Source: Verrucomicrobiaceae bacterium
GTDB lineage: Bacteria; Verrucomicrobiota; Verrucomicrobiia; Verrucomicrobiales; Verrucomicrobiaceae
Length of the DNA: 64,000 bases
Direction: 5' to 3'
Assembly: GCA_016795365.1 (NCBI GenBank)
Contig: JAEUHN010000054.1
Span: forward strand, 62,001-126,000
Of the stretch, positions 1-64,000 are shown piece after piece. How positions within the stretch are numbered: position 1 is the stretch's first letter; the number at the start of each line of letters is the position of its first letter. The notes under the pieces were generated by a model. The model saw only the letters and a list, made by a program, of their open reading frames with translations. It was not told the DNA's origin and searched no databases. The position numbers and the translations under genes are program-made.

Positions 1-1
1 C

Positions 2-3000
2 TCGATTTGGGCTGGTTGGTTTGCGAATGCTCAGGGGGTGTCGCGAGGTGGACTGGCGAGGTTCGCCTCGGATGGTGTGATGGAGAGCTTCCCCAATACC
101 TGGATGACGGGTGTGATCCGCAGTTGCGTTCTACAGGCAAATGGCAACATGATGCTTGGAGGAAGCTTCACGGATGCCGGCGGATTTCCGAGAACTGGGC
201 TGGTTCGTGTGCTCAACAACGTGACCGGCAGTCAATCGCTTCAAATTGAAGCTCAGCGCGTGACATGGTCACGCACCGGATCAACGCCCGAAATTTCCCA
301 GCCAGTGTTCGAACTGAGCATTAACGGAGGTGCTTCGTGGAGTGCTCTTGGGACACCTGCGCGAGTGGCATCGGGGTGGCAGTTGAACGGTCTGTCCCTC
401 CCAGGCACGGGCACGATTCGCGCGCGAGGCCTCGCTGATGGGGGTAACTTCAATGGTTGCGAGAGTGTGATCGAGCAAAGCGCGACCTTCAGCCTTGTTC
501 CGGACATCGCCGTGAGACAGGGGGCGTCGCCTTTGGATGCGTTACTGGTGGATGCGCAAACAACACCACTGAGCTTCGGTTCCACTCCGGCAGGCACTCC
601 AGTGAGCAAGACCCTTCTCATCGAGAACACTGGCACCGGGAATTTGACGCTCAGCACGCCAACTCGCAGTGGCACGAACTCATCGGACTTTACTATTACG
701 GGACCGTCGGCGGGGACTCTGGCACCAGGCGGAACAGCGACAATTACGATTACGTTCAATCCTGCGGCCGCTGGGACGAGGTCGGCAGTCATCATCTTGC
801 CGAGCAATGATCCTGATGAGAATCCTTTCGATATCAATGTGACAGGCGTAGCCACGGCTCCAATGCAGCCAGACATTGTAATCGAACAACCTTCAGGCAC
901 CAACTTAGTGGATGGTAGTGCGACCGTGGCTTTCGGCAATGTCGGTATCGGGAGCAATGCCACCCGAATCTTTACCGTGAGGAACACTGGCACGGCGAAT
1001 CTCACCCTAAACGGCATCAACTCGTCTTTAATCGACTACACCGCTGGGCCATTTGGCACCACGACCGTGGCTCCAGGGCAGTCAACGACCTTCACGATTA
1101 CATTTGCCCCTGGAGCAGCAGGTGCCCGGAATTCGAATCTGCAGATCACGAGCAATGATCCTGACGAGACTCCCTTCGACGTTCTTGTCACTGGCACTGG
1201 CGTGGTGAGCTCCGGGCGAGACGTGGGTCCAGATTCATACGGTTACAGGGCTTCCAGCAATGTGCCGTTTCAATTCACGGATATCTCGACGACGGGGACT
1301 GCCGTGCTCGACGGTGTGGATGACGACGCCACCGCTCTGGCGCTTCCTTTCGCTTTCCAGTTCTACGGTGTTTCCAACAGCACTGTTTACATCAACAGCA
1401 ACGGATTGGCGACCTTTGGCGCGCTTGATTACAACTACAGCAATGTCGATCTCCGATCGAACTCTCTCGGGAAGCCGGCCATCGCAGTCATGTGGGATGA
1501 TTTCGTCACGAGTTACTCGGCACTCGACCGGGTTTACTATCAGACGTCGGGCGCTGTTGGCTCGCGAGTCTTCACGGTGCAATGGACCGTATCACCGATC
1601 GGCGAGGCCAGCCTTCCAGCGATGACTTTTCAGATGCAGTTGATGGAAGGCAGTAATCAAATTCGCTGCAACTACCAGCAGGTCCGCGTAGGCAGTGTCA
1701 AAGACGAGGGTGCCGCTGCCACGGTTGGGATTCAAGACACCAATGGCAATGCCAATGGGCGGTTTGTGCACTGGAGTTTCAACCAGGTATCGTCGGTGAT
1801 TGGGGGGACGAGCATCGTTTTCACACCTCCAGGGCCACCTGCCGATATCGCAGTATTTGACGGTGCCATATCGCTTGTGGACGGCGCTTCCACGCTCGTA
1901 GTTCCAAGTGCCAATTTAGGGGAGACCCGCAGCGTCACCCTCACGATCACCAATCAGGGCAGCAGTCCGCTCACAGGATTGTCGGTCACGAAGGATGGAG
2001 TGAACCAAAGTGAATTTAGTGTGACTCAACCTGGGGCTGTGTCGCTGGCGGCTGGGGCGAGCACCACGATGACATTGTTGTTCACTCCGAGCAGCGCCGG
2101 TGCGAAGACAGCAGCACTTCATATCGCGAGCAACGACGTTGACGAGAACCCCTTCGACATCCCAGTCAGCGCCTCGGCGATGGCCCTGCCGAAGATTCAA
2201 GTCACAGACAATACGACCGGAGGGACTCTTGTCGATGGAAGCTCGTCGCTGTCATTTGATGCTGTTGGAATAGGCTCACCCGCGCAGCGTGTGATCACAA
2301 TCCGAAATACGGGTGCGGGAACACTCTCAGGTCTGGCATTGTCGCGAACGGGTTCGACGGATTTCTCGTTGAGTTCTCTCCCAGTCACCACGCTGGCCCC
2401 CGGGAGCAGCACCACCTTTACGGTTACATTTTCGCCATCGTCACTGGGTGCAAAGAGTGGCGCGGTGCAAATCGCGAGCAATGACGCTGACATCCCGTCA
2501 TTTGATTTCACGGTCTCGGGAGTTGGTGCACAGATTTTCAGTCGAAACGTGGACACGGCGACTGGACACATCTGGCGCAGGCCTGTGGCAAATGGGGCCA
2601 ATGCTCCCTCGGCTCTCTCGAGTTCAGCCACCGCCGTTCGATATCAATCGATGCAGTTCTCGGTCACTCAGACGGGAGTTTACTCCATTAGGAGCACGGT
2701 AACGGCGGCTAATCCTTCGTTTGATAATTATCTGTTCCTGTATGCTGGTTCGTTTTCGGCCACCAGTCAGCTCACCAATGTAAGAATCGGCAATGATGAC
2801 TTCCCTAATGTCGGTGTTTCTGGGTTTAGTTACGACCTCGTCGCAGGGACCACTTATTATCTTGTCACCACGGGTTACAGCAATACTGACGCAGGTGTCG
2901 TGGTGAACACAATCGAGGGTCCAGGGGCGGTGAACGCGGCGGTAGCAGCACCAGAGTTTGTGCTTCAGGTCGGAGCCATCACTCTCGAGACAGACTCTTC

Positions 3001-5248
3001 AGTGATCAACTTTGGAACGCTTGCTCCGGGGGCTTCGTCGTCCGTGACTTTTGTGGTGCGTAACACAGGTGACCTGGTGCTGAGCGATGTGAGTTCGGTG
3101 ATTGTAGGTGAGAATTCCGCCGACTTTGCTACGCCGCCTCTGAGTGGCATCACATTGTCCGGGGGGGCGTCGCTGCCCGTGAACGTCAGTTTTGCGCCTA
3201 TCGGCACTGGCGTTCGGCGCGCAATCCTGCGCTTCACGAGTAGTGATCCCAATACGCCCATCTTTGATGTCGAGCTTTTGGGTGATGTGTCTGCTCCGCC
3301 AACGATTGTGACACAGCCTTCGGACTCGATTGTGGCCGTGGGAGAACCCCTGCAACTGACGACGGAGGTGACGGGGAGTAATCCGCTGACGATCAGCTGG
3401 ACGAAGAACGGCAGCGTGGTCGCCGGTCAGACGACGCGTTCCCTGACGGTCGCCTCTGCATCGATTGCCAGCGCTGGTGCCTACCAGATGAAGCTATCCA
3501 ACCGGTTTGGAAACTTGAACTCGCGCACTGCGCAGGTGGCGGTGGTGGATGCTACAGACCGCAGTCAGATGCTGAACGAGGGTTCGACCGCAACCTTTAC
3601 CGCAGCGGCTGCCGGCAACTCGCTGGCTTATCAATGGTATCGCAACAGCCTTGAATTGAACGATGGCGATCGTGTTTCAGGGTCGCGAGGCAAGGTGTTG
3701 ACGATCAGGCGAATCACGCCCGATGACGATGGGGTTTATCATTGCCGTGTGACTGCTCCTGGCGGCGTCAGGTATTCTGGAGACGAAACACTTACCGTGT
3801 TCAATCAGGCACCCCTCATTGTTGAGCCGTTGATCTTGCCTGATGCCTATGTCAGCGGCTACTACGAGTTTCAGGTTCCCGTTGATGGTGCTAGCGAACG
3901 CACGCCTTCGGGATTCGGGGCCACCGGCCTGCCTCCAGGGCTGGCGATCAACAGCCGAACGGGTTTGATTTCAGGTCGTCCTACTTCGGGGCGAGCGGCT
4001 CCCTATACGGTGACCTTGACTGCTTCCAACGCACGAGGGAAGTCAACCGTCACGCTGCCTCTCATTGTGGTGCCGCTATCACCGAACGTAGCAGGGAACT
4101 ATGTGGGGGTGATCGCACGCCACTCCGTGCTCAATCAGGATCTCGGCGGCAAAGTCGAGATGGCCATCAATTCGAGTGGTCAGTTCACCGGCAAATGTTA
4201 TCTCGGCATCTACCAGCATGTTTTCTCGGGTGTGCTGGATACCACGGACGGGATGCTGCCGGTCTGGCCACACGCGCATGTAGTCATCAATCGCGCTGCG
4301 CCTTTGTCTCCGATTGAACTCACCTTCACTGTCGATGCAGACAATCATCGGCTGGGGGATGGTTTCGTGAGTGATGGTGCGAACGAGATCGAACTCGTTG
4401 CCTATCGCAATCAGTGGAGCACTGCCAGCCCTCCACCGATGTCGCTGAGAGGGGTGCATGCTTTTGGGTTGCAGATCAGTGATGATCTCGTGGGCTCTCG
4501 CAACATTCCGCAAGGATATGGCTATGGCACCATCACGGTGACTTCGACTGGAGCATTCACTGTGGCGGGCAAGATGGCGGATGGCGAGACATTGACCGCC
4601 AGCGGCTTTGTGGCTGGAACAGGGGAAGCACCGATCTTCCAGCTGCTCTACACCACGACGCTCAAGGGCTCGTTGGTCGGCAATCTGGAACTCGTTGATG
4701 TAAGTGTCGTCGGCGAGACGAGCGTATCGGGGCTGCTCACTTGGTCCCGTCCGCTCAATACCAGCGCCTCTGCTCGTTTGTATAAAAACGGCTTTGAGCC
4801 CATCGAGATCGCGGCTTTCGGTGGCACCTACACCCCGCCAGTGGCCCCGGAACTTGTCCTCGGTCTGAATCTCAACGACGGCGCTGCTTTGCTTGAATTT
4901 GGCGAAGGGGGAATCAACTCCACCCAGTCCGATCCCGGTATTGCTGTCACTATCGGTGCGGGCAATACCATCATTCTTCCTTCCGTGAATCCTAGGAGCA
5001 CTAGTTTGGCGGTGACTGCTGCGACGGGTGCGGTCAGAGGAGGCTTCACGCTGGTGGACCCGAGTCCGTTGTCGCCGGGCACTACTGTGACTCGTTCGGT
5101 AGCTTATCAGGGCCAGATCGTTCGCACGGATAGCGGCTATATGGCTGTGGGGTATTTCATCTTGCCGGCGCTGCCTACGGTCGATCAACCAAACGCGCTG
5201 CTGACGAGGCAGGAGTCAGGTTGGGTATTGCTGAGCCCGGCCCCTTGA
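2..5248 (+). CDS. Giant secreted multi-domain protein with choice-of-anchor-D repeats (5' end missing)
   Basis: The frame is open from base 2 with no start codon before a GTG at 38, so the gene begins outside the window. Numbering residues from 38, the visible order is: delta-60-type repeats (about 1-70, GGSFTDAGGF motif); a linker; choice-of-anchor-D/ASPM-like beta-sandwiches at about 155-270, 278-385, 602-716, 720-830 and 973-1083, each with a LAPGxxTTxTxxFxP core and an SNDPDExPFD motif; a nidogen-like beta domain (395-600); a pre-peptidase-C-terminal-like domain (833-965); two Ig-like domains (1086-1258); a putative-Ig domain (1262-1346, LPPGLAINSRTGLISG); and a C-terminal beta-rich domain of about 385 residues. 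Such proteins are usually extracellular and adhesive or structural. The C-terminus has no PEP-CTERM-like hydrophobic/Arg tail, so exosortase sorting is not supported. Domain names rest on motif recognition; function is inferred. Confidence 0.85.
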   Translation, partial: SIWAGWFANAQGVSRGGLARFASDGVMESFPNTWMTGVIRSCVLQANGNMMLGGSFTDAGGFPRTGLVRVLNNVTGSQSLQIEAQRVTWSRTGSTPEISQPVFELSINGGASWSALGTPARVASGWQLNGLSLPGTGTIRARGLADGGNFNGCESVIEQSATFSLVPDIAVRQGASPLDALLVDAQTTPLSFGSTPAGTPVSKTLLIENTGTGNLTLSTPTRSGTNSSDFTITGPSAGTLAPGGTATITITFNPAAAGTRSAVIILPSNDPDENPFDINVTGVATAPMQPDIVIEQPSGTNLVDGSATVAFGNVGIGSNATRIFTVRNTGTANLTLNGINSSLIDYTAGPFGTTTVAPGQSTTFTITFAPGAAGARNSNLQITSNDPDETPFDVLVTGTGVVSSGRDVGPDSYGYRASSNVPFQFTDISTTGTAVLDGVDDDATALALPFAFQFYGVSNSTVYINSNGLATFGALDYNYSNVDLRSNSLGKPAIAVMWDDFVTSYSALDRVYYQTSGAVGSRVFTVQWTVSPIGEASLPAMTFQMQLMEGSNQIRCNYQQVRVGSVKDEGAAATVGIQDTNGNANGRFVHWSFNQVSSVIGGTSIVFTPPGPPADIAVFDGAISLVDGASTLVVPSANLGETRSVTLTITNQGSSPLTGLSVTKDGVNQSEFSVTQPGAVSLAAGASTTMTLLFTPSSAGAKTAALHIASNDVDENPFDIPVSASAMALPKIQVTDNTTGGTLVDGSSSLSFDAVGIGSPAQRVITIRNTGAGTLSGLALSRTGSTDFSLSSLPVTTLAPGSSTTFTVTFSPSSLGAKSGAVQIASNDADIPSFDFTVSGVGAQIFSRNVDTATGHIWRRPVANGANAPSALSSSATAVRYQSMQFSVTQTGVYSIRSTVTAANPSFDNYLFLYAGSFSATSQLTNVRIGNDDFPNVGVSGFSYDLVAGTTYYLVTTGYSNTDAGVVVNTIEGPGAVNAAVAAPEFVLQVGAITLETDSSVINFGTLAPGASSSVTFVVRNTGDLVLSDVSSVIVGENSADFATPPLSGITLSGGASLPVNVSFAPIGTGVRRAILRFTSSDPNTPIFDVELLGDVSAPPTIVTQPSDSIVAVGEPLQLTTEVTGSNPLTISWTKNGSVVAGQTTRSLTVASASIASAGAYQMKLSNRFGNLNSRTAQVAVVDATDRSQMLNEGSTATFTAAAAGNSLAYQWYRNSLELNDGDRVSGSRGKVLTIRRITPDDDGVYHCRVTAPGGVRYSGDETLTVFNQAPLIVEPLILPDAYVSGYYEFQVPVDGASERTPSGFGATGLPPGLAINSRTGLISGRPTSGRAAPYTVTLTASNARGKSTVTLPLIVVPLSPNVAGNYVGVIARHSVLNQDLGGKVEMAINSSGQFTGKCYLGIYQHVFSGVLDTTDGMLPVWPHAHVVINRAAPLSPIELTFTVDADNHRLGDGFVSDGANEIELVAYRNQWSTASPPPMSLRGVHAFGLQISDDLVGSRNIPQGYGYGTITVTSTGAFTVAGKMADGETLTASGFVAGTGEAPIFQLLYTTTLKGSLVGNLELVDVSVVGETSVSGLLTWSRPLNTSASARLYKNGFEPIEIAAFGGTYTPPVAPELVLGLNLNDGAALLEFGEGGINSTQSDPGIAVTIGAGNTIILPSVNPRSTSLAVTAATGAVRGGFTLVDPSPLSPGTTVTRSVAYQGQIVRTDSGYMAVGYFILPALPTVDQPNALLTRQESGWVLLSPAP

Positions 5249-5284
5249 TTGGGCACAGGTCCCTTCTGATGTCGGACACGCATC

Positions 5285-5320
5285 ATTGGTCGAGACTGCA
5301 TGGTGACAGTCTCGATCAGT
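5285..5320. terminator. Hairpin between convergent genes, likely bidirectional terminator
   Basis: A perfect 9-bp stem (TCGAGACTG at 5290-5298 with CAGTCTCGA at 5307-5315) around an 8-nt loop can be extended outward by wobble and A-T pairs to about 14 bp. It lies between the convergent giant-protein gene and mnmA. There is no clear U-tract on either strand, so termination is inferred from structure and position. Confidence 0.5.
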
Positions 5321-5402
5321 GAGCTTTGGTGATTGGAGCTCTTCTTGTTACAGGGAGTTCAGCAGCAATCAGGTGAATTGACCTGCAGTTTGGTGCAGAC
5401 GG

Positions 5403-6560
5403 CTACTCGTCATAGCCGATGCTTTCAAACACCGCCCCGCCGAGCAATTGCTCACCCTCGTAAAGAGCGCAGATCTGACCGGGTGTGAGTGCGCGTTGGG
5501 GAGTGTCATATTCGATTTCGGCGCACCACTCGCCGTCGCGGAGGAAGGGCGTGAACCGCGCGGGCGGAGCGGCGGTGCGGTAGCGCGGTTGCGCGTTGAG
5601 CTGGCGCTCGTGCTGAAGGCCGGGACCCGTGGTGCTGATGCTGGTGACGATGGCCCTGCGGGCCCAAAGCAAGGGCGTGTCCGGGCGCTCGATCGCGATC
5701 ACCAGCTCGTTCGCCTCATGGCGTTTCGCTACCACCACGTAGGCCTGCTTGTGCAAAGGGCTGGCCACGCCAATGCCCTTGCGCTGGCCCAGGGTGTAGA
5801 GGTGCAGGCCCTTGTGCTCGCCCAGCACCTTGCCTTCCAGGTTCACGATCTTGCCCGGCTTGTCCGCCACGAAGGTGCGGAGAAAATCCTCCATCTTCAC
5901 CTCGCCGATGAAGCAGATGCCCTGGCTGTCCTTCTTGTCCGCCGTCTTGAGGTGGAGTTCCCGCGCTAGATCGCGCAGCTCTGGTTTGAGGAGATGGCCG
6001 ATGGGAAACCGCGCGATCTGCACCTGCTCCGGGCGCATCATGGCAAGGAAGTAGGTCTGGTCCTTGTTCAGGTCCGCGCCACGCAGGATCGTTCTCGGTT
6101 CCGGGTTCTCGGTTCCCTGTTCTCCCGATGAAGAACAGTCTGCTGAACCGTGAACTGAGAACTGAGAACTGAGAACACTCCGTGCATAGTGCCCGGTCGC
6201 GATGGAGTCAAAACCCTGCTTCTGCGCCCAGTCCCAGAGCACGCCGAACTTCATCTCGCGATTGCACATGACATCCGGGTTCGGCGTGATGCCGCTCTGG
6301 TAGCCCTCCAGAAGATACTTCACCACTAGCTCGCGGTAGTCCTTCATGAGGTTCACCACATGGAACTCGATGCCCAGTTGATCGGCGACTGCACGCGCGT
6401 CCTCGATGTCCTCCTGCCACGGGCAATGGCCGATGATGTTCTCCTCATTGATCCAGTTCTTCATGTATGCACCGACCACGTCATGCCCTTCGCGGACAAG
6501 GAGCGCGGCGGCCACGCTGCTGTCCACGCCGCCAGAGAGTGCTGCAAGGATTCGAGCCAT
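5403..6560 (-). CDS. mnmA: tRNA-specific 2-thiouridylase MnmA
   Basis: Cytoplasmic enzyme that puts sulfur on C2 of the wobble uridine of tRNA-Glu, -Gln and -Lys, after adenylating the tRNA. The 385 residues carry the PP-loop SGGVDSS (9-15), the nucleophile Cys99 in NPDVMCN, the second catalytic Cys216 in DSQGICFIG, ATGHYAR (121-127), KDQTYFL (166-172) and GQRKGIG. The odd part is residues 128-157. Where typical MnmA has a loop of about nine residues between ATGHYxR and LLRGxDxNKDQ, this protein has about 30 low-complexity residues encoded entirely by a heptanucleotide repeat element (6091-6179). All catalytic motifs are intact, so the enzyme is probably active and the extra loop is tolerated. 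The gene stands alone, convergent with the giant-protein gene. Confidence 0.96.
   Translation of the reverse strand: MARILAALSGGVDSSVAAALLVREGHDVVGAYMKNWINEENIIGHCPWQEDIEDARAVADQLGIEFHVVNLMKDYRELVVKYLLEGYQSGITPNPDVMCNREMKFGVLWDWAQKQGFDSIATGHYARSVLSSQFSVHGSADCSSSGEQGTENPEPRTILRGADLNKDQTYFLAMMRPEQVQIARFPIGHLLKPELRDLARELHLKTADKKDSQGICFIGEVKMEDFLRTFVADKPGKIVNLEGKVLGEHKGLHLYTLGQRKGIGVASPLHKQAYVVVAKRHEANELVIAIERPDTPLLWARRAIVTSISTTGPGLQHERQLNAQPRYRTAAPPARFTPFLRDGEWCAEIEYDTPQRALTPGQICALYEGEQLLGGAVFESIGYDE
6091..6179. repeat. Paired inverted heptanucleotide repeat arms inside mnmA
   Basis: On the plus strand the left arm is five 7-nt units (GTTCTCG, GTTCCGG, GTTCTCG, GTTCCCT, GTTCTCC; 6091-6125). After a 19-nt spacer the right arm is five units (GAACCGT, three GAACTGA, GAACACT; 6145-6179). 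The arms are roughly reverse complements and could form an imperfect hairpin. The spacer ends in AGTCTGCT directly before the right arm. The element is read through in frame as an MnmA loop without a stop. Confidence 0.85.
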
Positions 6561-7085
6561 CGGAAAAACGAAAAGGCATCCTCAGGCATGGAGCGCTGAA
6601 GCCTCTTGGAAAGCGGAAAATGCGCTCGTTCTCCTGGAGTAGAACGGTTCTACCGGTTTGTTTCCGGTCATGTCTCGCGTGTGGACTTTGGTGTCCTGGC
6701 GAAGTCGTCGAACGCAGCGATGACATTGCATGGGGGCCGGTTCCACCTGCCGTGTCTTTCTCGTGTCGATGAGTGTCTAGTGAAAGGGCTAGACCGGGCG
6801 ATCCACGACAGGCTGCACAGCACCTTCGCTGGCGCAGAGCGGATGAACCCGGAGGGCAACGTTGCCTTTGCGCCGTGACATGCCCAAGCGACCTGTAGGA
6901 ATTCGGTTTCAGAGGGCGGGTGCATCTCCCATTAAGGTCTTTTCCGCAGGCAACGTGGCTCCAGACACAGGCGGGGCGAGCGCTGCCGCGCCGGACCTGT
7001 CTTTCGATGGTATCCCACTGAGCGTTGACTTTCAGCGTCATGCTCATCCGCAACGGCGGCAACGCAGCTAACGAAAAAGCAAACG
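6561..7085. other. 525-bp intergenic stretch without a convincing gene
   Basis: This lies downstream of the penicillin-binding-protein gene and upstream of mnmA (both minus strand), so it should carry the mnmA promoter. Small open frames exist on both strands, but none resembles a protein family or has a credible start. A near-perfect palindrome, GTAGAAC-G-GTTCTAC (6639-6653), lies about 80 bp upstream of the mnmA start and could be an operator; that is only inferred from symmetry. Confidence 0.5.
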
Positions 7086-9314
7086 TCAACGGAACCAAGA
7101 TCGCACTGTGTCCCAGAAGCCGCCGCCACGTCCGGGAGGACCAGGGGGCGGCATATAACCAGGAACGGTGCCGCCCACACCGTGCACAGGGCAGAACGCC
7201 TGCGGCACAAGGTCATAGGGGAGGTCATCTTCGTAGCTGGCTGCGGCAGCATTGCATTGGTCAGTCGCGAGCAGACTGCTGGTGCGGCAGAGGCGAACGC
7301 GTGACAGCGGCACCTGAGCGGGGCCTGACGTCATGTAGCCCAGGCTCTCGGCTTTCTTCATCACATCGACCCACACGGGCAGCGAGAGTCGTCCACCGTA
7401 AGCATCGTCCATGATCGTCTGAGGCTGGTCGCAGCCCATCCACACGCCGCAGGTGACATTCGGTGAGTAGCCGATGAACCACGCGTCCTTGTAATCGTTG
7501 GTGGTGCCTGTTTTGCCACCACCGGGCACTTTCCAGCCATACTCGGTGCGGGCACTCGCGGCGGTGCCATGATCCATCACGAGGCTGAGGAGGCGGCTGG
7601 TGATGGAGGCGACCCCTGGGCTCAGCACCATGGCCTCCAGCGTGGGCGTGGAGTAGATGACGGCACCATTGCGATCCTCAATGCGTTCGATCAGGTAGGG
7701 TCGGCGGCGGATGCCCTGGTTGGGGAAGATGGTGAAGGCGCTGACGAGTTGTTTGAGGTTCGTGCCCACATTGCCGATGAAGATCTGGCGGGAACGCTCG
7801 GCATGCTCGCCGATGCCGGCATCACGCATGAGTTCGATCACACGATCCAGCCCTGCCTGATCGCCCACGCGCACGGTCATCGTGTTGCGGCTTTGGATCA
7901 AACCGACCGCCATGGGCTGCATGCCGAGGAACTCGCCATCGCTGTTCTCCGGGCTCCATGATCCGGGGATCGGTGCATCGTCAATGAGGGTGCCAGGCAG
8001 CAAACCTCGCCCGATAGCAGCGGCATAAACGAAGGGCTTGATCGTGGAGCCGATCTGACGTTCGCCCTGAAGCGCGCGGTTGTATTTGCTCTGCCGGTAG
8101 TCGCGCCCACCCACGACGGCGAGGATGCCGCCGTTCGAATTGTCGATCGCAGTGATCGCGCCCTGAAGGTAAGGCGTGGTGGGCACTTCACTGACCTGGT
8201 CCCACTGCTTGTCGAAGTCGGCTTTGCTGATGCGCGGGTAGCCTTTGAGTTTTTCGAAGGCCGCAGCGCGCTTCTCCAACGATTCCTCGGAGGCCACTTG
8301 AAGATCGTGGTCGAGGGTGGTGACCACCTTGAGCCCGCCGTCTTCGAAATCCTTCTGCTCCAGGATCACATCGAGCGCGCGCTTGATGGCATCCATCGCA
8401 TAATCGCCCTGGCTCTTGAAGGCAGGCTGGGCACGCAGGGCGAGGTCCTCGGCTTTGGCACTATCGGCCTCGGCTTGCGTGATGGCCTTGGTGGTGATCA
8501 TACGCTTGAGCACATCATCGCGCTCACGTTTGGCTCCCTGCCAGTTCTTGAACGGCGAGAAACGCGACGGGCTGCGGATGATGCCTGCGAGCAGGGCGCT
8601 TTCGCCCAGCGTCAATGTAGCGGCGGACTTGCCAAAGTAGGCATTGGCCGCGCGCTCGATGCCGTATAGGCCGTTGCCAAAGAAGATACGGTTCACGTAG
8701 TGCTCGATGATCGCGTTCTTCGGTGTGGAGGCTTCGATGCGGCGGGCAAGCATGACCTCCACCAGCTTGCGGTGAAGGCTGCGATCATCGAGTCCAGGAT
8801 AGCTGTTGCGGGCGAGCTGCATCGTGAGCGTGCTCGCTCCTTGCACTACCTTGCGGTCCTTGAGGTTGCGCACCACAGCGCGCGCGACACCGATGTAGTC
8901 CACGCCTCCATGCTGGTAGAAACGCGAGTCCTCGCGTGCGAGCAGCGCCTTCACGAAATGCGGCGACACCTGATCGAGCGGGACCACGATCCGGTTCTCA
9001 CCGTAGAGCTTGCCAATGATCGCCCCCTTGCGGTCATAGACGATGGTCCGCTCCGGCATCGAGCCCAGCTTGGCCAGATCATACTGCTTCGCCAGCCCGC
9101 CATAGATGATCCAGATGAAGGCCGCCGCCGCGATGCCCACAATCACCAAGCCTGCCAGCAGCCATCGAAAGAACAGTCGCCACCAGCGCCACTGGATGAG
9201 GTGCGTGTGGGTGCGATGAGCCTTCCGCTTGCGGGCTGGCGAGGAGTCGGGCATGGACGGCATCAAGAAAGTGTGGAATACCGGCGCTGAAAACTGCAAA
9301 GCGAACAATTTCAC
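7086..9314 (-). CDS. Class A penicillin-binding protein (bifunctional peptidoglycan glycosyltransferase/transpeptidase)
   Basis: Inner-membrane enzyme that polymerises lipid II and cross-links peptidoglycan. A basic cytoplasmic stretch leads into one membrane anchor (about residues 47-71). The GT51 domain follows with EDSRFYQHGG (Glu128 catalytic), GASTLTMQLARN (159-170) and FFGNGLYGIERAANAYFGK. The transpeptidase domain has the SxxK motif GSTIKP (Ser423, Lys426), SRN (475-477) and KTGTT (601-605). The C-terminus is Pro/Gly-rich. The longest frame opens with GTG at 9314, only 27 bp from the divergent nadC start. ATG codons at 9263 and 9254 give a more typical N-terminus and are at least as likely. 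Family assignment is firm; the paralogue (1A versus 1C) is not settled. Confidence 0.93.
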   Translation of the reverse strand: MKLFALQFSAPVFHTFLMPSMPDSSPARKRKAHRTHTHLIQWRWWRLFFRWLLAGLVIVGIAAAAFIWIIYGGLAKQYDLAKLGSMPERTIVYDRKGAIIGKLYGENRIVVPLDQVSPHFVKALLAREDSRFYQHGGVDYIGVARAVVRNLKDRKVVQGASTLTMQLARNSYPGLDDRSLHRKLVEVMLARRIEASTPKNAIIEHYVNRIFFGNGLYGIERAANAYFGKSAATLTLGESALLAGIIRSPSRFSPFKNWQGAKRERDDVLKRMITTKAITQAEADSAKAEDLALRAQPAFKSQGDYAMDAIKRALDVILEQKDFEDGGLKVVTTLDHDLQVASEESLEKRAAAFEKLKGYPRISKADFDKQWDQVSEVPTTPYLQGAITAIDNSNGGILAVVGGRDYRQSKYNRALQGERQIGSTIKPFVYAAAIGRGLLPGTLIDDAPIPGSWSPENSDGEFLGMQPMAVGLIQSRNTMTVRVGDQAGLDRVIELMRDAGIGEHAERSRQIFIGNVGTNLKQLVSAFTIFPNQGIRRRPYLIERIEDRNGAVIYSTPTLEAMVLSPGVASITSRLLSLVMDHGTAASARTEYGWKVPGGGKTGTTNDYKDAWFIGYSPNVTCGVWMGCDQPQTIMDDAYGGRLSLPVWVDVMKKAESLGYMTSGPAQVPLSRVRLCRTSSLLATDQCNAAAASYEDDLPYDLVPQAFCPVHGVGGTVPGYMPPPGPPGRGGGFWDTVRSWFR

Positions 9315-9340
9315 ACCCGAGCTGTCACTCCAACTCTGTT

Positions 9341-10177
9341 ATGCATCCCACCACCCTCGCTCTCATTCGTGCCGCCATTGAAGAAGATGTCGGCAGCGGA
9401 GATGTCACCTCGCAGTATTTCATTCCCGAACTCACGCGGTCCAAGGCCAAGATCATGGCCAAGGAGGCGGGCGTTCTCAGCGGCATTGAGATTGCGCTGG
9501 AAGTGTTTCGTCAGCTCGACAAGGGGCTGGGCATCTGGGCGCGCAAGGCCGATGGCGATGCTTTTGAGATCGGCGATGTGATCCTGGAAGTCGAAGGGCG
9601 CACGCGAAGCATTCTCACGGCGGAGCGCACGGCGCTGAATTTCCTTCAGCGGCTGAGCGGCATCGCGACGACCACGCGGCGTTACGTTGAAGCCGTGAAG
9701 CCACATCCTGTGAAGCTGCTGGACACTCGTAAGACCACACCTGGCTGGAGGCTCCTGGAAAAAGCGGCGGTCAAGGATGGCGGGGGAACCAACCACCGCA
9801 TCGGCCTCTACGATCAGGTGATGGTGAAGGACAATCACCACATGGCCTGTGGTCAGCTCGATGCGCTGCAATCAGCCATTGATCGGGTGCGCAAGGATCG
9901 TCCGGGGATCAAGGTTCAACTCGAAGCTGCGTCGCTGGAGCAAGTCGCCGATTTCCTCGCCCTTCGCGGCGTGGACATGATCCTGCTCGACAACATGTCC
10001 GTAGCGGAACTTCGCCAGGCGGTTCAGATCAATGAGGGGCGCGTCTTCCTGGAAGCCAGTGGTGGCATCACGCTCGACACCATCAAGGACGTGGCAGCCA
10101 CAGGCGTGGACGCGATCAGCGTGGGAGCGCTCACGCACTCGTCCAAGGCGGTCGATTTGTCGCTCGAAGTGCTCTAG
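9341..10177 (+). CDS. nadC: Nicotinate-nucleotide pyrophosphorylase (quinolinate phosphoribosyltransferase)
   Basis: Converts quinolinate and PRPP to nicotinate mononucleotide, CO2 and PPi in de novo NAD synthesis. At 278 residues it is normal for NadC. Signature segments are AERTALNFLQRLSG (94-107), LDTRKTTPG (127-135) and K145-DGGGTNHR (145-153), which line the quinolinate/PRPP site, followed by an alpha/beta barrel with ILLDNMS and ASGGI. The ATG at 9341 gives the expected N-terminus. No nadA or nadB is nearby. Its stop codon overlaps that of the convergent phosphate-transporter gene through a shared CTAG (10174-10177). Confidence 0.96.
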   Translation: MHPTTLALIRAAIEEDVGSGDVTSQYFIPELTRSKAKIMAKEAGVLSGIEIALEVFRQLDKGLGIWARKADGDAFEIGDVILEVEGRTRSILTAERTALNFLQRLSGIATTTRRYVEAVKPHPVKLLDTRKTTPGWRLLEKAAVKDGGGTNHRIGLYDQVMVKDNHHMACGQLDALQSAIDRVRKDRPGIKVQLEAASLEQVADFLALRGVDMILLDNMSVAELRQAVQINEGRVFLEASGGITLDTIKDVAATGVDAISVGALTHSSKAVDLSLEVL

Positions 10178-11313
10178 AACACCAGCTCCACGAGCTTCGC
10201 GATGCCGTAGGCCAGCACGGCGGTGATCGGCATCGTCATGATCCAGGCCCAGACAATGCGCTCCACGAGGCTCCACTCGATGGCATTCCAGCGGCGTGCA
10301 GCCCCCACACCCATGATGGAGGTGGTGATCGTGTGCGTGGTGCTCACCGGCATACCGAGCGTGCCGGTGACAGCGAGAATGGTGGCGGCCGTGGTTTCAG
10401 CAGCAAAGCCATGCACGGGCTTCATCTTTACCATCTTGTGGCCCAGCGTCTTGATGATGCGCCAGCCGCCAGCGTAGGTGCCGGCTGCCATCACGAGCGC
10501 GCAGGTGATCATGATCCAAAGGGGAATGCTCGCCGTCTTGTCGGGCACGCGGAGGAAGTGCAGCCAGCCGGGCAGGGTGTCCAGCTCACCCGCCTTGGTG
10601 GCTCCGTAGAGCGTCAGCATGATGATGCCCATGGTCTTTTGAGCGTCCGCGAGGCCGTGGCCGAATCCCATGTAGCCAGCGCTCAAAATTTGAAGCTTGC
10701 CGAACCACTTGTTGACCGTGTGCGGACGCCAGTTGCGGATCAGAGCGAACAACAATCCCATCACCAGGAAGCCGACCACCAGCCCCAGCAGAGGCGAGGT
10801 GATCATGGGAATGACAATCTTGTGGAAGATGCCTTCCATCTCGCCCGTGGGCTGGCCCGTGATTTTGTCCACCACCGGGAGGCCGGTCTTGGAGTCCATC
10901 TTGAGCCGGGACCAGATCAAGACATGCCAGTTCCATTTCCCATGCACGGATGCCATGGCTGCACCGATCAATCCGCCGAACAGGGCGTGGCTGGAACTGG
11001 ACGGCATGCCGAACCACCAGGTGATAAGGTTCCAGATGATGGCACCGAGCATGGCGCAGAGAATGGTGATTGAGGTGACGGCCACCACCTTGTCATCAAT
11101 GATGCCGCTGTGAACAGTCTTGGCCACGGCCTGGCCGAAGAAGGCACCAACGAGGTTGGTGCTGGCCGCCAGCAGCAGGGCGGCGCGTGGTGTCAGCACC
11201 TTGGTCGATACGACCGTGGCGATGGCGTTGGCGGTGTCGTGGAAGCCATTGATGTATTCAAAGGCCAGCACCACGAGCAGCACCACAAAGAGGAGGATCA
11301 ATGCGGCAGACAT
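10174..11313 (-). CDS. Inorganic phosphate transporter, PiT family
   Basis: Integral inner-membrane low-affinity phosphate symporter of 379 residues with about ten hydrophobic segments. The N-terminal signature GFHDTANAIATVVST and the C-terminal duplicate GFAAETTAATILAVTGTLG with PVSTTHTITTSIMGVG are the two inverted PiT motifs. A hydrophilic loop in the middle (about 145-170) separates the halves. It lies 12 bp downstream of a DUF47 gene on the same strand, the usual operon partner. Phosphate, rather than sulfate or metal, is inferred from that pairing. Confidence 0.93.
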   Translation of the reverse strand: MSAALILLFVVLLVVLAFEYINGFHDTANAIATVVSTKVLTPRAALLLAASTNLVGAFFGQAVAKTVHSGIIDDKVVAVTSITILCAMLGAIIWNLITWWFGMPSSSSHALFGGLIGAAMASVHGKWNWHVLIWSRLKMDSKTGLPVVDKITGQPTGEMEGIFHKIVIPMITSPLLGLVVGFLVMGLLFALIRNWRPHTVNKWFGKLQILSAGYMGFGHGLADAQKTMGIIMLTLYGATKAGELDTLPGWLHFLRVPDKTASIPLWIMITCALVMAAGTYAGGWRIIKTLGHKMVKMKPVHGFAAETTAATILAVTGTLGMPVSTTHTITTSIMGVGAARRWNAIEWSLVERIVWAWIMTMPITAVLAYGIAKLVELVF

Positions 11314-11325
11314 GAGTGGGCTGGA

Positions 11326-11955
11326 TCAGGAATACTTCAGCACGATGAGCGAGAGCACGTTGCCGGCATCGCGGCACTTATCGACGACCTTCTCCATCAG
11401 GTCGTAGAGGTCGCGCAGCATGATGACGCGCAGAGGATCGTGGTTGCCGCTGTAGAGATCCTTGAGCAGTTCCAGGATGAGCTTGTCAGCGTCGCCCTCG
11501 ATCTGCTGGAGCTTTGCGTTCATGTCCTTCATCCGCTCCAAGTGCATCTTCTTGCGCAGTTCGCCCACCATCTGGACCACGGTGTCGGCGGCCGTTTCCA
11601 TCATGCCCATCTGGCGGGAGAAATCGACACCCGCGAGCTTGCTCGAGCAGATGATGAAACGCTCGGCGATCTTCTCCACGGTCTTCGGGATTTTGTAGAG
11701 TGCGTTGCTCAGCGCCTCGATGTCCTCGCGCTCCAGCTCGGTGACGAAGGTCTTGCAGAGAGCCTCGTTGATCTCTTCGGTGATCTTCTTGTCCTTGCGG
11801 CGGACGAGCTTGAGTTCGTCCATGTTCTGGGCGGCCGGAGGCTGGGAGAACAAAGTCTTCAGGGCCTGGACGCCGTGGCGGGCTTCCTCGGCGCTCTTTT
11901 CCAGCAGGTCGTAGAAAATGTCGGTCTTGCCGAAGAGTTTTTGCAGGGAGATCAT
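11326..11955 (-). CDS. DUF47 family PhoU-like phosphate-transport regulator
   Basis: A 209-residue all-helical cytoplasmic protein beginning MISLQKLFGKTDIFYDLLE, typical of the DUF47/PhoU-like family, which accompanies PiT transporters and is thought to modulate them. The frame extends 35 codons further upstream, but that stretch is basic and unlike the family, so the ATG at 11955 is chosen. Acidic and charged helices (KKITEEINEALCK, ERFIICSSKLAGVDFSRQM) fit the PhoU-like bundle. It is first in a two-gene operon with the PiT gene. Confidence 0.9.
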   Translation of the reverse strand: MISLQKLFGKTDIFYDLLEKSAEEARHGVQALKTLFSQPPAAQNMDELKLVRRKDKKITEEINEALCKTFVTELEREDIEALSNALYKIPKTVEKIAERFIICSSKLAGVDFSRQMGMMETAADTVVQMVGELRKKMHLERMKDMNAKLQQIEGDADKLILELLKDLYSGNHDPLRVIMLRDLYDLMEKVVDKCRDAGNVLSLIVLKYS

Positions 11956-12100
11956 AAGCTGAGGAGGATGGTTGCGCGGCGAGTTAGAGCAGGGGAGGAG
12001 CAATGTGTCAAACTTGTAACCTTTTGCCGGTCGCTGCTGAAATTGATCACCGTGACGCAAGGCTTGTCAGCGTGCCCAACGGCAAGTAAGGCCTGTGCTT

Positions 12101-12745
12101 ATGACCAGTGACTTCGACCTTGCCCAGATTCTGTGGCACTACATGCACATGGGCCACGAGATGCAGCCCAGTGACGTCATCCTGGTGCTGGGCAGCAATG
12201 ATCTGCGGGTGGCCGAGCAGGGGGCTGATCTGTTCCTTCGCGGGCTGGCCCCTCGAATCGTTTTCTCCGGCAGTGTCGGGCGACTGACCGAGGGCGTGTT
12301 CAAGAAATCTGAGGCGGAGTGTTTTGCTGAGGTCGCCATCGCAAAAGGCGTGCCGGCCGAGGCCATCCTAATCGAGCCGCGCTCGACGAACACGGGTGAC
12401 AACATCGCCTTCTCCCGTGAACTGCTCGCCTCACAGGGCATTGATCCGCAGCGATTGATTATCGTGCAGAAGCCCTACATGGAGCGGCGCGCTTACGCGA
12501 CCTTCATGAACTTCTGGCCGGGGAAGGACATCCGCATCAGCTCGCCGCCCATCGCCTTTGCCGATTACCCAACACCCGAGCTGCCTCTCAAACTCATCAT
12601 CAACATCCTCGTTGGCGACGTGCAGCGCATCCGGGTCTATCCGGCGAAGGGCTTTCAGATCCCGCAGGACATCCCTGACGACGTGTGGTCCGCCTGGGAA
12701 GAACTCGTAGCTCGTGGTTACACGGGGCATCTGGTTCGTGATTGA
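12101..12745 (+). CDS. YdcF-like (DUF218) protein
   Basis: About 214 residues. The DUF218 fold is recognised from DVILVLGSNDLRVAEQGADL near the N-terminus, the IVFSGSVGR strand, the EPRSTNTGDNIAFSREL core (the conserved S/T-NT-EN-like motif) and the IVQKPYMERRAYATF strand-helix. YdcF-family proteins bind nucleotide-like ligands; some relatives act on envelope precursors, but no reaction can be assigned here. A GTG at 12095 is possible, but the ATG at 12101 has TAAGG about nine bases upstream and is preferred. No signal peptide, so cytoplasmic. Confidence 0.85.
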   Translation: MTSDFDLAQILWHYMHMGHEMQPSDVILVLGSNDLRVAEQGADLFLRGLAPRIVFSGSVGRLTEGVFKKSEAECFAEVAIAKGVPAEAILIEPRSTNTGDNIAFSRELLASQGIDPQRLIIVQKPYMERRAYATFMNFWPGKDIRISSPPIAFADYPTPELPLKLIINILVGDVQRIRVYPAKGFQIPQDIPDDVWSAWEELVARGYTGHLVRD

Positions 12746-12777
12746 TCGCCGCTCACAAGTGCGGATCATGCGCCACC

Positions 12778-14181
12778 ATGAATCCGCCAACCATCTCCCG
12801 TCGCTATTTGCTGCACACCGCTATCGCCGGAGTTGCAGGCACGCCTGTCGTGTTGCGCGCTGAAGACACTCCCAAGGGCACGAGTTTCCACGAAGACGCT
12901 CGAGATCTGCCGCTCGTGACCGATGTGGATGTCATCGTGTGCGGCGCGGGACCTGCGGGCATCGCCGCAGCGATCACAGCAGCACGTGCGGGAGCCAAGG
13001 TGCGCGTGTTTGAATGGCGCGGCTGTCTCGGCGGCGTGTGGACGGCCGGCTTGCTCGGCTACCTGCTCGACTTCGACAAACCGGGCTTCAATCAAGAACT
13101 GCTCAAACGTCTCGACGAGCGCGACATGCGCCGTGGCACAAGCTTGAAGAGCATTTGCTATGAACCGGAAGGCATGAAGCTGCTGCTGGAGGAGATGTTT
13201 GTGGAAGCGGGCGTGAAGTTCCAGCTCCACACCCGCGTGAGCGCCGCGTATCGCGAAGGCAAACGCCTCACCACCATCGTGACGGAGTCCAAAAGCGGAC
13301 GGCAGGCCTGGCGCGCTCCCGTGTTCATCGACACGACGGGCGATGGTGATCTAGGCGCGCTCGCCGGATGCAGCTTTGAATACGGCGAGTCCGATTCCTG
13401 CCCCTGCCAGCCGATGTCGCTCAACGCGCTGCTCGTTTGCAAAGATGCCGCCGCACTGGCTCCCTACATTCACAAGTCCGATCCCAGCAAGGCCGACGGC
13501 CTCGCGAAGGACGCACTGCTTGCCGAGATCCAGCGCACCGGGCACTTCCCGTCTTATTCAAAGCCGACTCTTTGGCAGGTGCGTGATGATTTGCTGCTCG
13601 TGATGATGAATCATCAATACGGCGTGCCGTGCTTTGACGCCGCGAAGATCACCGAGGCCACCGTGCAGGCCCGCGCGGAGATGCACAAGATCGTCAACGG
13701 TCTGCGCAAGCTCGGTGGCCCGTGGGAAGGCCTGCAAATCGCCGCCACCGCCGAACAGATTGGCGTGCGCGATGGCCGCCGCATCAAAGGCCGCTACGTG
13801 GTGAATAAGGACGACGTCATCGCCGGTGCCCGCTACGATGATGCCGTGGTGCGTGCGACCTTCAGCGTGGACATCCACGCGCTGAGTGCAGAGAACAACA
13901 AAACCGCCGCCTACCACAACGCTGGCATCAAAACGAAGCCCTACGACATCCCTCTGCGTGCGCTGATCGCCAAAGACGTGGACGGCCTCATGATGGCCGG
14001 CCGCAACATCAGCGGCGACTTCATCGCGCATGCGAGCTATCGCGTCACCGGCAACTCCGTGGCGATGGGTGAGGCTGCTGGCGTCACCGCGGCGCTTGCT
14101 GCGCTATCAAAGCGCCTGCCGCACGAGGTCCCGTGGAGCGAAGGAGCTGCGAAGCTCGCGCAGATCAGGAAGCCGGTGTGA
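12778..14181 (+). CDS. Tat-exported FAD-dependent oxidoreductase
   Basis: About 467 residues from the ATG at 12778. The N-terminus has a twin-arginine signal, SRRYLLHTAIAGVAG, ending near VVLRAED, so it is probably exported folded with its cofactor. The dinucleotide-binding motif GAGPAGIAAAITAARAGAKV is followed by an acidic strand end (FEWRG), and the C-terminal FAD motif DGLMMAGRNISGDFIAHASYRV fits the FAD_oxidored/FAD-dependent oxidoreductase family common in Planctomycetes and Verrucomicrobia. The substrate is unknown. Its TGA stop directly abuts the stop of convergent ppnP (TGATCA, 14179-14184). Confidence 0.87.
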   Translation: MNPPTISRRYLLHTAIAGVAGTPVVLRAEDTPKGTSFHEDARDLPLVTDVDVIVCGAGPAGIAAAITAARAGAKVRVFEWRGCLGGVWTAGLLGYLLDFDKPGFNQELLKRLDERDMRRGTSLKSICYEPEGMKLLLEEMFVEAGVKFQLHTRVSAAYREGKRLTTIVTESKSGRQAWRAPVFIDTTGDGDLGALAGCSFEYGESDSCPCQPMSLNALLVCKDAAALAPYIHKSDPSKADGLAKDALLAEIQRTGHFPSYSKPTLWQVRDDLLLVMMNHQYGVPCFDAAKITEATVQARAEMHKIVNGLRKLGGPWEGLQIAATAEQIGVRDGRRIKGRYVVNKDDVIAGARYDDAVVRATFSVDIHALSAENNKTAAYHNAGIKTKPYDIPLRALIAKDVDGLMMAGRNISGDFIAHASYRVTGNSVAMGEAAGVTAALAALSKRLPHEVPWSEGAAKLAQIRKPV

Positions 14182-14496
14182 TCAGCTCAGGAACGAGCAC
14201 ACATACTGGCAGATGCCTTCGGCCACGCTGATGGTGAAGCCGGAGTTGGCAGGCACATCGAAGTGGGTGCCTGCGCCATGGGTCTGCTTGCTGTCGCTGC
14301 CGTCGAGCTGCACCTCGCAGGTGCCATCGGTAATCTCCATCCGTTCAGCGGCTGCGGTGCCGAAGTGATAGGTGCCAGCGTAGATCAAGCCGAGCGTCTT
14401 CTTGCTCTGGTCGGCGAACAAAATGGTGTGAGAAACAACCTTGCCATCGAAATAGACGTTGGCTTTGGCGACGGCGGTGACGTTGGTGAAGTTCAT
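14182..14496 (-). CDS. ppnP: Pyrimidine/purine nucleoside phosphorylase PpnP (DUF1255/YaiE family)
   Basis: A 104-residue single-domain cupin, typical for PpnP, which phosphorolyses nucleosides to free base and ribose 1-phosphate. Family features seen are NVYFDGKVVSHT near the N-terminus, GTYHFGTAAAERMEITDG, and the C-terminal VPANSGFTISVAEGICQYVCSFL. The start is the ATG at 14496, because the upstream in-frame extension lacks family resemblance. The heptamer array at 14558-14599 lies only about 60 bp upstream, in the presumed promoter region. Confidence 0.88.
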   Translation of the reverse strand: MNFTNVTAVAKANVYFDGKVVSHTILFADQSKKTLGLIYAGTYHFGTAAAERMEITDGTCEVQLDGSDSKQTHGAGTHFDVPANSGFTISVAEGICQYVCSFLS

Positions 14497-14557
14497 GCAG
14501 ATGAATGAGTGGCGGTGCGCCGCTCTCTGTGCGCAGTTCTGGCCGATGTGCAACGAG

Positions 14558-14599
14558 GTTCTCGGTTCTCGGTTCTCGGTTCTCGGTTCTCGGTTCTCG
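14558..14599. repeat. Six perfect tandem GTTCTCG heptamers
   Basis: Six exact head-to-tail GTTCTCG units fill 14558-14599, the least degenerate array in the window. They are the same unit as the left arm inside mnmA. No clear opposite arm follows, but AGTCTGCT (14613-14620), identical to the 8 bases preceding the right arm in mnmA, lies 13 bp downstream, followed by one GAACCTT-like unit. This could be an element that lost or never had its second arm. It is part of the 327-bp gene-free stretch 14497-14823. Confidence 0.9.
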
Positions 14600-14680
14600 G
14601 TTTGGGCGCGGGAGTCTGCTCACGGCGGAACCTTCGTTTGGTCGCCATCTGGACTGAGCGTCACATCTCTGCCGCATCGG

Positions 14681-14765
14681 TGCTGGAGTTCAGCCTTCAG
14701 GCTGCGGAAGCATAGCTTCCGAAAGCCCGCCCAACGCCACAGGCTAAAGCCTGAACTCCAGCGCC
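14681..14765. repeat. REP/BIME-like element with three nested hairpins
   Basis: Two 23-nt arms (14682-14704 and, inverted, 14740-14762) match at about 20 positions. Each arm is itself a hairpin: CAGCCT-TC-AGGCTG in the left arm and CAGGCT-TT-AGCCTG in the right, so the differences keep the base pairing. Between them is a third hairpin, CGGAAGC-ATA-GCTTCCG (14704-14720). The conserved GAGTTCAGGCTTTAGCCTG-type palindrome looks like a dispersed extragenic element, sitting between ppnP and the next gene. Confidence 0.75.
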
Positions 14766-14823
14766 ACATCGAGTGTCCACCTGCCTGAGACGACCCGGAG
14801 TGTTCGTGGTGGGCTGATCAGGA

Positions 14824-15966
14824 TTACTTCCCTTTCTTTTCCTTCCACCATGCGGCGGCGGCGCGGGCATTGAGCGGGGGAATGATCATGCCTTGCTGTT
14901 CCGAGAGATTGCGCTGCGCTTCCTTGATCACATCGAGGCTGGGATCGGAGGTCATGGCCTGCACGAGGGCGCTCACGGCTTGGGGGTCCTTGGGGTAGCT
15001 GCCGAGCACATACGCAGCGCGGGCGCGGACCTCCACGGGGCGATCATGATCGAGGAGAAGCTTCACGAGTTGGGCGGGCTGAAGGTCGGCCTCGCTGCGA
15101 ATGGTGGGGTCCTGATAGATGGCCTGAACGGGGATGCGGTAGTCGGGCGGGAGACGCGAGAGCTGGCTGTAGTAGTTCTGCACCCGGATGATCTCCGCCT
15201 TCACACCATCACGCAGGCGGGCGATCTCGGGATCGTCGAGACTGCGCCAGAGATTGTCCATGGCTTCGCTGCTGCCCGTGGCGATGGCTTCATCGGCCCA
15301 GAAGGTGAGGCGGTTGCGCTCTTTGAGCAGGATGAGTTCCTGATTCACTGGCGAAGTCGCAGGCACCATGCTGGCCACTTGCAGGGCGGAGGAAAGGGAG
15401 CTGGAGCTTTCGCTGGTCTTGCCGCTGCTGGAGGGTTTCTCGTCCATCGCCTTCTTCATCTGATCAACGAGGCTGGCGAAGTTGCTCTCGGTGGCCTGCT
15501 GCTTGAGGGCGAGCGCATCGTATTGGCGCTGGAGGCGAAGGATGGCGTCGTTGGCCTTGGTGAGCGCGGCCTGGGCGGCTGCGAGGTCGGCCTGGGCGGA
15601 GGCGAGTTGCGGCACGCTCTCGAGTTCATGCCGCTGCTGGGTGACGGACTGGGCGCGTGCGAGCTGGGGCACGATTTCGTTTTGATAAAACGAATACAGC
15701 ATGGCCGCGAAGCTGCCGAAGGCGATCACCATGATCACGATCGAGGCGGCGAAGAATTTGGCGGGCAGCAAGGACCGGCGCTGGTTGGAGGCGTTCACGG
15801 TCGTGGTCGTGCGCTGGAGGCCGAGTTGGTTGGCTTTGGCCTCTTCGGCATCGGGGCGTCGGCGCAGCGTTTCCAGGGGCGGCACCGGAGGAGGGATCAC
15901 TGGCAATGGCTCGGGGCCTGGCACGGGCGGCGGGTCAGTGGGGTAATTTGGCAGTGAGGGAACCAT
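14824..15966 (-). CDS. Membrane-anchored coiled-coil protein with HEAT-like C-terminus, uncharacterised
   Basis: About 380 residues from the ATG at 15966 (an upstream extension overlaps the divergent exosortase leader and is less likely). The order is a Pro-rich cytoplasmic head (about 1-35), a basic linker, one membrane segment (about 70-95, FFAASIVIMVIAFGSFAAML), a Gln/Ala-rich coiled coil (about 100-185), a Ser-rich hinge, then an alpha-helical region with a HEAT-like repeat (VEVRARAAYVLGSYPKDPQAVSALVQAM). I recognise no family. It is divergent from the exosortase-EpsI gene, with fewer than 100 bp between the starts, so the two may be co-regulated. Confidence 0.75.
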   Translation of the reverse strand: MVPSLPNYPTDPPPVPGPEPLPVIPPPVPPLETLRRRPDAEEAKANQLGLQRTTTTVNASNQRRSLLPAKFFAASIVIMVIAFGSFAAMLYSFYQNEIVPQLARAQSVTQQRHELESVPQLASAQADLAAAQAALTKANDAILRLQRQYDALALKQQATESNFASLVDQMKKAMDEKPSSSGKTSESSSSLSSALQVASMVPATSPVNQELILLKERNRLTFWADEAIATGSSEAMDNLWRSLDDPEIARLRDGVKAEIIRVQNYYSQLSRLPPDYRIPVQAIYQDPTIRSEADLQPAQLVKLLLDHDRPVEVRARAAYVLGSYPKDPQAVSALVQAMTSDPSLDVIKEAQRNLSEQQGMIIPPLNARAAAAWWKEKKGK

Positions 15967-16057
15967 GCAGGAACAGAGTTGGGCGACTATGCGGCGAAAT
16001 GAAAATGCTTGCCAGAGGATTTCCTTCCGGCGACTGGCACGGCCCCCCGACCGGACC

Positions 16058-17758
16058 ATGAGTTCCTCTTCTTTACGACCTTCCTGGCTTTCCCCTGGTG
16101 TCCTTGGCTGGACCGTGTCGGGCGTGGTGCTCGTGCTGATGTTTGGATGGTGGCCTTACCAGCATTGGTATTTCGATGAGAAGCTGAGCATCTTCACAGG
16201 CTGGTGGCGCTTCACGGGCGAGAACGCCGAGTGGGCCTTCTGCCCCATCGTGCCGCTCGTGTCCGCATGGTTCGGCTGGCAGCAGCGGGCGAAACTGCGC
16301 GCCACGCCCGTCCGTGGGCACTGGTCGGGATTAGTGTTGCTGGCCCTGGCGATGCTGGCCTACTGGGTGGGCTATCAAGCGGACACCGCCTATCCAGGAT
16401 TCGCCGCGTTTCAGCTCATCGTCGCCGGGCTGATCCTGTGGTTGGGTGGCATCGAATGGATGCGCATTCTTTTCTTTCCCTGGCTCTTCCTGTCCTTCAT
16501 GTGGCCAGTGTATCCGCTAGAAGATCAGCTCGCTTCGCCCTTGCGTGTGATCACTGCTGGCTGGGCGTCGAAGATCCTCGACCTCATCGGGTTGGCCAAT
16601 GACAACGAGGGGTCCAAGATCCTGTCCTCCGCCGATGCGGCGCGCGGACTGATCCAGGGCCAACGCTTTCAACTCGACGTGGCGGACGCGTGCAGCGGCA
16701 TCCGATCACTTTACGCCCTCATGATGTTGGCTGCGCTTTATGGTTATGTGTTCCTTCGCGGACTCTGGCCAAGGTTGATCCTCTTCGTGAGTGCAGTGCC
16801 GCTGGCTGTGGCGGGAAACCTGGTGCGCATGATCCTCCTCGCGCTGGGCTCGGTGTGGTTCGGGTCGGAGGTGGCCATCGGTCGCATGGTGGATGGCGTG
16901 GAAGAGATCAGCCTCTTCCATGAGCTGGCGGGCTTCGCGGTTTTCGCTGTGGCGCTGGTGGGCATGTTTGCGATCTCATCCCTGCTGGAGGGCAAGCACT
17001 GGAAGCGCGCCAAACGCGTGGTCGCCCGCCCGGCCGATGCCGCAAGCGCCGAGTCGATCGCTGACCTCAAGCCGATGATCATCCGATCGAGCGTGGTGGC
17101 GCTGTTTGGTGCAGCCTCGATCCTTCGCTGCGCCTCGCCATCGAGTCAGCCTCCGCTGAGTCCCTCGCCAGTGAACATGGATCTTCCCGTGAGCCTCGGC
17201 GAGATGCAGAGCCAGGAGTTTCCGATGACCCAGGCCGAGCGTGACAACCTGAGCGCGGACATCACTTTGTCCCGGCGTGTTTACATTGGGCCTGGCGGGC
17301 GGCAGATGCTGGCGACGCTCGTGCTCAGTGGTCAGACCCGACGCGGCTTGCATCGCCCGGATGTGTGCCTTCCCGGTGCAGGCTGGAACATCGTGGGCCG
17401 CCAGGAAGTGCCGGTGATGCTTGGCGACGGGCGTGAAGAGGGCGCGATGATGATGCGCCTTTTCCGCGACATGCCTGATCCTCAAACCGGCGTGCTCAAG
17501 CGCCAGCGGGGCATCAATCTTTTCTGGTATCAAGGCTACGGCACGGCCACGCCTGATTACTACGGGCACGTCTTCACGACCTACTTCGACTCCATCCTCC
17601 GCAACCTGAACCATCGCTGGGCGCTGGTCTCGTTCTTCGTTCAACTACCGCCCACCGAGCCCGGCATGATGGATGGCATGACGGAGGCCAAGGGCCTGCT
17701 TGATCTCCAGGAGTTCATCCAGAAGATCGCGCCCCAGATGATTGTCACGCCGCCTTGA
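16058..17758 (+). CDS. Exosortase-EpsI fusion (membrane transpeptidase for C-terminal sorting)
   Basis: About 566 residues starting at the ATG at 16058. Residues about 15-330 are a polytopic exosortase domain with the catalytic triad pattern: Cys212 in VADACSGIRSLYAL, Arg257 in AGNLVRMILL and His288 in FHELAGFAVF. After a membrane segment, the C-terminal half (about 350-560) is the EpsI/exosortase-C-terminal-associated domain, seen from VYIGP, LHRPDVCLPGAGWNI and the FWYQGYGT segment. Exosortases process PEP-CTERM-type C-termini, usually alongside exopolysaccharide export. In many genomes EpsI is a separate gene; here it is fused. No protein with an obvious sorting tail is encoded in the window. 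Confidence 0.9.
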   Translation: MSSSSLRPSWLSPGVLGWTVSGVVLVLMFGWWPYQHWYFDEKLSIFTGWWRFTGENAEWAFCPIVPLVSAWFGWQQRAKLRATPVRGHWSGLVLLALAMLAYWVGYQADTAYPGFAAFQLIVAGLILWLGGIEWMRILFFPWLFLSFMWPVYPLEDQLASPLRVITAGWASKILDLIGLANDNEGSKILSSADAARGLIQGQRFQLDVADACSGIRSLYALMMLAALYGYVFLRGLWPRLILFVSAVPLAVAGNLVRMILLALGSVWFGSEVAIGRMVDGVEEISLFHELAGFAVFAVALVGMFAISSLLEGKHWKRAKRVVARPADAASAESIADLKPMIIRSSVVALFGAASILRCASPSSQPPLSPSPVNMDLPVSLGEMQSQEFPMTQAERDNLSADITLSRRVYIGPGGRQMLATLVLSGQTRRGLHRPDVCLPGAGWNIVGRQEVPVMLGDGREEGAMMMRLFRDMPDPQTGVLKRQRGINLFWYQGYGTATPDYYGHVFTTYFDSILRNLNHRWALVSFFVQLPPTEPGMMDGMTEAKGLLDLQEFIQKIAPQMIVTPP

Positions 17759-17809
17759 TGAAGGCGCTCCGTCGTTGACGTTGCGCTTGGTCGCATCCAT
17801 CGAAGCCTC

Positions 17810-18616
17810 ATGCCTCTGCCTGTTCCGCCCGCTACGCTTGAACCTCTCGCCCGCTTGCGCGCTGTCGTGCATTGCCTTCGCGCTCCCGGAGGCTGCCCTT
17901 GGGATCGCGAGCAGACGCATGAATCGCTCATCCCGCATGTGATTGAGGAAGCCTATGAGGTGGCCGAGGCCATCCGCACAGGCGACCCGGCACTCATCGC
18001 GGATGAACTCGGTGACCTCCTCCTGCAGCCGGTGCTCCACGCGGAGATCGCGAGCGAGACCGGCGCGTTCACCATCGACAGCGTCGCGACCGGCTTGTGT
18101 GAGAAGCTCATCCGCCGCCATCCCCATGTATTCGGTGAAACTAATGCCGACGACTCCGATGCGGTGCTCAAACAGTGGGATGCGATCAAGCGCGTGGAGA
18201 AGGGCACCCAGCGCGAGCCCTACCTTAGCGGCGTGAGCCAGGGGCTGCCGTCCTTGATGCGGGCGCAGAAGTTGCAAAAGAAAGCCGCGCGCGTGGGCTT
18301 CGACTGGCCCGATGTGCAGCCCGTGATCGGGAAGATTCGCGAAGAAACTGCCGAGCTGGAGCAAGCTCTGGCGAGCGGCGATTCGGCAGCGATGACGCAT
18401 GAGATCGGCGACTTGCTGTTCAGCGTCGTGAATCTGGCGCGCAAGCTCGGCGTGGATGCCGAGTCTGCTCTGGCAGCAACGAACGAGCGTTTCACCCGCC
18501 GATTTGGACATGTCGAGGCGACGCTGGAGGCCCAAGGCAAAGCGCTGGGCACGGTCACGCTCGCCGAGATGGATGCCGCCTGGGATGAAGCGAAGGTCGC
18601 CGAAGCCCAAAGCTGA
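17810..18616 (+). CDS. mazG: Nucleoside triphosphate pyrophosphohydrolase MazG
   Basis: Cytoplasmic house-cleaning enzyme that hydrolyses NTPs to NMP and PPi. The 268 residues hold two MazG repeats. The first has CPWDREQTHESLIPHVIEEA (EExxE start) and DELGDLLLQPVLHA, giving the EExxE-12-ExxD metal site. The second has EETAELEQAL and HEIGDLLFSVVNLARKLG. The joining segment LMRAQKLQKKAARVGFDW is highly characteristic. It starts 51 bp after the exosortase gene and is followed 34 bp later by a ribokinase-like gene, so the three may be co-transcribed. Confidence 0.95.
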   Translation: MPLPVPPATLEPLARLRAVVHCLRAPGGCPWDREQTHESLIPHVIEEAYEVAEAIRTGDPALIADELGDLLLQPVLHAEIASETGAFTIDSVATGLCEKLIRRHPHVFGETNADDSDAVLKQWDAIKRVEKGTQREPYLSGVSQGLPSLMRAQKLQKKAARVGFDWPDVQPVIGKIREETAELEQALASGDSAAMTHEIGDLLFSVVNLARKLGVDAESALAATNERFTRRFGHVEATLEAQGKALGTVTLAEMDAAWDEAKVAEAQS

Positions 18617-18650
18617 TCGGCTCACCGAACAAAGAACTGCCAATCAAACC

Positions 18651-19592
18651 ATGGGTAACGTTGTCGTCCTCGGCTCTCTGAACTTCGACACCATCGCGCG
18701 TGTCGATGCCTTCCCCAAGCCTGGCACCACCATCGTCGCCCGCGATCTCACCTTTCGCCTCGGCGGCAAGGGGGGCAATCAAGCCGTGGCCGCCGCGCGT
18801 CAGGGCGCGAACGTGCTCATGATTGGCAGCCTCGGTGACGACAGCGCCGGAGCGGCCTACCTCGAAGTGCTCAAGCGCCGCAACGTGCGCACCGATGGCG
18901 TTTACATTCGCAAAGGCATGCCTACGGGCACGGCGATGATCTGCGTCAATGATCAGGCCGAGAACACCATCGTGGTGGGACTCGCGGCCAACAACGCCCT
19001 CACTGCCGACGAGGTGCGCGATCAGCAGCAATGGATTGCGATGGGCACCATCATGCTCGCTCAGTTCGAGGTGCCGATGGAGGCCGTGGTGGAGGGGCTC
19101 AAGATGGCCAAGCCGCTGGGCACCATCACTTGCCTCAATCCTTCGCCCTGGCGGGAAGGTTTTCCCTGGGGCGAGGTGGAACTCGACTTCGTGATCGTCA
19201 ACGAACACGAGGCCGAGCAACTTTTTGGCCAGCCCGTGGAAAGCATGGGCGACATCGGCTGGATTCGCGAGAAGACCACGGCGATGGGCATCAACACCGT
19301 GATCGTCACCCGTGGCGCCGATTCCACGCTCGCCTTTTCGAATCGAGGTCCATCCCTCGAAGTGCCCACGATGATGGTCAATGCGGTGGACAGCGTGGGA
19401 GCAGGCGACTGCTTTGCCGGAGTCTTCGCCGCTCGCTGGGCTGAGACTCGAATGCTCGAGATCGCCCTGCGTGCCGCTAGCGTCGCCGGTTCACTCGCCA
19501 CCACGACGGAAGGCGCCCAAGAGTCCATCCCCGACCGCGACACCACCGATCAAGCACTGGCCGCAGCGATCCGGGATTTGATGTTGGGTTAG
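18651..19592 (+). CDS. rbsK: Ribokinase-like carbohydrate kinase (PfkB family)
   Basis: Phosphorylates a sugar, most likely ribose, with ATP. The 313 residues begin MGNVVVLGSLNFD at the ATG at 18651; the frame is open farther upstream inside mazG, but that part is not kinase-like. PfkB motif 1 is GGKGGNQAVAAARQGANV, motif 2 is DSVGAGDCFAGVFAA with the catalytic Asp, and TRGAD and NxxE (VNEHEAEQLF) are present. The sugar specificity is inferred from closeness to ribokinase and is less certain than the family. Confidence 0.85.
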   Translation: MGNVVVLGSLNFDTIARVDAFPKPGTTIVARDLTFRLGGKGGNQAVAAARQGANVLMIGSLGDDSAGAAYLEVLKRRNVRTDGVYIRKGMPTGTAMICVNDQAENTIVVGLAANNALTADEVRDQQQWIAMGTIMLAQFEVPMEAVVEGLKMAKPLGTITCLNPSPWREGFPWGEVELDFVIVNEHEAEQLFGQPVESMGDIGWIREKTTAMGINTVIVTRGADSTLAFSNRGPSLEVPTMMVNAVDSVGAGDCFAGVFAARWAETRMLEIALRAASVAGSLATTTEGAQESIPDRDTTDQALAAAIRDLMLG

Positions 19593-19664
19593 GAACTTTT
19601 GCCCCATTTGCACGCAGGCAAGAAGCGGCTAAGGCTGGGCGTTCCATCCCGCCCCATTCCCCCT

Positions 19665-22367
19665 ATGATTCGCACCACTCTTCGCCTCGCCTTGCTGGCT
19701 GCCTTGACGGCGGCGGCTCCTGCTGCTGAACAGCCAAAGCAGAAAAAGAAAGTCTTCGAGCAGGGCAAGCCCGCCTTTGTTCCTGATGTCAATCAGCCGC
19801 AGTTCGACGAGAAGGCGGTTACTCCTGACTTCTTGGATGCGGCGACGCTGAAGGTGCCCGAGGGACTGGAGGTCACGCTTTGGGCGACCTCGCCGATGCT
19901 TTTCAATCCGACCAACATGGACGTGGATGCGAAGGGTCGGATCTGGGTGGCCGAGGGCATCAACTACCGAAGAATGTCGGGTCGTCGTGCGGCCGGGGAT
20001 CGCATCGTGGTGCTTGAGGATTCGGATGGCGATGGCAAGGCGGACAAGTCCCACACCTTCGTGCAGGATCCAGAACTCGGAGCCCCGCTGGGCGTGGCGG
20101 TGTTCGACAATGTGGTAGTGGTCTCCAACACACCGAACCTCATCGTTTACACCGATGTGAATCGCGATGCGAAGTTTGATCCCGCCGTGGACAAGCGCGA
20201 GGTGCTGCTCACAGGCTTCGAGCAAGCACAGCACGATCATTCGCTCCACTCGGTCTCAGCGAGTCCCGATGGACGCTGGGTGTTCAGCAATGGCAATTGC
20301 GGTGGGCTCTTCACCGACAAGAGCGAGAAGACCTTCCGCATCGGCGGTGCCTACCTCAACAACACCTGGGCAGGCGAGGCGAGCGATGACGGCCACGTCT
20401 ATGTGGGTGGGTTTACTTGTTCGATCAATCCCGATGGCACTCACGCCCGCATCCTTGGCTACGGCTATCGCAACAGCTACGAGCAGACCGTGACCTCGCT
20501 GGGCGACATCTTCCAGAATGATAACGATGATCCGCCTGCCTGCCGTGTATCCTTTGTGATGGAGGGCGGCGATTTCGGGTTCTTCTCGCCCGATGGCAAG
20601 CGCACCTGGCAGGCCGACAAGCGCCCAGGCCAGACCACGCCTGTGGCGGAGTGGAGGCAAGACGATCCGCAGACGGTGCCTGCGGGCGATGTCTACGGCG
20701 GCGGTGCTCCGACGGGTATCGCCTTCTATGAAAACGGCGCTCTGGGCGAGAAGTGGAACGGCTTGCTCATGAGCTGCGACACGGGGCGTAACGTGGTCTT
20801 TGGCTACCTGCCGAAACCCGATGGCGCTGGCATGAAGCTGGAGCGCTTCGACTTTGTGACCTCGAACACGACTGGCAAGTTCGCGGGCTCGGACTTCGTG
20901 GGTGGCAGCAAGAATGTTAGCGACGAGCGGCACATTCTTTTTCGTCCGTCGGATGTGTGCGTGGGTCTCGACGGCGCTGTGTATGTGGCGGACTGGTTCG
21001 ACAAGCGCACCGGCGGTCATCAGACCCTGGATGAAACCGGCAGCGGCAGCATCTACCGCATCGCACCGAAAGGCTTCAAGCCTTCGCTGCCGAAGATCGA
21101 TTACACGACGCACGAAGGCTGCATCGCTGCGTTGAAGGCTCCGTCCGTCAATGTGCGCAACGTGGCTTTTCACAAGCTGAAGTCGATGGGTGGCGTAACC
21201 CAGATCTTGGAAGACAAGAATCCCTACGTCGCGGCGCGTGCCGTCTGGCTCATGGCCCAGCTTGGAAAGGAAGGTGCCGACGCCGCGGAGACGTGGTCGC
21301 AGTCGACCGATGCGACGACACGCATGGTGTGCTATCGCGCGATGCGCGCCGGCGGTCAAGACTTCCTCAAGGTGGCGGCGCGGCTCGTTGATGATGAATC
21401 TGCGATGGTGCGTCGCGAGGTGGCACTGAGCCTGCGCGATGTAGCGCTGGACAAGGCCTTGCCGCTGCTGGTGAAGCTGGCGTCGCACTACGATGGCAAA
21501 GATCGTGCCTACCTCGCGGCGATCGGCATCGGTAGTGCTGGCAAGGAAGCAGCTCTGTGGGACGCGCTGCCCAAGAGCACGCCATGGTCTGATGCAACCG
21601 CTCGTCTGGCCTGGCGTCTGATGCCGAAGGCCGCGATCAGCGATCTCAAGACGCGTGCGCTGGACAGCAATCTCAGCGTGCCGCAGCGGAAGCTGGCGGT
21701 GGATACCCTCGCCTTCATCAATGACGCGGCGTCGGCGAAGGCCTTGCTCGAAGTGGCCAAACGCGAATCACCCATCTCTGCCGATGTGATCTGGTGGCTC
21801 ATCCATCGCAGCACCAATCTCTGGGCGGAGTATGGAGTTGCTGCTGCCTTGAAATCCGAGGGCATCCTTGACCCTGAGAAAATCAAGCTCACCGCCGTGG
21901 TGACGCCTCCGACGCCAGCGCCCGAGACGCTGCCGAAGCTGGAGGATGTGCTCAAGTTGACCGGCGATCCGGCGAAGGGTGCGGCCCAGGCGCAACGCTG
22001 TCTGATGTGCCATCAGATCGATGGTCAGGGGGTGGACTTCGGTCCTGGTCTCAGTGGCTGGGGTGCATCGCAGCCCACCGAGGTGATCGCCGAAGCGATC
22101 ATCAACCCCAGCAAGGACATTGCGCACGGGTTTGAAGGCTGGTCGGTCACGACCAAGGACGGCATCCAGATCGACGGACTGCTGCTCAGCGATGGCGATT
22201 TCGCCATGATGAAATCCATGGGTGGCCAGACGCAGATCATCGCGAAGGAGAAGATCAAATCGAAGCGCCGCATGGACCGTTCGCTCATGCTCAGCGGACC
22301 CACCTTGGGACTTACCCCGCAAGACATCGCCGACGTGATCGCCTGGATGCGTCAGGCCAAGCGTTGA
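19665..22367 (+). CDS. PVC-type heme-binding protein: propeller, HEAT repeats and c-type cytochrome
   Basis: A 900-residue exported protein. A signal peptide (about 1-20, LALLAALTAAAPAA) precedes a Lys-rich linker. Next comes a beta-propeller dehydrogenase-like region (about 60-480, with GLEVTLWATSPMLFNPTNMDVDAKG and the DWFDKRTGGHQ stretch), then HEAT-like repeats (about 490-740), then a single cytochrome c domain with the heme motif CLMCH (Cys779, Cys782, His783) and the conserved tail of this family. Proteins of this architecture are greatly expanded in Planctomycetes and Verrucomicrobia and are thought to oxidise sugars or other substrates in the periplasm; the substrate is unknown. A pyrimidine-rich stretch, not a Shine-Dalgarno, precedes the start. 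Confidence 0.92.
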   Translation: MIRTTLRLALLAALTAAAPAAEQPKQKKKVFEQGKPAFVPDVNQPQFDEKAVTPDFLDAATLKVPEGLEVTLWATSPMLFNPTNMDVDAKGRIWVAEGINYRRMSGRRAAGDRIVVLEDSDGDGKADKSHTFVQDPELGAPLGVAVFDNVVVVSNTPNLIVYTDVNRDAKFDPAVDKREVLLTGFEQAQHDHSLHSVSASPDGRWVFSNGNCGGLFTDKSEKTFRIGGAYLNNTWAGEASDDGHVYVGGFTCSINPDGTHARILGYGYRNSYEQTVTSLGDIFQNDNDDPPACRVSFVMEGGDFGFFSPDGKRTWQADKRPGQTTPVAEWRQDDPQTVPAGDVYGGGAPTGIAFYENGALGEKWNGLLMSCDTGRNVVFGYLPKPDGAGMKLERFDFVTSNTTGKFAGSDFVGGSKNVSDERHILFRPSDVCVGLDGAVYVADWFDKRTGGHQTLDETGSGSIYRIAPKGFKPSLPKIDYTTHEGCIAALKAPSVNVRNVAFHKLKSMGGVTQILEDKNPYVAARAVWLMAQLGKEGADAAETWSQSTDATTRMVCYRAMRAGGQDFLKVAARLVDDESAMVRREVALSLRDVALDKALPLLVKLASHYDGKDRAYLAAIGIGSAGKEAALWDALPKSTPWSDATARLAWRLMPKAAISDLKTRALDSNLSVPQRKLAVDTLAFINDAASAKALLEVAKRESPISADVIWWLIHRSTNLWAEYGVAAALKSEGILDPEKIKLTAVVTPPTPAPETLPKLEDVLKLTGDPAKGAAQAQRCLMCHQIDGQGVDFGPGLSGWGASQPTEVIAEAIINPSKDIAHGFEGWSVTTKDGIQIDGLLLSDGDFAMMKSMGGQTQIIAKEKIKSKRRMDRSLMLSGPTLGLTPQDIADVIAWMRQAKR

Positions 22368-22424
22368 TGCAGCGTTTTCTCGCGAGAGTTGATTCGGTCG
22401 CAGAGTGCGAGTAAAACAACATTC

Positions 22425-23009
22425 ATGCGTTTCCCCCTGCTTTCTCTCGCGATGGCCGCAGCCTCGCTGTTCCTGAGTGCCTGCACCCCTTCCACGGTCT
22501 CGCTCGACTACCTGCCGAACCTCGCTGCCAACCTTCGTGGGCCTGCGATTTTCAGTGTGGGTGAGTTTGCTGACATGCGCGGCATGGCACCGAACCACAT
22601 CGGGGGAATTGGCCTGCCCGGCTTGGTCAATCTGGAGAACGTGTATCTCAAAGTGAACGTGGATCAGGCTGTGAAGAACGCGATGCTGCACGCCCTGGCC
22701 GCCCGCCAGATGCTTAGCAGCAATCGTCCGAAATACGTGCTGAGCGGGGAGGTCCTCGATTTGCACTGCGAGATGCTCAAGAACCCCTATGCCAGCGTCC
22801 GCCTGAAAGTGAACCTCACCGATACCAGCACAGGCCGTGTGGTGCATTCACGTGAATACACCGGCGAGCGCCAGTCGGTGTTCTATGTCCATGGCTCGGG
22901 CGATCCTGTGCCGATCCTTCGCAATCTCACTTCGCGTGCGTTGCAAGACGCTGTCGATAAAGCCATCGACGATGCCTCCATGCGTCGCGTGATGCGTGGT
23001 GATCGATGA
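22425..23009 (+). CDS. Putative outer-membrane lipoprotein, uncharacterised
   Basis: 194 residues from the ATG at 22425. A lipoprotein signal ends in LFLSAC, giving an acylated Cys near residue 20. The mature part mixes beta strands and one long helix: VNVDQAVKNAMLHALAARQ, then YVLSGEVLDLHCEM, RLKVNLTDTSTGRVVHSREYTG and a C-terminal helix of the ALQDAVDKAID type. This 'helix plus SGEVxDL plus VxLTDxxTGRVV' pattern resembles YajG-like and related small lipoproteins, but I cannot name the family with certainty. It follows the cytochrome gene by 57 bp and is convergent with folD. Confidence 0.72.
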   Translation: MRFPLLSLAMAAASLFLSACTPSTVSLDYLPNLAANLRGPAIFSVGEFADMRGMAPNHIGGIGLPGLVNLENVYLKVNVDQAVKNAMLHALAARQMLSSNRPKYVLSGEVLDLHCEMLKNPYASVRLKVNLTDTSTGRVVHSREYTGERQSVFYVHGSGDPVPILRNLTSRALQDAVDKAIDDASMRRVMRGDR

Positions 23010-23021
23010 GCGGCTCCGCGC

Positions 23022-23900
23022 TCACGCCGAGGCCTGACGGCAGGCCTTGATTGTATTGCTCATCAGCATGGCGATGGTCATCGGTCCCACGCCTCCAGGC
23101 ACAGGCGTGATGGCCCGGCACTTCGGGGCGACTTCATCGAATTTCACATCGCCCACCAGCTTGTAGCCCTTCTCGGTGCCAGGTGCCTCCACGCGATTGA
23201 TGCCCACATCGATGACTACGGCTCCCTCACGAACGTGCTCAGCCGTGATGAATTCTGGGCGACCAATCGCAGCGATGATGATGTCTGCCCGCTGACAAAT
23301 CGCCGCCAGATCCTTGGTGCGGCTGTGGGCGACGGTCACGGTGGCATCACCGCCCTTGCCCTTGGCCATCAGAAGCATCGCCATCGGCTTGCCGACAATC
23401 ATGCTGCGCCCCACGACCACCACATTGGCACCACTCGTCTCCACGCCTGCCGCGATCAGCAGACGCTGACAACCCAGTGGCGTGCAAGGCACGAAACCGC
23501 TCGAATCCTCGATCGCAAGCTTCGCTACGTTGATCGGGTGAAAGCCATCCACATCCTTAGCCGGGTCGATGGCACGCACGATCGCCGCCTCGTCGATGTG
23601 CTTCGGTGGCGGACTCTGCACGAGGATGCCGTGGATCGCCGGATCGTTGTTCAGATCGCGCACCACCTGGAGTAGTTCATCTTGTGTGGTGGTTGCCGGT
23701 AGTTCGAGCTTCACCGAGTGCAGCCCGAGTTCTTTGCACTTCCGGTCTTTGGAACGGACGTAAGCCCTCGAAGCCGGATCATCTCCCACCAGCACGACCG
23801 CGAGCCCCGGCACCTTGCCAGCGGCGGCTAGTGCTGCGATGTCGCGTTTGCATTCCTCAATGACTTGGGTGGCGATTTCGGTTCCGTTGATCAACTGCAT
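23022..23900 (-). CDS. folD: Bifunctional methylenetetrahydrofolate dehydrogenase/methenyltetrahydrofolate cyclohydrolase
   Basis: Interconverts 5,10-methylene-, 5,10-methenyl- and 10-formyl-tetrahydrofolate with NADP in the cytoplasm. 292 residues from the ATG at 23900; the longer open frame upstream is rejected because FolD begins at [10 protein letters not shown]. Seen are the catalytic YVRSK (Lys in the Tyr-x3-Lys motif), [29 protein letters not shown], the NADP fold [17 protein letters not shown], and VIDVGIN...GDVKF...[22 protein letters not shown] sequence precedes the start. Confidence 0.97.
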
Positions 23901-23955
23901 GATGCCCCATCCCTTGCATGAGCGGCTGCTGGTTTGCAATGGGGTTTCGATGCAC

Positions 23956-24651
23956 TCACTTGCGCCCAAACAAGAATCGGACGAGGAGGGCGATGGATGC
24001 AATGGCAGCGATAGTCATCAACCAACGATGGGGCTGGTGTGCGGGTGTCTGTGCTGCGGACTCGGTCTCGAGTGCGGACGTCGTGGCATTCCAGCCTGTG
24101 TCGTAAAGGAACTCGGGCTCATGCTGGCTGAAACTGACGGGCGTGTCATGCTCGCCGGGCTGCTGGTAGATGCACTGGATCGTGTGCAGATCGCCTAGTT
24201 GCTCGAAGACCTTGAAGCCGAGCCAGACATCGACCACGCCCGAAGGCCAGGGCTGATGGAAATGGAAATCGACAAAGCGTTGACCAGCATCTTGAGGGCC
24301 GAGCATGCTGTCCTTCGGGCTGGGCCAAACGCACTCGTAGTTCTTGAACTCGCCTGCCGTGGTCTCTCGGTCGTTAATCGACACGAGCGTGGATCGCGTC
24401 AGGAACTCTCGCACGGCTGGAACTGCCTTCTCGATCTCATCGAAGGTCACCTGGTTGTCGCCGTTGGCATCAATGCGAACGATGCGGGCAAGGGTGGCGA
24501 CATTGAGTGAGAAACGAAGATCCACGCTGTCGTGCTCGACGCGCACCCGCAGGTAACTGACGTCGGCGGGGTGTCCAAACGTGGGAACTGTCACACTGGC
24601 TGCGATGAGCAGTGCGAGGTGAAGCGGGGCGATGAAGAGTCGCTTACTCAC
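23956..24651 (-). CDS. Exported protein with EF-hand-like motif and C-terminal membrane anchor, uncharacterised
   Basis: 231 residues with a signal peptide (about 1-26, ending near TFGHPA), an extracytoplasmic beta-rich part ([18 protein letters not shown]), an EF-hand-like loop [14 protein letters not shown] that may bind calcium, and a C-terminal membrane segment (about 208-226) with a basic end. I recognise no enzyme family. The GTG start at 24651 overlaps the stop of the upstream 1037-aa gene by 8 bp (GTGAGTAA), which indicates translational coupling and a shared job. Confidence 0.75.
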
Positions 24652-27600
24652 ACGTGATCCACATCGGGCTCGCCCAGCACAGCTCGCTGTTGTCCTGCTC
24701 GGCGCGGACGTAGTAGTAGCTCGTCTTGCCAGCGCTCGGAGTCGGGTCGGTCCAGGTGGCGGTGAACTCGCGGCTGCCGGGTTTCACTTCGAGCGGGATC
24801 TCGACGTTGTCTTTGACGATGGTCACCTTTGCAATCGGTGCGGTGCCGACAAACTTGATGCGCAGCGTGGGCGCGCCTTTGACGCTGAATTCGTCGCCCA
24901 TCATACGAGCCTTGCCATCAGCGGCGGTGCATTGGGTGTCGGCGATGATGTTGTCCGTCGCGCCATAGGTGTGGCGCAGCTTCATCGCCTTCAGGATGCC
25001 TTCGCGGGAGTAGTCATCGGTTACCACCATCGCGTAGCTGATGTGCGTGCTGCCGTGGTCACTGCTGCTCTGAAAGCTGAACTTGTAGCCCTTGGCGAAG
25101 GCATTGTTGAGGAATCCCGCTGGCTCCCAGCCACCGATCGCATCGTTCTCGGTCGGGCAGCGCGGGCAACCGGCATACTCGTAGTTCTGGCGGGCACCCT
25201 GATAGACTTCCACCATCGGCTCGACCTCGGGGTCCCAGTTGCGCCAGTCGGTGCCCATGGTGCCCACGCTGGTGTGCGAGGCGCACACGCCGCCGAACTG
25301 TTTCAGATACTTATAGAGCATCAGCGTGTCCGGCGAGGGCTTCGGATCGTTGCGATCACTGATCGGCAGGCGTGGCAGCGTGCGCACACCACGTTGCGCG
25401 AAGACGCAATTGCGATGGCCCTCGGGATACTGAACGCTGCGCTCGTAGCTAAACATGGACTCGAAGTGACCTGGCAAATGGAACGCATCCGTGGTCTTCT
25501 GCGTGAGCCACCAAGTGTATTCGCGGCCATTGCCGTTGTCGTGATCGCCATTGCCCAGCCAGTCCATGGCGGCTGCGTCCAGGGCATAGCGCCACATATC
25601 TTCCAGCGGACCATCGCCCGCGCCGTCGCCGCTGATCTCGGTGTGGCGATGGAACTCACCGCGCACGATCTGCATCTTCGTTCCGTTGAGGTCAATGCGA
25701 TACCCGCGGATGGCCTGCACTTCCGCGCGCTCGGCTTCCGTGCGCTTGCTGGGCTTGGCATCGGCGATCAAGTCCTTGCCACTCGCAGGCTTTTGCACAG
25801 CGGGCTTCGCATTGCCTTGTGCCTGAAGGCGGCTGAAGAACACATCGTTATCAAACGGATCGCGATCCGCATTCAGCGACGCATTGCTGCCTCCGCTCGC
25901 CTTGGCTTTGCCCTTGCCTTTTCCTTGGCCACCACCACCAGGGAGTTCGTTGAAGCGATCCATGCGATGATCCGTCGCGTGCGCGAGGAACATGTTCGTC
26001 GGTCCTGCGGCCACAGCAGGCAGGCTGTAAATAAGATTGTCCGAATGCGGCACCAGGATTGGCCCCACCCACTTGTCACCATCGTAGTAGGCCGCGTAGC
26101 TAACCCAGGTGCTGCCCACCGGGCCACGGAACGAATTCAAGCGATTGCGCACAATGCACCACACACGGCCATCGCTGTCGCAGCCGAGACGACCGATGTT
26201 GTTGAACGTATTCCAACCAGTGGCCGCTGCGTGCTCGCCCGGCGCACCGCGACGCGCTGCTGGTTGCAGATATGCGTTCGCATTCACCCCATCGGCTTGC
26301 TCAGGCGAGACCGGCGGAGGCGGCGTGGTCGTATCTGCGCCACGGAACTTCTTCTTGCCCTTGCCCGGCTGCGCCCCTGGCAGCGCATCCACCACGTTGC
26401 CCGCAGGCTCCATCCACTGGCCATCCTTCAGCACCGCCATGCCGATCTGCCGATCGCGATACAAGCCGATGCCGTCCTGCCCGTCGTAAGCGCCCCAATC
26501 CTTGCCCCAGGTTTGACCGCTCTTCTCCCACGCGACCCACAACGCGCCGTCTTTGTCATATGTCAGCGAGGGGCGTGCTTCATAGAGCGCGGTATTGGCC
26601 ACCGGACGCGCGTCCTTGGCTTCGCCGCTGTTCGCGAACTCACGCACCCACACATCGTAATCGCCCTTCTCATAAGTATCCCAAGCGATGGCCACGCCCG
26701 TTGCACTCGCCGCGATGGCTGGCATCCAGCAGTTGCCTCTGTTCGACGACACCGTGTTGATCTTCGACCATGCGTTGCCCTCTTGATGTCTCGCAAAGAT
26801 GCCGAACTGCGAGTTGTTCGCCTGCTGCCACGCGATCCACACCTTCCCTTCGGCATCCGTGGTCGCGACAGGCGACACCGCATTGCCCCAGTCGTTGGAG
26901 AACTTCGTGATCTCACTGAGCTTCCCACCCGCGAACGAACGCATCATGATGGCGAAGGCTCCATCCACGCGCTCGCTCCACACGATCCACGCCGTGCCCT
27001 TGCCATCAATCGCCACAGCCGACTTGTAGATGTCTTTGCCCGGCTCCGTGATCGCGATGCGATCCTTCGCCCACGAGTTGCCTTCACGCACATGCATCCA
27101 GAGCTGATCGCCGCCAGCAGGTTTGTTGAGGAACGAAAGGTCCGCTGGCTCCTCGTCCCACTTCTTCGCACGCTCATCGCGATCCAGACCCGGCGTGAAG
27201 CTCTGATACACGAGGTAGCCCGCGCCCCCTTTGTTAAAGGCCAGCGCTGGGTAGTCATCATCCGTGCGCTCTTGGCTCATCGCGCGCAGGTTGAACGCCG
27301 TGCGTTGCGCTGCGGCCTTGCCTTCGAACAGATCGGTCGGCTCACCCAGCTTGGTGTCGCCCACCTTGAAGCTGAAATCGCCTTGCTTCGTGCTCACCGT
27401 GATCACCGAGTCATCGGTCACACCGCGCACCTTGATAAAGACGCCGTTCTCCGTGAGCGGCCCGAGGTTCTCTGCCGCGCGCTTCGCCATGCCAAGCTTC
27501 TTCGGATTGTTCGCGCGCCCTTGCACGGCCTGACGCCGCGTGCGAGCCTCCCAGCCATCCTTGCCCACCAGCCTGTCTTGCTGCTGAAACCGCCAGCCCG

Positions 27601-27757
27601 ACACACCTGCAAGCTCCCCCGGAGCCACCTTCACTGAGCCCGACCAGTCGGACGGCTCCTTGTCGCCGAGACCCAGTTGAAGAAGCAGTTCGACATCTTC
27701 CGCGCGAATCACGGAGACGCAAAGAACCAGGGCAAGCGAGAGGGCGAGACGTTTCAT
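24644..27757 (-). CDS. Exported propeller plus PHP-like (DUF3604-type) protein
   Basis: A 1037-residue protein with a signal peptide (about 1-20). Residues about 140-640 look like a sialidase/NHL-type beta-propeller, with repeated blades such as SAVAIDGKGTAWIVWSERVDG, ATTDAEGKVWIAWQQ and LTYDKDGALWVAWEKSG. A Gly/Lys-rich low-complexity linker follows. From about residue 698 the C-terminus is a PHP-like metal-binding domain of the DUF3604 type: GEFHRHTEISGDG, a downstream GNGDHDNG, and later SSSDHGS. The His/Asp motifs suggest a hydrolase (phosphoesterase-like), but no substrate is known. It is the first gene of a coupled pair with the small exported protein downstream. Confidence 0.8.
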   Translation of the reverse strand: MKRLALSLALVLCVSVIRAEDVELLLQLGLGDKEPSDWSGSVKVAPGELAGVSGWRFQQQDRLVGKDGWEARTRRQAVQGRANNPKKLGMAKRAAENLGPLTENGVFIKVRGVTDDSVITVSTKQGDFSFKVGDTKLGEPTDLFEGKAAAQRTAFNLRAMSQERTDDDYPALAFNKGGAGYLVYQSFTPGLDRDERAKKWDEEPADLSFLNKPAGGDQLWMHVREGNSWAKDRIAITEPGKDIYKSAVAIDGKGTAWIVWSERVDGAFAIMMRSFAGGKLSEITKFSNDWGNAVSPVATTDAEGKVWIAWQQANNSQFGIFARHQEGNAWSKINTVSSNRGNCWMPAIAASATGVAIAWDTYEKGDYDVWVREFANSGEAKDARPVANTALYEARPSLTYDKDGALWVAWEKSGQTWGKDWGAYDGQDGIGLYRDRQIGMAVLKDGQWMEPAGNVVDALPGAQPGKGKKKFRGADTTTPPPPVSPEQADGVNANAYLQPAARRGAPGEHAAATGWNTFNNIGRLGCDSDGRVWCIVRNRLNSFRGPVGSTWVSYAAYYDGDKWVGPILVPHSDNLIYSLPAVAAGPTNMFLAHATDHRMDRFNELPGGGGQGKGKGKAKASGGSNASLNADRDPFDNDVFFSRLQAQGNAKPAVQKPASGKDLIADAKPSKRTEAERAEVQAIRGYRIDLNGTKMQIVRGEFHRHTEISGDGAGDGPLEDMWRYALDAAAMDWLGNGDHDNGNGREYTWWLTQKTTDAFHLPGHFESMFSYERSVQYPEGHRNCVFAQRGVRTLPRLPISDRNDPKPSPDTLMLYKYLKQFGGVCASHTSVGTMGTDWRNWDPEVEPMVEVYQGARQNYEYAGCPRCPTENDAIGGWEPAGFLNNAFAKGYKFSFQSSSDHGSTHISYAMVVTDDYSREGILKAMKLRHTYGATDNIIADTQCTAADGKARMMGDEFSVKGAPTLRIKFVGTAPIAKVTIVKDNVEIPLEVKPGSREFTATWTDPTPSAGKTSYYYVRAEQDNSELCWASPMWITCE

Positions 27758-27839
27758 GCGCGCGCAGAAACGTCAGTGCCGTTCAGGTCTTGCAGGCGCT
27801 CCGACAAACCCTGATGGCAAGCCAGTGGAGCCCAATCGA

Positions 27840-30488
27840 TCAAGGCCGCTTGAGCGGATGATTCTCGTTGGGGCGGACCCGCTCGCGATCGCTGTCGAAG
27901 ATGCGTTTGAACCAGCTCTTGCGCTTCTCAGGCTCACTGGCGGGAGGGATCGGAGTTGCCTCGGTGGGGAATCGCTCGAAGGCTTCGCCACCGACCTTGG
28001 TGCGGATGTCTTCGTTGGTGCTCCATTTGCGCAGTGACATGTCGTCCTCGACCACGTGAGGCTGGATGAAGATGATCAGCTCGTTGCGGCTGGCGGACTT
28101 GGTTGTGTTCTTGAACAAGCTGCCGAGGCCAGGGATGCGGCTGACGAGAGGCACGCCACCGGTGTTCTTCTTGTCCTGCTCGGAGATCAGGCCGCCGAGA
28201 ACCACGGTGTTGCCGCTGGGAACGGTGACGGTGGTGATGACCTGCTCGGTGCTGATGATGGGCACATCATTGGGCTCTACTCGCTGGGTGCCGACGACGG
28301 TGTCGTTGACCTGGGCGATATTGAGCGTGACCTCGTTGTTAGGATTGATCAGCGGCACCACTTCGAGTTTCAGCACCACGTCTTTGTAGGCGACGGTGGT
28401 GGTGATGGTGTTGCCGTTGTTGTTGAGGTTGGTCGTGCTCTGCGAGGGCACCGGGATGCTCTGGCCGGAGGTGATGGTGGCCTTTTTGTTGTTGAGGGCG
28501 AAGACGCTGGGGCGGGAGAGCACCTTGAAGCGATCGGTGGTCTCGAGCGCGGTGATGTAGGAGTCGAGTGTGTCGGTGATCTGGCCGTAGAGGTTGAAGC
28601 CGCTGGCCGGGCCGAAGGCGGTGGTGATCAGGTTGTCGCGGAGGTCGCTGATGTTGTTGCCCGTGATCACATCAGTGCGCTTCTGGAAGAAGCTGGAGGT
28701 GAAACCGCTGCCGCCGCCAGTGCGGTTGAACTTGCTCAGCCAATCGACGCCGAGTTCGCTGCCATTGCCGAGATTCAACTGGCCGATGATCGTGGCCAGA
28801 TAGACCTGGGCCGGCTTTTGATCGAGCTTGTCGAGGAGACTGTTGATCTTATCGACGGACTCCTTCGGTCCCATCACGAAGATGCTGTTGCTGGGCGGAT
28901 CGGCGATGATGCGGGTATTCTTCACCAGCACGGAGATCGGAGCATTGTCTTCCTGAGGAGCGGTCAGCTGATCAGGGCGGGTGGCGCCGGCTGCACCGCT
29001 GGTGCCTCCGCCAGTGCTCGTGTCGCTGCTGAAGCTAGCACCCGTGCTACCCACGGCCGTGCCGCCACGGCGATTGGTGCTGTTTCGACCCGAGAGGAGC
29101 TGGGTGCTGGACGAGAGCTGGGGCTGCTGCTGCTGGAGATTGAGCGAGCCACCACCGGGGAGCTGTGAGGAGCTGGACGCGGAGGCTTCCTTGAGCTGGT
29201 CCACACAGGCCGAGAGCACATCCACGCAGTAGGCGTAGTTGAGCTTGCGCTCGTAAGGTTCGGGAACATCGACGGTTTTATCGAGTTCGCTGATGAGGCT
29301 GGTGATGTAGGCGTAGTCTTCTGCGGTGGCGACGACAAGGAGTTGGTTGAGGCGTGCATCAGCGACCACGAGTGAATTCGGCAGCGGAGGCTCGTTGGCA
29401 CCGCCGTTTCCGTTGGAAGATCGGTTGGAGGAGTTGCTTGAGGAACTGCTGCTCGAACTGGAAGGTGGTGGAGGAGGGGAGTTCGAAGAACCGCTACGAC
29501 GCTCGGGACCAGCGGTGCCGCGGATGGTGGTGATGCCTTTGGTCTCCTTGTCCTTCGCGAGGGCATCGAGCGTGGACTGGATCAACTGGGCCACGATGGC
29601 GGCATCCGCGTATTCGAGTTTTATGAACTTGGTAATCAGCGAGGACGAGGTGGTCGGATTGTCGATCACCTTGCTGATGGAGATCAGCTGTCTCACGATG
29701 CTGGCAGTCTCGGTGATCAGCAGTCCTGGAGGTGTCGTGACGGGGGTGATGCGACCATAGACATTGAGGCCCACGTGGTTGCCCAAGATGGTGCCTGCGT
29801 CCTCCGGCAGCAGGTGCTGCAGTTTCATGAAGTAAGTCACCAGCGTCTCGCCTTCGGGAAGGTCTTTCTCGTCCTGGTAGAACTTCAGTCCTTGGGAGAA
29901 CTGGAGCTGCTGAGCACCTTGAATGCGCGTGGGCAGGATGCGGGCACTTTTGCCCGAGGGATCGAGGGTGATGGAGTAGCCATTGGTGAGCAGCGTGGCT
30001 TCGATCAGGCGAATGGCCTCTGCTTTCTCCACGGGTTTGGGAGTGACGAGGCTGATGGGCGAGCCGTCGAAGATGGACGTGTCCTTCACCAACGTCATGC
30101 CCGTGAGCTTTTCATAGACGGAGAGCAGGTCGGTGACGGCGTTGTTCGGGAAGGTAAGGGCCACCTGATCGCCTTCGATCGTGAAGGTGGTGTCCTCGGC
30201 TGCCTGAGGGGCTCCACCGCCGGGGCCGAAGCCTCCTGGACCAAAGCCGCCACGACGTCCAAATCCACCGGGACGCGTTCCGCCTTGTCCATCACCAGCA
30301 TCACCACCGGGGCCGCCTGGGGCCGGCGCACCGGGGGCTGGAGTTCCTGGCGCTGGTGCCGAGGGTGGCGCAGGCTGGCCTGCCTTGCCTGCATCGGCGG
30401 GAGGCGTGGGCGCATTCTGCGCAAAGGAAAAGGTGCAACTGGCAGCTGCAAACAGGGACGTGATCAGGCGCGACGAGGAACGGGACAT
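27840..30488 (-). CDS. gspD: Type II secretion system secretin GspD
   Basis: Outer-membrane multimeric channel of the T2SS. 882 residues: a signal peptide (about 1-23), a Pro/Ala/Gly-rich stretch (about 25-85), N0/N1-type ring domains, a Ser/Pro low-complexity insert around 330-370, further N domains, then the secretin core with VYLATIIGQLNLGNGSELGVDW and the C-terminal signature VPLVSRIPGLGSLFK followed by SRNELIIFIQPHVV. The Pro- and Ser-rich inserts make it longer than the E. coli-type secretin. It ends a minus-strand set with three preceding T2SS-related genes. Conserved motifs make the secretin call strong; GspD rather than PilQ is inferred from the neighbours. Confidence 0.93.
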   Translation of the reverse strand: MSRSSSRLITSLFAAASCTFSFAQNAPTPPADAGKAGQPAPPSAPAPGTPAPGAPAPGGPGGDAGDGQGGTRPGGFGRRGGFGPGGFGPGGGAPQAAEDTTFTIEGDQVALTFPNNAVTDLLSVYEKLTGMTLVKDTSIFDGSPISLVTPKPVEKAEAIRLIEATLLTNGYSITLDPSGKSARILPTRIQGAQQLQFSQGLKFYQDEKDLPEGETLVTYFMKLQHLLPEDAGTILGNHVGLNVYGRITPVTTPPGLLITETASIVRQLISISKVIDNPTTSSSLITKFIKLEYADAAIVAQLIQSTLDALAKDKETKGITTIRGTAGPERRSGSSNSPPPPPSSSSSSSSSNSSNRSSNGNGGANEPPLPNSLVVADARLNQLLVVATAEDYAYITSLISELDKTVDVPEPYERKLNYAYCVDVLSACVDQLKEASASSSSQLPGGGSLNLQQQQPQLSSSTQLLSGRNSTNRRGGTAVGSTGASFSSDTSTGGGTSGAAGATRPDQLTAPQEDNAPISVLVKNTRIIADPPSNSIFVMGPKESVDKINSLLDKLDQKPAQVYLATIIGQLNLGNGSELGVDWLSKFNRTGGGSGFTSSFFQKRTDVITGNNISDLRDNLITTAFGPASGFNLYGQITDTLDSYITALETTDRFKVLSRPSVFALNNKKATITSGQSIPVPSQSTTNLNNNGNTITTTVAYKDVVLKLEVVPLINPNNEVTLNIAQVNDTVVGTQRVEPNDVPIISTEQVITTVTVPSGNTVVLGGLISEQDKKNTGGVPLVSRIPGLGSLFKNTTKSASRNELIIFIQPHVVEDDMSLRKWSTNEDIRTKVGGEAFERFPTEATPIPPASEPEKRKSWFKRIFDSDRERVRPNENHPLKRP

Positions 30489-30555
30489 GCGGTTGGAGGG
30501 GAGGGAACGTTGGGTCGGTGGATGTGAATGGGTGTGTTGAAGGCGGTGCCTGGGC

Positions 30556-31305
30556 TTACTTGCGTTTGGCCTCGTCCTCTTCGGCGACGGATTTGAAGGT
30601 CTTTTCCATGAAGGAGCGGCGTTCTTCCGGGTTCATGTTCATGATGCGCTCGCGGCTTTCTTCGAAGGTCTTGCGGAGCTTGTTCTTGGCGTCGTCGGAC
30701 AGCGCTTGATAACGCTGCATCACTTCCGGCGGAGGGCCGCGATGCTCGCGTTTGAAGCCGCGATCCTCGCCACGGTTGTCACCTGGCGGAGGCGGACCGC
30801 CACCGGGGGCGGTCTTGTGCTTCTTCATGTTCTCGTCTTGGGCCTCATTGTCGTGACGAATGGTAACGATCTCGCCAGCGACGTTCACTTTGACCTGCAT
30901 GCGTTTGATGTCGCTGGTGCGGGGAGCTTCGGTGAGCGTCCAGCCGTTGGCATTGGGCTCTTCAGACACGACGTAGGTTTTCTTGGAGTCCTTGTCGAGC
31001 AGCGTGGCCATCGGCTTGCCTTCCACGTAGGCCACGCCGGTGAGCACCAACGAGTCCGACATGTTGACCGAGCGATTGAAGGGCGAGGTCTTCATCGCCT
31101 TGGTGATCAGACTGGGATCGAAAGGCTGCGGGAGGTCAGGATCAGACGGAGTGGCAGGCTTGGTCGTCGCTTCGGCGGGGAAGTCGGCGAGTGGATTGGC
31201 CAGATCGGAGGGGTCCACTTCCTCGGTCTGCGCCATCGCCACACCGAGGCCCACCGTCAGGGTGGAACCGATGACCAACAACGAATGACGAAGGAATGAC
31301 GACAT
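30556..31305 (-). CDS. Exported protein of the T2SS block, possible GspC/PilP-like component
   Basis: 249 residues from the ATG at 31305. A signal peptide (about 1-25) is followed by an acidic Pro-rich segment. A short beta domain follows (about 80-150, LVLTGVAYVEGKPMATLLDKDSKKTYVVSE), resembling the 'homology region' of GspC/PilP in pattern only. The C-terminus is a highly charged helical tail with a Gly/Pro-rich loop. It lies between the secretin and the GspM-like gene, and no canonical GspC is seen in the window, so it may take that role; this is inference from position and pattern. Confidence 0.65.
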   Translation of the reverse strand: MSSFLRHSLLVIGSTLTVGLGVAMAQTEEVDPSDLANPLADFPAEATTKPATPSDPDLPQPFDPSLITKAMKTSPFNRSVNMSDSLVLTGVAYVEGKPMATLLDKDSKKTYVVSEEPNANGWTLTEAPRTSDIKRMQVKVNVAGEIVTIRHDNEAQDENMKKHKTAPGGGPPPPGDNRGEDRGFKREHRGPPPEVMQRYQALSDDAKNKLRKTFEESRERIMNMNPEERRSFMEKTFKSVAEEDEAKRK

Positions 31306-31319
31306 GGCGTGCGGGTGGG

Positions 31320-31868
31320 TTAGCTGCCTTCGGGCTTGAACCATCGGGCAAGGGTGAAGGTGACGTAGGCCTGCGGGGTCTTTTCCTTGGCCTTGCCATC
31401 GGGATCGACGTGGATGGACTTGATCACCTGGAAATACTCGGGGCTCTGCATCATTGCTAGCCAGTCCAGTGCGACGGACTGCTCGCCACGCAGGGACATG
31501 GTGACGCTCACCTCCTGGTAATGGGCGTTCTTCGTCGGCTCATTGAGCTGCGGTGGGCGAATGCTCTTCATGCCGAGATCGAGCGCCTGATTCTGAAGCT
31601 CCTCCAGAAGCTCGCCGCCCGCGCGGTTGAGGGAGTCCGTGGATGGCATGTTCGCATCCAGCCAGGCCAGGCGTTTCTCTTGGAAGGCCCGGTCGGCCAG
31701 CCAAGCTTCGTTTTCCTGCTTCTCGGCTTTCAGTGCATTGATCTTCACTTCCACCGCCGCGCGACGGTCGAGGAACTCCTTGGCCACAATGGTGGTGCCT
31801 GAGATCAGGAGCACAGCGACACAGCCGCCGAGCAGACGTTTTTCACGGGAGGAAAGGCTGCGGCTCAT
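31320..31868 (-). CDS. GspM/PilO-like type II secretion inner-membrane protein
   Basis: 182 residues. A short basic cytoplasmic end precedes one membrane segment (about 12-30, LLGGCVAVLLISGTTIV). A coiled coil follows (about 35-75, rich in Lys/Glu), then a periplasmic ferredoxin-like beta-alpha domain with VSVTMSLRGEQSVALDWLAMMQ, typical of GspM/PilO. Its start overlaps the stop of the GspL-like gene by 4 bp (ATGA), showing coupling. Low sequence conservation in this family leaves GspM versus PilO open. Confidence 0.8.
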   Translation of the reverse strand: MSRSLSSREKRLLGGCVAVLLISGTTIVAKEFLDRRAAVEVKINALKAEKQENEAWLADRAFQEKRLAWLDANMPSTDSLNRAGGELLEELQNQALDLGMKSIRPPQLNEPTKNAHYQEVSVTMSLRGEQSVALDWLAMMQSPEYFQVIKSIHVDPDGKAKEKTPQAYVTFTLARWFKPEGS

Positions 31869-33082
31869 GGCGTGGTCAGCTTGCCCTGGATGCGGCAGGA
31901 CACGGTTTTGTTATCACGCACCTGGGGCTGGGGCATCGTCCAGGTGTAGCGGCTGAGGTTCTTGTGCTTCTTCAACTCCTCAAAGAACAGCCCGGACGTG
32001 GTGGCATCGCGCGCGTCCACGCGAAACTTGATCTCCTCCTGGCGTGCCTCGTATTCGCGGAGGTTGATGCCGCTCGGGGGCATCAGCTCCGAGACCTGCT
32101 GGAGCACCACCATGGGGTAGGTCTTGGGATCAAGGTTGGCAGCCATCGCCTTCCAGCGTGCGGCGGTGAGCTTCACCTCTGCAGCAGGAGCGGCTGTTTG
32201 TTCCACCTGGGCGGCGAGGTCATTGGCGATGGCTTCGCGCTGGCGCACGTAGAAGATCCCAAAAGCGATCGCAGCAGCATAACAAGCCGCTACCAACAAT
32301 CCGATCGCCAGCCAGCGGCGTCGTGAGGCGGCGGCGGCTCGCGCATCACTGACGGAACGGGGCAGCAGCGCCGTCCAGTTCCTCGTGTCCACATTGCCAG
32401 GAGCCAGACGGTCCACCATCTGCACCGGCAGGGCGGCGACCTTGCGCAGATCGGCGACGACATCGGCATCCCACTGGCCGACCAAAGTGATGCCCGAGGT
32501 GGTGCCGAAGCCTGGCAGCGATTCAAGGCCAAGGCGCGTGAAGAGGATTTCCTGAGCGAGCTGCTCGGCCTCAGCCGGGCGCTGAGCGAAGACGTGACTG
32601 TGGAAGAGCTTGCCTTGATGACTAGCGGCAACCACGAGTTCTCCCTGCTCCTCGGTGATCACCAGCTGGCCGACCGGGAGCTGCACGAGACGCAAGGCGG
32701 CAGCGTAGTTTTCGGCATTGGAAACGGCCAGTTCTTCAGGGAAGGGCTCGGCGAGCACGTCCACGCTGATGATGGCATTCGGGCCTGCGTGCCCGAGCAC
32801 ATGGAAGCGGAAAGGCGGGGGCGCACCACCGACGCCCTTGATGCCGCGGCGTTCGAGCTGGGCGGCGACCATGTCCTGCAAGATCGCATGATCTGCCTGG
32901 GGCAGCATTAGGCCGAGGGTGCGGCAGGCGGTGGCGGGAAGGCCCACGAGCACTGGCTTGGAGAGGTCACCATAATCGGCCAGCGTGTCCACGGCTTCGG
33001 AAGGTCCGCTGGATCGCGGCTTCCAGACGCGCCAAGAGGCGTCTTCTCCGGGAATGAGCAAAATAGAGGCACTGGATGTCAT
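31865..33082 (-). CDS. GspL-like (PilM-PilN fusion-type) type II secretion protein
   Basis: 405 residues. The N-terminal part (about 1-240) is an actin-like cytoplasmic domain of PilM/GspL type, seen from VLVGLPATACRTLGLMLP and LVITEEQGELVVAASHQGKLFH. A single membrane segment (about 262-285, WLAIGLLVAACYAAAIAFGIF) follows, then a coiled coil and a periplasmic ferredoxin-like PilN domain (YPMVVLQQVSELMPPSGINLREYE). In the T2SS, GspL bridges the GspE ATPase and GspM. It is the first gene of the minus-strand block; no gene precedes it closely on that strand. Confidence 0.82.
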   Translation of the reverse strand: MTSSASILLIPGEDASWRVWKPRSSGPSEAVDTLADYGDLSKPVLVGLPATACRTLGLMLPQADHAILQDMVAAQLERRGIKGVGGAPPPFRFHVLGHAGPNAIISVDVLAEPFPEELAVSNAENYAAALRLVQLPVGQLVITEEQGELVVAASHQGKLFHSHVFAQRPAEAEQLAQEILFTRLGLESLPGFGTTSGITLVGQWDADVVADLRKVAALPVQMVDRLAPGNVDTRNWTALLPRSVSDARAAAASRRRWLAIGLLVAACYAAAIAFGIFYVRQREAIANDLAAQVEQTAAPAAEVKLTAARWKAMAANLDPKTYPMVVLQQVSELMPPSGINLREYEARQEEIKFRVDARDATTSGLFFEELKKHKNLSRYTWTMPQPQVRDNKTVSCRIQGKLTTP

Positions 33083-33186
33083 GGGGCCGAATTGTAACGG
33101 CGGCTCATCGCATAAGTTGCGTCGCAGTTAAGATTCCTGCGTCATCCCTTGTCCACTGCCCGCAGACGGGCATCGGGTGAGGTGGC

Positions 33187-34110
33187 TCAGGACCACTCGA
33201 TGCGCGTCACTTTGCCGTGCTCGGGGTGAGCAACATCCAGGCTGCGCAATTCCAGGTCCATGCCCTTGGCATCCACACGCGCCGTCACCCAACCGCTGGG
33301 GCGGGCTTTGTTGAAGGCGTAGGCCACAGGTGGCAGATTGACGAGGTGGAGGCCGCTCTTGCGGGTTTTGATCTCCCAGTTGTGCGTATGGCCGAAGATC
33401 CAGGCCTTGGCCTTGGGGTGCTTGTCCACCACGCGCATAAACTCGTCGGTGTCCGTGAGTCCGGTGCGCTTGCCGCCCTCAGGCACGGGGCCTTGAGGGT
33501 TGTGATGGACCATGATGATGGTCGGGCGATCCGGTAGATCACGCAGGGTGCGATCCAGCCAGGCGATCTGGCTCTCGCCGAGCACGCCGGGCGTGTTGTC
33601 GGTTTTGTCGAGGGAGTCGAGCAGCACCCAGTTCACCACGGCGCTGGTGATCACGCTCAGATGCTTCAAGGGCAGGAGCTTGTGATTGGTGGTGAGTTCC
33701 CAGCAGCCGTCCCAGCACTTCTCGCGGTCATCGTGATTGCCGAGCGTGAGGTGAACGTCGATGCCTGCCTGGCGCAAAGGTTTCATCAGCTCCACGAAGG
33801 TGGCGTAGTCGCCCTTCTCGCCCGTGTCGTAAGCGAGGTCGCCATTCACGAACAAGCCGAAGGCTTTCTCCTTCTGCTGGAGTTCGAGCACCTGCTTCAC
33901 GGCCTGCTTCAAGTGGTCGGCGAGGTTGATGTCGCGAGCGACGGTCGCCTGATCTTCGGCGATGTGGGTGTCGCTGAACAGGACCCACAGCTCCTTCTTC
34001 AAGTCGTCACCAGCCGCGTGCAGATGATGTCCGGCCAGGAGGGACAAGCCAGTAGCCGTGGTCTGCTTGAGCAGTTCGCGGCGAGTGAGAGCGGGGAGTG
34101 TGATGGGCAT
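33187..34110 (-). CDS. Tat-exported calcineurin-like metallophosphoesterase
   Basis: 307 residues with a twin-arginine signal TRRELLKQTTATG near the N-terminus, so probably exported folded. The full two-metal site is visible: SDTHIAED, NGDLAYD, LGNHDDRE, MVHHNP and GHTHNW, in order. These residues place it in the calcineurin-like phosphoesterase superfamily, with resemblance to the 3',5'-cAMP phosphodiesterase (CpdA)-like branch. The true substrate is unknown, and Tat export argues against a cytoplasmic cAMP role. A 179-bp gap containing a heptamer element separates it from upp. Confidence 0.88.
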   Translation of the reverse strand: MPITLPALTRRELLKQTTATGLSLLAGHHLHAAGDDLKKELWVLFSDTHIAEDQATVARDINLADHLKQAVKQVLELQQKEKAFGLFVNGDLAYDTGEKGDYATFVELMKPLRQAGIDVHLTLGNHDDREKCWDGCWELTTNHKLLPLKHLSVITSAVVNWVLLDSLDKTDNTPGVLGESQIAWLDRTLRDLPDRPTIIMVHHNPQGPVPEGGKRTGLTDTDEFMRVVDKHPKAKAWIFGHTHNWEIKTRKSGLHLVNLPPVAYAFNKARPSGWVTARVDAKGMDLELRSLDVAHPEHGKVTRIEWS

Positions 34111-34165
34111 GGTAGTAAAGAGCGGTTGGGAGTGAGGAGCTTTCTAACGATGGCTGAGCTCGAGA

Positions 34166-34290
34166 ACAAGCAGGCAAAGAGCGAAGAGCCGAGAGCAAAG
34201 AAAAATTTAGGCGGGACTCGATCGGTAGCTGGTATCCGAGTGAAGCTGGCTCTCAGCCCTCTGCGCTCTTGGCTCTTTGCCCTTCGCTTT
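34166..34290. repeat. Paired inverted heptanucleotide repeat arms at the 3' end of upp
   Basis: On the plus strand the left arm is purine-rich (ACAAGCA, GGCAAAG, AGCGAAG, AGCCGAG, AGCAAAG; 34166-34200). The right arm is pyrimidine-rich (TGGCTCT, CAGCCCT, CTGCGCT, CTTGGCT, CTTTGCC, CTTCGCT; 34247-34288). The arms are inverted, and the unit family (AGAGCNA/CTTNGCT) differs from that in mnmA. The right arm ends two bases short of the upp stop codon (34290-34292, minus strand). Confidence 0.8.
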
Positions 34291-34922
34291 CACGTCCCAA
34301 AGTATCGATCCCCGGCATCACCGAGCCCAGGGACGATGTAACTGCGGTCATTGAGCCCCTCATCGACGGCGGCGGTGTAGATTGGCACATCGGGATGCGC
34401 GTGTTGGAAGGCGGCGATTCCCTGGGGGCAGGCGACGATGCCAACGAGGCGGAGGTTCTTGACGCCAGCCTCCTTGAGCTGGCGTGCGGCCTCGACGGCG
34501 CTGCCACCGGTGGCCAGCATTGGATCAAGGAGGAAGACCTCACCGCTGGCCAGCACCTGGGGCAGCTTCGCGTAGTAGCTGTGCGGCTGTGCGGTCTCCT
34601 CGTCGCGAGCAATCCCCACATGGGCGACCACCGCATCCGGCACTAGCGAGAGGATGCCATCGATCATGCCCAGTCCGGCGCGGAGGATTGGGACAAGGAT
34701 GACGGGGCGCGCGAGCTTGAAGCCCTTGGTGGCGACGATCGGTGTCTGCACGTCGATGGATTGCAGGCTGATCCCGGAACTCGCCTCCGCAAACACCAGA
34801 GCGCTGAGCCTTTGCATCGCGGTGCGGAACTGCTCGGGGCGCGTGCTCTGATCGCGCAGTTGCGTGAGGCACACCTGGGCGATCGGATGAGTGAGGACGT
34901 GCAGATCGGGCATGGCACTCAT
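34290..34922 (-). CDS. upp: Uracil phosphoribosyltransferase
   Basis: Salvages uracil with PRPP to UMP. 210 residues, family-typical. Seen are VTHPIA-like LTHPIAQVCLTQLRD, ILRAGLGMIDG, the PRPP-binding LLDPMLATGGSAVEAAR and the C-terminal uracil-binding AVDEGLNDRSYIVPGLGDAGDRYFGT. Start ATG at 34922; a second ATG is three codons on. It lies 24 bp downstream of the symporter gene on the same strand. The heptamer element at 34166-34290 abuts its stop codon. Confidence 0.96.
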   Translation of the reverse strand: MSAMPDLHVLTHPIAQVCLTQLRDQSTRPEQFRTAMQRLSALVFAEASSGISLQSIDVQTPIVATKGFKLARPVILVPILRAGLGMIDGILSLVPDAVVAHVGIARDEETAQPHSYYAKLPQVLASGEVFLLDPMLATGGSAVEAARQLKEAGVKNLRLVGIVACPQGIAAFQHAHPDVPIYTAAVDEGLNDRSYIVPGLGDAGDRYFGT

Positions 34923-34946
34923 GCAAGCCGAGGGGGCGCGGGGTCG

Positions 34947-36245
34947 TCAAGCCAGGACATCGGACGATCCAGCGAGATTCGCCCGCAAGTCCTCGGCGGA
35001 GACTTCCTTCTCCCAGCGGCTGATCGCCACGGTGGCCACACCATTGCCGATGAGGTTGGTGATCGCGCGGCATTCGCTCATGAAGCGGTCGATGCCGACC
35101 AGCAAAGCGAGTGCCTCCACGGGAATGCCGGGCACGGCCTGCAGCGTGGCAGCGAGCGTGACGAAGCCCGCGCCGGTGACTCCGCTTGCCCCTTTAGAGG
35201 TGACCATGGCTACGAGCAGCAGGCTGATCTGATGACTGAGATCGAGCGGCGTATTGGTGGCCTGGGCAAGGAACACAGCGGCCATCGACATGTAGATGTT
35301 CGTGCCATCGAGATTGAAGCTGTAGCCCGTGGGAATCACCAGCCCCACCGTGGAGGCCGAGCAGCCGAGCTTTTGCATCTTCTGAATCATTCCCGGCAAC
35401 GCTGTCTCTGAGGAACTGGTGCCGATCACGAGCAAGATCTCGTCCTTGATGAAGATCAGGAAACGGAAAATCGAGAATCCGCTCCACCACGCGATGGCAC
35501 CGAGCACGAGGATCACAAAGGCACCGGCCGTGATGTAAAAGCCTGCCATCAAGGCCAGCAGCTTGTTCAGCGCGCCGATGCCATAGCTGCCAACGGTGAA
35601 ACCCATGGCTCCGAAGGCACCGATCGGTGCCGCTTTGACCACGATGCCCATGACGCCAAAGAAGACCTGGGCCGCCGTGTCGATGGCGTGCAGCACGGGC
35701 TTGCCCTTGTCACCCATGCTCGCGATGGCGAAGGCGATGAGGATGGAGATGAGCAGGACTTGCAAGAGGTCGCCCGAGACAAAAGCACCGAGCATGGTCT
35801 TCGGAATGATGTTGAGCAGGAACTCCGAGGTGCTGATCGCGCCTGCCTTTTCGGCATAGCCATGACTGGTCTCGACAGCCTTTGCCTCGGCATGGAACGT
35901 CTCGCCTGCGGGTGTGAAGCCATCGCCAGGACGCAGCACGTTCACGACGATCAAACCGATGACGAGCGCTAGTGTGGAGACGACTTCAAAATACAGCAGC
36001 GTCTTGCCCCCCACTCGGCCCAGCTTCTTGAGGTCGCCCATGGAAGCAATGCCATGCACCACCGTGCAGAAGATGATGGGGGCGATCATCATCTTCACCA
36101 GGTTGATGAAACCATCGCCGAGAGGTTTCAGATCTTTGCCGAAGTCGGGGAAGAGCTTGCCCACGATGATGCCGAGCACGACGGCGATGAGGACCTGAAC
36201 GTAGAGAATGCGATACCAGGGCTGGCGGGAGGAGGACGTGCTCAT
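34947..36245 (-). CDS. dctA: Dicarboxylate:cation symporter (DAACS family)
   Basis: 432 residues from the ATG at 36245, with about eight membrane helices and two re-entrant loops. The substrate-loop signature [20 protein letters not shown], and [19 protein letters not shown] for the TM7 Na/dicarboxylate site, match DctA most closely. A following [10 protein letters not shown] and the [14 protein letters not shown] stretch also fit. This family imports succinate, fumarate and malate (or glutamate/aspartate) with H+ or Na+. It starts about 50 bp after a DUF4091 gene and precedes upp. Family firm; C4-dicarboxylate specificity inferred. Confidence 0.85.
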
Positions 36246-36294
36246 GAAGATGGGGCTGATCCTGGGGGACAGCTGCAGCAAAGGCAACTCGCGA

Positions 36295-38637
36295 TCACAG
36301 TTTCAAAGGTGTGATCGTCGTCGCCTTCGAGGTGTCCGGACGTGCGGGCCGTGGATCATACCAGCGTTCCTTGGGCGGCGGCGCTTTCGCATCGAGGTAG
36401 GTGCCCAGGCGCATCCTCAGGGCTTCCATGGCAGGTGCCGTTTCAGGGCCGAACTGGGACTTGCCCGCATCTTCCTCGTTCTTCTTCACGAGGGTGGCGC
36501 TGAGGCCAGGAATCGAACGAACTGCAGCCATCACGCTCTCACGACTCTCACCCGAAATGGCGCAGTATTGCGTGAGGTATTCGACCATTTGTTGACCGGC
36601 GCGGAAGGTCTTCAGGCGCATGCTCGGGACGGGACCTTTGGCCGTAGGATAGAAGACCGAGAGTTCATCCGGCTTCTGCCAGGCGTCAGCTTTGCCAATG
36701 GTATTCCACGGCACCACACCATCCGCGCCGAGCGCCCATGATTCGATGCACCATGCGGCGTTGGCGATGTTTGCAGTCCCGATCGCGTTCGCGCTGCCAT
36801 ACATGTAGTAAAGATTGCCGCAGTCCTTCGCACGACGTTGCACCCGAGGCCAGTATTTGCGCAGCACACCGCTGACGACTTCCACGTTCACGCAGTGATC
36901 GAGCAGCTCGCGCTGCCACTGCGGGCGGGAGATGTCGGCGCGGTAGGTGAGATGCACGTTACGGAATGGCGACACCGCGTTCCAGAATTCGCGGCCGTAG
37001 TGGCGGATCGCCCAGAAGTCCTGCGTGTGCACGGGTTCGTCGAAGATCCAGGCCGCAGTGCATTTCCTCCAGTCGTCCTTTTTGAAATAGACCTTGTTGT
37101 TGAGGTAGAACTCAAACATCGGCTCAGTCCAGCCTTTCGCTTCGAAGTGCTTGGCGATCTCGGCCGCAGCATTGCAGAACTGTGCCCAGTAAGCATCGTC
37201 GAACGCACTCTCGATCCAGTAGCCGCCCTTGAAATGCTCGTCGTGCTTCATCGGCCAGTTCTCGTTGAGCAAAAGGTAAAACGCCTCCACGGGAGCGGCA
37301 CCGCGCGGCAGGTCGGCGAACGCGCTGCCATCGAGCAGCGGGCCGAACTCGTCATCAAATTTCGCCCAGTCCCACTTCCCATCACCACCGATCTTCGGTG
37401 CTGGTTCATCCACCTTGCCCGTCCAGCCATACGGCAACTGATTGAGCACCAAGCGATGCTCGTGCGCGAGCCGGTAGTAGTCGCGCGGTTGATTGGGCAG
37501 GCCGTAGGCGTTCATCTGCGGCAGGAAGGACAGCTTGTCAGGCAGGGTGAAATTCCACACCGTGATCGTGAATGGCATGGAGGCGCCGGGGATCTCGACC
37601 GTGCCCTTCAAGTCGCCCGCTGGGGTGTTCTTCGACACATGGAGGTCGATGAAGGTGGCATCGCCCTCCGCTGCCCCGGCATCGAAGCCAGCGGGCACGA
37701 GCGGATCGTGAAACGCGCCCACCTTGGGCATGGAGTAGAGCTTCACCGTGATGTTCGGTGCCTTGACCACGACCTTGCTCAACTGGGCCGGGACGGAGAA
37801 CCCAATCGTCTCGCCCTTCGCCGCGAAGAAGTGGGTGGAGGCGAGCTTGTTGCCGAACACATCGGTGCATGACAACGAGGGGCTCACGGGTGCCACTCTC
37901 GGCACCGCAGGCAGCTTTGCTTCGGTGACAGATGCCTCGGTCGCTTGTGCCGTCGTGGCTGTGGTCGCTCCGTTTTCGAGCCACAATGTGAAGTAGGGTC
38001 GGTGGGCTTTCTTGTCTTCGCGGCTGGACACGTAGCGGTTTACGAAGTGGGTGAAGGTGACCGCGTTCCCGTCGCGGGCGTATTCGTTGCCCACATCGTC
38101 GATGACGTAGAAACCATGCGACCGTCCATCGAGTCGTGCCTGTGCCACCCCAGGCGAAATCGGGATGACTTGCCAGCCCTCGGCATCCGGCGGCGAAGCA
38201 TCGCCAAAGCCCCAGATCGATCCGCCTTCGCCGCACACCACGCTGGTGATGTCCGGCTCGTTGTTGCCCCAGCGCAGCTCACCGGTCTTCGCCCACACGA
38301 ACGAACTCGCCCCCGGCGTCTTCGCGTAACCGCTGCCCGTGCCTTCCACCCAGTCCTGCGTGATCGTGGAGACTGTGGTGCGCTGCAGCGGATGGTCTGG
38401 CGATGCCAAGTGCACATGGAGCTGTGCCTTGACGATCTTCTTCCCGTGCAGCGACGCAGGATCGAAGTCGATCAGGAAGAACTCCTGGATGCCCTTGAGC
38501 TTCAGCTTGGGCGATCCGCCATTGCTGCCTTCGACCTCCTTGGAGTAAGCGGAGATCCAAAGATCGCGCGAGACCTCCACACGCTGCTGGGCGTGCAGTG
38601 AAGCGACGGCGGTGAGGCAAAGGAGAAAGGATTTCAT
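36295..38637 (-). CDS. Exported DUF4091/GH123-like glycosidase-family protein
   Basis: About 780 residues from the ATG at 38637, where a clear signal peptide begins ([18 protein letters not shown]). The N-terminal part (about 20-290) is a carbohydrate-binding-like beta region with one [11 protein letters not shown] stretch. A linker domain follows, and from about residue 400 a catalytic-like region contains [29 protein letters not shown] and the C-terminal [18 protein letters not shown] that marks DUF4091. The family is related to GH123 and is common in Verrucomicrobia; many members are thought to act on glycans in the periplasm. The substrate is unknown. It is followed by the symporter gene on the same strand. 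Confidence 0.82.
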
Positions 38638-38731
38638 GCGGGAGCGGGAACGGCTCCTGCATGGCACCTTTTGCAGTGCGAACTCAGGACACACTGCACA
38701 ACGAAGGGGGCGGATCGTGATCGATGTCGGA

Positions 38732-39499
38732 TCAGAACTTGTAGCCGATCGAGACACCTGCGGCCCAGGTGCTGCCATCGAACTTCGCGCCGATCTGAGA
38801 TGAGCCAAAGCGGACTTCTTCACTCCAGTTGTAGCCCGCTTGCACCTGAACGAACAAGCGGTTGCAGGGGAAGGTGTAGCGCAGGCTGGCTCCGCCCATC
38901 ACACCGAAGGCAGCTTCGGTGCCGGAAGCCGAGGCCTTGGTGCCGTAGCGGAAGATGCCGAACTCACCTTCGACGACTTCCTGAAAGGTTTCCTGCGTGC
39001 CGAAGAAATCACCGTTCACCAGCGTGAGCGTGGGACCCGCCATCACGCTGGCGGAGAAGCCGCCACCAAGGTCGGTGCGGGCCTCCAGAGCGAGCACGAA
39101 GCGGTTCATCGTGACTTCGAAATCGGAGATGTCCGAGGTGTAGATCTCGTCGGCACCTTCGCCCGCCTCGAACTCGCCGCTCTCCCAGCTCGCTTCCGCG
39201 CGGCCCCAGCCGAGGGACATGAGCAGCTGCGTGTTTTTGATCTGGGCGATTTTCTTCGAGATGGTCACGGACGGAGCTGCGACTTGATCGGATTCCTTGC
39301 GGGTGAAGGCCCGGGCATTGATCGAAGGCAGGGCCTTGGTGTCCCATTGCATGTTCATTTCCTGCCACTGCACACCCGCCGAAATCTCCCATGAGAGATC
39401 CGGGGACGAGGTGGTGACTGGACCGGTGGAAACAGGCTCCTTGGCAAAGGAGGTGAGCGCACTGAGAGCAAGGGCGGAGAAAAGAAGGGACGTTTTCAT
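38732..39499 (-). CDS. Outer-membrane beta-barrel protein, uncharacterised
   Basis: About 255 residues from the ATG at 39499. A signal peptide (about 1-20, LLFSALALSALTSFAKE) is followed by alternating hydrophobic/polar strands, and the chain ends in WAAGVSIGYKF, a C-terminal Phe typical of outer-membrane barrels. Segments such as RFVLALEARTDLGGGFSASVMAGPTLTLVNG and GVMGGASLRYTF look like transmembrane hairpins of an 8- to 10-stranded porin-like barrel. No family name. It lies 94 bp upstream of the DUF4091 gene on the same strand, so both could serve glycan uptake or breakdown. Confidence 0.75.
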   Translation of the reverse strand: MKTSLLFSALALSALTSFAKEPVSTGPVTTSSPDLSWEISAGVQWQEMNMQWDTKALPSINARAFTRKESDQVAAPSVTISKKIAQIKNTQLLMSLGWGRAEASWESGEFEAGEGADEIYTSDISDFEVTMNRFVLALEARTDLGGGFSASVMAGPTLTLVNGDFFGTQETFQEVVEGEFGIFRYGTKASASGTEAAFGVMGGASLRYTFPCNRLFVQVQAGYNWSEEVRFGSSQIGAKFDGSTWAAGVSIGYKF

Positions 39500-39643
39500 G
39501 TGGGGTGAGGCTAGGTGAATGTTACGCCTGACGGCTATAAGGGAGAATCCACGATGCGAAATCAAGCCTCGAATCAAACCAACGGTAACAAGATCGAAAT
39601 ATCGGCCTTGCTTTGACCTGTCAGGCTCCGTGATCGGCGCAGC

Positions 39644-40144
39644 TCAGCGGATGTCCACTTCCTCGCCCACGGCAGACTCATAGATCTGGTGGAGCAGGAA
39701 GGTTTGTCGTGCTGCGAGCTTCTGACCGAATTGGGCCATGACATACATGCCGAAGGCGATGGCGGCCATGCCGCTGAAGATCCAGAGTCCCCAGGCCGAC
39801 ATGCCCAGCCACCACTGGCAGGAGCCCAGGATGCCGGAGAACAATCCGAGTGTGCCCACGAGCAAGTAGCCGTAGAGGTAGGACGACCACATGTTGGCGT
39901 TTGGGCCGTATGTGCCCGTCACGAGTGTCTGGCCGTCCTCGGTGGTTTCCAGGCTCAGATTCAGGCGGGGCGACCAGTAATGACGATCCTGCTCCGGGAT
40001 GCGCAGGCAGATGAATCCAGGGAAGTTCTTCACCTCGCAACGGGATTGATTCGCCTTCACGCGGCTCACGATCTGCTCTCGCGCGGCATCGACTCCGAGA
40101 TCAATCACATGCGTAAACCGGGGCCTGATGCGGAAGCTGCTCAT
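39644..40144 (-). CDS. Small membrane protein, uncharacterised
   Basis: 166 residues. An N-terminal beta-rich cytoplasmic domain (about 1-85, with HVIDLGVDAAREQIVSRV and a tryptophan-rich EQDRHYWSPRL) is followed by two membrane helices (about 90-110 and 113-138). A short amphipathic tail ends the protein. The start is the ATG at 40144. I recognise no family. It is minus-strand between the barrel protein and the RsmB-like gene. Confidence 0.65.
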   Translation of the reverse strand: MSSFRIRPRFTHVIDLGVDAAREQIVSRVKANQSRCEVKNFPGFICLRIPEQDRHYWSPRLNLSLETTEDGQTLVTGTYGPNANMWSSYLYGYLLVGTLGLFSGILGSCQWWLGMSAWGLWIFSGMAAIAFGMYVMAQFGQKLAARQTFLLHQIYESAVGEEVDIR

Positions 40145-40238
40145 GCCGCCGGATCATCTTTGCCGCGATGGACGAAGTCAATCCGGGGCAAGATGAGCGG
40201 ACTCAAACGCAAGTGCGGCACACGAGCGCGGCTTGCGG

Positions 40239-41477
40239 TCAGGCTTTGGGCAGTTCTTTGCGAAGCAGACGGGCGGCGTAGAATCCATCGAAGCCGTTCT
40301 TGTTCGGCGTCCAGGTCTCCTCGTCTTCCAGCGTCCATTCATCGCCGTGCTCCTTGAGGAAGGCGTCGATCTGCTTGCGGTTCTCCATCGGCAGGATGCT
40401 GCAGGTGGCATAGACCAGCTTGCCGCCGGGCTTCACCATCTGGCTGTAGTCGCGCAGGATCTCGGCCTGGAGCTTGGTCAGGCGGTCGAGTTCTTCACGC
40501 GTGAGCTTCCACTTCGCATCGGGATTGCGGCGTAGCACGCCCGTGCCGGAGCAGGGGACGTCGAGGAGCACGCGGTCGGCCTTCTTGTTGAGCTTGGCAA
40601 TCACGCTTGGGCCTGTGATCAGGCGGGGCTCAATGATGCCGATCTTGTTGCGGCGGTAGCGCTTGGCCAGTTCGTCGAGCTTCCATTGATGGATGTCGAG
40701 GGCCACGATGTTGCCTTGATTCTTCATCAAGCAGGCGAGGTGCAAGGCCTTGCCACCGGCTCCGGCGCAGGCGTCCACCACCTTCATGCCGGGCTCCACC
40801 TGAAGGAAAGGAGCGATCAATTGTGAGCCACCGTCCTGAACCTCGAAGAGTCCATTGAAGAAGCACTGGCTCTTGAAAACGTTCTGCCGCTTGGTCAGCA
40901 CGAGTGCATCAGGCACGCCGGGCACGAGGTTGGCCTCGATTTCTTCCTTGGCGAGGTTCAGCTTCAGGGGTTTCACCTGGATCTTCACCGTGTTGGCGCG
41001 GAGGAAAACGTCAGCGGGGCGATTGAGTGCGCGGATGAGGTCAGGCCAGCCTTCGCCGATCTGGTTCTTGCCCAGCTGGTTGAGCCAGTCGGGGACGGAG
41101 GCCCGAATGGCCGGGGCAACGATCTCTTCCTCGCGATCGGAAATCTCCCCGGCATCCAGGTTCTGGCACTCCACGAACTGCGGCACCTCCTGAGTCTTCG
41201 AGCACCAGTAGGCACCCCACACTAGCCATGCGCGCTCGAGGGTGATCTTCTCAGGGATCAGGCACTCGGCATCGGGCAGCCCGGCCAGGTGCCAGTGCCA
41301 GCGCCACCAGCGCACGATCTCATACACGCTCTCCGCGAACATGCGGCGGTCACGAGCACCCCATTTCGGATGCGACTTGAAGCGGCGCTCGATGACTTTG
41401 TCCACGTAGAAACCCCGCGCCATCGTATCGACGAGGGCGTCCACGAGCTGGGAGATGAGATGGTAATGGAGATGCAC
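40239..41477 (-). CDS. RsmB/NOL1-NOP2-sun family RNA (cytosine-C5) methyltransferase
   Basis: 412 residues. An N-terminal NusB/RsmB-like helical region precedes a SAM-dependent methyltransferase domain. Seen are VVDACAGAGGKALHLACLM (SAM motif I), DVPCSGTGVLRRNPDAKW (catalytic Cys motif IV) and KLVYATCSILPMEN (second conserved Cys, motif VI). The two Cys residues are the double-cysteine signature of m5C RNA methyltransferases. The start is a GTG at 41477. Whether the target is 16S rRNA position 967 (RsmB) or another site cannot be seen. Confidence 0.88.
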   Translation of the reverse strand: MHLHYHLISQLVDALVDTMARGFYVDKVIERRFKSHPKWGARDRRMFAESVYEIVRWWRWHWHLAGLPDAECLIPEKITLERAWLVWGAYWCSKTQEVPQFVECQNLDAGEISDREEEIVAPAIRASVPDWLNQLGKNQIGEGWPDLIRALNRPADVFLRANTVKIQVKPLKLNLAKEEIEANLVPGVPDALVLTKRQNVFKSQCFFNGLFEVQDGGSQLIAPFLQVEPGMKVVDACAGAGGKALHLACLMKNQGNIVALDIHQWKLDELAKRYRRNKIGIIEPRLITGPSVIAKLNKKADRVLLDVPCSGTGVLRRNPDAKWKLTREELDRLTKLQAEILRDYSQMVKPGGKLVYATCSILPMENRKQIDAFLKEHGDEWTLEDEETWTPNKNGFDGFYAARLLRKELPKA

Positions 41478-41566
41478 AGTCTGTCTTCGATGCCGCGAGG
41501 CGTCGGGCTGCGCAAGTCTTCATTCGTGCGCTTGACTCCTGGCAGCCCTTGCGGTCATGAAAGGCC

Positions 41567-42460
41567 ATGGCTTCCGCAAAAGACTGGATCGACGCCGCCC
41601 GGCCCAAGACGCTCGGGGCGGCCATTGCCCCTGTGCTCGTGGGCACAGTGATCGGGTGGCGGTTTGGCGGGCAATGGCATCCCTGGCTGGCCGCGTGCAC
41701 GCTGCTCTCCTGCATCGCGCTCCAGGTGGCGACGAACTGGTTCAACGACGCCATCGACTTCGTCAAAGGCAGCGACACTGCGGAGCGCCTGGGTCCGCGA
41801 CGTATCACGGCGAGTGGAGTGGTTACGGCCAAGCAGGTGCTAACCGCCGCATGCTGGATGCTCGCCATCGCCGCAGCGCTGAGCGTGCCGCTGATCCTCG
41901 CCCGTGGCTGGCCCATCGTCGCCATCGGCATTCCTTCGCTCTATTTTTGCTACGGCTACACCGGAGGTCCTGCGCCGCTGGCGTATCGCGGACTGGGCGA
42001 GCTGTTTGTCATCTTGTTCTTCGGCCTTGTCGCCGTCACGGGCTCGGCTTTCGTGCAGAGTGGTCAGTGGCACTTCGAGGCCCTGATCGCAGGCTTTCAG
42101 ATCGGCTGCCTCAGCACCGTGCTCATCGCGATCAACAATCTTCGCGACGTTCCGGAAGACACGAAGAGCGGGAAGAAGACGCTGGCCGTGCGCTTCGGCA
42201 CGACGTTTGCGAAGTGGGAGATCACGGGGCTCATTGTGGTAGCGCTGGGACTCAATGCCTACTGGTGGAGTCTGGGTGCGACCAACATCTTGGGGCGCCA
42301 CCCCGTAATGTTCGTTATTGGGATTTGGATTGTGGTGCGGGTCTGGTTGCAGAGTCCCGAGCACTCCTGGAACAAGCTGCTGGCGGTCTCGGGTCTTTAC
42401 CTGCTGGTCTCCGCAATTTCGCTCGTCTCAGTGATCGATCGGATCGTGGTCAGGCATTGA
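41567..42460 (+). CDS. menA: 1,4-dihydroxy-2-naphthoate polyprenyltransferase
   Basis: Membrane prenyltransferase that attaches the isoprenoid tail to DHNA in menaquinone synthesis. 297 residues and about eight or nine membrane helices. The two aspartate-rich motifs are NWFNDAIDFVKGSD (near residue 58) and NNLRDVPEDTKSGKKTLAVRFG (near 191-212), the latter matching MenA. ATG at 41567. It is the first of three plus-strand men genes, although a repeat-bearing 284-bp gap separates it from menC. Confidence 0.93.
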   Translation: MASAKDWIDAARPKTLGAAIAPVLVGTVIGWRFGGQWHPWLAACTLLSCIALQVATNWFNDAIDFVKGSDTAERLGPRRITASGVVTAKQVLTAACWMLAIAAALSVPLILARGWPIVAIGIPSLYFCYGYTGGPAPLAYRGLGELFVILFFGLVAVTGSAFVQSGQWHFEALIAGFQIGCLSTVLIAINNLRDVPEDTKSGKKTLAVRFGTTFAKWEITGLIVVALGLNAYWWSLGATNILGRHPVMFVIGIWIVVRVWLQSPEHSWNKLLAVSGLYLLVSAISLVSVIDRIVVRH

Positions 42461-42517
42461 CGGGGCATCCGAGACTCAAGCGTGCTCTTGGATCTGGCAC
42501 GCTGTTTGGCTGACCAC

Positions 42518-42675
42518 GAATGAAAATTGGAAATTGGGAACTTGAGATTGGAAAGGTGGAGCCAGGGTGGCGACGATAACGACAGGCAATTCGGCTCAGG
42601 ACTCCATCGCGCATCGAGATCCAGCTCCGGCCTGCCATTTCCCATTTCAAGTTTCCACTTTTCACTTTCCAATGC
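42518..42675. repeat. Paired inverted heptanucleotide repeat arms between menA and menC
   Basis: The left arm is GAATGAA, AATTGGA, AATTGGG, AACTTGA, GATTGGA, AAGGTGG (42518-42559). The right arm is GCCATTT, CCCATTT, CAAGTTT, CCACTTT, TCACTTT, CCAATGC (42634-42675). They are inverted and A/T-richer than the surrounding DNA. The separating 74 bp shows no gene. The element fills most of the men intergenic gap and could form an imperfect hairpin. Confidence 0.8.
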
Positions 42676-42744
42676 AGCTCATCCCTGCGCTCCTCATTTC
42701 CTCAAAGCCAGCATCTGCCCAGAATCGTATCCGCCTGTCCTCAC

Positions 42745-43704
42745 GTGTCCTCCATCTACATTCATCGCTACACCTTGCGCAGCGGCGCGGCGCTGAACTC
42801 CGCCTCGGTGCGGCGTGAGTTCCCGGGAGCACTGATCTGCGTGGAGGGAGGATTCGCGGCCGTGCATCCGTGGCCGGAGTTTGGAGACGCTTCGCTGGAG
42901 GTGCAATTGCAGACCTTACGCGACGGCGGCACCACACCCTTGCTCGAGCGCGCGCTGCACTGTGCCGATCTCGATCGGGAGGCACGCGCGCAGGGGGTGA
43001 GTTTGTTCGAGGGCCTGGAGGTGCCGCGCAGCCACTACTCATGGAGCCAGTCGCTGCCGACGGAGATGCAACTGCGCTACCTCCAGTCGCAGGGCTTCAC
43101 CGCGATCAAGGTGAAGGGCTTTGCGAACTATGGCGAGACCCGTCGCTTCCTCGAGTGTGTGGCCAAGGCGATGCCAGAGCTGAAACTGCGCGTGGATTTC
43201 AATGGCTGCCTGGATGCGCCGACGTTTGGCAAGTTCATCGAGTTCCTGCCGCTGCGAGTCTATCGCCAGCTCGATCTCATCGAAGACCCGGTGCCCTATG
43301 ATGCCGCGATGTGGCAGGGCTTTCGCGACAAGTGGGGAGTGCGGCTCGCGCTCGACAAGGGCTGGCGCAACGGCACCACGGGCTTCGATGCGGTGGTGGT
43401 AAAGCCTGCACGACGCGACTGGCGCGTGGTCGCGGACGTGCATCCGCAGTCGCCGCTCATGCTCACCTCGGCCATGGACCATGCCTTGGGCCAGGCTTAT
43501 GCGGCCTACGAGGCGGCGCTCGCATGGCGTGATCATGCCGGGCTGGTGGAGCAGTGCGGTCTGGTCACGCATCATCTCTTCGACGGCGATCCCTTCTTTG
43601 AGCGCTTGTCCGTGATCGACGGAGTGCTCCAAGTGGATCGCTCGGGCACTGGGCTGGGCTTTGATGACTTACTGAATTCACTTGAATGGGAAGTGCTGAG
43701 CTAA
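42745..43704 (+). CDS. menC: o-Succinylbenzoate synthase
   Basis: Enolase-superfamily enzyme that dehydrates SHCHC to o-succinylbenzoate in menaquinone synthesis. 319 residues from a GTG at 42745. The superfamily residues are visible in order: the catalytic Lys in GFTAIKVKGF, the metal ligands Asp in LRVDFNGC, Glu in LIEDPVP and Asp in LALDKGW, then Lys in VVVKPAR. The shorter N-terminal lid is typical of proteobacterial-type MenC rather than enzymes with longer lids. The 3' end overlaps menE by 19 bp, indicating coupled translation. Confidence 0.9.
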   Translation: MSSIYIHRYTLRSGAALNSASVRREFPGALICVEGGFAAVHPWPEFGDASLEVQLQTLRDGGTTPLLERALHCADLDREARAQGVSLFEGLEVPRSHYSWSQSLPTEMQLRYLQSQGFTAIKVKGFANYGETRRFLECVAKAMPELKLRVDFNGCLDAPTFGKFIEFLPLRVYRQLDLIEDPVPYDAAMWQGFRDKWGVRLALDKGWRNGTTGFDAVVVKPARRDWRVVADVHPQSPLMLTSAMDHALGQAYAAYEAALAWRDHAGLVEQCGLVTHHLFDGDPFFERLSVIDGVLQVDRSGTGLGFDDLLNSLEWEVLS

Positions 43705-44768
43705 CCTCCACCGCCTTCTGGCACAGCAATGACTCGCACGGCTTGAGTGCTGTAGCCCCGCTGGGGCTTGCGCCACGCGGGCATTTGCTGGTGCAAACCT
43801 CCGGCACCGAAGGCATGTCGAAGTGGTGCGCGATCAGCAAGCAGGCCTTCCTCGCCAATGCTGAAGCGGTGAACACGCACCTTGCCGCAAGCGCTGAGGA
43901 TCGCTGGCTGCTGGCGCTGCCGATCCATCATGTGGGTGGATTCGCCATTCATGCACGAGCTTGGTTGAATGGTGCGGCGGTGGTGCCATTCGAGGGACGG
44001 TGGGACGCCGAGCGTTTCGCGACGGTGTGCCGGGCCGAACGAATCACGCTCACCTCGCTGGTGCCGACGCAGGTCTTTGATCTGGTGCAGCAGCAACTCC
44101 GCGCTCCGGCCTCGATCCGTGCCATCGTGGTGGGTGGAGGTGCGCTGGCGAAGGAACTCGGGCAACGCGCTCGTGCTCTCGGCTGGCCGGTGTTGCAATC
44201 GTTTGGCATGACGGAAACGGGTTCGCAAATCGCGACGGAACCGCTCTCGCACCTCTTTTCCGGCTTTGATCCAGAGAAGCTGGAGGTGCTGCCGCACTGG
44301 GATTTGCAAGCTGACGCCGATGGCACGCTGACGGTGCAGGGACCGGCCTTGGCGAGCGGCTACGTCATCGGTAATCAATGGAAGCCGATCGGGAACTCGC
44401 TGCTCACCAGGGATCGGGTGCAGCTCTGGAGCGAGGATGGGCGACGCTTCCTGCGGTTCCTGGGTCGCGACTCCCAGATGCTCAAGATCCTGGGCGAACT
44501 GGTGGCGCTGCCGCCTTTGCAGTCGCGGCTGGATTCGCTAGCGCTGGGCCGTGTGGATCGCTGCGTGCTGGTGCCTGTCGAGGACGCCCGGCGCGGCACC
44601 TCGCTGGTGCTGGCGTCCACGGATGCGCGGGCTGTGGGATTGGTGGATGAGTTCAATGCCAGCGTGCAGCCCTTCGAGCGGATCGAGCGCTTCGTGAGGG
44701 TCGCTGACCTGCCTTTGACGGACCTGGGCAAGGTGCGACTGGCTGAGCTGGCGGCACGGATTGCATGA
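43686..44768 (+). CDS. menE: o-Succinylbenzoate-CoA ligase
   Basis: Adenylate-forming enzyme that makes OSB-CoA from o-succinylbenzoate, ATP and CoA. 360 residues, shorter than the common 450-490. The AMP-binding motif LLVQTSGTEGMSKWC is at about residues 34-49, so the usual N-terminal domain is missing or reduced, as in other compact MenE. Also seen are SFGMTETGSQIATEPL, a DGTLTVQGP segment, and a C-terminal KILGELVALPPLQSRLDSL. The start overlaps menC. menD, menB and menF are not in the window, so the pathway is split. Confidence 0.87.
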   Translation: MGSAELTSTAFWHSNDSHGLSAVAPLGLAPRGHLLVQTSGTEGMSKWCAISKQAFLANAEAVNTHLAASAEDRWLLALPIHHVGGFAIHARAWLNGAAVVPFEGRWDAERFATVCRAERITLTSLVPTQVFDLVQQQLRAPASIRAIVVGGGALAKELGQRARALGWPVLQSFGMTETGSQIATEPLSHLFSGFDPEKLEVLPHWDLQADADGTLTVQGPALASGYVIGNQWKPIGNSLLTRDRVQLWSEDGRRFLRFLGRDSQMLKILGELVALPPLQSRLDSLALGRVDRCVLVPVEDARRGTSLVLASTDARAVGLVDEFNASVQPFERIERFVRVADLPLTDLGKVRLAELAARIA

Positions 44769-44841
44769 AGGGGAGTGCTTTGCCCTTTGCCCAACTGCAA
44801 TCCCTTGCTAAGCATCGCGCCTCCCTTTCCCCCCGAAGGAC

Positions 44842-46119
44842 ATGCGAATCGTTCACCTCACCCCTGGCACGGGCTCTTTCCATTGCGGAAGCTGCCTGCG
44901 CGACAATGCCCTCATCAAAGCCCTGCGCGTGCGCAAGCACGACGCCATCATGGTGCCCCTGTATCTCCCGCTGGTGACGGACAATCTGGCTGCCAACCCC
45001 GAGATCGACATCCAGGTGGGCGGTGTGTCGCTCTACCTCGCGCAAAAGATGCCGTGGACGCGCCACCTTCCGCGCTTCATCCACCGCTGGCTGAACAGCC
45101 CTGATCGCCTGCGCAATGCCTCGAAGAAGATGGGCATGACCGCGGCTGCGACCCTCGGCGAGATGACGCTGGGCTCTCTCCAGGGCAAGGACAGCACGCA
45201 ATGGTCTGAGTGGCAGCGCCTCATCGATTGGTTGAAGACTCAGCCGAAGCCCGATGTGATTTCGTTGTCCAACAGTCTCCTCTGCGGCCTCGTGCCCGCA
45301 TTGGCTGAGGAGTTCCCTGGGGCCAAGATCGTCGTCTCGCTCCAGGGCGAAGATTCCTTTCTCGATACCCTTCCTGAGCCCTACAAGGAACAGTGCTGGG
45401 ATGCCCTGCGAGCGATCGCCAGGAAGGTCACGCTCTTTGTTTCGCCCAGTCAATTCTATGCCGATCTCATCAACAAGCGCCTCGGCCTTGATGGTTCGCA
45501 GATGCGTGTGGTGCCCAACGGCATGGACCTGCACTCCTTCCCCACGGCTGATCCTGATCCAAACTTCCCCACGATCGGCTACTTCGCCCGCATGATTCAT
45601 GGCAAGGGCCTGACGATGGTGGTGGATGCCTTCATCGCGCTGGCCAAGAAGGGCACTGTGCCTCGCCTGAAGCTGCGCATCGGCGGAGCCTACACCGCAG
45701 CGGACGAGGAGTATGTGAACGGCCTGAAGCAGAAGATCGCCGATGCTGGACTCACCCAACGCGTCGAGTGGCTGCCCAATGTCAGCTTCAACGAGAAGGT
45801 GCGCTTCTTCCGTGAGCTGTCGGTCTTCAGCGTCCCTGCCACGTATGGCGAGGCCTTCGGTTTGTATGTGATCGAAGCCATGGCCAGCGGCGTGCCGGTG
45901 GTGCAGCCGGATCATGGTGCCTTCCCCGAGATCATCGCGGCGACCAAGGGCGGTGTGCTCTGCAAGCCCGATGATCTCGACTCGCTGACCAGCGCGCTGG
46001 AGGACCTGCTGATCGATCACAACAAGCGTGATCAACTCGCCAACGATGGTATCCCCAGAGTGCGTGATGAATACAGCGCAACCAAGATGGCCGAGCGCTT
46101 CGAGGCGATCCTGCAATAG
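44842..46119 (+). CDS. GT4-family glycosyltransferase
   Basis: 425 residues with a GT-B fold. The N-terminal start MRIVHLTPGTGSFHCGSC fits, a PSQFYADLINKRLG hinge follows, and the donor-binding domain carries VPNGMDLHSFP, IGYFARMIHGKGL and the E-x7-E motif YGEAFGLYVIEAMASG with PVVQPDHGAFPEI. GT4 retaining enzymes use nucleotide-sugar donors; acceptor and product are unknown. It lies 74 bp after menE, with a pyrimidine-rich leader and a GAAGGA sequence before ATG. The terminator at 46131 follows it, so it ends the transcript begun by the men genes. Confidence 0.87.
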   Translation: MRIVHLTPGTGSFHCGSCLRDNALIKALRVRKHDAIMVPLYLPLVTDNLAANPEIDIQVGGVSLYLAQKMPWTRHLPRFIHRWLNSPDRLRNASKKMGMTAAATLGEMTLGSLQGKDSTQWSEWQRLIDWLKTQPKPDVISLSNSLLCGLVPALAEEFPGAKIVVSLQGEDSFLDTLPEPYKEQCWDALRAIARKVTLFVSPSQFYADLINKRLGLDGSQMRVVPNGMDLHSFPTADPDPNFPTIGYFARMIHGKGLTMVVDAFIALAKKGTVPRLKLRIGGAYTAADEEYVNGLKQKIADAGLTQRVEWLPNVSFNEKVRFFRELSVFSVPATYGEAFGLYVIEAMASGVPVVQPDHGAFPEIIAATKGGVLCKPDDLDSLTSALEDLLIDHNKRDQLANDGIPRVRDEYSATKMAERFEAILQ

Positions 46120-46130
46120 GTGGCAAAACA

Positions 46131-46158
46131 AACGGGCGGACCTTTCGGCCCGCCCGTT
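46131..46158. terminator. GC-rich hairpin between convergent genes, bidirectional terminator
   Basis: AACGGGCGG (46131-46139) and CCGCCCGTT (46150-46158) form a 9-bp stem, extended inward by two more G-C pairs around a TTTC loop with one mismatch. It lies between the glycosyltransferase and the convergent adenylate-forming gene. There is a TTT in the loop rather than a clear U-tract after the stem, so it acts as a strong hairpin in both directions. Confidence comes from the stem and the site. Confidence 0.75.
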
Positions 46159-46183
46159 GCAGATCGGTTGATCGACGGCTGAA

Positions 46184-47236
46184 TCAATACACGCCTTCGA
46201 CGATGGTCTTCTCCATCGCGCCGAACGGACGGACTTCAGCCACGCCGTCCCAGGTGTAAGGTGCGCGGGGCTTGCGGCGGAGGGCTTCGTCACGCTCCAG
46301 GAAGCGCGGCATGAAGAACTCCTTCGTTAGCGTCGTGAGTTCCACGCGGCCCCAGGTGTCGTAGTCCACCGTGGTTGCGGTTTCGTTCGGGTTCACCACG
46401 CGCAGCACAGCGCGCGGCTGCGGGGCGTAGTAGGTGATGCTGAACTTGTCCTCGGGCGTGAGCGGCACGCTGGCGGCTAGGCCCATCAAGGTGTTGCCGT
46501 AGGTCGGGTAGAAGCCGATGCGGTTCTCCAGCACTTCCTCGACGATGAAGCGCGTGTATTGGGGCAGCATCGTGGTGCCGCCGCAGAAGACGCCGCGGAT
46601 GCCGATGTCGAAGATGTTCACTTTCTCGGCGATGGCTTCGAGCAGCTTCGGCGTGGTGAACATCGCAGAGATCTTGCGGTGCTTCATGATGATGACCGCC
46701 TGATCGACGACGTGATCCATATACTGGCGCGCGACATCGAACTGCTTGTTGCTGATCAGCTTCTTCACAAAGCGCGGATCGAGGTCAACGAAGTAGCACG
46801 CGCTGCCACGGTAGTTCGCCAAATGCTCGACGGCGAGACGCAGACGACGCGGGCCCGTGGGGCCGACCATGATCCAGGCTTCACCGGGTGGGAAGTGCTT
46901 GTCGTCCAGCTTGTGGCTGAATTCCTCATAATCGACACGGAAGTCGTTCCAGCCGATGCGCTGCTTGGGCATGCCCGTGGTGCCGCCGGTTTCGAAGATG
47001 TTGAAGGGCTTGCCTTTGAACGCATTCGGCACCCAGACCTCTGGTTGAAGGTCGCGCAGCCACTCGTCCTGGAAGTGCGGGAACTTGGCCACGATGTCCT
47101 CGTAGCAGTTGATCTGGCCGCGCGGGTCGAAGTTTTCCTTGGCCCAGTTCAGCCAGAAGGGGCAGCCGGTTTCAGGGGAGAAGTGCCACGCGATGGTCTC
47201 GCGCACGTGCTGGTCGAGTTGTTCTTTAGCGGTCAT
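46184..47236 (-). CDS. Short adenylate-forming (AMP-binding) enzyme, uncharacterised
   Basis: 350 residues. The nucleotide-binding loop FETGGTTGMPKQRIGW (about 92-107) is the acyl-CoA-synthetase-type P-loop, resembling phenylacetate-CoA ligase and coenzyme-F390-synthetase relatives. A FYPTYGNTLMGL segment near residue 240 matches the substrate/ATP core, and a GRVELTTLTKEFFMPRFLERD stretch the end of the large domain. The small C-terminal domain is largely absent, as the chain ends about 80 residues earlier than a usual PaaK. The substrate is unknown. It is convergent with the GT4 gene and divergent from gspE. Confidence 0.7.
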   Translation of the reverse strand: MTAKEQLDQHVRETIAWHFSPETGCPFWLNWAKENFDPRGQINCYEDIVAKFPHFQDEWLRDLQPEVWVPNAFKGKPFNIFETGGTTGMPKQRIGWNDFRVDYEEFSHKLDDKHFPPGEAWIMVGPTGPRRLRLAVEHLANYRGSACYFVDLDPRFVKKLISNKQFDVARQYMDHVVDQAVIIMKHRKISAMFTTPKLLEAIAEKVNIFDIGIRGVFCGGTTMLPQYTRFIVEEVLENRIGFYPTYGNTLMGLAASVPLTPEDKFSITYYAPQPRAVLRVVNPNETATTVDYDTWGRVELTTLTKEFFMPRFLERDEALRRKPRAPYTWDGVAEVRPFGAMEKTIVEGVY

Positions 47237-47414
47237 GAGGTCGTGTTTGGGGGCGAAATGCTAGCGGAAGCCGCTGGCGTGTCGCGTGGAAAAACGGCTG
47301 CCGGGCGGCGCAAGTTGCGGTCAATATCGGGGGCTTTCCCCTATTTGCCCGCTATCTCGACAGTGGTCGCAACTTCTGCGCGCGCGCCCCGTTAATCGCC
47401 CTCTCCATTTTCTC

Positions 47415-49130
47415 ATGCCCGCCGCGACAGCTCCTGCCTCCGTTTCTCTCATCGACGTGCTCACTCACGCTGCCACGCGTGCGGGTTGCACCAATGCCCT
47501 GCGCTGCCGCGAGACGCTGGAGGAGGCGCAGGAGAAGCGTCAGCCGCTGATCGACACGATCCTGGACAACAGTCTGGTCGATGAGGAGCAGTTCTTTGAC
47601 CAGCTCGCGCAGACGGTGCGCCTGCCCTTCGTGTCCGACACGACCTTGGAAATCCCTGATGGCGGCCTGCATGGCAAACTGCCGGCCAAGATCGCCCTGC
47701 GGCACCGCCTTTATCCCTATCAGGTCAATGGCATGGACGTCACGCTGCTGACGTATGACCCCTTTGATCTGGATGCGCGTCAAGCTGTCGGCCAGGAGCT
47801 GCGCAAGCGCGTGCACTGGCAGATCGCCAGCCGCCATCGCATCAAGGAAGCACTGCAGCAGGGCTACGGCGTGGGCGCGGAGAACTTCGAGGAACTGCTG
47901 GAAGGCCGCGAGGACATGGCGCACGACGAGATGGCCCAGGAGGTCAACGTGCTCGACGAGCAGGACGAGGAAGCGACGGTGATGAACTTCGTGAACCAGA
48001 TCTTCCGCGAAGCCCTGCGCGAGCGTGCGACGGACATTCACGTCGAGCCTCTCGAGCGCGATCTGCGCATCCGTTACCGTATCGATGGCAAGCTGATCGA
48101 AGTCCCGGTGCCGCCGAACATGCGTCTGCTCCAGGCATCGCTGGTGTCGCGTCTCAAGATCATGGCGCACCTCGACATTGCCGAGCGCCGCCTGCCGCAA
48201 GACGGCCGCATCAACCTCGAACTCGACGGCGATCCGATCGACGTTCGTGTCGCCACCATCCCCAGCGTGAACGGCGAGTCCGTGGCACTGCGTTTGCTGA
48301 CGCGCCAGAAGTTCGACATGAGCAAGCTCGGCCTGGACGGCGAGACGGAAGCGAAGGTCCGCAAGCTGCTCGCCTCGCCCAACGGCATCATCTTGGTGAC
48401 CGGCCCGACCGGTTCCGGTAAATCGACGACGCTCTACACCTGGCTGCGCGAGCTGAACACGAAGGACCGCCGCATCGTGACCATCGAAGACCCGGTGGAA
48501 AACAAGCTCGACGGAGTCGTGCAGATCGCGGTGAAGCCGGAGATCAACCTCACCTTCGCCGCTGGTCTGCGCTCGATTCTGCGTGGTGATCCGAACGTGA
48601 TCATGGTCGGTGAAATGCGTGACCAGGAGACCGTCGAGATCGCCGTGCGCGGTGCGTTGACCGGTCACTTGGTGCTGAGCACGTTGCACACGAATGACGC
48701 TGTGAGCGGCATCTCGCGTCTGCTGGACATGGGCATCGAGCCCTTCCTGATCTCCTCGTCGGTGCGCGCCTTCCAGGCCCAGCGCCTCGTCCGCACGCTG
48801 TGCCAGAGCTGCAAAAAGCCCATCAAATACGAGGAGAGCTTCCTCAAGAGCATCGGCTTCCCGCTCGATCAGCAGGCCAATCTCAGCGCGCCCGTGGGCT
48901 GCCGCAATTGCCGCAACACGGGCTTCATGGGCCGTCTCGCGATCATGGAAATCTGCATGATGACCGGTGCGCTCGCCGAGAAGATCAACGCGCACGCACC
49001 CGTGGCCGACATGAAGGTCCAGGCGCTGTCCGATGGCATGATCCCCATGCGTCAGTATGGCATGATGAAAGCCGCGCAAGGCGTGACCACCATTGAGGAA
49101 GTGCTGATGGTCACGGCGGCCAACGAGTGA
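47415..49130 (+). CDS. gspE: Type II secretion system ATPase GspE
   Basis: Cytoplasmic hexameric motor of the T2SS. 571 residues from the ATG at 47415. The frame is open upstream, but the extra residues overlap the divergent promoter. An N-terminal MshEN-like region (about 1-160) precedes the ATPase, with the Walker A GPTGSGKST (330-338), an Asp box IVTIEDPVE, Walker B ILRGDPNVIMVGEMRD, a His box LVLSTLHTNDA, and a four-Cys zinc motif CQSCKKP...CRNCRNTGF near residues 461-500. A pyrimidine-rich leader with no Shine-Dalgarno precedes the start. Downstream the T2SS run is interrupted by the zinc-ribbon cassette. Confidence 0.95.
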   Translation: MPAATAPASVSLIDVLTHAATRAGCTNALRCRETLEEAQEKRQPLIDTILDNSLVDEEQFFDQLAQTVRLPFVSDTTLEIPDGGLHGKLPAKIALRHRLYPYQVNGMDVTLLTYDPFDLDARQAVGQELRKRVHWQIASRHRIKEALQQGYGVGAENFEELLEGREDMAHDEMAQEVNVLDEQDEEATVMNFVNQIFREALRERATDIHVEPLERDLRIRYRIDGKLIEVPVPPNMRLLQASLVSRLKIMAHLDIAERRLPQDGRINLELDGDPIDVRVATIPSVNGESVALRLLTRQKFDMSKLGLDGETEAKVRKLLASPNGIILVTGPTGSGKSTTLYTWLRELNTKDRRIVTIEDPVENKLDGVVQIAVKPEINLTFAAGLRSILRGDPNVIMVGEMRDQETVEIAVRGALTGHLVLSTLHTNDAVSGISRLLDMGIEPFLISSSVRAFQAQRLVRTLCQSCKKPIKYEESFLKSIGFPLDQQANLSAPVGCRNCRNTGFMGRLAIMEICMMTGALAEKINAHAPVADMKVQALSDGMIPMRQYGMMKAAQGVTTIEEVLMVTAANE

Positions 49131-50243
49131 TCACGGTGATGTGATTTGCACATCATCAATATATATCGGGCCTTCCATCCAAAGCGCTTCAACGCTCACC
49201 TGGACGACACGGGCCGGAAGATCGTAGAATACGAATTCGAGATTCCGCCATTGTCCGCTAGGGCGGACGATGGCATCGCGGATGACAGAGTTGCCAAGGT
49301 TATTGATCAGGCGAAGGCGTAACCGGATGCCTTCAGGCGTCGTGCCATCGGGGAAAGTGGTGATCTTAGACTCGAGAGGGTGAAGGAGCCGCAGTTTCAC
49401 CATCAGTTCCGATGTTCCGGGAGGTATGGATGCGAGGAGAGTGAATCCTAGTTCGTCCGGGCCGATGATGCGGGCGACGTGATTGCGTGGACGGGCGGGG
49501 TCAGGGACAATGATGGCCGGATCGCGGTTGGCGATTTCGGGAGGTTGCGTTTCGAAGTCGCCTGAGACCACCTCGAAAGATGATGTGGTCGGCTGGGGCG
49601 AATGCGTCACGCCAAGGCCGCGTTGTTCGAGGAAGGTGGAGAGAGGCTGGTAGTCGCCAGAGACGGGGTCCATCCATTCGATGGCTTGATGGTTGCGTGC
49701 GACTCTGAAGAGGCCGACCATCGGACTCACATCGGGATCAAAGCCGGAGCTGGCGGAGTGATGCTCACGAAGCTCCACAGCGGACCAGCCTTCACCGTCG
49801 TAGGGCTGGGCATTCATCGAGATGGTCACGCCACGGGGCATCGATTTTTGAAGAGCTACGACCCATGGCTGCTGGTCAAACCAAAGCGCCATGTCAGCGA
49901 GATCCGCCGCTGCTTTGACATCGGGTGACTGACTGGCGGAGGACGACGTGAAGTCGAGCGTCTGCCACCAAGCGACGAGTTGGGCACGGTAGGAGAAGGC
50001 GAGGAAGGCAGTCCCCGTCATGCCGAAGAGCAACAGCCCTGTGGCGAGCATGAGGCATGAAGAATTCTTCTTCGCTGGCAGAGGCGAGGGCGGGGATGCG
50101 GCGGGTGGTTCGGGAGGTGGGATTGGGGCCCGAGAGGCGGCGGTTTGGATGGGGTGACCACACCCTTCGCAGAAGCGAGTCTGGGGCGACAAGGGTGCCC
50201 CGCAGTTTTCGCAGAAATGGGCAGCAGGTGAGTTCATCTCCAT
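49131..50243 (-). CDS. Zinc-ribbon membrane-anchored protein with C-terminal beta-sandwich (cassette gene a)
   Basis: About 371 residues. The N-terminus is a double zinc ribbon, FCENCGAPLSPQTRFCEGCG (four Cys), followed by a Pro-rich cytoplasmic linker, one membrane segment (about 65-85, CLMLATGLLLFGMTGTAFLAF) and a large extracytoplasmic part ending in a jelly-roll-like stretch (WRNLEFVFYDLPARVVQVSVEALW and YIDDVQITS). The start is the ATG at 50243; a second ATG is two codons on. Its stop abuts that of gspE (TGATCA, 49128-49133). It is divergent from the plus-strand cassette genes across a 130-bp region with palindromes. No family recognised. Confidence 0.78.
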   Translation of the reverse strand: MEMNSPAAHFCENCGAPLSPQTRFCEGCGHPIQTAASRAPIPPPEPPAASPPSPLPAKKNSSCLMLATGLLLFGMTGTAFLAFSYRAQLVAWWQTLDFTSSSASQSPDVKAAADLADMALWFDQQPWVVALQKSMPRGVTISMNAQPYDGEGWSAVELREHHSASSGFDPDVSPMVGLFRVARNHQAIEWMDPVSGDYQPLSTFLEQRGLGVTHSPQPTTSSFEVVSGDFETQPPEIANRDPAIIVPDPARPRNHVARIIGPDELGFTLLASIPPGTSELMVKLRLLHPLESKITTFPDGTTPEGIRLRLRLINNLGNSVIRDAIVRPSGQWRNLEFVFYDLPARVVQVSVEALWMEGPIYIDDVQITSP

Positions 50244-50287
50244 AAGGCTGAAACGCACGAGAACGGCACCGGAGGTGGTGATTCGCT

Positions 50288-50331
50288 GCGCATTGCTTGT
50301 TGCGCAACCCTGGCTCTGTGGCGCGCAATGC
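50288..50331. promoter_or_regulatory. Cluster of palindromic GCGCA motifs in the cassette's divergent promoter region
   Basis: Between the divergent genes at 50243 and 50374 are GCATTGC (50290-50296), a perfect palindrome GTTGCGCAAC (50299-50308) and GCAATGC (50325-50331), the first and last forming an inverted pair. The repeated GCGCA theme could be a binding site for a regulator acting on both transcripts. Promoter boxes cannot be assigned with confidence. Confidence 0.3.
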
Positions 50332-50373
50332 ACACGTTGAGGTCTTTGAGTTTGGGCCGTAGTAGTAACAGCT

Positions 50374-51333
50374 ATGAAGTCGATCCTCTCTCATCTTCCG
50401 ATCGTGCTGGCCTTGACGATGGCTCAAGGCATGGAGGAGGCAACGGAGCCTCAGGTGCTGCGTGTTGACCTGAATGGCGATGGCAAGGCGGAGACCATCG
50501 CGCGGCGTCGGCTGGGGGCGGATAGCGAATTGGGCACCTATTATCAACTGGTGGTCACGGATGCCGGGGGAGCGCTGCTTTGGAAGAGTCCCGAGGTGCA
50601 TGACGCGACCGACCCGCTGGCGTTTGGATCGTGGGATTTCGGTGTCAGCCTGCCGGAGCTGGCGGGGGATATTGATCAGGATGGCAAGGTGGAACTGCTC
50701 GCTCCGGCACCACAAAGTGATGTGTCACCTACCTTTCACCGGGTGTTTCGCTGGACGGCGGAAGGCTTCAAGCCTGTGCTCTCCCGTGCCTTGGCTGGCA
50801 AGGGGCAGAAGGGTGCACGGTTTGGCTGGACGAAGGATCCCAATCCCAGTGACTTCTGGGTTTTGCATTGGCTTGGCTCCAGTGCGGAAGGCGGCTGGGT
50901 CGTGCAATTGTATGCGATGACTTCAGGCGACTCTGTGCAGACAGGAATAGCGGTGCTGGTGCCGAAGGCTGGCGGCTTTGAATTGCTGCGGTGGATTCAG
51001 GCGCCGGAGATAATCGGTGGCGATGGTGGAGATGCCGTGACCTATCGTGCGCGGTTGAGTGAAAAGGATCACGTGAGCTCGACGGGAGCTGCGCTGACGA
51101 CAGTGGTGGATGTGCTTCGCCAGGACCGCGCGAATGTCCATCGCAGCCTGCACACGGATGAGGAGGATGGTATTGACGCGCGGTTCGCGACCAAAGAAGC
51201 TCGTGAGGAACTCAGCACGATGACGATCACCGTCGAAGGGGGTGAGGAAGCTCAGAGGCAGATGCTGAAAGGCACACCTTTGGTTGAGGTGCGCATCGAG
51301 GGCAGAACAGTCTCGGTTCGAGTAATCCAATGA
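50374..51333 (+). CDS. Exported protein of the zinc-ribbon cassette, uncharacterised (gene b)
   Basis: 319 residues. A signal peptide (about 1-18, ILSHLPIVLALTMAQG) is followed by a beta-rich part with dockerin/FG-GAP-like loops, DLNGDGKAETI (near 31) and DIDQDGKVELLAP (near 96), which may bind calcium, and a C-terminal alpha/beta part with RLSEKDHVSSTG. No known family. It is the first plus-strand cassette gene, 12 bp before the next, in a tight run up to 58772. Confidence 0.7.
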   Translation: MKSILSHLPIVLALTMAQGMEEATEPQVLRVDLNGDGKAETIARRRLGADSELGTYYQLVVTDAGGALLWKSPEVHDATDPLAFGSWDFGVSLPELAGDIDQDGKVELLAPAPQSDVSPTFHRVFRWTAEGFKPVLSRALAGKGQKGARFGWTKDPNPSDFWVLHWLGSSAEGGWVVQLYAMTSGDSVQTGIAVLVPKAGGFELLRWIQAPEIIGGDGGDAVTYRARLSEKDHVSSTGAALTTVVDVLRQDRANVHRSLHTDEEDGIDARFATKEAREELSTMTITVEGGEEAQRQMLKGTPLVEVRIEGRTVSVRVIQ

Positions 51334-51345
51334 AGAAATGAAGTT

Positions 51346-52137
51346 ATGAATGAACCTCTCACATCCTCTCCAGGTTCCAGGCCATTTGTAAATCGCGACG
51401 CTCGTGTGGCGAGGCGCGCATGGGTGGTGGCGCTACTGCTCTTCAGCGCGTGTTTCGTGCCAGCGATGACAGGCATGAACATGATGAATGGTGGCTACGC
51501 CATGATTGTGCTCTGCGGTTTCGGTGTGATGAGTGCAGTGATCACGGCGCTGATGTATGGGGCGCGAGGTCGGCGTGTGGAGGCGCTGCTCGCTCACGGG
51601 GGGGATTTCATCGCCGAGTGGCAGGTGCCGCAGTCGATGTGGCAGGAGATCATGCGCAAGCAGTTCGAAGAGGAGCGGGGCTACAAGCAGATGCTGCTGA
51701 AGATCGTGTGGTTCTTTTGCATCTTGTTTGCCGTTGGTTTTCCCCTTTACGATCCGGAAGATGGATGGTGGGTGACTGTGGTTATGGTGGTGATGATGGC
51801 GATCACCGGGCTGCTGGCAGTCATCATGCCGAGAAGGCGATTCCAGCGGCTGTGTGCCACGGATGCCTGGGTTCGGGTGGGCCGGAAGTGTGTCATGCTG
51901 GGAGACGAACTGCATGCGTGGACGATTCCTGGTTCATGGCTGAGCGCGGTGAACCTCTGCGAGGAGGACGGCCTGAATTGGTTGCAGGTCCACTACAGCT
52001 TCATCACTCGTGCAGGGATTCAGGATGAAACGGTCTTCCTGCCCGTGCCCGAAAGTGCGCGTGCGATGGCAGAGAATGCGGCCGTATCGCTGCAAACAAT
52101 TATCAAACCCGGTCAGGAAAAACGTTGGTCTATGTGA
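51346..52137 (+). CDS. Polytopic membrane protein of the cassette (gene c)
   Basis: 263 residues. Four membrane segments are seen (about 25-45, 50-70, 120-140, 145-165), with a charged amphipathic loop (MWQEIMRKQFEEERGYKQ) between the second and third. The C-terminal soluble part (about 170-263) has beta strands CVMLGDELHAWTIPGSWLSAVNL and WLQVHYSFITR, which recall small PH-like or YcxB-like membrane-associated domains. No enzyme motif. ATG at 51346. The next gene starts 8 bp after its stop. Confidence 0.7.
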   Translation: MNEPLTSSPGSRPFVNRDARVARRAWVVALLLFSACFVPAMTGMNMMNGGYAMIVLCGFGVMSAVITALMYGARGRRVEALLAHGGDFIAEWQVPQSMWQEIMRKQFEEERGYKQMLLKIVWFFCILFAVGFPLYDPEDGWWVTVVMVVMMAITGLLAVIMPRRRFQRLCATDAWVRVGRKCVMLGDELHAWTIPGSWLSAVNLCEEDGLNWLQVHYSFITRAGIQDETVFLPVPESARAMAENAAVSLQTIIKPGQEKRWSM

Positions 52138-52145
52138 ATCAAGCC

Positions 52146-52772
52146 ATGAACAATACCTCTTCATCAGATCCGACTCTCAGGACGCTTCTTGTCGTGGGCG
52201 TGATTGCTTCCTCTTTGAGTGGCGTGGCTTTGCTGCTGCACTGGTCTGGCGTGGTGCATCTGGGTGCGGCGGCGATGGTCTGCTTGCCTTTAACTGTTGT
52301 GGTGCTTGCCGTCTGCCTTGCTCGGGCAAGACATGATCATCGGCGCATCGTGGTGCAGCGTGTGTATGCGGGACTGTTCGCAGGGTTTGTCGGGTTGATC
52401 GCTTATGACGTGATTCGCTGGGTGCTGGTGGAGACCGGCGTGATTCCTGCGAATCCCTTCCGGGTGATTGAGGTGTTTGGCCTGCTGATCATGCAGGTCG
52501 ATCGCGACACCTTGCTAACGAAGTCTGTGGGCTGGGGTTTCCATATCTGGAACGGGCTGACTTTTGCGATGATGTTCACGCTGGCCTTTGGGCGCGGGCG
52601 CATCCTATGGGCCGTGATCTGGAGTTTGATCCTGGAGATCGCCATGCTGGCCTCTTACCCTTCGATGTTTCACATTGTGATGGGCTGGCCGTTTGTCTCG
52701 ATCAGCCTGATCGGGCATGTGGCCTTCGGGCTGGCGGTGGGCTGGGCGGCACGTGGGGCTGTAAAAGAATGA
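52146..52772 (+). CDS. Polytopic membrane protein of the cassette (gene d)
   Basis: About 208 residues from the ATG at 52146 (an in-frame TTG at 52125 would overlap the previous gene). Five or six hydrophobic helices fill most of the length: LLVVGVIASSLSGVALLL, AAMVCLPLTVVVLAVCL, LFAGFVGLIAYDVIRWVLV, NGLTFAMMFTLAFG, IWSLILEIAMLA and LIGHVAFGLAVGWAA. An acidic/polar LLTKSVGWGFHIWNG segment lies between helices. No family. Its stop overlaps the start of the next gene by 4 bp (ATGA), showing translational coupling. Confidence 0.7.
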   Translation: MNNTSSSDPTLRTLLVVGVIASSLSGVALLLHWSGVVHLGAAAMVCLPLTVVVLAVCLARARHDHRRIVVQRVYAGLFAGFVGLIAYDVIRWVLVETGVIPANPFRVIEVFGLLIMQVDRDTLLTKSVGWGFHIWNGLTFAMMFTLAFGRGRILWAVIWSLILEIAMLASYPSMFHIVMGWPFVSISLIGHVAFGLAVGWAARGAVKE

Positions 52773-53959
52773 AGACGCTGCTGGCTGATCTGGGTTTCGA
52801 GCGGAACGCGGACTCGATCCGCGGTTTCATGGTCCAGGCGTGGCTGGTGGCGCTGCTGGCGCTGATGGCTTCGTGGTCGGTCGTTAGGTGGTTTCAGATG
52901 CAACGAGTGGATGCGTTTTCCTCTGAGGGCGACGCGCATGGCTTGCCTTTCATGAAACACACCCTGGTAATGATGCTGCAACTCGCACTGGGTGCGGGGA
53001 TCATCGCTGGAGGTGCACGGCTGATACGCACGGTGATGAGCACCCCTCTTGCGGCGGTTGTGATTTCACCACCTGCGGAAGCGCGAGTGCTGGCGCTGGG
53101 ACCTGCGGACATCCTCCAGGTAGGGGCGCGCGCGGGCTACTTCATGATTGATCGATCGGCGAAAAAGACGATGCCGACGGGTGTGGACTCGCGTGACCTT
53201 CGTGGCGTGGGCGGAGTGCTGGTGCGTGGCGATGAGGTGTGGATCGCGAGCGAACAAGGTTTGTATCGCAAGCAAGGCAACCAACTGGACACGGCAATGA
53301 CGCATGACGGTGGTCAACTCGGGCCAGCGTATTGCCTGCTGCAACTACGAGATGGCCGCTTGCTGGCTGGCGGGGCCGGACGGTTGCATGAGCAATCGAA
53401 AGAGGGCGTGTGGACAACGCAGCAGGTCGCGGCGCTGGATCGCATCTCGGTGCTCTACGAAGACAGCAAGGGCAGGCTTTGGGCTGGCAGTGACACACCG
53501 AACCGTGGTGGGTTGCTCCGGCTTGATCCCAAGACATCGGCTTTTGTCGATGCAAGCCACGGCCTGCCTCATCGCTCGGTGTGCGATCTGGCGGAAGATG
53601 GTGATGGAAAGCTATGGATTGCGACGGGGTTTGCGGCGTTCGGTGGTGCGGCGAGTTGGGATGAAGGGACGCGGACTTGGCTGCCACTGAATGGACCGCC
53701 GGGGCTGGAAGGGAGGAAGATGCGCTCGCTGTTCCTCGATTCGACAGGGGCGCTTTGGTTCTGTTCTGAATATGACGGCATCGCCATCCTCAAGGGAGGG
53801 CAATGGCATCAGCGGCTTTATCGGCAGGGATTCCCTTGTCGTGAAGTCATCGACACGGTGGAGGCGAATGGGGGCATCTGGCTGGCCACCGAGCGCGGAG
53901 TGCTGTTCCTTGAGCATCATCCACTGGAAACCCTCATCCCTCAGGCATTCAAACCATGA
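52769..53959 (+). CDS. Membrane protein with two-component-regulator-like propeller (cassette gene e)
   Basis: 396 residues from the ATG at 52769. Two membrane segments (about 22-40 and 65-85) lead into a beta-propeller (about 110-396). The blades show the Reg_prop-like pattern: DEVWIASEQGLYR, ISVLYEDSKGRLWAGSD, SVCDLAEDGDGKLWIATG, MRSLFLDSTGALWFCSE and GGIWLATERGVLFLE. This propeller type is found in sensor proteins, but no kinase or output domain is present, so it may be a partner-binding sensor. Both ends are coupled by ATGA overlaps to neighbouring genes. Confidence 0.75.
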   Translation: MKTLLADLGFERNADSIRGFMVQAWLVALLALMASWSVVRWFQMQRVDAFSSEGDAHGLPFMKHTLVMMLQLALGAGIIAGGARLIRTVMSTPLAAVVISPPAEARVLALGPADILQVGARAGYFMIDRSAKKTMPTGVDSRDLRGVGGVLVRGDEVWIASEQGLYRKQGNQLDTAMTHDGGQLGPAYCLLQLRDGRLLAGGAGRLHEQSKEGVWTTQQVAALDRISVLYEDSKGRLWAGSDTPNRGGLLRLDPKTSAFVDASHGLPHRSVCDLAEDGDGKLWIATGFAAFGGAASWDEGTRTWLPLNGPPGLEGRKMRSLFLDSTGALWFCSEYDGIAILKGGQWHQRLYRQGFPCREVIDTVEANGGIWLATERGVLFLEHHPLETLIPQAFKP

Positions 53960-56900
53960 GCCGATTCTGTCCAGCCTGTGGTGCGCCGCTTCCTGAAGGT
54001 GCCAAGTTCTGCGCGGCCTGTGGCCACTCGATGGATGTGGAATCGAGATCTCCTGGCCCGCCCGCCCTGCCTGACAATCCTGCTCCAGGGTTTAGCTTTG
54101 ATAATGCGGCAGCCTTCATCGAAGTCACGAAGCGACTGCCTTGGAAGCAACGCCCCGAGGTTTGGTGGAACACCTTCTCGGTCCTCGCGGGAGCGACCGG
54201 TGGCTTGCTATGGTTTGTGTATAGCTCGATTCGCGGCCTGCCCAAGCCTGGCTTCCTGGTGCGGATGCAGCTAGGGCCTTGGCTGGATTTTCTTCCAGCC
54301 CTCGCGATGCTTTTCCTCGCCTGGATCAAGCGCCGATCACTGGTGGCACGGGTGTTCCAGCTCCAGCAGCGCTTCGAGCGAACATCATCCGCTGGCAAAG
54401 CGGGCCTCGCTGCTATGCTCCTCGGGGGGGCTTGGTTGCTGATGAAGAAAATTTTGCCCAAGCTCGGCATGGGAGGTGAAGGTCTGGATGTCATTTCACC
54501 TGTGCTGATGTTTTTGCTGCCTCTGATGCTGGTGATGTTCCGCAGGGAGACGGACAAGCTGCTTGCTCCAGTGCAGCCTCTGCGGCGCTCGCTGGGTCCG
54601 GTGGTGGCGATGGGCATGAGTGTGGCAGCGCCTTTTGCCACGGCGTATTTGCTCTACCACGTCTTCGGCTATCGCGAGTATCCGCTGATGCACATGAATT
54701 TGCCGACGGGCTTTTTGGCCTCGTATGCGCTGGCACGAAATCCAGCAGTCTCACATGCGCCACCCAAGCTGCCGATTGCCTCCTGGCTCATCATGCTGCT
54801 GCCTGCCTGCCTCTATCTGGCGCTAGCTGGCGATGCCAGGGCACATGACTTCTTGCGCGATCCCTTCAATCTCAATGATGGCCTGCGCACAGATGCCTTT
54901 GCTCCTGTGATTGCAGGCGTGGCCACGGCGGTGGTTTCAATCCTCGTGAACGGCGTGGAGATCACACGAACGATCATCCAGGACACCAAGCCGGTGGAGG
55001 AGGGTGAGAAGCCGGAGCAGAGGAATTACAAGGTCGATGTGCGCACGGTGGATGCGCAGGGCAGGCCAGGCACGGTCGTGCGGGAGGGCAATCCCGGTAT
55101 GATCTACATCTACGCATCGTGCTCGAATGAGACAGGGCCGTTCCCAGCAGGTGATGCGACGATCAGGTTCCCTTCGAGTCTCGGGGCTGCGGGACTTGTC
55201 ATTGACGATTTGGGAACTCAAAATGGGGAGCGATGCGCCTGCGTATCGTTGCCGACACCGGTGCAGGGCAGCGTTCCGGCGTCGATCACGGTCACGGTGA
55301 CTGCTGGCAATGGACAGTGGGTGATCCCGGTCAAATTGCAGGTCGATATCGGCCTGGTGCTGGCTGCCGAGATGATCAATGCGAACAAGCCGTATGGTGT
55401 GAAGCGCGACTACCCGGTCTTCGACGCATGGACGACGGAGGAGGGGACTTCATGGAAGTTCACCGAGCTGGTAAGCTTCTTCCATACATCCACCAGCGAC
55501 GAACCCACGAAACCAGGCTTCGTGCCCGTGTGGGAGGCACCATCGTTTGTGCCCGACTTCATCGAACTGACGCCGCTCACCACTGATGACGACCATCTTA
55601 CCTGGCGATGCAAAGCGAGCATGAAACAGGGAGTGAAGGTGCCCGAGGAGTGGCTGGCCAGTGACGGCATCATTGTGCTTAGCTTTCAGTGCAAAGAGCC
55701 GCCCGTGGGGGGGGGCAAGCCCAAGGAATACAAGGCGCGGATGGGATTGCGATTGCCTCCGCTCGTGGAGCTGGGTTACCGCTTCGAGATCGAAGACGAC
55801 GATACTCGAGACTACAAGGGCCTGGAACTGGAGGGTGGTGAACTCGCTGCCGATGGAGAGGATGCTATCGGGTTGATCTTTTTCGTGAAATCGCGCAGTG
55901 CAGATGCGCCTGATGAAGTCGCAGAAGGTTATGATTTGAAGTCGGTGAAGCTGGAACTGGGCAAGGAGGAGGCGCGGCAGTTCGCGCTCGAAAAGGACGA
56001 GGATTTCTCGGAGCCAGGCCAGCTGCGCTACAAACTTCGATCGAAGCTTCCGGTGCTGCACACGAAGTCTTCGAAATCGCCGCTCACCTTCAAGGCCACC
56101 GGCGAGTATGCGAAGACGGGTGAGAAAGCAACCATGTCACTGGGGAAGCCAGTCGAAGTGAAGGTGAACCCGTGCCCGATGCATCTGAAGTTGTGGGTGG
56201 TGCCTGGCAAAATGAGGGGGACTTCAGAGGCCGGCGCGATCGCTGGTGTGCGACTGCCGAGGGCTCCATGGTTTGGCGGGCTTGCGGACCTGCCTTTGGA
56301 AGTGGCGGTGACAGGAGGGTCAGGTGGTCCTCAACTGACACTTCAGGATGACGCGGTCAAAACGACGGATGCGGATGGTGAGGCGCGATGGCTGCTGAGA
56401 TACTCAGGCCTCAGTTTCGACAACGTTGCGGGAGCAGAGTTTCGTGTGAAGTGCCGCATTGGCAGCAGTGATCAAGCGACGGCGTTTCCCATCAGTGTGG
56501 GGCACAACCTGCTGGAGTTTCTCAATGAGATTCAGGCAAACGCCAAGTCTCTGCGGCTGACGAATCCTGAGTTTCAGCATTCGTCAACGCTGCGCAATGC
56601 AGCAGACTACCTGTGGCCGGACGGAACGCTGGGGCTTCTTTACAATTTTCGATGGGACATCGCGAAGATTGTTGGGCATCCCATGCCACCTGAATGGAAT
56701 GACTATGTGTGCGGTGAACTGGCCAAGCGCTTGCTCGAGTGGGCCATGCAGCGACGCTATGGGTATGGGCAATACTCGTTGAACACTGCAGCAAAAATGA
56801 ACGGCATCGAGCTGGGTGAGTATGCCTTCAATCATCTGCATGACTTCTTCGGCTTCAATCTCAGCGGCAATGATCCGTGGAAAGATGCCAAGTTCATCGA

Positions 56901-57327
56901 CCCGTGGTGGAATCAAACCTTCGATGATCAAGTGGTGCTTAGTCTGGCAGAGGAACGAGTGAAGCTCGCCGCTGCCATCACATTCCTGATTTCTGCGGCT
57001 GCGCTGATTGCGTTGTTCCTTGGGAAACCGTTGGTTGCGGCTGTTACGCGTTTTGGCCCGTCGATTATTACCACATTCCGTGCCTGGATAACCGCCAAGC
57101 TAAAGGGCATGCCATTCAATCCGAAGCACACGATAGGAGTCTTTAGCGTGTTGGGCAGCTTTCTCACGGGCTACTTCTGGCCCACGTTCATCTCAGCGAT
57201 CAATATGTTTGATGATGAAGAACTGAACTCCTATACCAAATATCGGAAGGGCTGGCTCGCTGAACAACGCAGTGCGGTTACAAGCCGGGGCAGCCTCCCG
57301 GCGGTGGAGCCCATCGAACCCTGGTAA
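53956..57327 (+). CDS. Large zinc-ribbon membrane protein with Big-1-like domain and possible Cys-His-Asp domain (cassette gene f)
   Basis: 1123 residues. The N-terminus is a double zinc ribbon, FCPACGAPLPEGAKFCAACG (about 4-23). About seven or eight membrane segments follow (70-345), then a long extracytoplasmic beta-rich part (350-870) that includes a Big-1/invasin-like domain with TTDADGEARWLLRYSG. Residues about 895-995 are distinct: DYVCGELAKRLLEW (Cys919), FNHLHDFFGFN (His960) and FIDPWWNQTFDD (Asp982). This order is like papain/transglutaminase-type Cys-His-Asp hydrolases but is unproven. Two more membrane segments lie at about 1000-1090. The start overlaps gene e by 4 bp. I recognise no full-length homologue. 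Confidence 0.78.
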   Translation: MSRFCPACGAPLPEGAKFCAACGHSMDVESRSPGPPALPDNPAPGFSFDNAAAFIEVTKRLPWKQRPEVWWNTFSVLAGATGGLLWFVYSSIRGLPKPGFLVRMQLGPWLDFLPALAMLFLAWIKRRSLVARVFQLQQRFERTSSAGKAGLAAMLLGGAWLLMKKILPKLGMGGEGLDVISPVLMFLLPLMLVMFRRETDKLLAPVQPLRRSLGPVVAMGMSVAAPFATAYLLYHVFGYREYPLMHMNLPTGFLASYALARNPAVSHAPPKLPIASWLIMLLPACLYLALAGDARAHDFLRDPFNLNDGLRTDAFAPVIAGVATAVVSILVNGVEITRTIIQDTKPVEEGEKPEQRNYKVDVRTVDAQGRPGTVVREGNPGMIYIYASCSNETGPFPAGDATIRFPSSLGAAGLVIDDLGTQNGERCACVSLPTPVQGSVPASITVTVTAGNGQWVIPVKLQVDIGLVLAAEMINANKPYGVKRDYPVFDAWTTEEGTSWKFTELVSFFHTSTSDEPTKPGFVPVWEAPSFVPDFIELTPLTTDDDHLTWRCKASMKQGVKVPEEWLASDGIIVLSFQCKEPPVGGGKPKEYKARMGLRLPPLVELGYRFEIEDDDTRDYKGLELEGGELAADGEDAIGLIFFVKSRSADAPDEVAEGYDLKSVKLELGKEEARQFALEKDEDFSEPGQLRYKLRSKLPVLHTKSSKSPLTFKATGEYAKTGEKATMSLGKPVEVKVNPCPMHLKLWVVPGKMRGTSEAGAIAGVRLPRAPWFGGLADLPLEVAVTGGSGGPQLTLQDDAVKTTDADGEARWLLRYSGLSFDNVAGAEFRVKCRIGSSDQATAFPISVGHNLLEFLNEIQANAKSLRLTNPEFQHSSTLRNAADYLWPDGTLGLLYNFRWDIAKIVGHPMPPEWNDYVCGELAKRLLEWAMQRRYGYGQYSLNTAAKMNGIELGEYAFNHLHDFFGFNLSGNDPWKDAKFIDPWWNQTFDDQVVLSLAEERVKLAAAITFLISAAALIALFLGKPLVAAVTRFGPSIITTFRAWITAKLKGMPFNPKHTIGVFSVLGSFLTGYFWPTFISAINMFDDEELNSYTKYRKGWLAEQRSAVTSRGSLPAVEPIEPW

Positions 57328-57333
57328 CTCACG

Positions 57334-58155
57334 ATGGTCATGAACACGGAACCTCTGCTGCCAGGACACTTTTTTGCGCTCAGCCCGCGTCAGGGCACTC
57401 GGTTGGACGACCTCTGTTTGGCGATGGGCGAGCTCTTTCGAGAATCGGAGGTCAGCTCCGAAACACTCGCATCGCTCACCCAGGGAATGGCGGTGATCCG
57501 CGAGTTGGTGGAGATGGATGTCAAGCCGTCGGAACTGAACGACACAGTCTGGTCAGGCACTGGGCAGCATCTGCCGGGAGGGATTCATTTGCTGATCCTC
57601 GAGTCTCCTGACGCCCTTCGAAATCTCACGCTGCGTCTCGATTCAAACCACAAGCCTTATGTGGGAGAGGTGGAGATGGGTGGCGAGGTCCCCGGGCATT
57701 TCGAGTTCTCGATAGGGCACGGCCACGACGATGCCTGCCTGCACGTGCGACACGAGGATGATCATCGGGATGTTTCGTTGCGGGAGCTGGGTGACTGGAC
57801 TTGGAGCCCACCGCCCGCTGTCGTGCGCTTGACGGGCCGGAGCGAGTCCACTTTCGCGGCGTTGACGAAGTATCTCACCACCCCCGATACCTCACCTCGA
57901 CCTGCCCAGCCCGAGCGTGTAGAGTCGTCGCCTTCCGTCCGTGCGGAAGCTCATGCTCCACCAGCCCCACCGCCGCTTCCGCCCGCTCCGGCGGCAGCGT
58001 TTTGCCAGCACTGTGGCAGGCCGATGTCGGCCACAGCCCGGTTTTGTGGCAGCTGCGGAAAGCCGCGTGGAGCGAAGGTATGTGCTCGATGCGGGCATCC
58101 GGTCGCGAATGCAGCAGCCAAGTTTTGCGGTGCGTGTGGGGCACCTGTTTCCTGA
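57334..58155 (+). CDS. Zinc-ribbon protein with N-terminal alpha/beta domain (cassette gene g)
   Basis: 273 residues. An N-terminal domain (about 1-185) has a helix-rich start and beta strands (GIHLLILESPDALRNLTLRLD, PGHFEFSIGHGHDDACLHVRHEDD). A Pro/Ala-rich linker follows, then two zinc-ribbon units with four CxxC-type pairs, CQHC...CGSC and CARC...CGAC (about 222-271). No signal peptide or membrane segment is seen, so it is probably cytoplasmic and may bind other zinc-ribbon proteins or nucleic acid; this is inference. It begins 6 bp after gene f. Confidence 0.72.
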   Translation: MVMNTEPLLPGHFFALSPRQGTRLDDLCLAMGELFRESEVSSETLASLTQGMAVIRELVEMDVKPSELNDTVWSGTGQHLPGGIHLLILESPDALRNLTLRLDSNHKPYVGEVEMGGEVPGHFEFSIGHGHDDACLHVRHEDDHRDVSLRELGDWTWSPPPAVVRLTGRSESTFAALTKYLTTPDTSPRPAQPERVESSPSVRAEAHAPPAPPPLPPAPAAAFCQHCGRPMSATARFCGSCGKPRGAKVCARCGHPVANAAAKFCGACGAPVS

Positions 58156-58163
58156 TTTGATTT

Positions 58164-58772
58164 ATGTCCACAAATCCTGCTTCCTTCTGCACCAACTGTG
58201 GTGCTGCGCTCACCCCAAACGCCGCTTTTTGCGAACAATGCGGTCAGCCACTTGCGCCAGCCGTAGCAGCGCCCCCCGTTCCCGTCGTGGCAGCGCCTGC
58301 TGCTGCCGCGCCAGTCGTGCCTCCTCGATCGAAGTCCGGTTGCGGCTCTTGCTTCTTCTTCGTCGTCCTATTCGTCCTGGGCATCATCGCGGCTGGCGTG
58401 GTCTATCGCGAGCAGATCATGAGTGCGATTGCCACACTCAAGAAATCGATCCCGGACTCTCCGGCTTCCACCGTCGTTGCCAACCCGGCACCGCCTGTCG
58501 AGGTGGCCTACATCCACTTCCTTGATGAGGCCCATCGTCGGCTTGGAGGGCAGCTCCAGGTAGGATCACCAGTTCAGACGAGCAAACGTATTGAGGTGTC
58601 TGTCACCACGAAGGGAAAGACGGAGCGGCTGGTGGTGATTGAGAAGTCGAATGATGGCAGGAACGCCACGATCCTGGTCGGTCCGAAAGATGCTGGTGCT
58701 GTGCGGTCGTATGGCTTGGAGCGGGCACCGGATGGCTGGACCATTAAGTCCATCCAAGACCTGGACGGGTGA
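58164..58772 (+). CDS. Zinc-ribbon single-pass membrane protein (cassette gene h)
   Basis: 202 residues. The N-terminal double zinc ribbon is FCTNCGAALTPNAAFCEQCG (about 8-27). An Ala/Pro-rich stretch leads to a membrane segment (about 63-85, CFFFVVLFVLGIIAAGVVY), with the rest extracytoplasmic: a beta-rich domain of about 90 residues with RIEVSVTTKGKTERLVVIEKS and VGPKDAGAVRSYGLE. The start is the ATG at 58164, 8 bp after gene g. It closes the cassette; about 245 bp follow before gspF. Confidence 0.75.
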   Translation: MSTNPASFCTNCGAALTPNAAFCEQCGQPLAPAVAAPPVPVVAAPAAAAPVVPPRSKSGCGSCFFFVVLFVLGIIAAGVVYREQIMSAIATLKKSIPDSPASTVVANPAPPVEVAYIHFLDEAHRRLGGQLQVGSPVQTSKRIEVSVTTKGKTERLVVIEKSNDGRNATILVGPKDAGAVRSYGLERAPDGWTIKSIQDLDG

Positions 58773-59016
58773 GACCCGAAGCAGAGAGCCGGAGAAGTCG
58801 CAACTCTTCCACGGGGCGCGGGTTCATCGTTGGCTCATCGTCGCTTCGTCCGTTCCCCTCGCATCCTTCTGCCGATATCTTCCCCGTGCCTCAGCAGTTC
58901 AATAGGGTTGACTCGAAAAACAGGGGCGAGAACTCTGGGCACTGCGTCGTTCACGACCCGCCTCGCTTCTTCGGTCCGCCGGGGAAGCTCTCTTGGTTTC
59001 CGTTTTTCATCGTTTC

Positions 59017-60261
59017 ATGCCCGCTTTCACCTACACCGCTTTGAATCCCTCCGGCCAGCAGATCACTGGCAAGATGACCGTTGGCTCGCGGGCTGAGGCA
59101 TTCAGGAAGCTCGAAGCGCAGTCGCTCACACCGATGAAGGTGATCGAGGATGCGTCTGCGGGGAAGACCCAGCGTGCCAGTGCCAAGGCGCAGGCTGCGG
59201 GCGACTTCGAAGCCCCGAAGCTGAAGCGTGCGCAGATCATCCTGTTCACCGAGGAGATGGCGGACCTGCTGGATGGCGGCTTGCAGATTGATCAGGCGCT
59301 GCGCGTGATGGAGGAGCGGCAAGAGGCGGCGGCAATCAAGAAAGTGTCCACCATCCTGCGCAACGAAGTGCGCGAGGGCTCCACGATCTCCAAGGCGCTG
59401 CGCAAGGCCTCGCCGAGCTTCGATGACCTGTATGTCAACATGGTCGCGGCAGGCGAAGCATCCGGCTCGCTGCCTGAGATTTTGCGTCGTCTGGCGTCTG
59501 GTCTCACGGTGCTTCAGGAACTCCAGGGCAAGGTCACGCAGGCGATGATTTATCCCGCGCTGCTGATCACGGCTTGTATCGCCTTGATCATCGTCTTTAT
59601 GACCGTGCTGATCCCGCAGCTCACGCAGTTGCTCGCGGATTCAGGCACGAAGCTGCCCTTCGCTACGGAGATGCTCATGAAGTTCTCTGCCATTCTGGGC
59701 AAGTGGTGGTGGCTGATGCTGACCGCCATTGTCGCCGGTTCTCTGATTTTCCGAGGCTACGTGAGCACACCCGCAGGCCGCCTGTGGTGGGACTCTACCA
59801 AGATCAAGCTACCGCTCTTCGGCCCTGTGATCAGCACGCGCATGTATGCGCAGTTCGCCCACTCGCTGGGCAATCTGGTGGTCAATGGCGTGCCGCTGCT
59901 CAATGGCCTGAAGCTCACGACCAAGGCCATCTCCAACGTTTTCATCCAGGGCCTGATGGCCAGGGCCGTCGCGATGGTGGGTGAAGGCGCGCCGCTCTCC
60001 GCCTCGCTGAAAAAGGTCGGCGAGTTTCCCACGTTGCTGGTGGACATGATCGCTGTGGGTGAGCAAACCGGCAGCTTGGGCCGTGCGCTGGAGAAGTCCG
60101 CCGTGCGCTACGACAAGGAACTCGACAAACGCATCAAGCGCCTGACCACCCTGATCTCGCCCGTGATCATGATCTTTATGGCCGCCATCGTCGGTGTCGT
60201 TGCTTACTCGATCGTGACCGCCATCTTCCAGGCTTCCAACGGCATTCGCAGCAAGGCCTAG
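59017..60261 (+). CDS. gspF: Type II secretion system inner-membrane platform protein GspF
   Basis: 414 residues from the ATG at 59017. Two cytoplasmic GspF domains (about 60-190 and 275-385) and three membrane segments (about 180-205, 225-250, 375-400) fit the family. Landmarks are MADLLDGGLQIDQALRVMEER, MVAAGEASGSLPEILRRLA and the second-domain GEQTGSLGRALEKSA with YDKELDKRIKRLTTLISPVIM. GspF connects the GspE motor to the pseudopilus. It starts the second T2SS run (F-G-H-I-J-K). No Shine-Dalgarno; the leader is pyrimidine-rich. Confidence 0.94.
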   Translation: MPAFTYTALNPSGQQITGKMTVGSRAEAFRKLEAQSLTPMKVIEDASAGKTQRASAKAQAAGDFEAPKLKRAQIILFTEEMADLLDGGLQIDQALRVMEERQEAAAIKKVSTILRNEVREGSTISKALRKASPSFDDLYVNMVAAGEASGSLPEILRRLASGLTVLQELQGKVTQAMIYPALLITACIALIIVFMTVLIPQLTQLLADSGTKLPFATEMLMKFSAILGKWWWLMLTAIVAGSLIFRGYVSTPAGRLWWDSTKIKLPLFGPVISTRMYAQFAHSLGNLVVNGVPLLNGLKLTTKAISNVFIQGLMARAVAMVGEGAPLSASLKKVGEFPTLLVDMIAVGEQTGSLGRALEKSAVRYDKELDKRIKRLTTLISPVIMIFMAAIVGVVAYSIVTAIFQASNGIRSKA

Positions 60262-60263
60262 CT

Positions 60264-60298
60264 TTTTTTCATTCTTCACCCTTCATCCTTCCTTCTTT
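60264..60298. repeat. Single heptanucleotide repeat arm between gspF and gspG
   Basis: TTTTTTC, ATTCTTC, ACCCTTC, ATCCTTC, CTTCTTT fill the 40-bp gap from the gspF stop to the gspG start. The unit is a pyrimidine-rich relative of the other families, and no opposite arm is seen. It replaces a Shine-Dalgarno before gspG. Confidence 0.75.
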
Positions 60299-60301
60299 CT
60301 T

Positions 60302-60754
60302 ATGACCCACACCCACACCACCACCCTGCGCCGCGCGTCCCGTGGCTTCACCCTGCTTGAAATCGTCATCGTGATGACCATCCTGGCCATCCTCGGTGCT
60401 TCCGCCATTTACCTGCTGAAAGGCAATGTGGACGTCGCCAAGGAATCCCGCGTGGATGGTGACCTCCAGGCCATCAGCACCCAGCTCCAGCTCTATGAAA
60501 GCCGCGCCGGACGCATGCCCACCACCGAGCAAGGTATCAAGGCGCTGGTGGAAAAGCCCACCACCGAGCCCATTCCTGACAAGTGGACCCAGCTGATGGA
60601 AGAGGAGCCGAAGGACCCCTGGCAGCAACCTTACAAGTATGCGTATCCCGCCACCAAATCGAAGAAGGCCTTTGATCTCTGGTCCGTGGGCAAGGACGGC
60701 CAGGACGGCACCGCTGATGACATCGGTAACTTCAAGAATACGGTCACGAAGTAG
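60302..60754 (+). CDS. gspG: Type II secretion major pseudopilin GspG
   Basis: 150 residues. The prepilin leader ends in RASRG with cleavage before FTLLEIVIVM (Gly15/Phe16; Glu at +5), followed by the hydrophobic helix (16-36). The C-terminus has the GspG calcium-site region, FDLWSVGKDGQDGTADDIGN, and a PTTEQGIKALVEKP turn. The chain is clearly the major pseudopilin. It lies directly after the heptamer arm and before an element that runs into gspH. Confidence 0.95.
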   Translation: MTHTHTTTLRRASRGFTLLEIVIVMTILAILGASAIYLLKGNVDVAKESRVDGDLQAISTQLQLYESRAGRMPTTEQGIKALVEKPTTEPIPDKWTQLMEEEPKDPWQQPYKYAYPATKSKKAFDLWSVGKDGQDGTADDIGNFKNTVTK

Positions 60755-60875
60755 GACCGTGTTTCACGGTTCGCAGTTCCCGGTTCAATACCTCAGCCAT
60801 GAAGCCCCCCACGATCAGGCATCAAGGCTACCGTTCTGCTGAACGGAGAACCGGGAACAGAGAACTGAGAACGCT
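60754..60875. repeat. Paired inverted heptanucleotide arms spanning the gspG stop and gspH start
   Basis: The left arm, GGACCGT, GTTTCAC, GGTTCGC, AGTTCCC, GGTTCAA (60754-60788), starts on the last base of the gspG stop. The right arm, GAACGGA, GAACCGG, GAACAGA, GAACTGA, GAACGCT (60841-60875), is inside gspH. TCTGCTGAAC (60835-60844) at the start of the right arm is identical to the same site in the mnmA element. The gspH ATG (60799) lies in the spacer. Confidence 0.85.
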
Positions 60876-61542
60876 CCCCGGCTTCACTTTGATCGAGATC
60901 GTCGTGGTGCTGACGATCCTTGCCGTGCTTGCGGCGGCCACGGTTCCTACGTTCCGTGGGATGCAGGCCGAACGGCGGGCACGCGAGCCGGTGACAGAGC
61001 TGCTGCGCATGGCCAAGGAGGCCCGTCTTCGAGCCATGAAGGAACGGCGACCTTATCAGATCGCGATCACGGCTCAGGGCTTCACGGCCTCGCGTTACTT
61101 CGATCCCTACCTGAGCTTCGCGGAGTTGACCACCTACCTGACGACGATCGACGCAGCCCAGCAGGCGGGCACACCTCCCGAACTCGACTTTGTGGAGCCC
61201 AGTCAGCGTCAGCCTGACCCTGCCTCTGCTGGCAGTGTAACGGAGTCCAAGCCGGGCAGCACTGGTCAGGCACCGCCACCCAGGGTGGAGTGGAATGATC
61301 GCTACACCTTCCCTCCTGGCACTCACGCCTCCGTCTGGCTGTTGCGGGATGCCGTTCGCGCCGATGCAGGCGACGGCGGGAAGTTCCCCATGGAAGGAGA
61401 GATCGTGAAGCTCTGGGTCTTCCAGCCGAATGGCATGTGTGAACCTCTCGGCATCAGCATCGAAACGGAAGTGGCTCAATTGTATGCGCGCTTCGACCCG
61501 CTCACGGCGGACTTGGTGAAGGAACGGATCAGTATCAAGTAA
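60799..61542 (+). CDS. gspH: Type II secretion minor pseudopilin GspH-like
   Basis: 247 residues. Cleavage is expected at Gly28 before FTLIEIVVVLTIL (Glu at +5), followed by the pilin helix and a beta-rich domain with a Pro-rich insert (about 120-165). The leader is unusually long and basic; residues 15-26 (ERRTGNREL region) are encoded by the right arm of a heptamer element. The ATG at 60799 is the only start that fits. Minor pseudopilin identity is by position between G and I and by the GspH-like shape, not by a strong motif. Confidence 0.82.
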   Translation: MKPPTIRHQGYRSAERRTGNRELRTLPGFTLIEIVVVLTILAVLAAATVPTFRGMQAERRAREPVTELLRMAKEARLRAMKERRPYQIAITAQGFTASRYFDPYLSFAELTTYLTTIDAAQQAGTPPELDFVEPSQRQPDPASAGSVTESKPGSTGQAPPPRVEWNDRYTFPPGTHASVWLLRDAVRADAGDGGKFPMEGEIVKLWVFQPNGMCEPLGISIETEVAQLYARFDPLTADLVKERISIK

Positions 61543-61545
61543 GCA

Positions 61546-62007
61546 ATGAACGTCGCACCCATCATCGAGAGACGTTTGCCTCGCCGGTTCAGCCGGACTG
61601 CGGCGCGGCGTGCCTACATCCTCTTGGAGTTGGTGATCGCCTTGTCCATCTTCGCCATCGCAGTCGTCGGTCTCGCCCGTTCCCTCAATACGACACTCGA
61701 AGTGGGCAACATCATGAACAAGGACAATGCGGTCCGCCTTGGCCTGCGGTCCTTCATTGAGGAGACCAAACGAAAAGCTGCGCCCGACATGGCTCTGACC
61801 GTGACCGATGACCAGTTGGGCGTGACCTACACCAGCACCGTGGAACCGCTCAGCGTGGTCACACCTCGCAACGGGACCGCTGTTCAGGACTGTTTTCGGG
61901 TGACGTTTAAAGCTAGCTATCAAGCAGGCTCGGAGGTGCGTGAGGAATCTGTGGAACTCTGGTTCTACCAAAACCAAGCCGAGCAGGAAAAGAGGAGGAA
62001 GCGATGA
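61546..62007 (+). CDS. gspI: Type II secretion minor pseudopilin GspI-like
   Basis: 153 residues. The leader is long and Arg-rich and ends in RRA before YILLELVIALSIFAIAVVG, so cleavage follows Ala23, and Tyr rather than Phe is first (Glu28 is the +5 residue). Usual T2SS prepilins have Gly at -1 and Phe at +1. The mature beta part contains YTSTVEPLSV and CFRVTFKASYQAG. The stop overlaps gspJ by 4 bp (ATGA). GspI by position and length. Confidence 0.8.
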   Translation: MNVAPIIERRLPRRFSRTAARRAYILLELVIALSIFAIAVVGLARSLNTTLEVGNIMNKDNAVRLGLRSFIEETKRKAAPDMALTVTDDQLGVTYTSTVEPLSVVTPRNGTAVQDCFRVTFKASYQAGSEVREESVELWFYQNQAEQEKRRKR

Positions 62008-62888
62008 GATCTTCCGTTCAGGGTTCACGGTCCTCGGTTTCCCGGTCTTGGTTTCGCGTTGGCTTGCGAAAGCCCATGGCCGCTGAGAGCCGCGAACGGA
62101 GAAAGCCGAACTCAAATGCCTTTTCCCTGCTCGAAGTCGTCATCGCACTCACCATCCTCGCGATGATCACAGGCACCCTCTTTGCCATTATCAAGGGCAG
62201 CGTGCGCGGAGCCTCCGACATCGAGCGCACGCAGCGGGAGAATGATCAGATCAATCGCTTCCTTGAGCTGTGCCGCATCACTTTTCAAACCATGCCGTCC
62301 TCAGCCACGCTGACGCTGAAGCAACTCGATTCCAGCGGCATGTCATCGTCGCAGGAGCTCTCCATAGCTGGCGTGCCCACCTGCTTTGGTTTCGGTGCCG
62401 CACCCACATCCTATGAAGAGACCGTGATCGGACTGCGTCCAGATGTGATCGTGCCCACCAGTGAGGACGGCAGTCCGCGCTATCTGCTCTCCATCACTCG
62501 CAAGGATATTTTGGCCGCCTCTGCGGATGCCAGCCAGACCGTCGTCTTCACCACCGGGCTGGATGAGAACCCTGAGTATGCACCCGATGATCAGCAGCGC
62601 ACCTGGCTGCCCCTGCTTCGTGGCGTCAAGATGATGACGTGGCGCTTCTTCAAGGATTCCAGCGACGAATGGCTGGAAGAGTGGAGTGAGTCGAAGTGGC
62701 CGGACCTCATCGAGCTGCAGTTGCAAATGGAAGGGCGCAGCCTGCCAACGAGGATCGTGTGGGCCGTGCCTGAAACTCAGCTGCGTTCGCCCACCCGGAG
62801 TTCGTCATCGTCTTCGAGCAAGACCACCACCACAACCACGACGCAGCCATCTCAAGGCAGCAGCACCGGAGGCACTGCACCCCGATGA
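62004..62888 (+). CDS. gspJ: Type II secretion minor pseudopilin GspJ-like
   Basis: 294 residues if it starts at the ATG overlapping gspI (62004). Cleavage is expected at Ala39 before FSLLEVVIALTILAMI (Glu at +5). The long leader is encoded almost wholly by a heptamer element. A second in-frame ATG at 62076 lies in the element's spacer and would give a 15-residue leader like that of GspG; both starts are possible. The mature domain is beta-rich with WRFFKDSSDEWLEEW, and the end is a Ser/Thr-rich low-complexity tail. Coupled to gspK by ATGA. Confidence 0.82.
   Translation: MRSSVQGSRSSVSRSWFRVGLRKPMAAESRERRKPNSNAFSLLEVVIALTILAMITGTLFAIIKGSVRGASDIERTQRENDQINRFLELCRITFQTMPSSATLTLKQLDSSGMSSSQELSIAGVPTCFGFGAAPTSYEETVIGLRPDVIVPTSEDGSPRYLLSITRKDILAASADASQTVVFTTGLDENPEYAPDDQQRTWLPLLRGVKMMTWRFFKDSSDEWLEEWSESKWPDLIELQLQMEGRSLPTRIVWAVPETQLRSPTRSSSSSSSKTTTTTTTQPSQGSSTGGTAPR
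62016..62116. repeat. Paired heptanucleotide arms encoding the GspJ leader
   Basis: The left arm is GTTCAGG, GTTCACG, GTCCTCG, GTTTCCC, GGTCTTG, GTTTCGC, GTTGGCT (62016-62064). The right arm is GCTGAGA, GCCGCGA, ACGGAGA, AAGCCGA, ACTCAAA (62082-62116). Both lie in gspJ, just before the codons for the prepilin cleavage site. As at gspH, an ATG sits in the spacer (62076). Confidence 0.75.
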
Positions 62889-63892
62889 AGAATCGCCCTC
62901 CATCACGGCTCTTGCGCCCTCTGGCAGCCGTCATACGGCGTCTCGCTCAGCGCCGCGCCTCATCTCTCATGCTCATGATCTGGGCCATCATGCTCATGGC
63001 TTTCGTGGTCGGCGGCGTCATCCAATACATGCAGACCAGCCTCAAGGCGAGCAGCGACGCCGCCAATCAATACCGAGCCACCTACATGGCAGAGTGCGGC
63101 ATCGGCTTGGCTATGAACCCCGGCGTCTATGTCATTGATGCGGTCAAAGGCCCCGACGGAGTGCTGGTCACTTACGATCGAGGCAAGGAAACGAAGCCGT
63201 CTGGAGACGCCGGCTTCTCTTTGAACAAGGTGCGTGAAGGCTCTCGTCTGCCGATCAACTTCATCACCGACAAGCGCGCCTACGAAGCCGTTTACAACCT
63301 CTTCCTCCTCTGGGGTATCAACAATGACGAGGCCACCACAGCCATGGATTGCCTGGCCGACTGGGTCGATGGCGACAAGGAAGCACGTCCGCAAGGAGCG
63401 GAGTCTGATTACTACATGGGACTGCAAATGAACGGATTCCCCAGGAACCAAGGCTTCACCTCGCTGGACGAGATGCTGCTGGTCAAAGGCTTCGACGTGG
63501 TTGCCCGTGCCAAGCCCGAGTGGCGCAACTATTTCAGCCTTTATGGCGAAGGCACGATCGACCTCTTCTGGGCTTCCAAGGATGTCATCATGGCCGTCAC
63601 CGGAGCCACCGAAGGCGACGTCTCCCGCCTCATCACCGCCCGCGCAGGTAACGACGGCATCGACGGCACCGATGACGACAATCGCGGCCTCGGGATCAAC
63701 GGAGCCATCTCCATGCTCTCGATTCCACCTGATCGACTCTCGTTTGTCCAGGCCCTCACCACTTACGCCAGCGACAAGGTCTTCCGCATCGTCAGCATGG
63801 GCTACGTCGGCACTCACTCGGTGACCATCACCGTCGTTGCCAAGATGCAGGACGACGGCTCTCTCACCTACCTGTCACGAACGGAGGAATAG
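62885..63892 (+). CDS. gspK: Type II secretion minor pseudopilin GspK
   Basis: 335 residues. A long basic leader ends in RRA before SSLMLMIWAIMLMAFVVGG (Ala25/Ser26), and, as is usual in GspK, the +5 Glu is missing. A large helical insert follows (LFLLWGINNDEATTAMDCLADWVDGD, the usual GspK DWxDxD element) and GFTSLDEMLLVKG. GspK caps the pseudopilus tip with I and J. It ends the T2SS run; no gspO prepilin peptidase or gspC is in the window. Confidence 0.9.
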   Translation: MKNRPPSRLLRPLAAVIRRLAQRRASSLMLMIWAIMLMAFVVGGVIQYMQTSLKASSDAANQYRATYMAECGIGLAMNPGVYVIDAVKGPDGVLVTYDRGKETKPSGDAGFSLNKVREGSRLPINFITDKRAYEAVYNLFLLWGINNDEATTAMDCLADWVDGDKEARPQGAESDYYMGLQMNGFPRNQGFTSLDEMLLVKGFDVVARAKPEWRNYFSLYGEGTIDLFWASKDVIMAVTGATEGDVSRLITARAGNDGIDGTDDDNRGLGINGAISMLSIPPDRLSFVQALTTYASDKVFRIVSMGYVGTHSVTITVVAKMQDDGSLTYLSRTEE

Positions 63893-63948
63893 CATCTCCG
63901 CCTTTGACAATCGATGCCCTCTGAACACTCTTGGTCGTGCATCGCAGC

Positions 63949-64000
63949 GCGGGTGTAGCTCAATGGTAGAGCGGGTGCTTCCCAAGCATCATACGTGGGT
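63949..64000 (+). tRNA. tRNA-Gly (anticodon CCC), 3' end cut by the window
   Basis: GCGGGTG acceptor arm, GCTC/GAGC D-stem with an AATGGTA loop, and a GGTGC/GCATC anticodon stem around TTCCCAA, giving anticodon CCC, are all seen. The variable region and the start of the T-stem follow, and the window ends before the T-loop and 3' acceptor strand. It lies 56 bp after gspK on the same strand. Confidence 0.92.

Follow-up and report, generated by a model that had tools for sequence, protein, structure and literature searches.

The intergenic element at positions 14685–14759 of the window, the 64,000-nucleotide stretch of Verrucomicrobiaceae DNA analysed here, is probably a REPIN/BIME-like heterodimer, namely an inherited, non-autonomous element of about 110 bases that a RAYT of the HYH clade recognised and copied, and whose copies are now relics. 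The element is repeated in its genome at near-fixed length, consists of two arm types whose hairpins covary across genomes, has related units flanking some HYH-clade RAYT genes elsewhere, and is present in the window but absent from the matching site of a sister species.

The 75-base composite contains two 20-base units placed head to head. By direct reading and pattern match, the left core unit (14685–14704, + strand) carries the guide GGAGTT followed by the hairpin CAGCCT-TC-AGGCTG, and the right core unit (14740–14759, − strand) carries the same guide followed by CAGGCT-TT-AGCCTG. In covariance model R1, the full 44-base unit extends over 14668–14711 for the left arm (+ strand, C-type stem; 55.8 bits, G000:C41:76668-76711) and over 14733–14776 for the right arm (− strand, G-type stem; 54.4 bits, G000:C41:76733-76776), both window arms being among the 16 rows used to build this model. 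The two 14-base arm hairpins differ at three positions, comprising one swapped pair (C-G versus G-C) and one loop base. Direct reading and the folds also identified a middle hairpin, CGGAAGC-ATA-GCTTCCG, with a 7 bp stem at 14705–14721. A preliminary description of this site had reported outer arms that differ at three positions yet each form an internal hairpin, and our reading of the sequence agrees. The third hairpin that it placed centrally between the arms is present, but adjoins the left arm and is not exactly centred.

Folded as single-stranded DNA, positions 14675–14770 reached −28.2 kcal/mol versus −13.4 on average for shuffled sequences (z = −5.96), and none of 200 shuffles went as low. 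In the lowest fold the arms, whose outer 29 nt are 83% complementary, pair together as an interrupted long stem and the middle hairpin also forms; the separate small arm hairpins represent an alternative fold of the same stretch. Searching the window for the 20-base pattern with up to three mismatches yielded two matches, a number reached by 15 of 100 shuffles, although both real matches had no mismatches. A looser search, allowing four guides and any hairpin of 6 bp, found just the two units in the window, versus 2.45 in shuffled sequence. The significance of the element rests on pairing, recurrence and conservation, and not on any one hairpin.

The element lies between two − strand genes, downstream of a gene for a 411-aa protein and upstream of ppnP, whose product has a Ppnp (nucleoside phosphorylase) domain. 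A tandem array of the heptamer GGTTCTC adjoins it at 14555–14603. As GGTTCTC-like tracts match many places in the sister genome, this array looks like a dispersed minisatellite.

We determined how often the unit occurs in its own genome (G000). The 20-base pattern GGAGTTCAGNCTNNAGNCTG had eight matches in the whole 6.74-Mb genome, and a reversed control had none. A blastn search gave 30 matches at E-values up to 1, the weakest of which are probably chance. The covariance model was built from 16 own units, which match by construction, and returned 20 matches at an E-value of 0.01, including 17 at 33 bits or more. These 17 strong arms fall at 11 places, and the short palindrome, intergenic in its window copy, is not the single-copy sequence that would have spoken against a REP-like element. 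The unit reaches past the 20-mer, with CGCATCGGTGCTGGAGTTCAGGCTTCAGCCTGCGGCG as its consensus in this genome, and its tag is GGAG apart from single mutations. Inverted arm pairs were found at six of the 11 places (the window element on contig C41, and C25, C11, C3, C7 and C51), with a guide-to-guide length of 75 bases in five of the six composites and 85 bases in C51. Single arms were present at C26, C34 and C1.

With the five 75-base composites oriented G arm left, their 35-base interiors had a mean agreement of 0.42, compared to 0.26 when their letters were shuffled, and none of 2000 shuffles scored as high; the C11 interior disagreed with the others (0.23–0.31). Most of the composites were therefore passed on and copied as single units. 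The middle hairpin was discarded as a conserved part of the element, as other composites do not have it.

Public genomes scanned for GGAGTTCAGGCTTNAGCCTG yielded at least 118 stretches. Among the matches listed, 59 of 118 came from one acidobacterial MAG (QHZE), and the others were titled Planctomycetes, Verrucomicrobia, Chloroflexales, Falkowbacteria, Bradyrhizobium and others. Together with the own and family loci, the listed scan loci contained at least 283 units and at least 99 inverted pairs according to a unit finder that required at least 5/6 stem pairs. Within the pairs of these listed loci, which span several phyla, the two stems differ in 87 of 99 and are the same in 12. QHZE contributed 56 of the 99 listed pairs, all with differing stems; outside QHZE, some stem differences are single decayed bases. 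This MAG holds at least 147 units (L053–L170), mostly as 52–54-base dimers. The commonest pair among the listed loci, and in the acidobacterial genome too, is the window's own combination of CAGGCT-TT-AGCCTG with CAGCCT-TC-AGGCTG. Asymmetry of the arms was rejected as a universal feature: ten of the 12 same-stem pairs come from the planctomycete MAG JACQFH, where they make up ten of its 12 listed pairs, and five of 22 RAYT loci with pairs had only identical arms.

Since the unit finder itself required at least 5/6 pairs, we retested pairing with partner arms picked by guide alone. In the listed loci, such a partner lay within 140 bases for 97 of 157 exact units, and at least 5/6 pairs formed in 94 of these 97. 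The 75 partners differing from the G arm represent 32 distinct genome-stem rows from 20 genomes, again among the listed loci, and formed 165 of 192 stem pairs there, whereas 10000 shuffles averaged 137 and never exceeded 155. Stems found with their complements include CAGCCT, CAAGCT, CAAACT, CACCCT and CCTCCT. Across the 16 own units, 91.7% of stem cells were paired and three pairs had changed on both sides, with 0 of 500 shuffles as high in cells or score, a statistic that is weaker than it appears as the rows are related. The covariation of the hairpins across the unit family is real.

At the window locus itself, the arm differences had been attributed to compensatory changes under selection on the single-stranded fold. 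This attribution is not supported: the differences reflect two inherited types and not recent compensation, given the agreeing interiors and the same G-arm/C-arm pair in the acidobacterial genome. Arms also decay at sites common with the sister species; for example, G000:C12 has a decayed hairpin and G003:C56 a decayed guide. Selection on the fold would be better placed at the step of copying by a transposase.

To relate the units to transposases, 30 Y1_Tnp loci were taken from ten unit-holding genomes. Units of the GGAGTTCA type flank the RAYT genes L203 (G071) and L188 (Falkowbacteria); in the Falkowbacteria MAG, GGAGTTCACCCTTTAGGGTG and GGAGTTCAGGCTTTAGCCTG units lie at either end of one RAYT gene, and a RAYT of G077 has several units on each side. 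We defined clade I by a profile of these RAYTs together with profile A2, which comprises 15 relatives. In this separation of clade I from weaker relatives, 56 of 57 clade-I loci scored at least 209 bits and the broken gene L235 about 151, with the rest at 136 or below. The motifs in the A2 alignment of 15 sequences are mostly NHYH (also NHFH and NQYH) and NY[IV]H, and L188 and L180 lie above the NCBIfam REP_Tyr_transpos cut-off.

Under a strict rule (GGAGT[TA]CA plus a perfect 6-bp hairpin, within 500 bases), units were found at 6 of 57 HYH-motif clade-I RAYT loci, all six two-sided, versus none of the remaining 69 Y1 loci (p = 0.007); five of the six were in genomes chosen for holding the unit, and one (L276) was in a set of 194 evenly drawn genomes. 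When degenerate units at an IS200-like gene on contig C13 of the own genome were included, this became 6 of 57 versus 1 of 69 (p = 0.046). Two non-clade Y1 loci have units beyond the 500-base rule, with two about 1.3 kb from L187 and one about 1.4 kb from L178. Under a loose rule, in which a hairpin follows GGAG, GTAG, GGTG or GGAC and which lets in some chance hits, 41 of 57 distinct clade-I loci had a guide and hairpin within 500 bases, 31 of them on both sides; for the 23 loci scoring 60–150 bits the numbers were 12 and 10. A cognate RAYT bordered by units of its own genome occurs at six loci elsewhere, and none was found in the genome of the window.

Guide type tracks RAYT phylogeny. Across a 76-RAYT tree, the label combining guide and stem required 16 changes, compared to 35.4 for shuffled labels, with none of 200 shuffles as low, and the GGAGT/CA label (six rows) three versus 5.9, under a narrower labelling rule that left 38 rows unlabelled and with near-copies favouring such clustering. 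At one RAYT locus with a GTAG guide (L279 in G192), tandem dimers show the same stem swap, every + unit being of the CCGCCT type and every − unit of the CCGGCT type.

The preliminary description had further proposed a REP/BIME-like element moved by a RAYT, and a search for the gene. The repeated inverted dimer, of a type that flanks RAYT genes elsewhere, supports the REP/BIME-like part of this proposal, but the own genome lacks a RAYT of the clade that carries such units. It has ten Y1_Tnp matches plus a RAYT at C46, none of which belongs to the unit-carrying clade I; the profile search of the 97.2%-complete assembly gave 121.7 bits at C46 as its best score. The copies therefore look orphaned. 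Of 68 genomes of the family, 48 had a match at an E-value of 1e-25 and 25 a clade-I hit, as counted from the match listing. The unit-rich QHZE and JACQFH MAGs had no strong clade-I hit either (best E-values 7e-12 and 1.5e-9). This argues against a simple one-to-one link, unless the missing hits are due to gaps or loss.

It seems unlikely that a transposase still present in the genome serves the unit family. One candidate is the IS200-like Y1 gene on C13 (L013), whose Y1 domain has one unit on each side at about 280 and 330 bases (55.0 and 33.3 bits). However, the hairpins of these units are imperfect, both units point in the same direction inside a larger direct duplication, and several other palindromes form a patchwork around the gene. 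The other candidate is a clade-II RAYT at C46 that carries the NHYH motif. It is the closest relative of clade I in the genome, but is flanked by the unlike hairpins GGACTGCGGCAGCCTGCTGCCGC and GGAGGCCAGCCTGCTGGCC. The C46 gene (L212, G000:C46:3583-4074) and its hairpins form a second, seemingly intact REPtron, and positions 1100–2500 of L013 (G000:C13) hold a dense mix of palindromes (e.g., AACTCC-GGAGTT and GCGGCTTCGCCGC types) with direct duplications of about 1 kb round the IS200-like gene. We infer instead that a clade-I RAYT once copied the unit family here and that the genome has since lost it. Its copies would now be relics, the window element probably being one without a job in its own genome.

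We next compared the site with the one same-genus genome, that of the sister species (G003), which has 12 covariance-model matches, nine reaching at least 33 bits. Both flanks of the window element align in G003 (at 90% and 92%), and a segment of about 103 bases (14668–14770) is absent at its matching site, the exact ends in this alignment being ambiguous due to direct copies. A direct repeat and the sister alignment identified one of these, a degenerate copy of the outer end of the right arm, at 14649–14667 (+ strand, CTGGACTGAGCGTCACATC), which is possibly a remnant of a tandem array. The second, the outer end of the right arm itself, lies at 14751–14771 in the sister alignment (+ strand, CTGAACTCCAGCGCCACATCG). 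Where the window has two direct copies, G003 keeps one CTGAACTCCCGCGTCACATCG, a half unit. The difference fits either slippage loss between direct repeats of an old tandem array or a gain beside an existing half unit. Loss is favoured because a 21-base match to the unit end would be unlikely in an empty target.

Comparison of the 11 own unit loci with eight from the sister genome gave alignments spanning the unit for C25, C26 and C34, and an alignment that covered a single arm for C51. The two C13 loci both matched the same repeat-rich region of the sister genome. No matching flank was found among the eight sister unit loci for C1, C11, C3, C7 and the window; at the C11 site, just bases 1–775 of 3020 aligned in one stretch. 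The C12 site is common with the sister species, with its hairpin decayed in the own genome. The sister unit at C171 was rejected as an unshared site, as a decayed own unit sits at the matching place and makes it a shared one. On this partial evidence, the unit family looks old and decaying in the own genome.

The site history also bears on whether the element could be the MITE of an ordinary DDE transposon, with the outer 29–36 bases as terminal inverted repeats and the inner hairpins incidental. Long outer inverted repeats, near-fixed length and an 11-base direct repeat (91%) flanking the insert are all compatible with a MITE. We nevertheless consider it very improbable: each arm keeps its own hairpin while the stems change, single arms occur at C26, C34 and C1, and the right-hand copy of the flanking repeat is part of the conserved end of the unit itself, so that the repeat is not a target duplication. 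Hardly any weight can be given to a local RNA-level element (a terminator or mRNA stabiliser) kept by selection between the 411-aa gene and ppnP: the fold is stable and same-strand genes lie on either side, as described for REPs in the available part of PMC3733652, but the sister species lacks the element at the same site, arms decay at shared sites, no terminator-like site was found at the window element, and an Rfam search of it returned two sub-threshold microRNA models alone (E-values 0.26 and 0.52).

A RAYT-copied heterodimer would work as follows. Two units, each of the guide GGAGT, a T and a 6-bp hairpin with a 2-nt loop, stand inverted head to head, and in the single-stranded state each arm would fold as its own hairpin. 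An HUH/tyrosine RAYT of the HYH clade may recognise guide and hairpin at both ends, cut at both ends and then copy or move the whole unit. As the stems differ, we propose that no single perfect long hairpin would form and that the ends would stay distinguishable.

The two-type design recurs in distant genomes. More tentatively, these units could belong to a REP/RAYT branch spanning several phyla in which GGAG replaces GTAG as the guide and which uses, as a rule, two different hairpins, often with one swapped stem pair. Such a branch might combine a guide/stem code with an arm asymmetry that marks the ends; the guide and first stem bases would change with the RAYT along the tree, making the recognition code readable. 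The frequent building of REP dimers from two different hairpins is described as unexplained in the available text of PMC3733652. Now that RAYTs flanked by such arms have been identified, two-end recognition is testable with defined enzyme and DNA pairs.

REPs and REPINs with RAYTs are an already known kind of element. The GTAG-tagged REPs and HH dimers described in the accessible part of PMC3733652, which occur in Verrucomicrobia (O. terrae), are, like the window unit, short palindromes with a 5' tetranucleotide tag, 6–9 bp stems and 2–3 base loops, TY among them. They also share with the window family inverted dimers with the tags outside, alternative complementary stem residues, and heterodimers. 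Such heterodimers are described for other REP families without an explanation, with protection from SbcCD-type cleavage as a suggestion (PMC3733652). The window tag is GGAG instead of GTAG or GTGG, and the degenerate tags given in that part of the source (GYAG, GYRG, GTRG, GTMG and GTGG) exclude it. As the tag also departs from the GT[AG]G described for canonical REPs in the portion of PMC6006769 available, we file the family as a variant and not as a canonical member. No GGAG-tagged REP family was found in the accessible literature on REP tags and heterodimers. Copy number differs as well, with 17 strong arms here versus the more than 100 copies usual for REPs according to the available part of PMC2817692.

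Among transposases, the clade-I RAYTs resemble TnpA_REP subclass 2.8 as described in the same portion of PMC6006769, with HYH and YIHxNP tyrosine motifs (a likeness by motif, from the A2 alignment of 15 sequences) and REPs beside the genes. Subclass 2.8 is described there from Cyanobacteria with GT[AG]G REPs, whereas clade-I RAYTs occur in Verrucomicrobia-like genomes, Falkowbacteria and others with GGAG, GTAG and GGTG. In the accessible text of PMC8266576, E. coli REPs are 37 nt long with a bulge and GTAG, whereas the window family has perfect 6-bp stems and differs in both tag and RAYT branch. The E. coli TnpA_REP recognises the tag plus hairpin on single-stranded DNA, and E. coli BIMEs with y and z REPs combine two non-identical inverted REPs as a unit, like the window element (PMC8266576).
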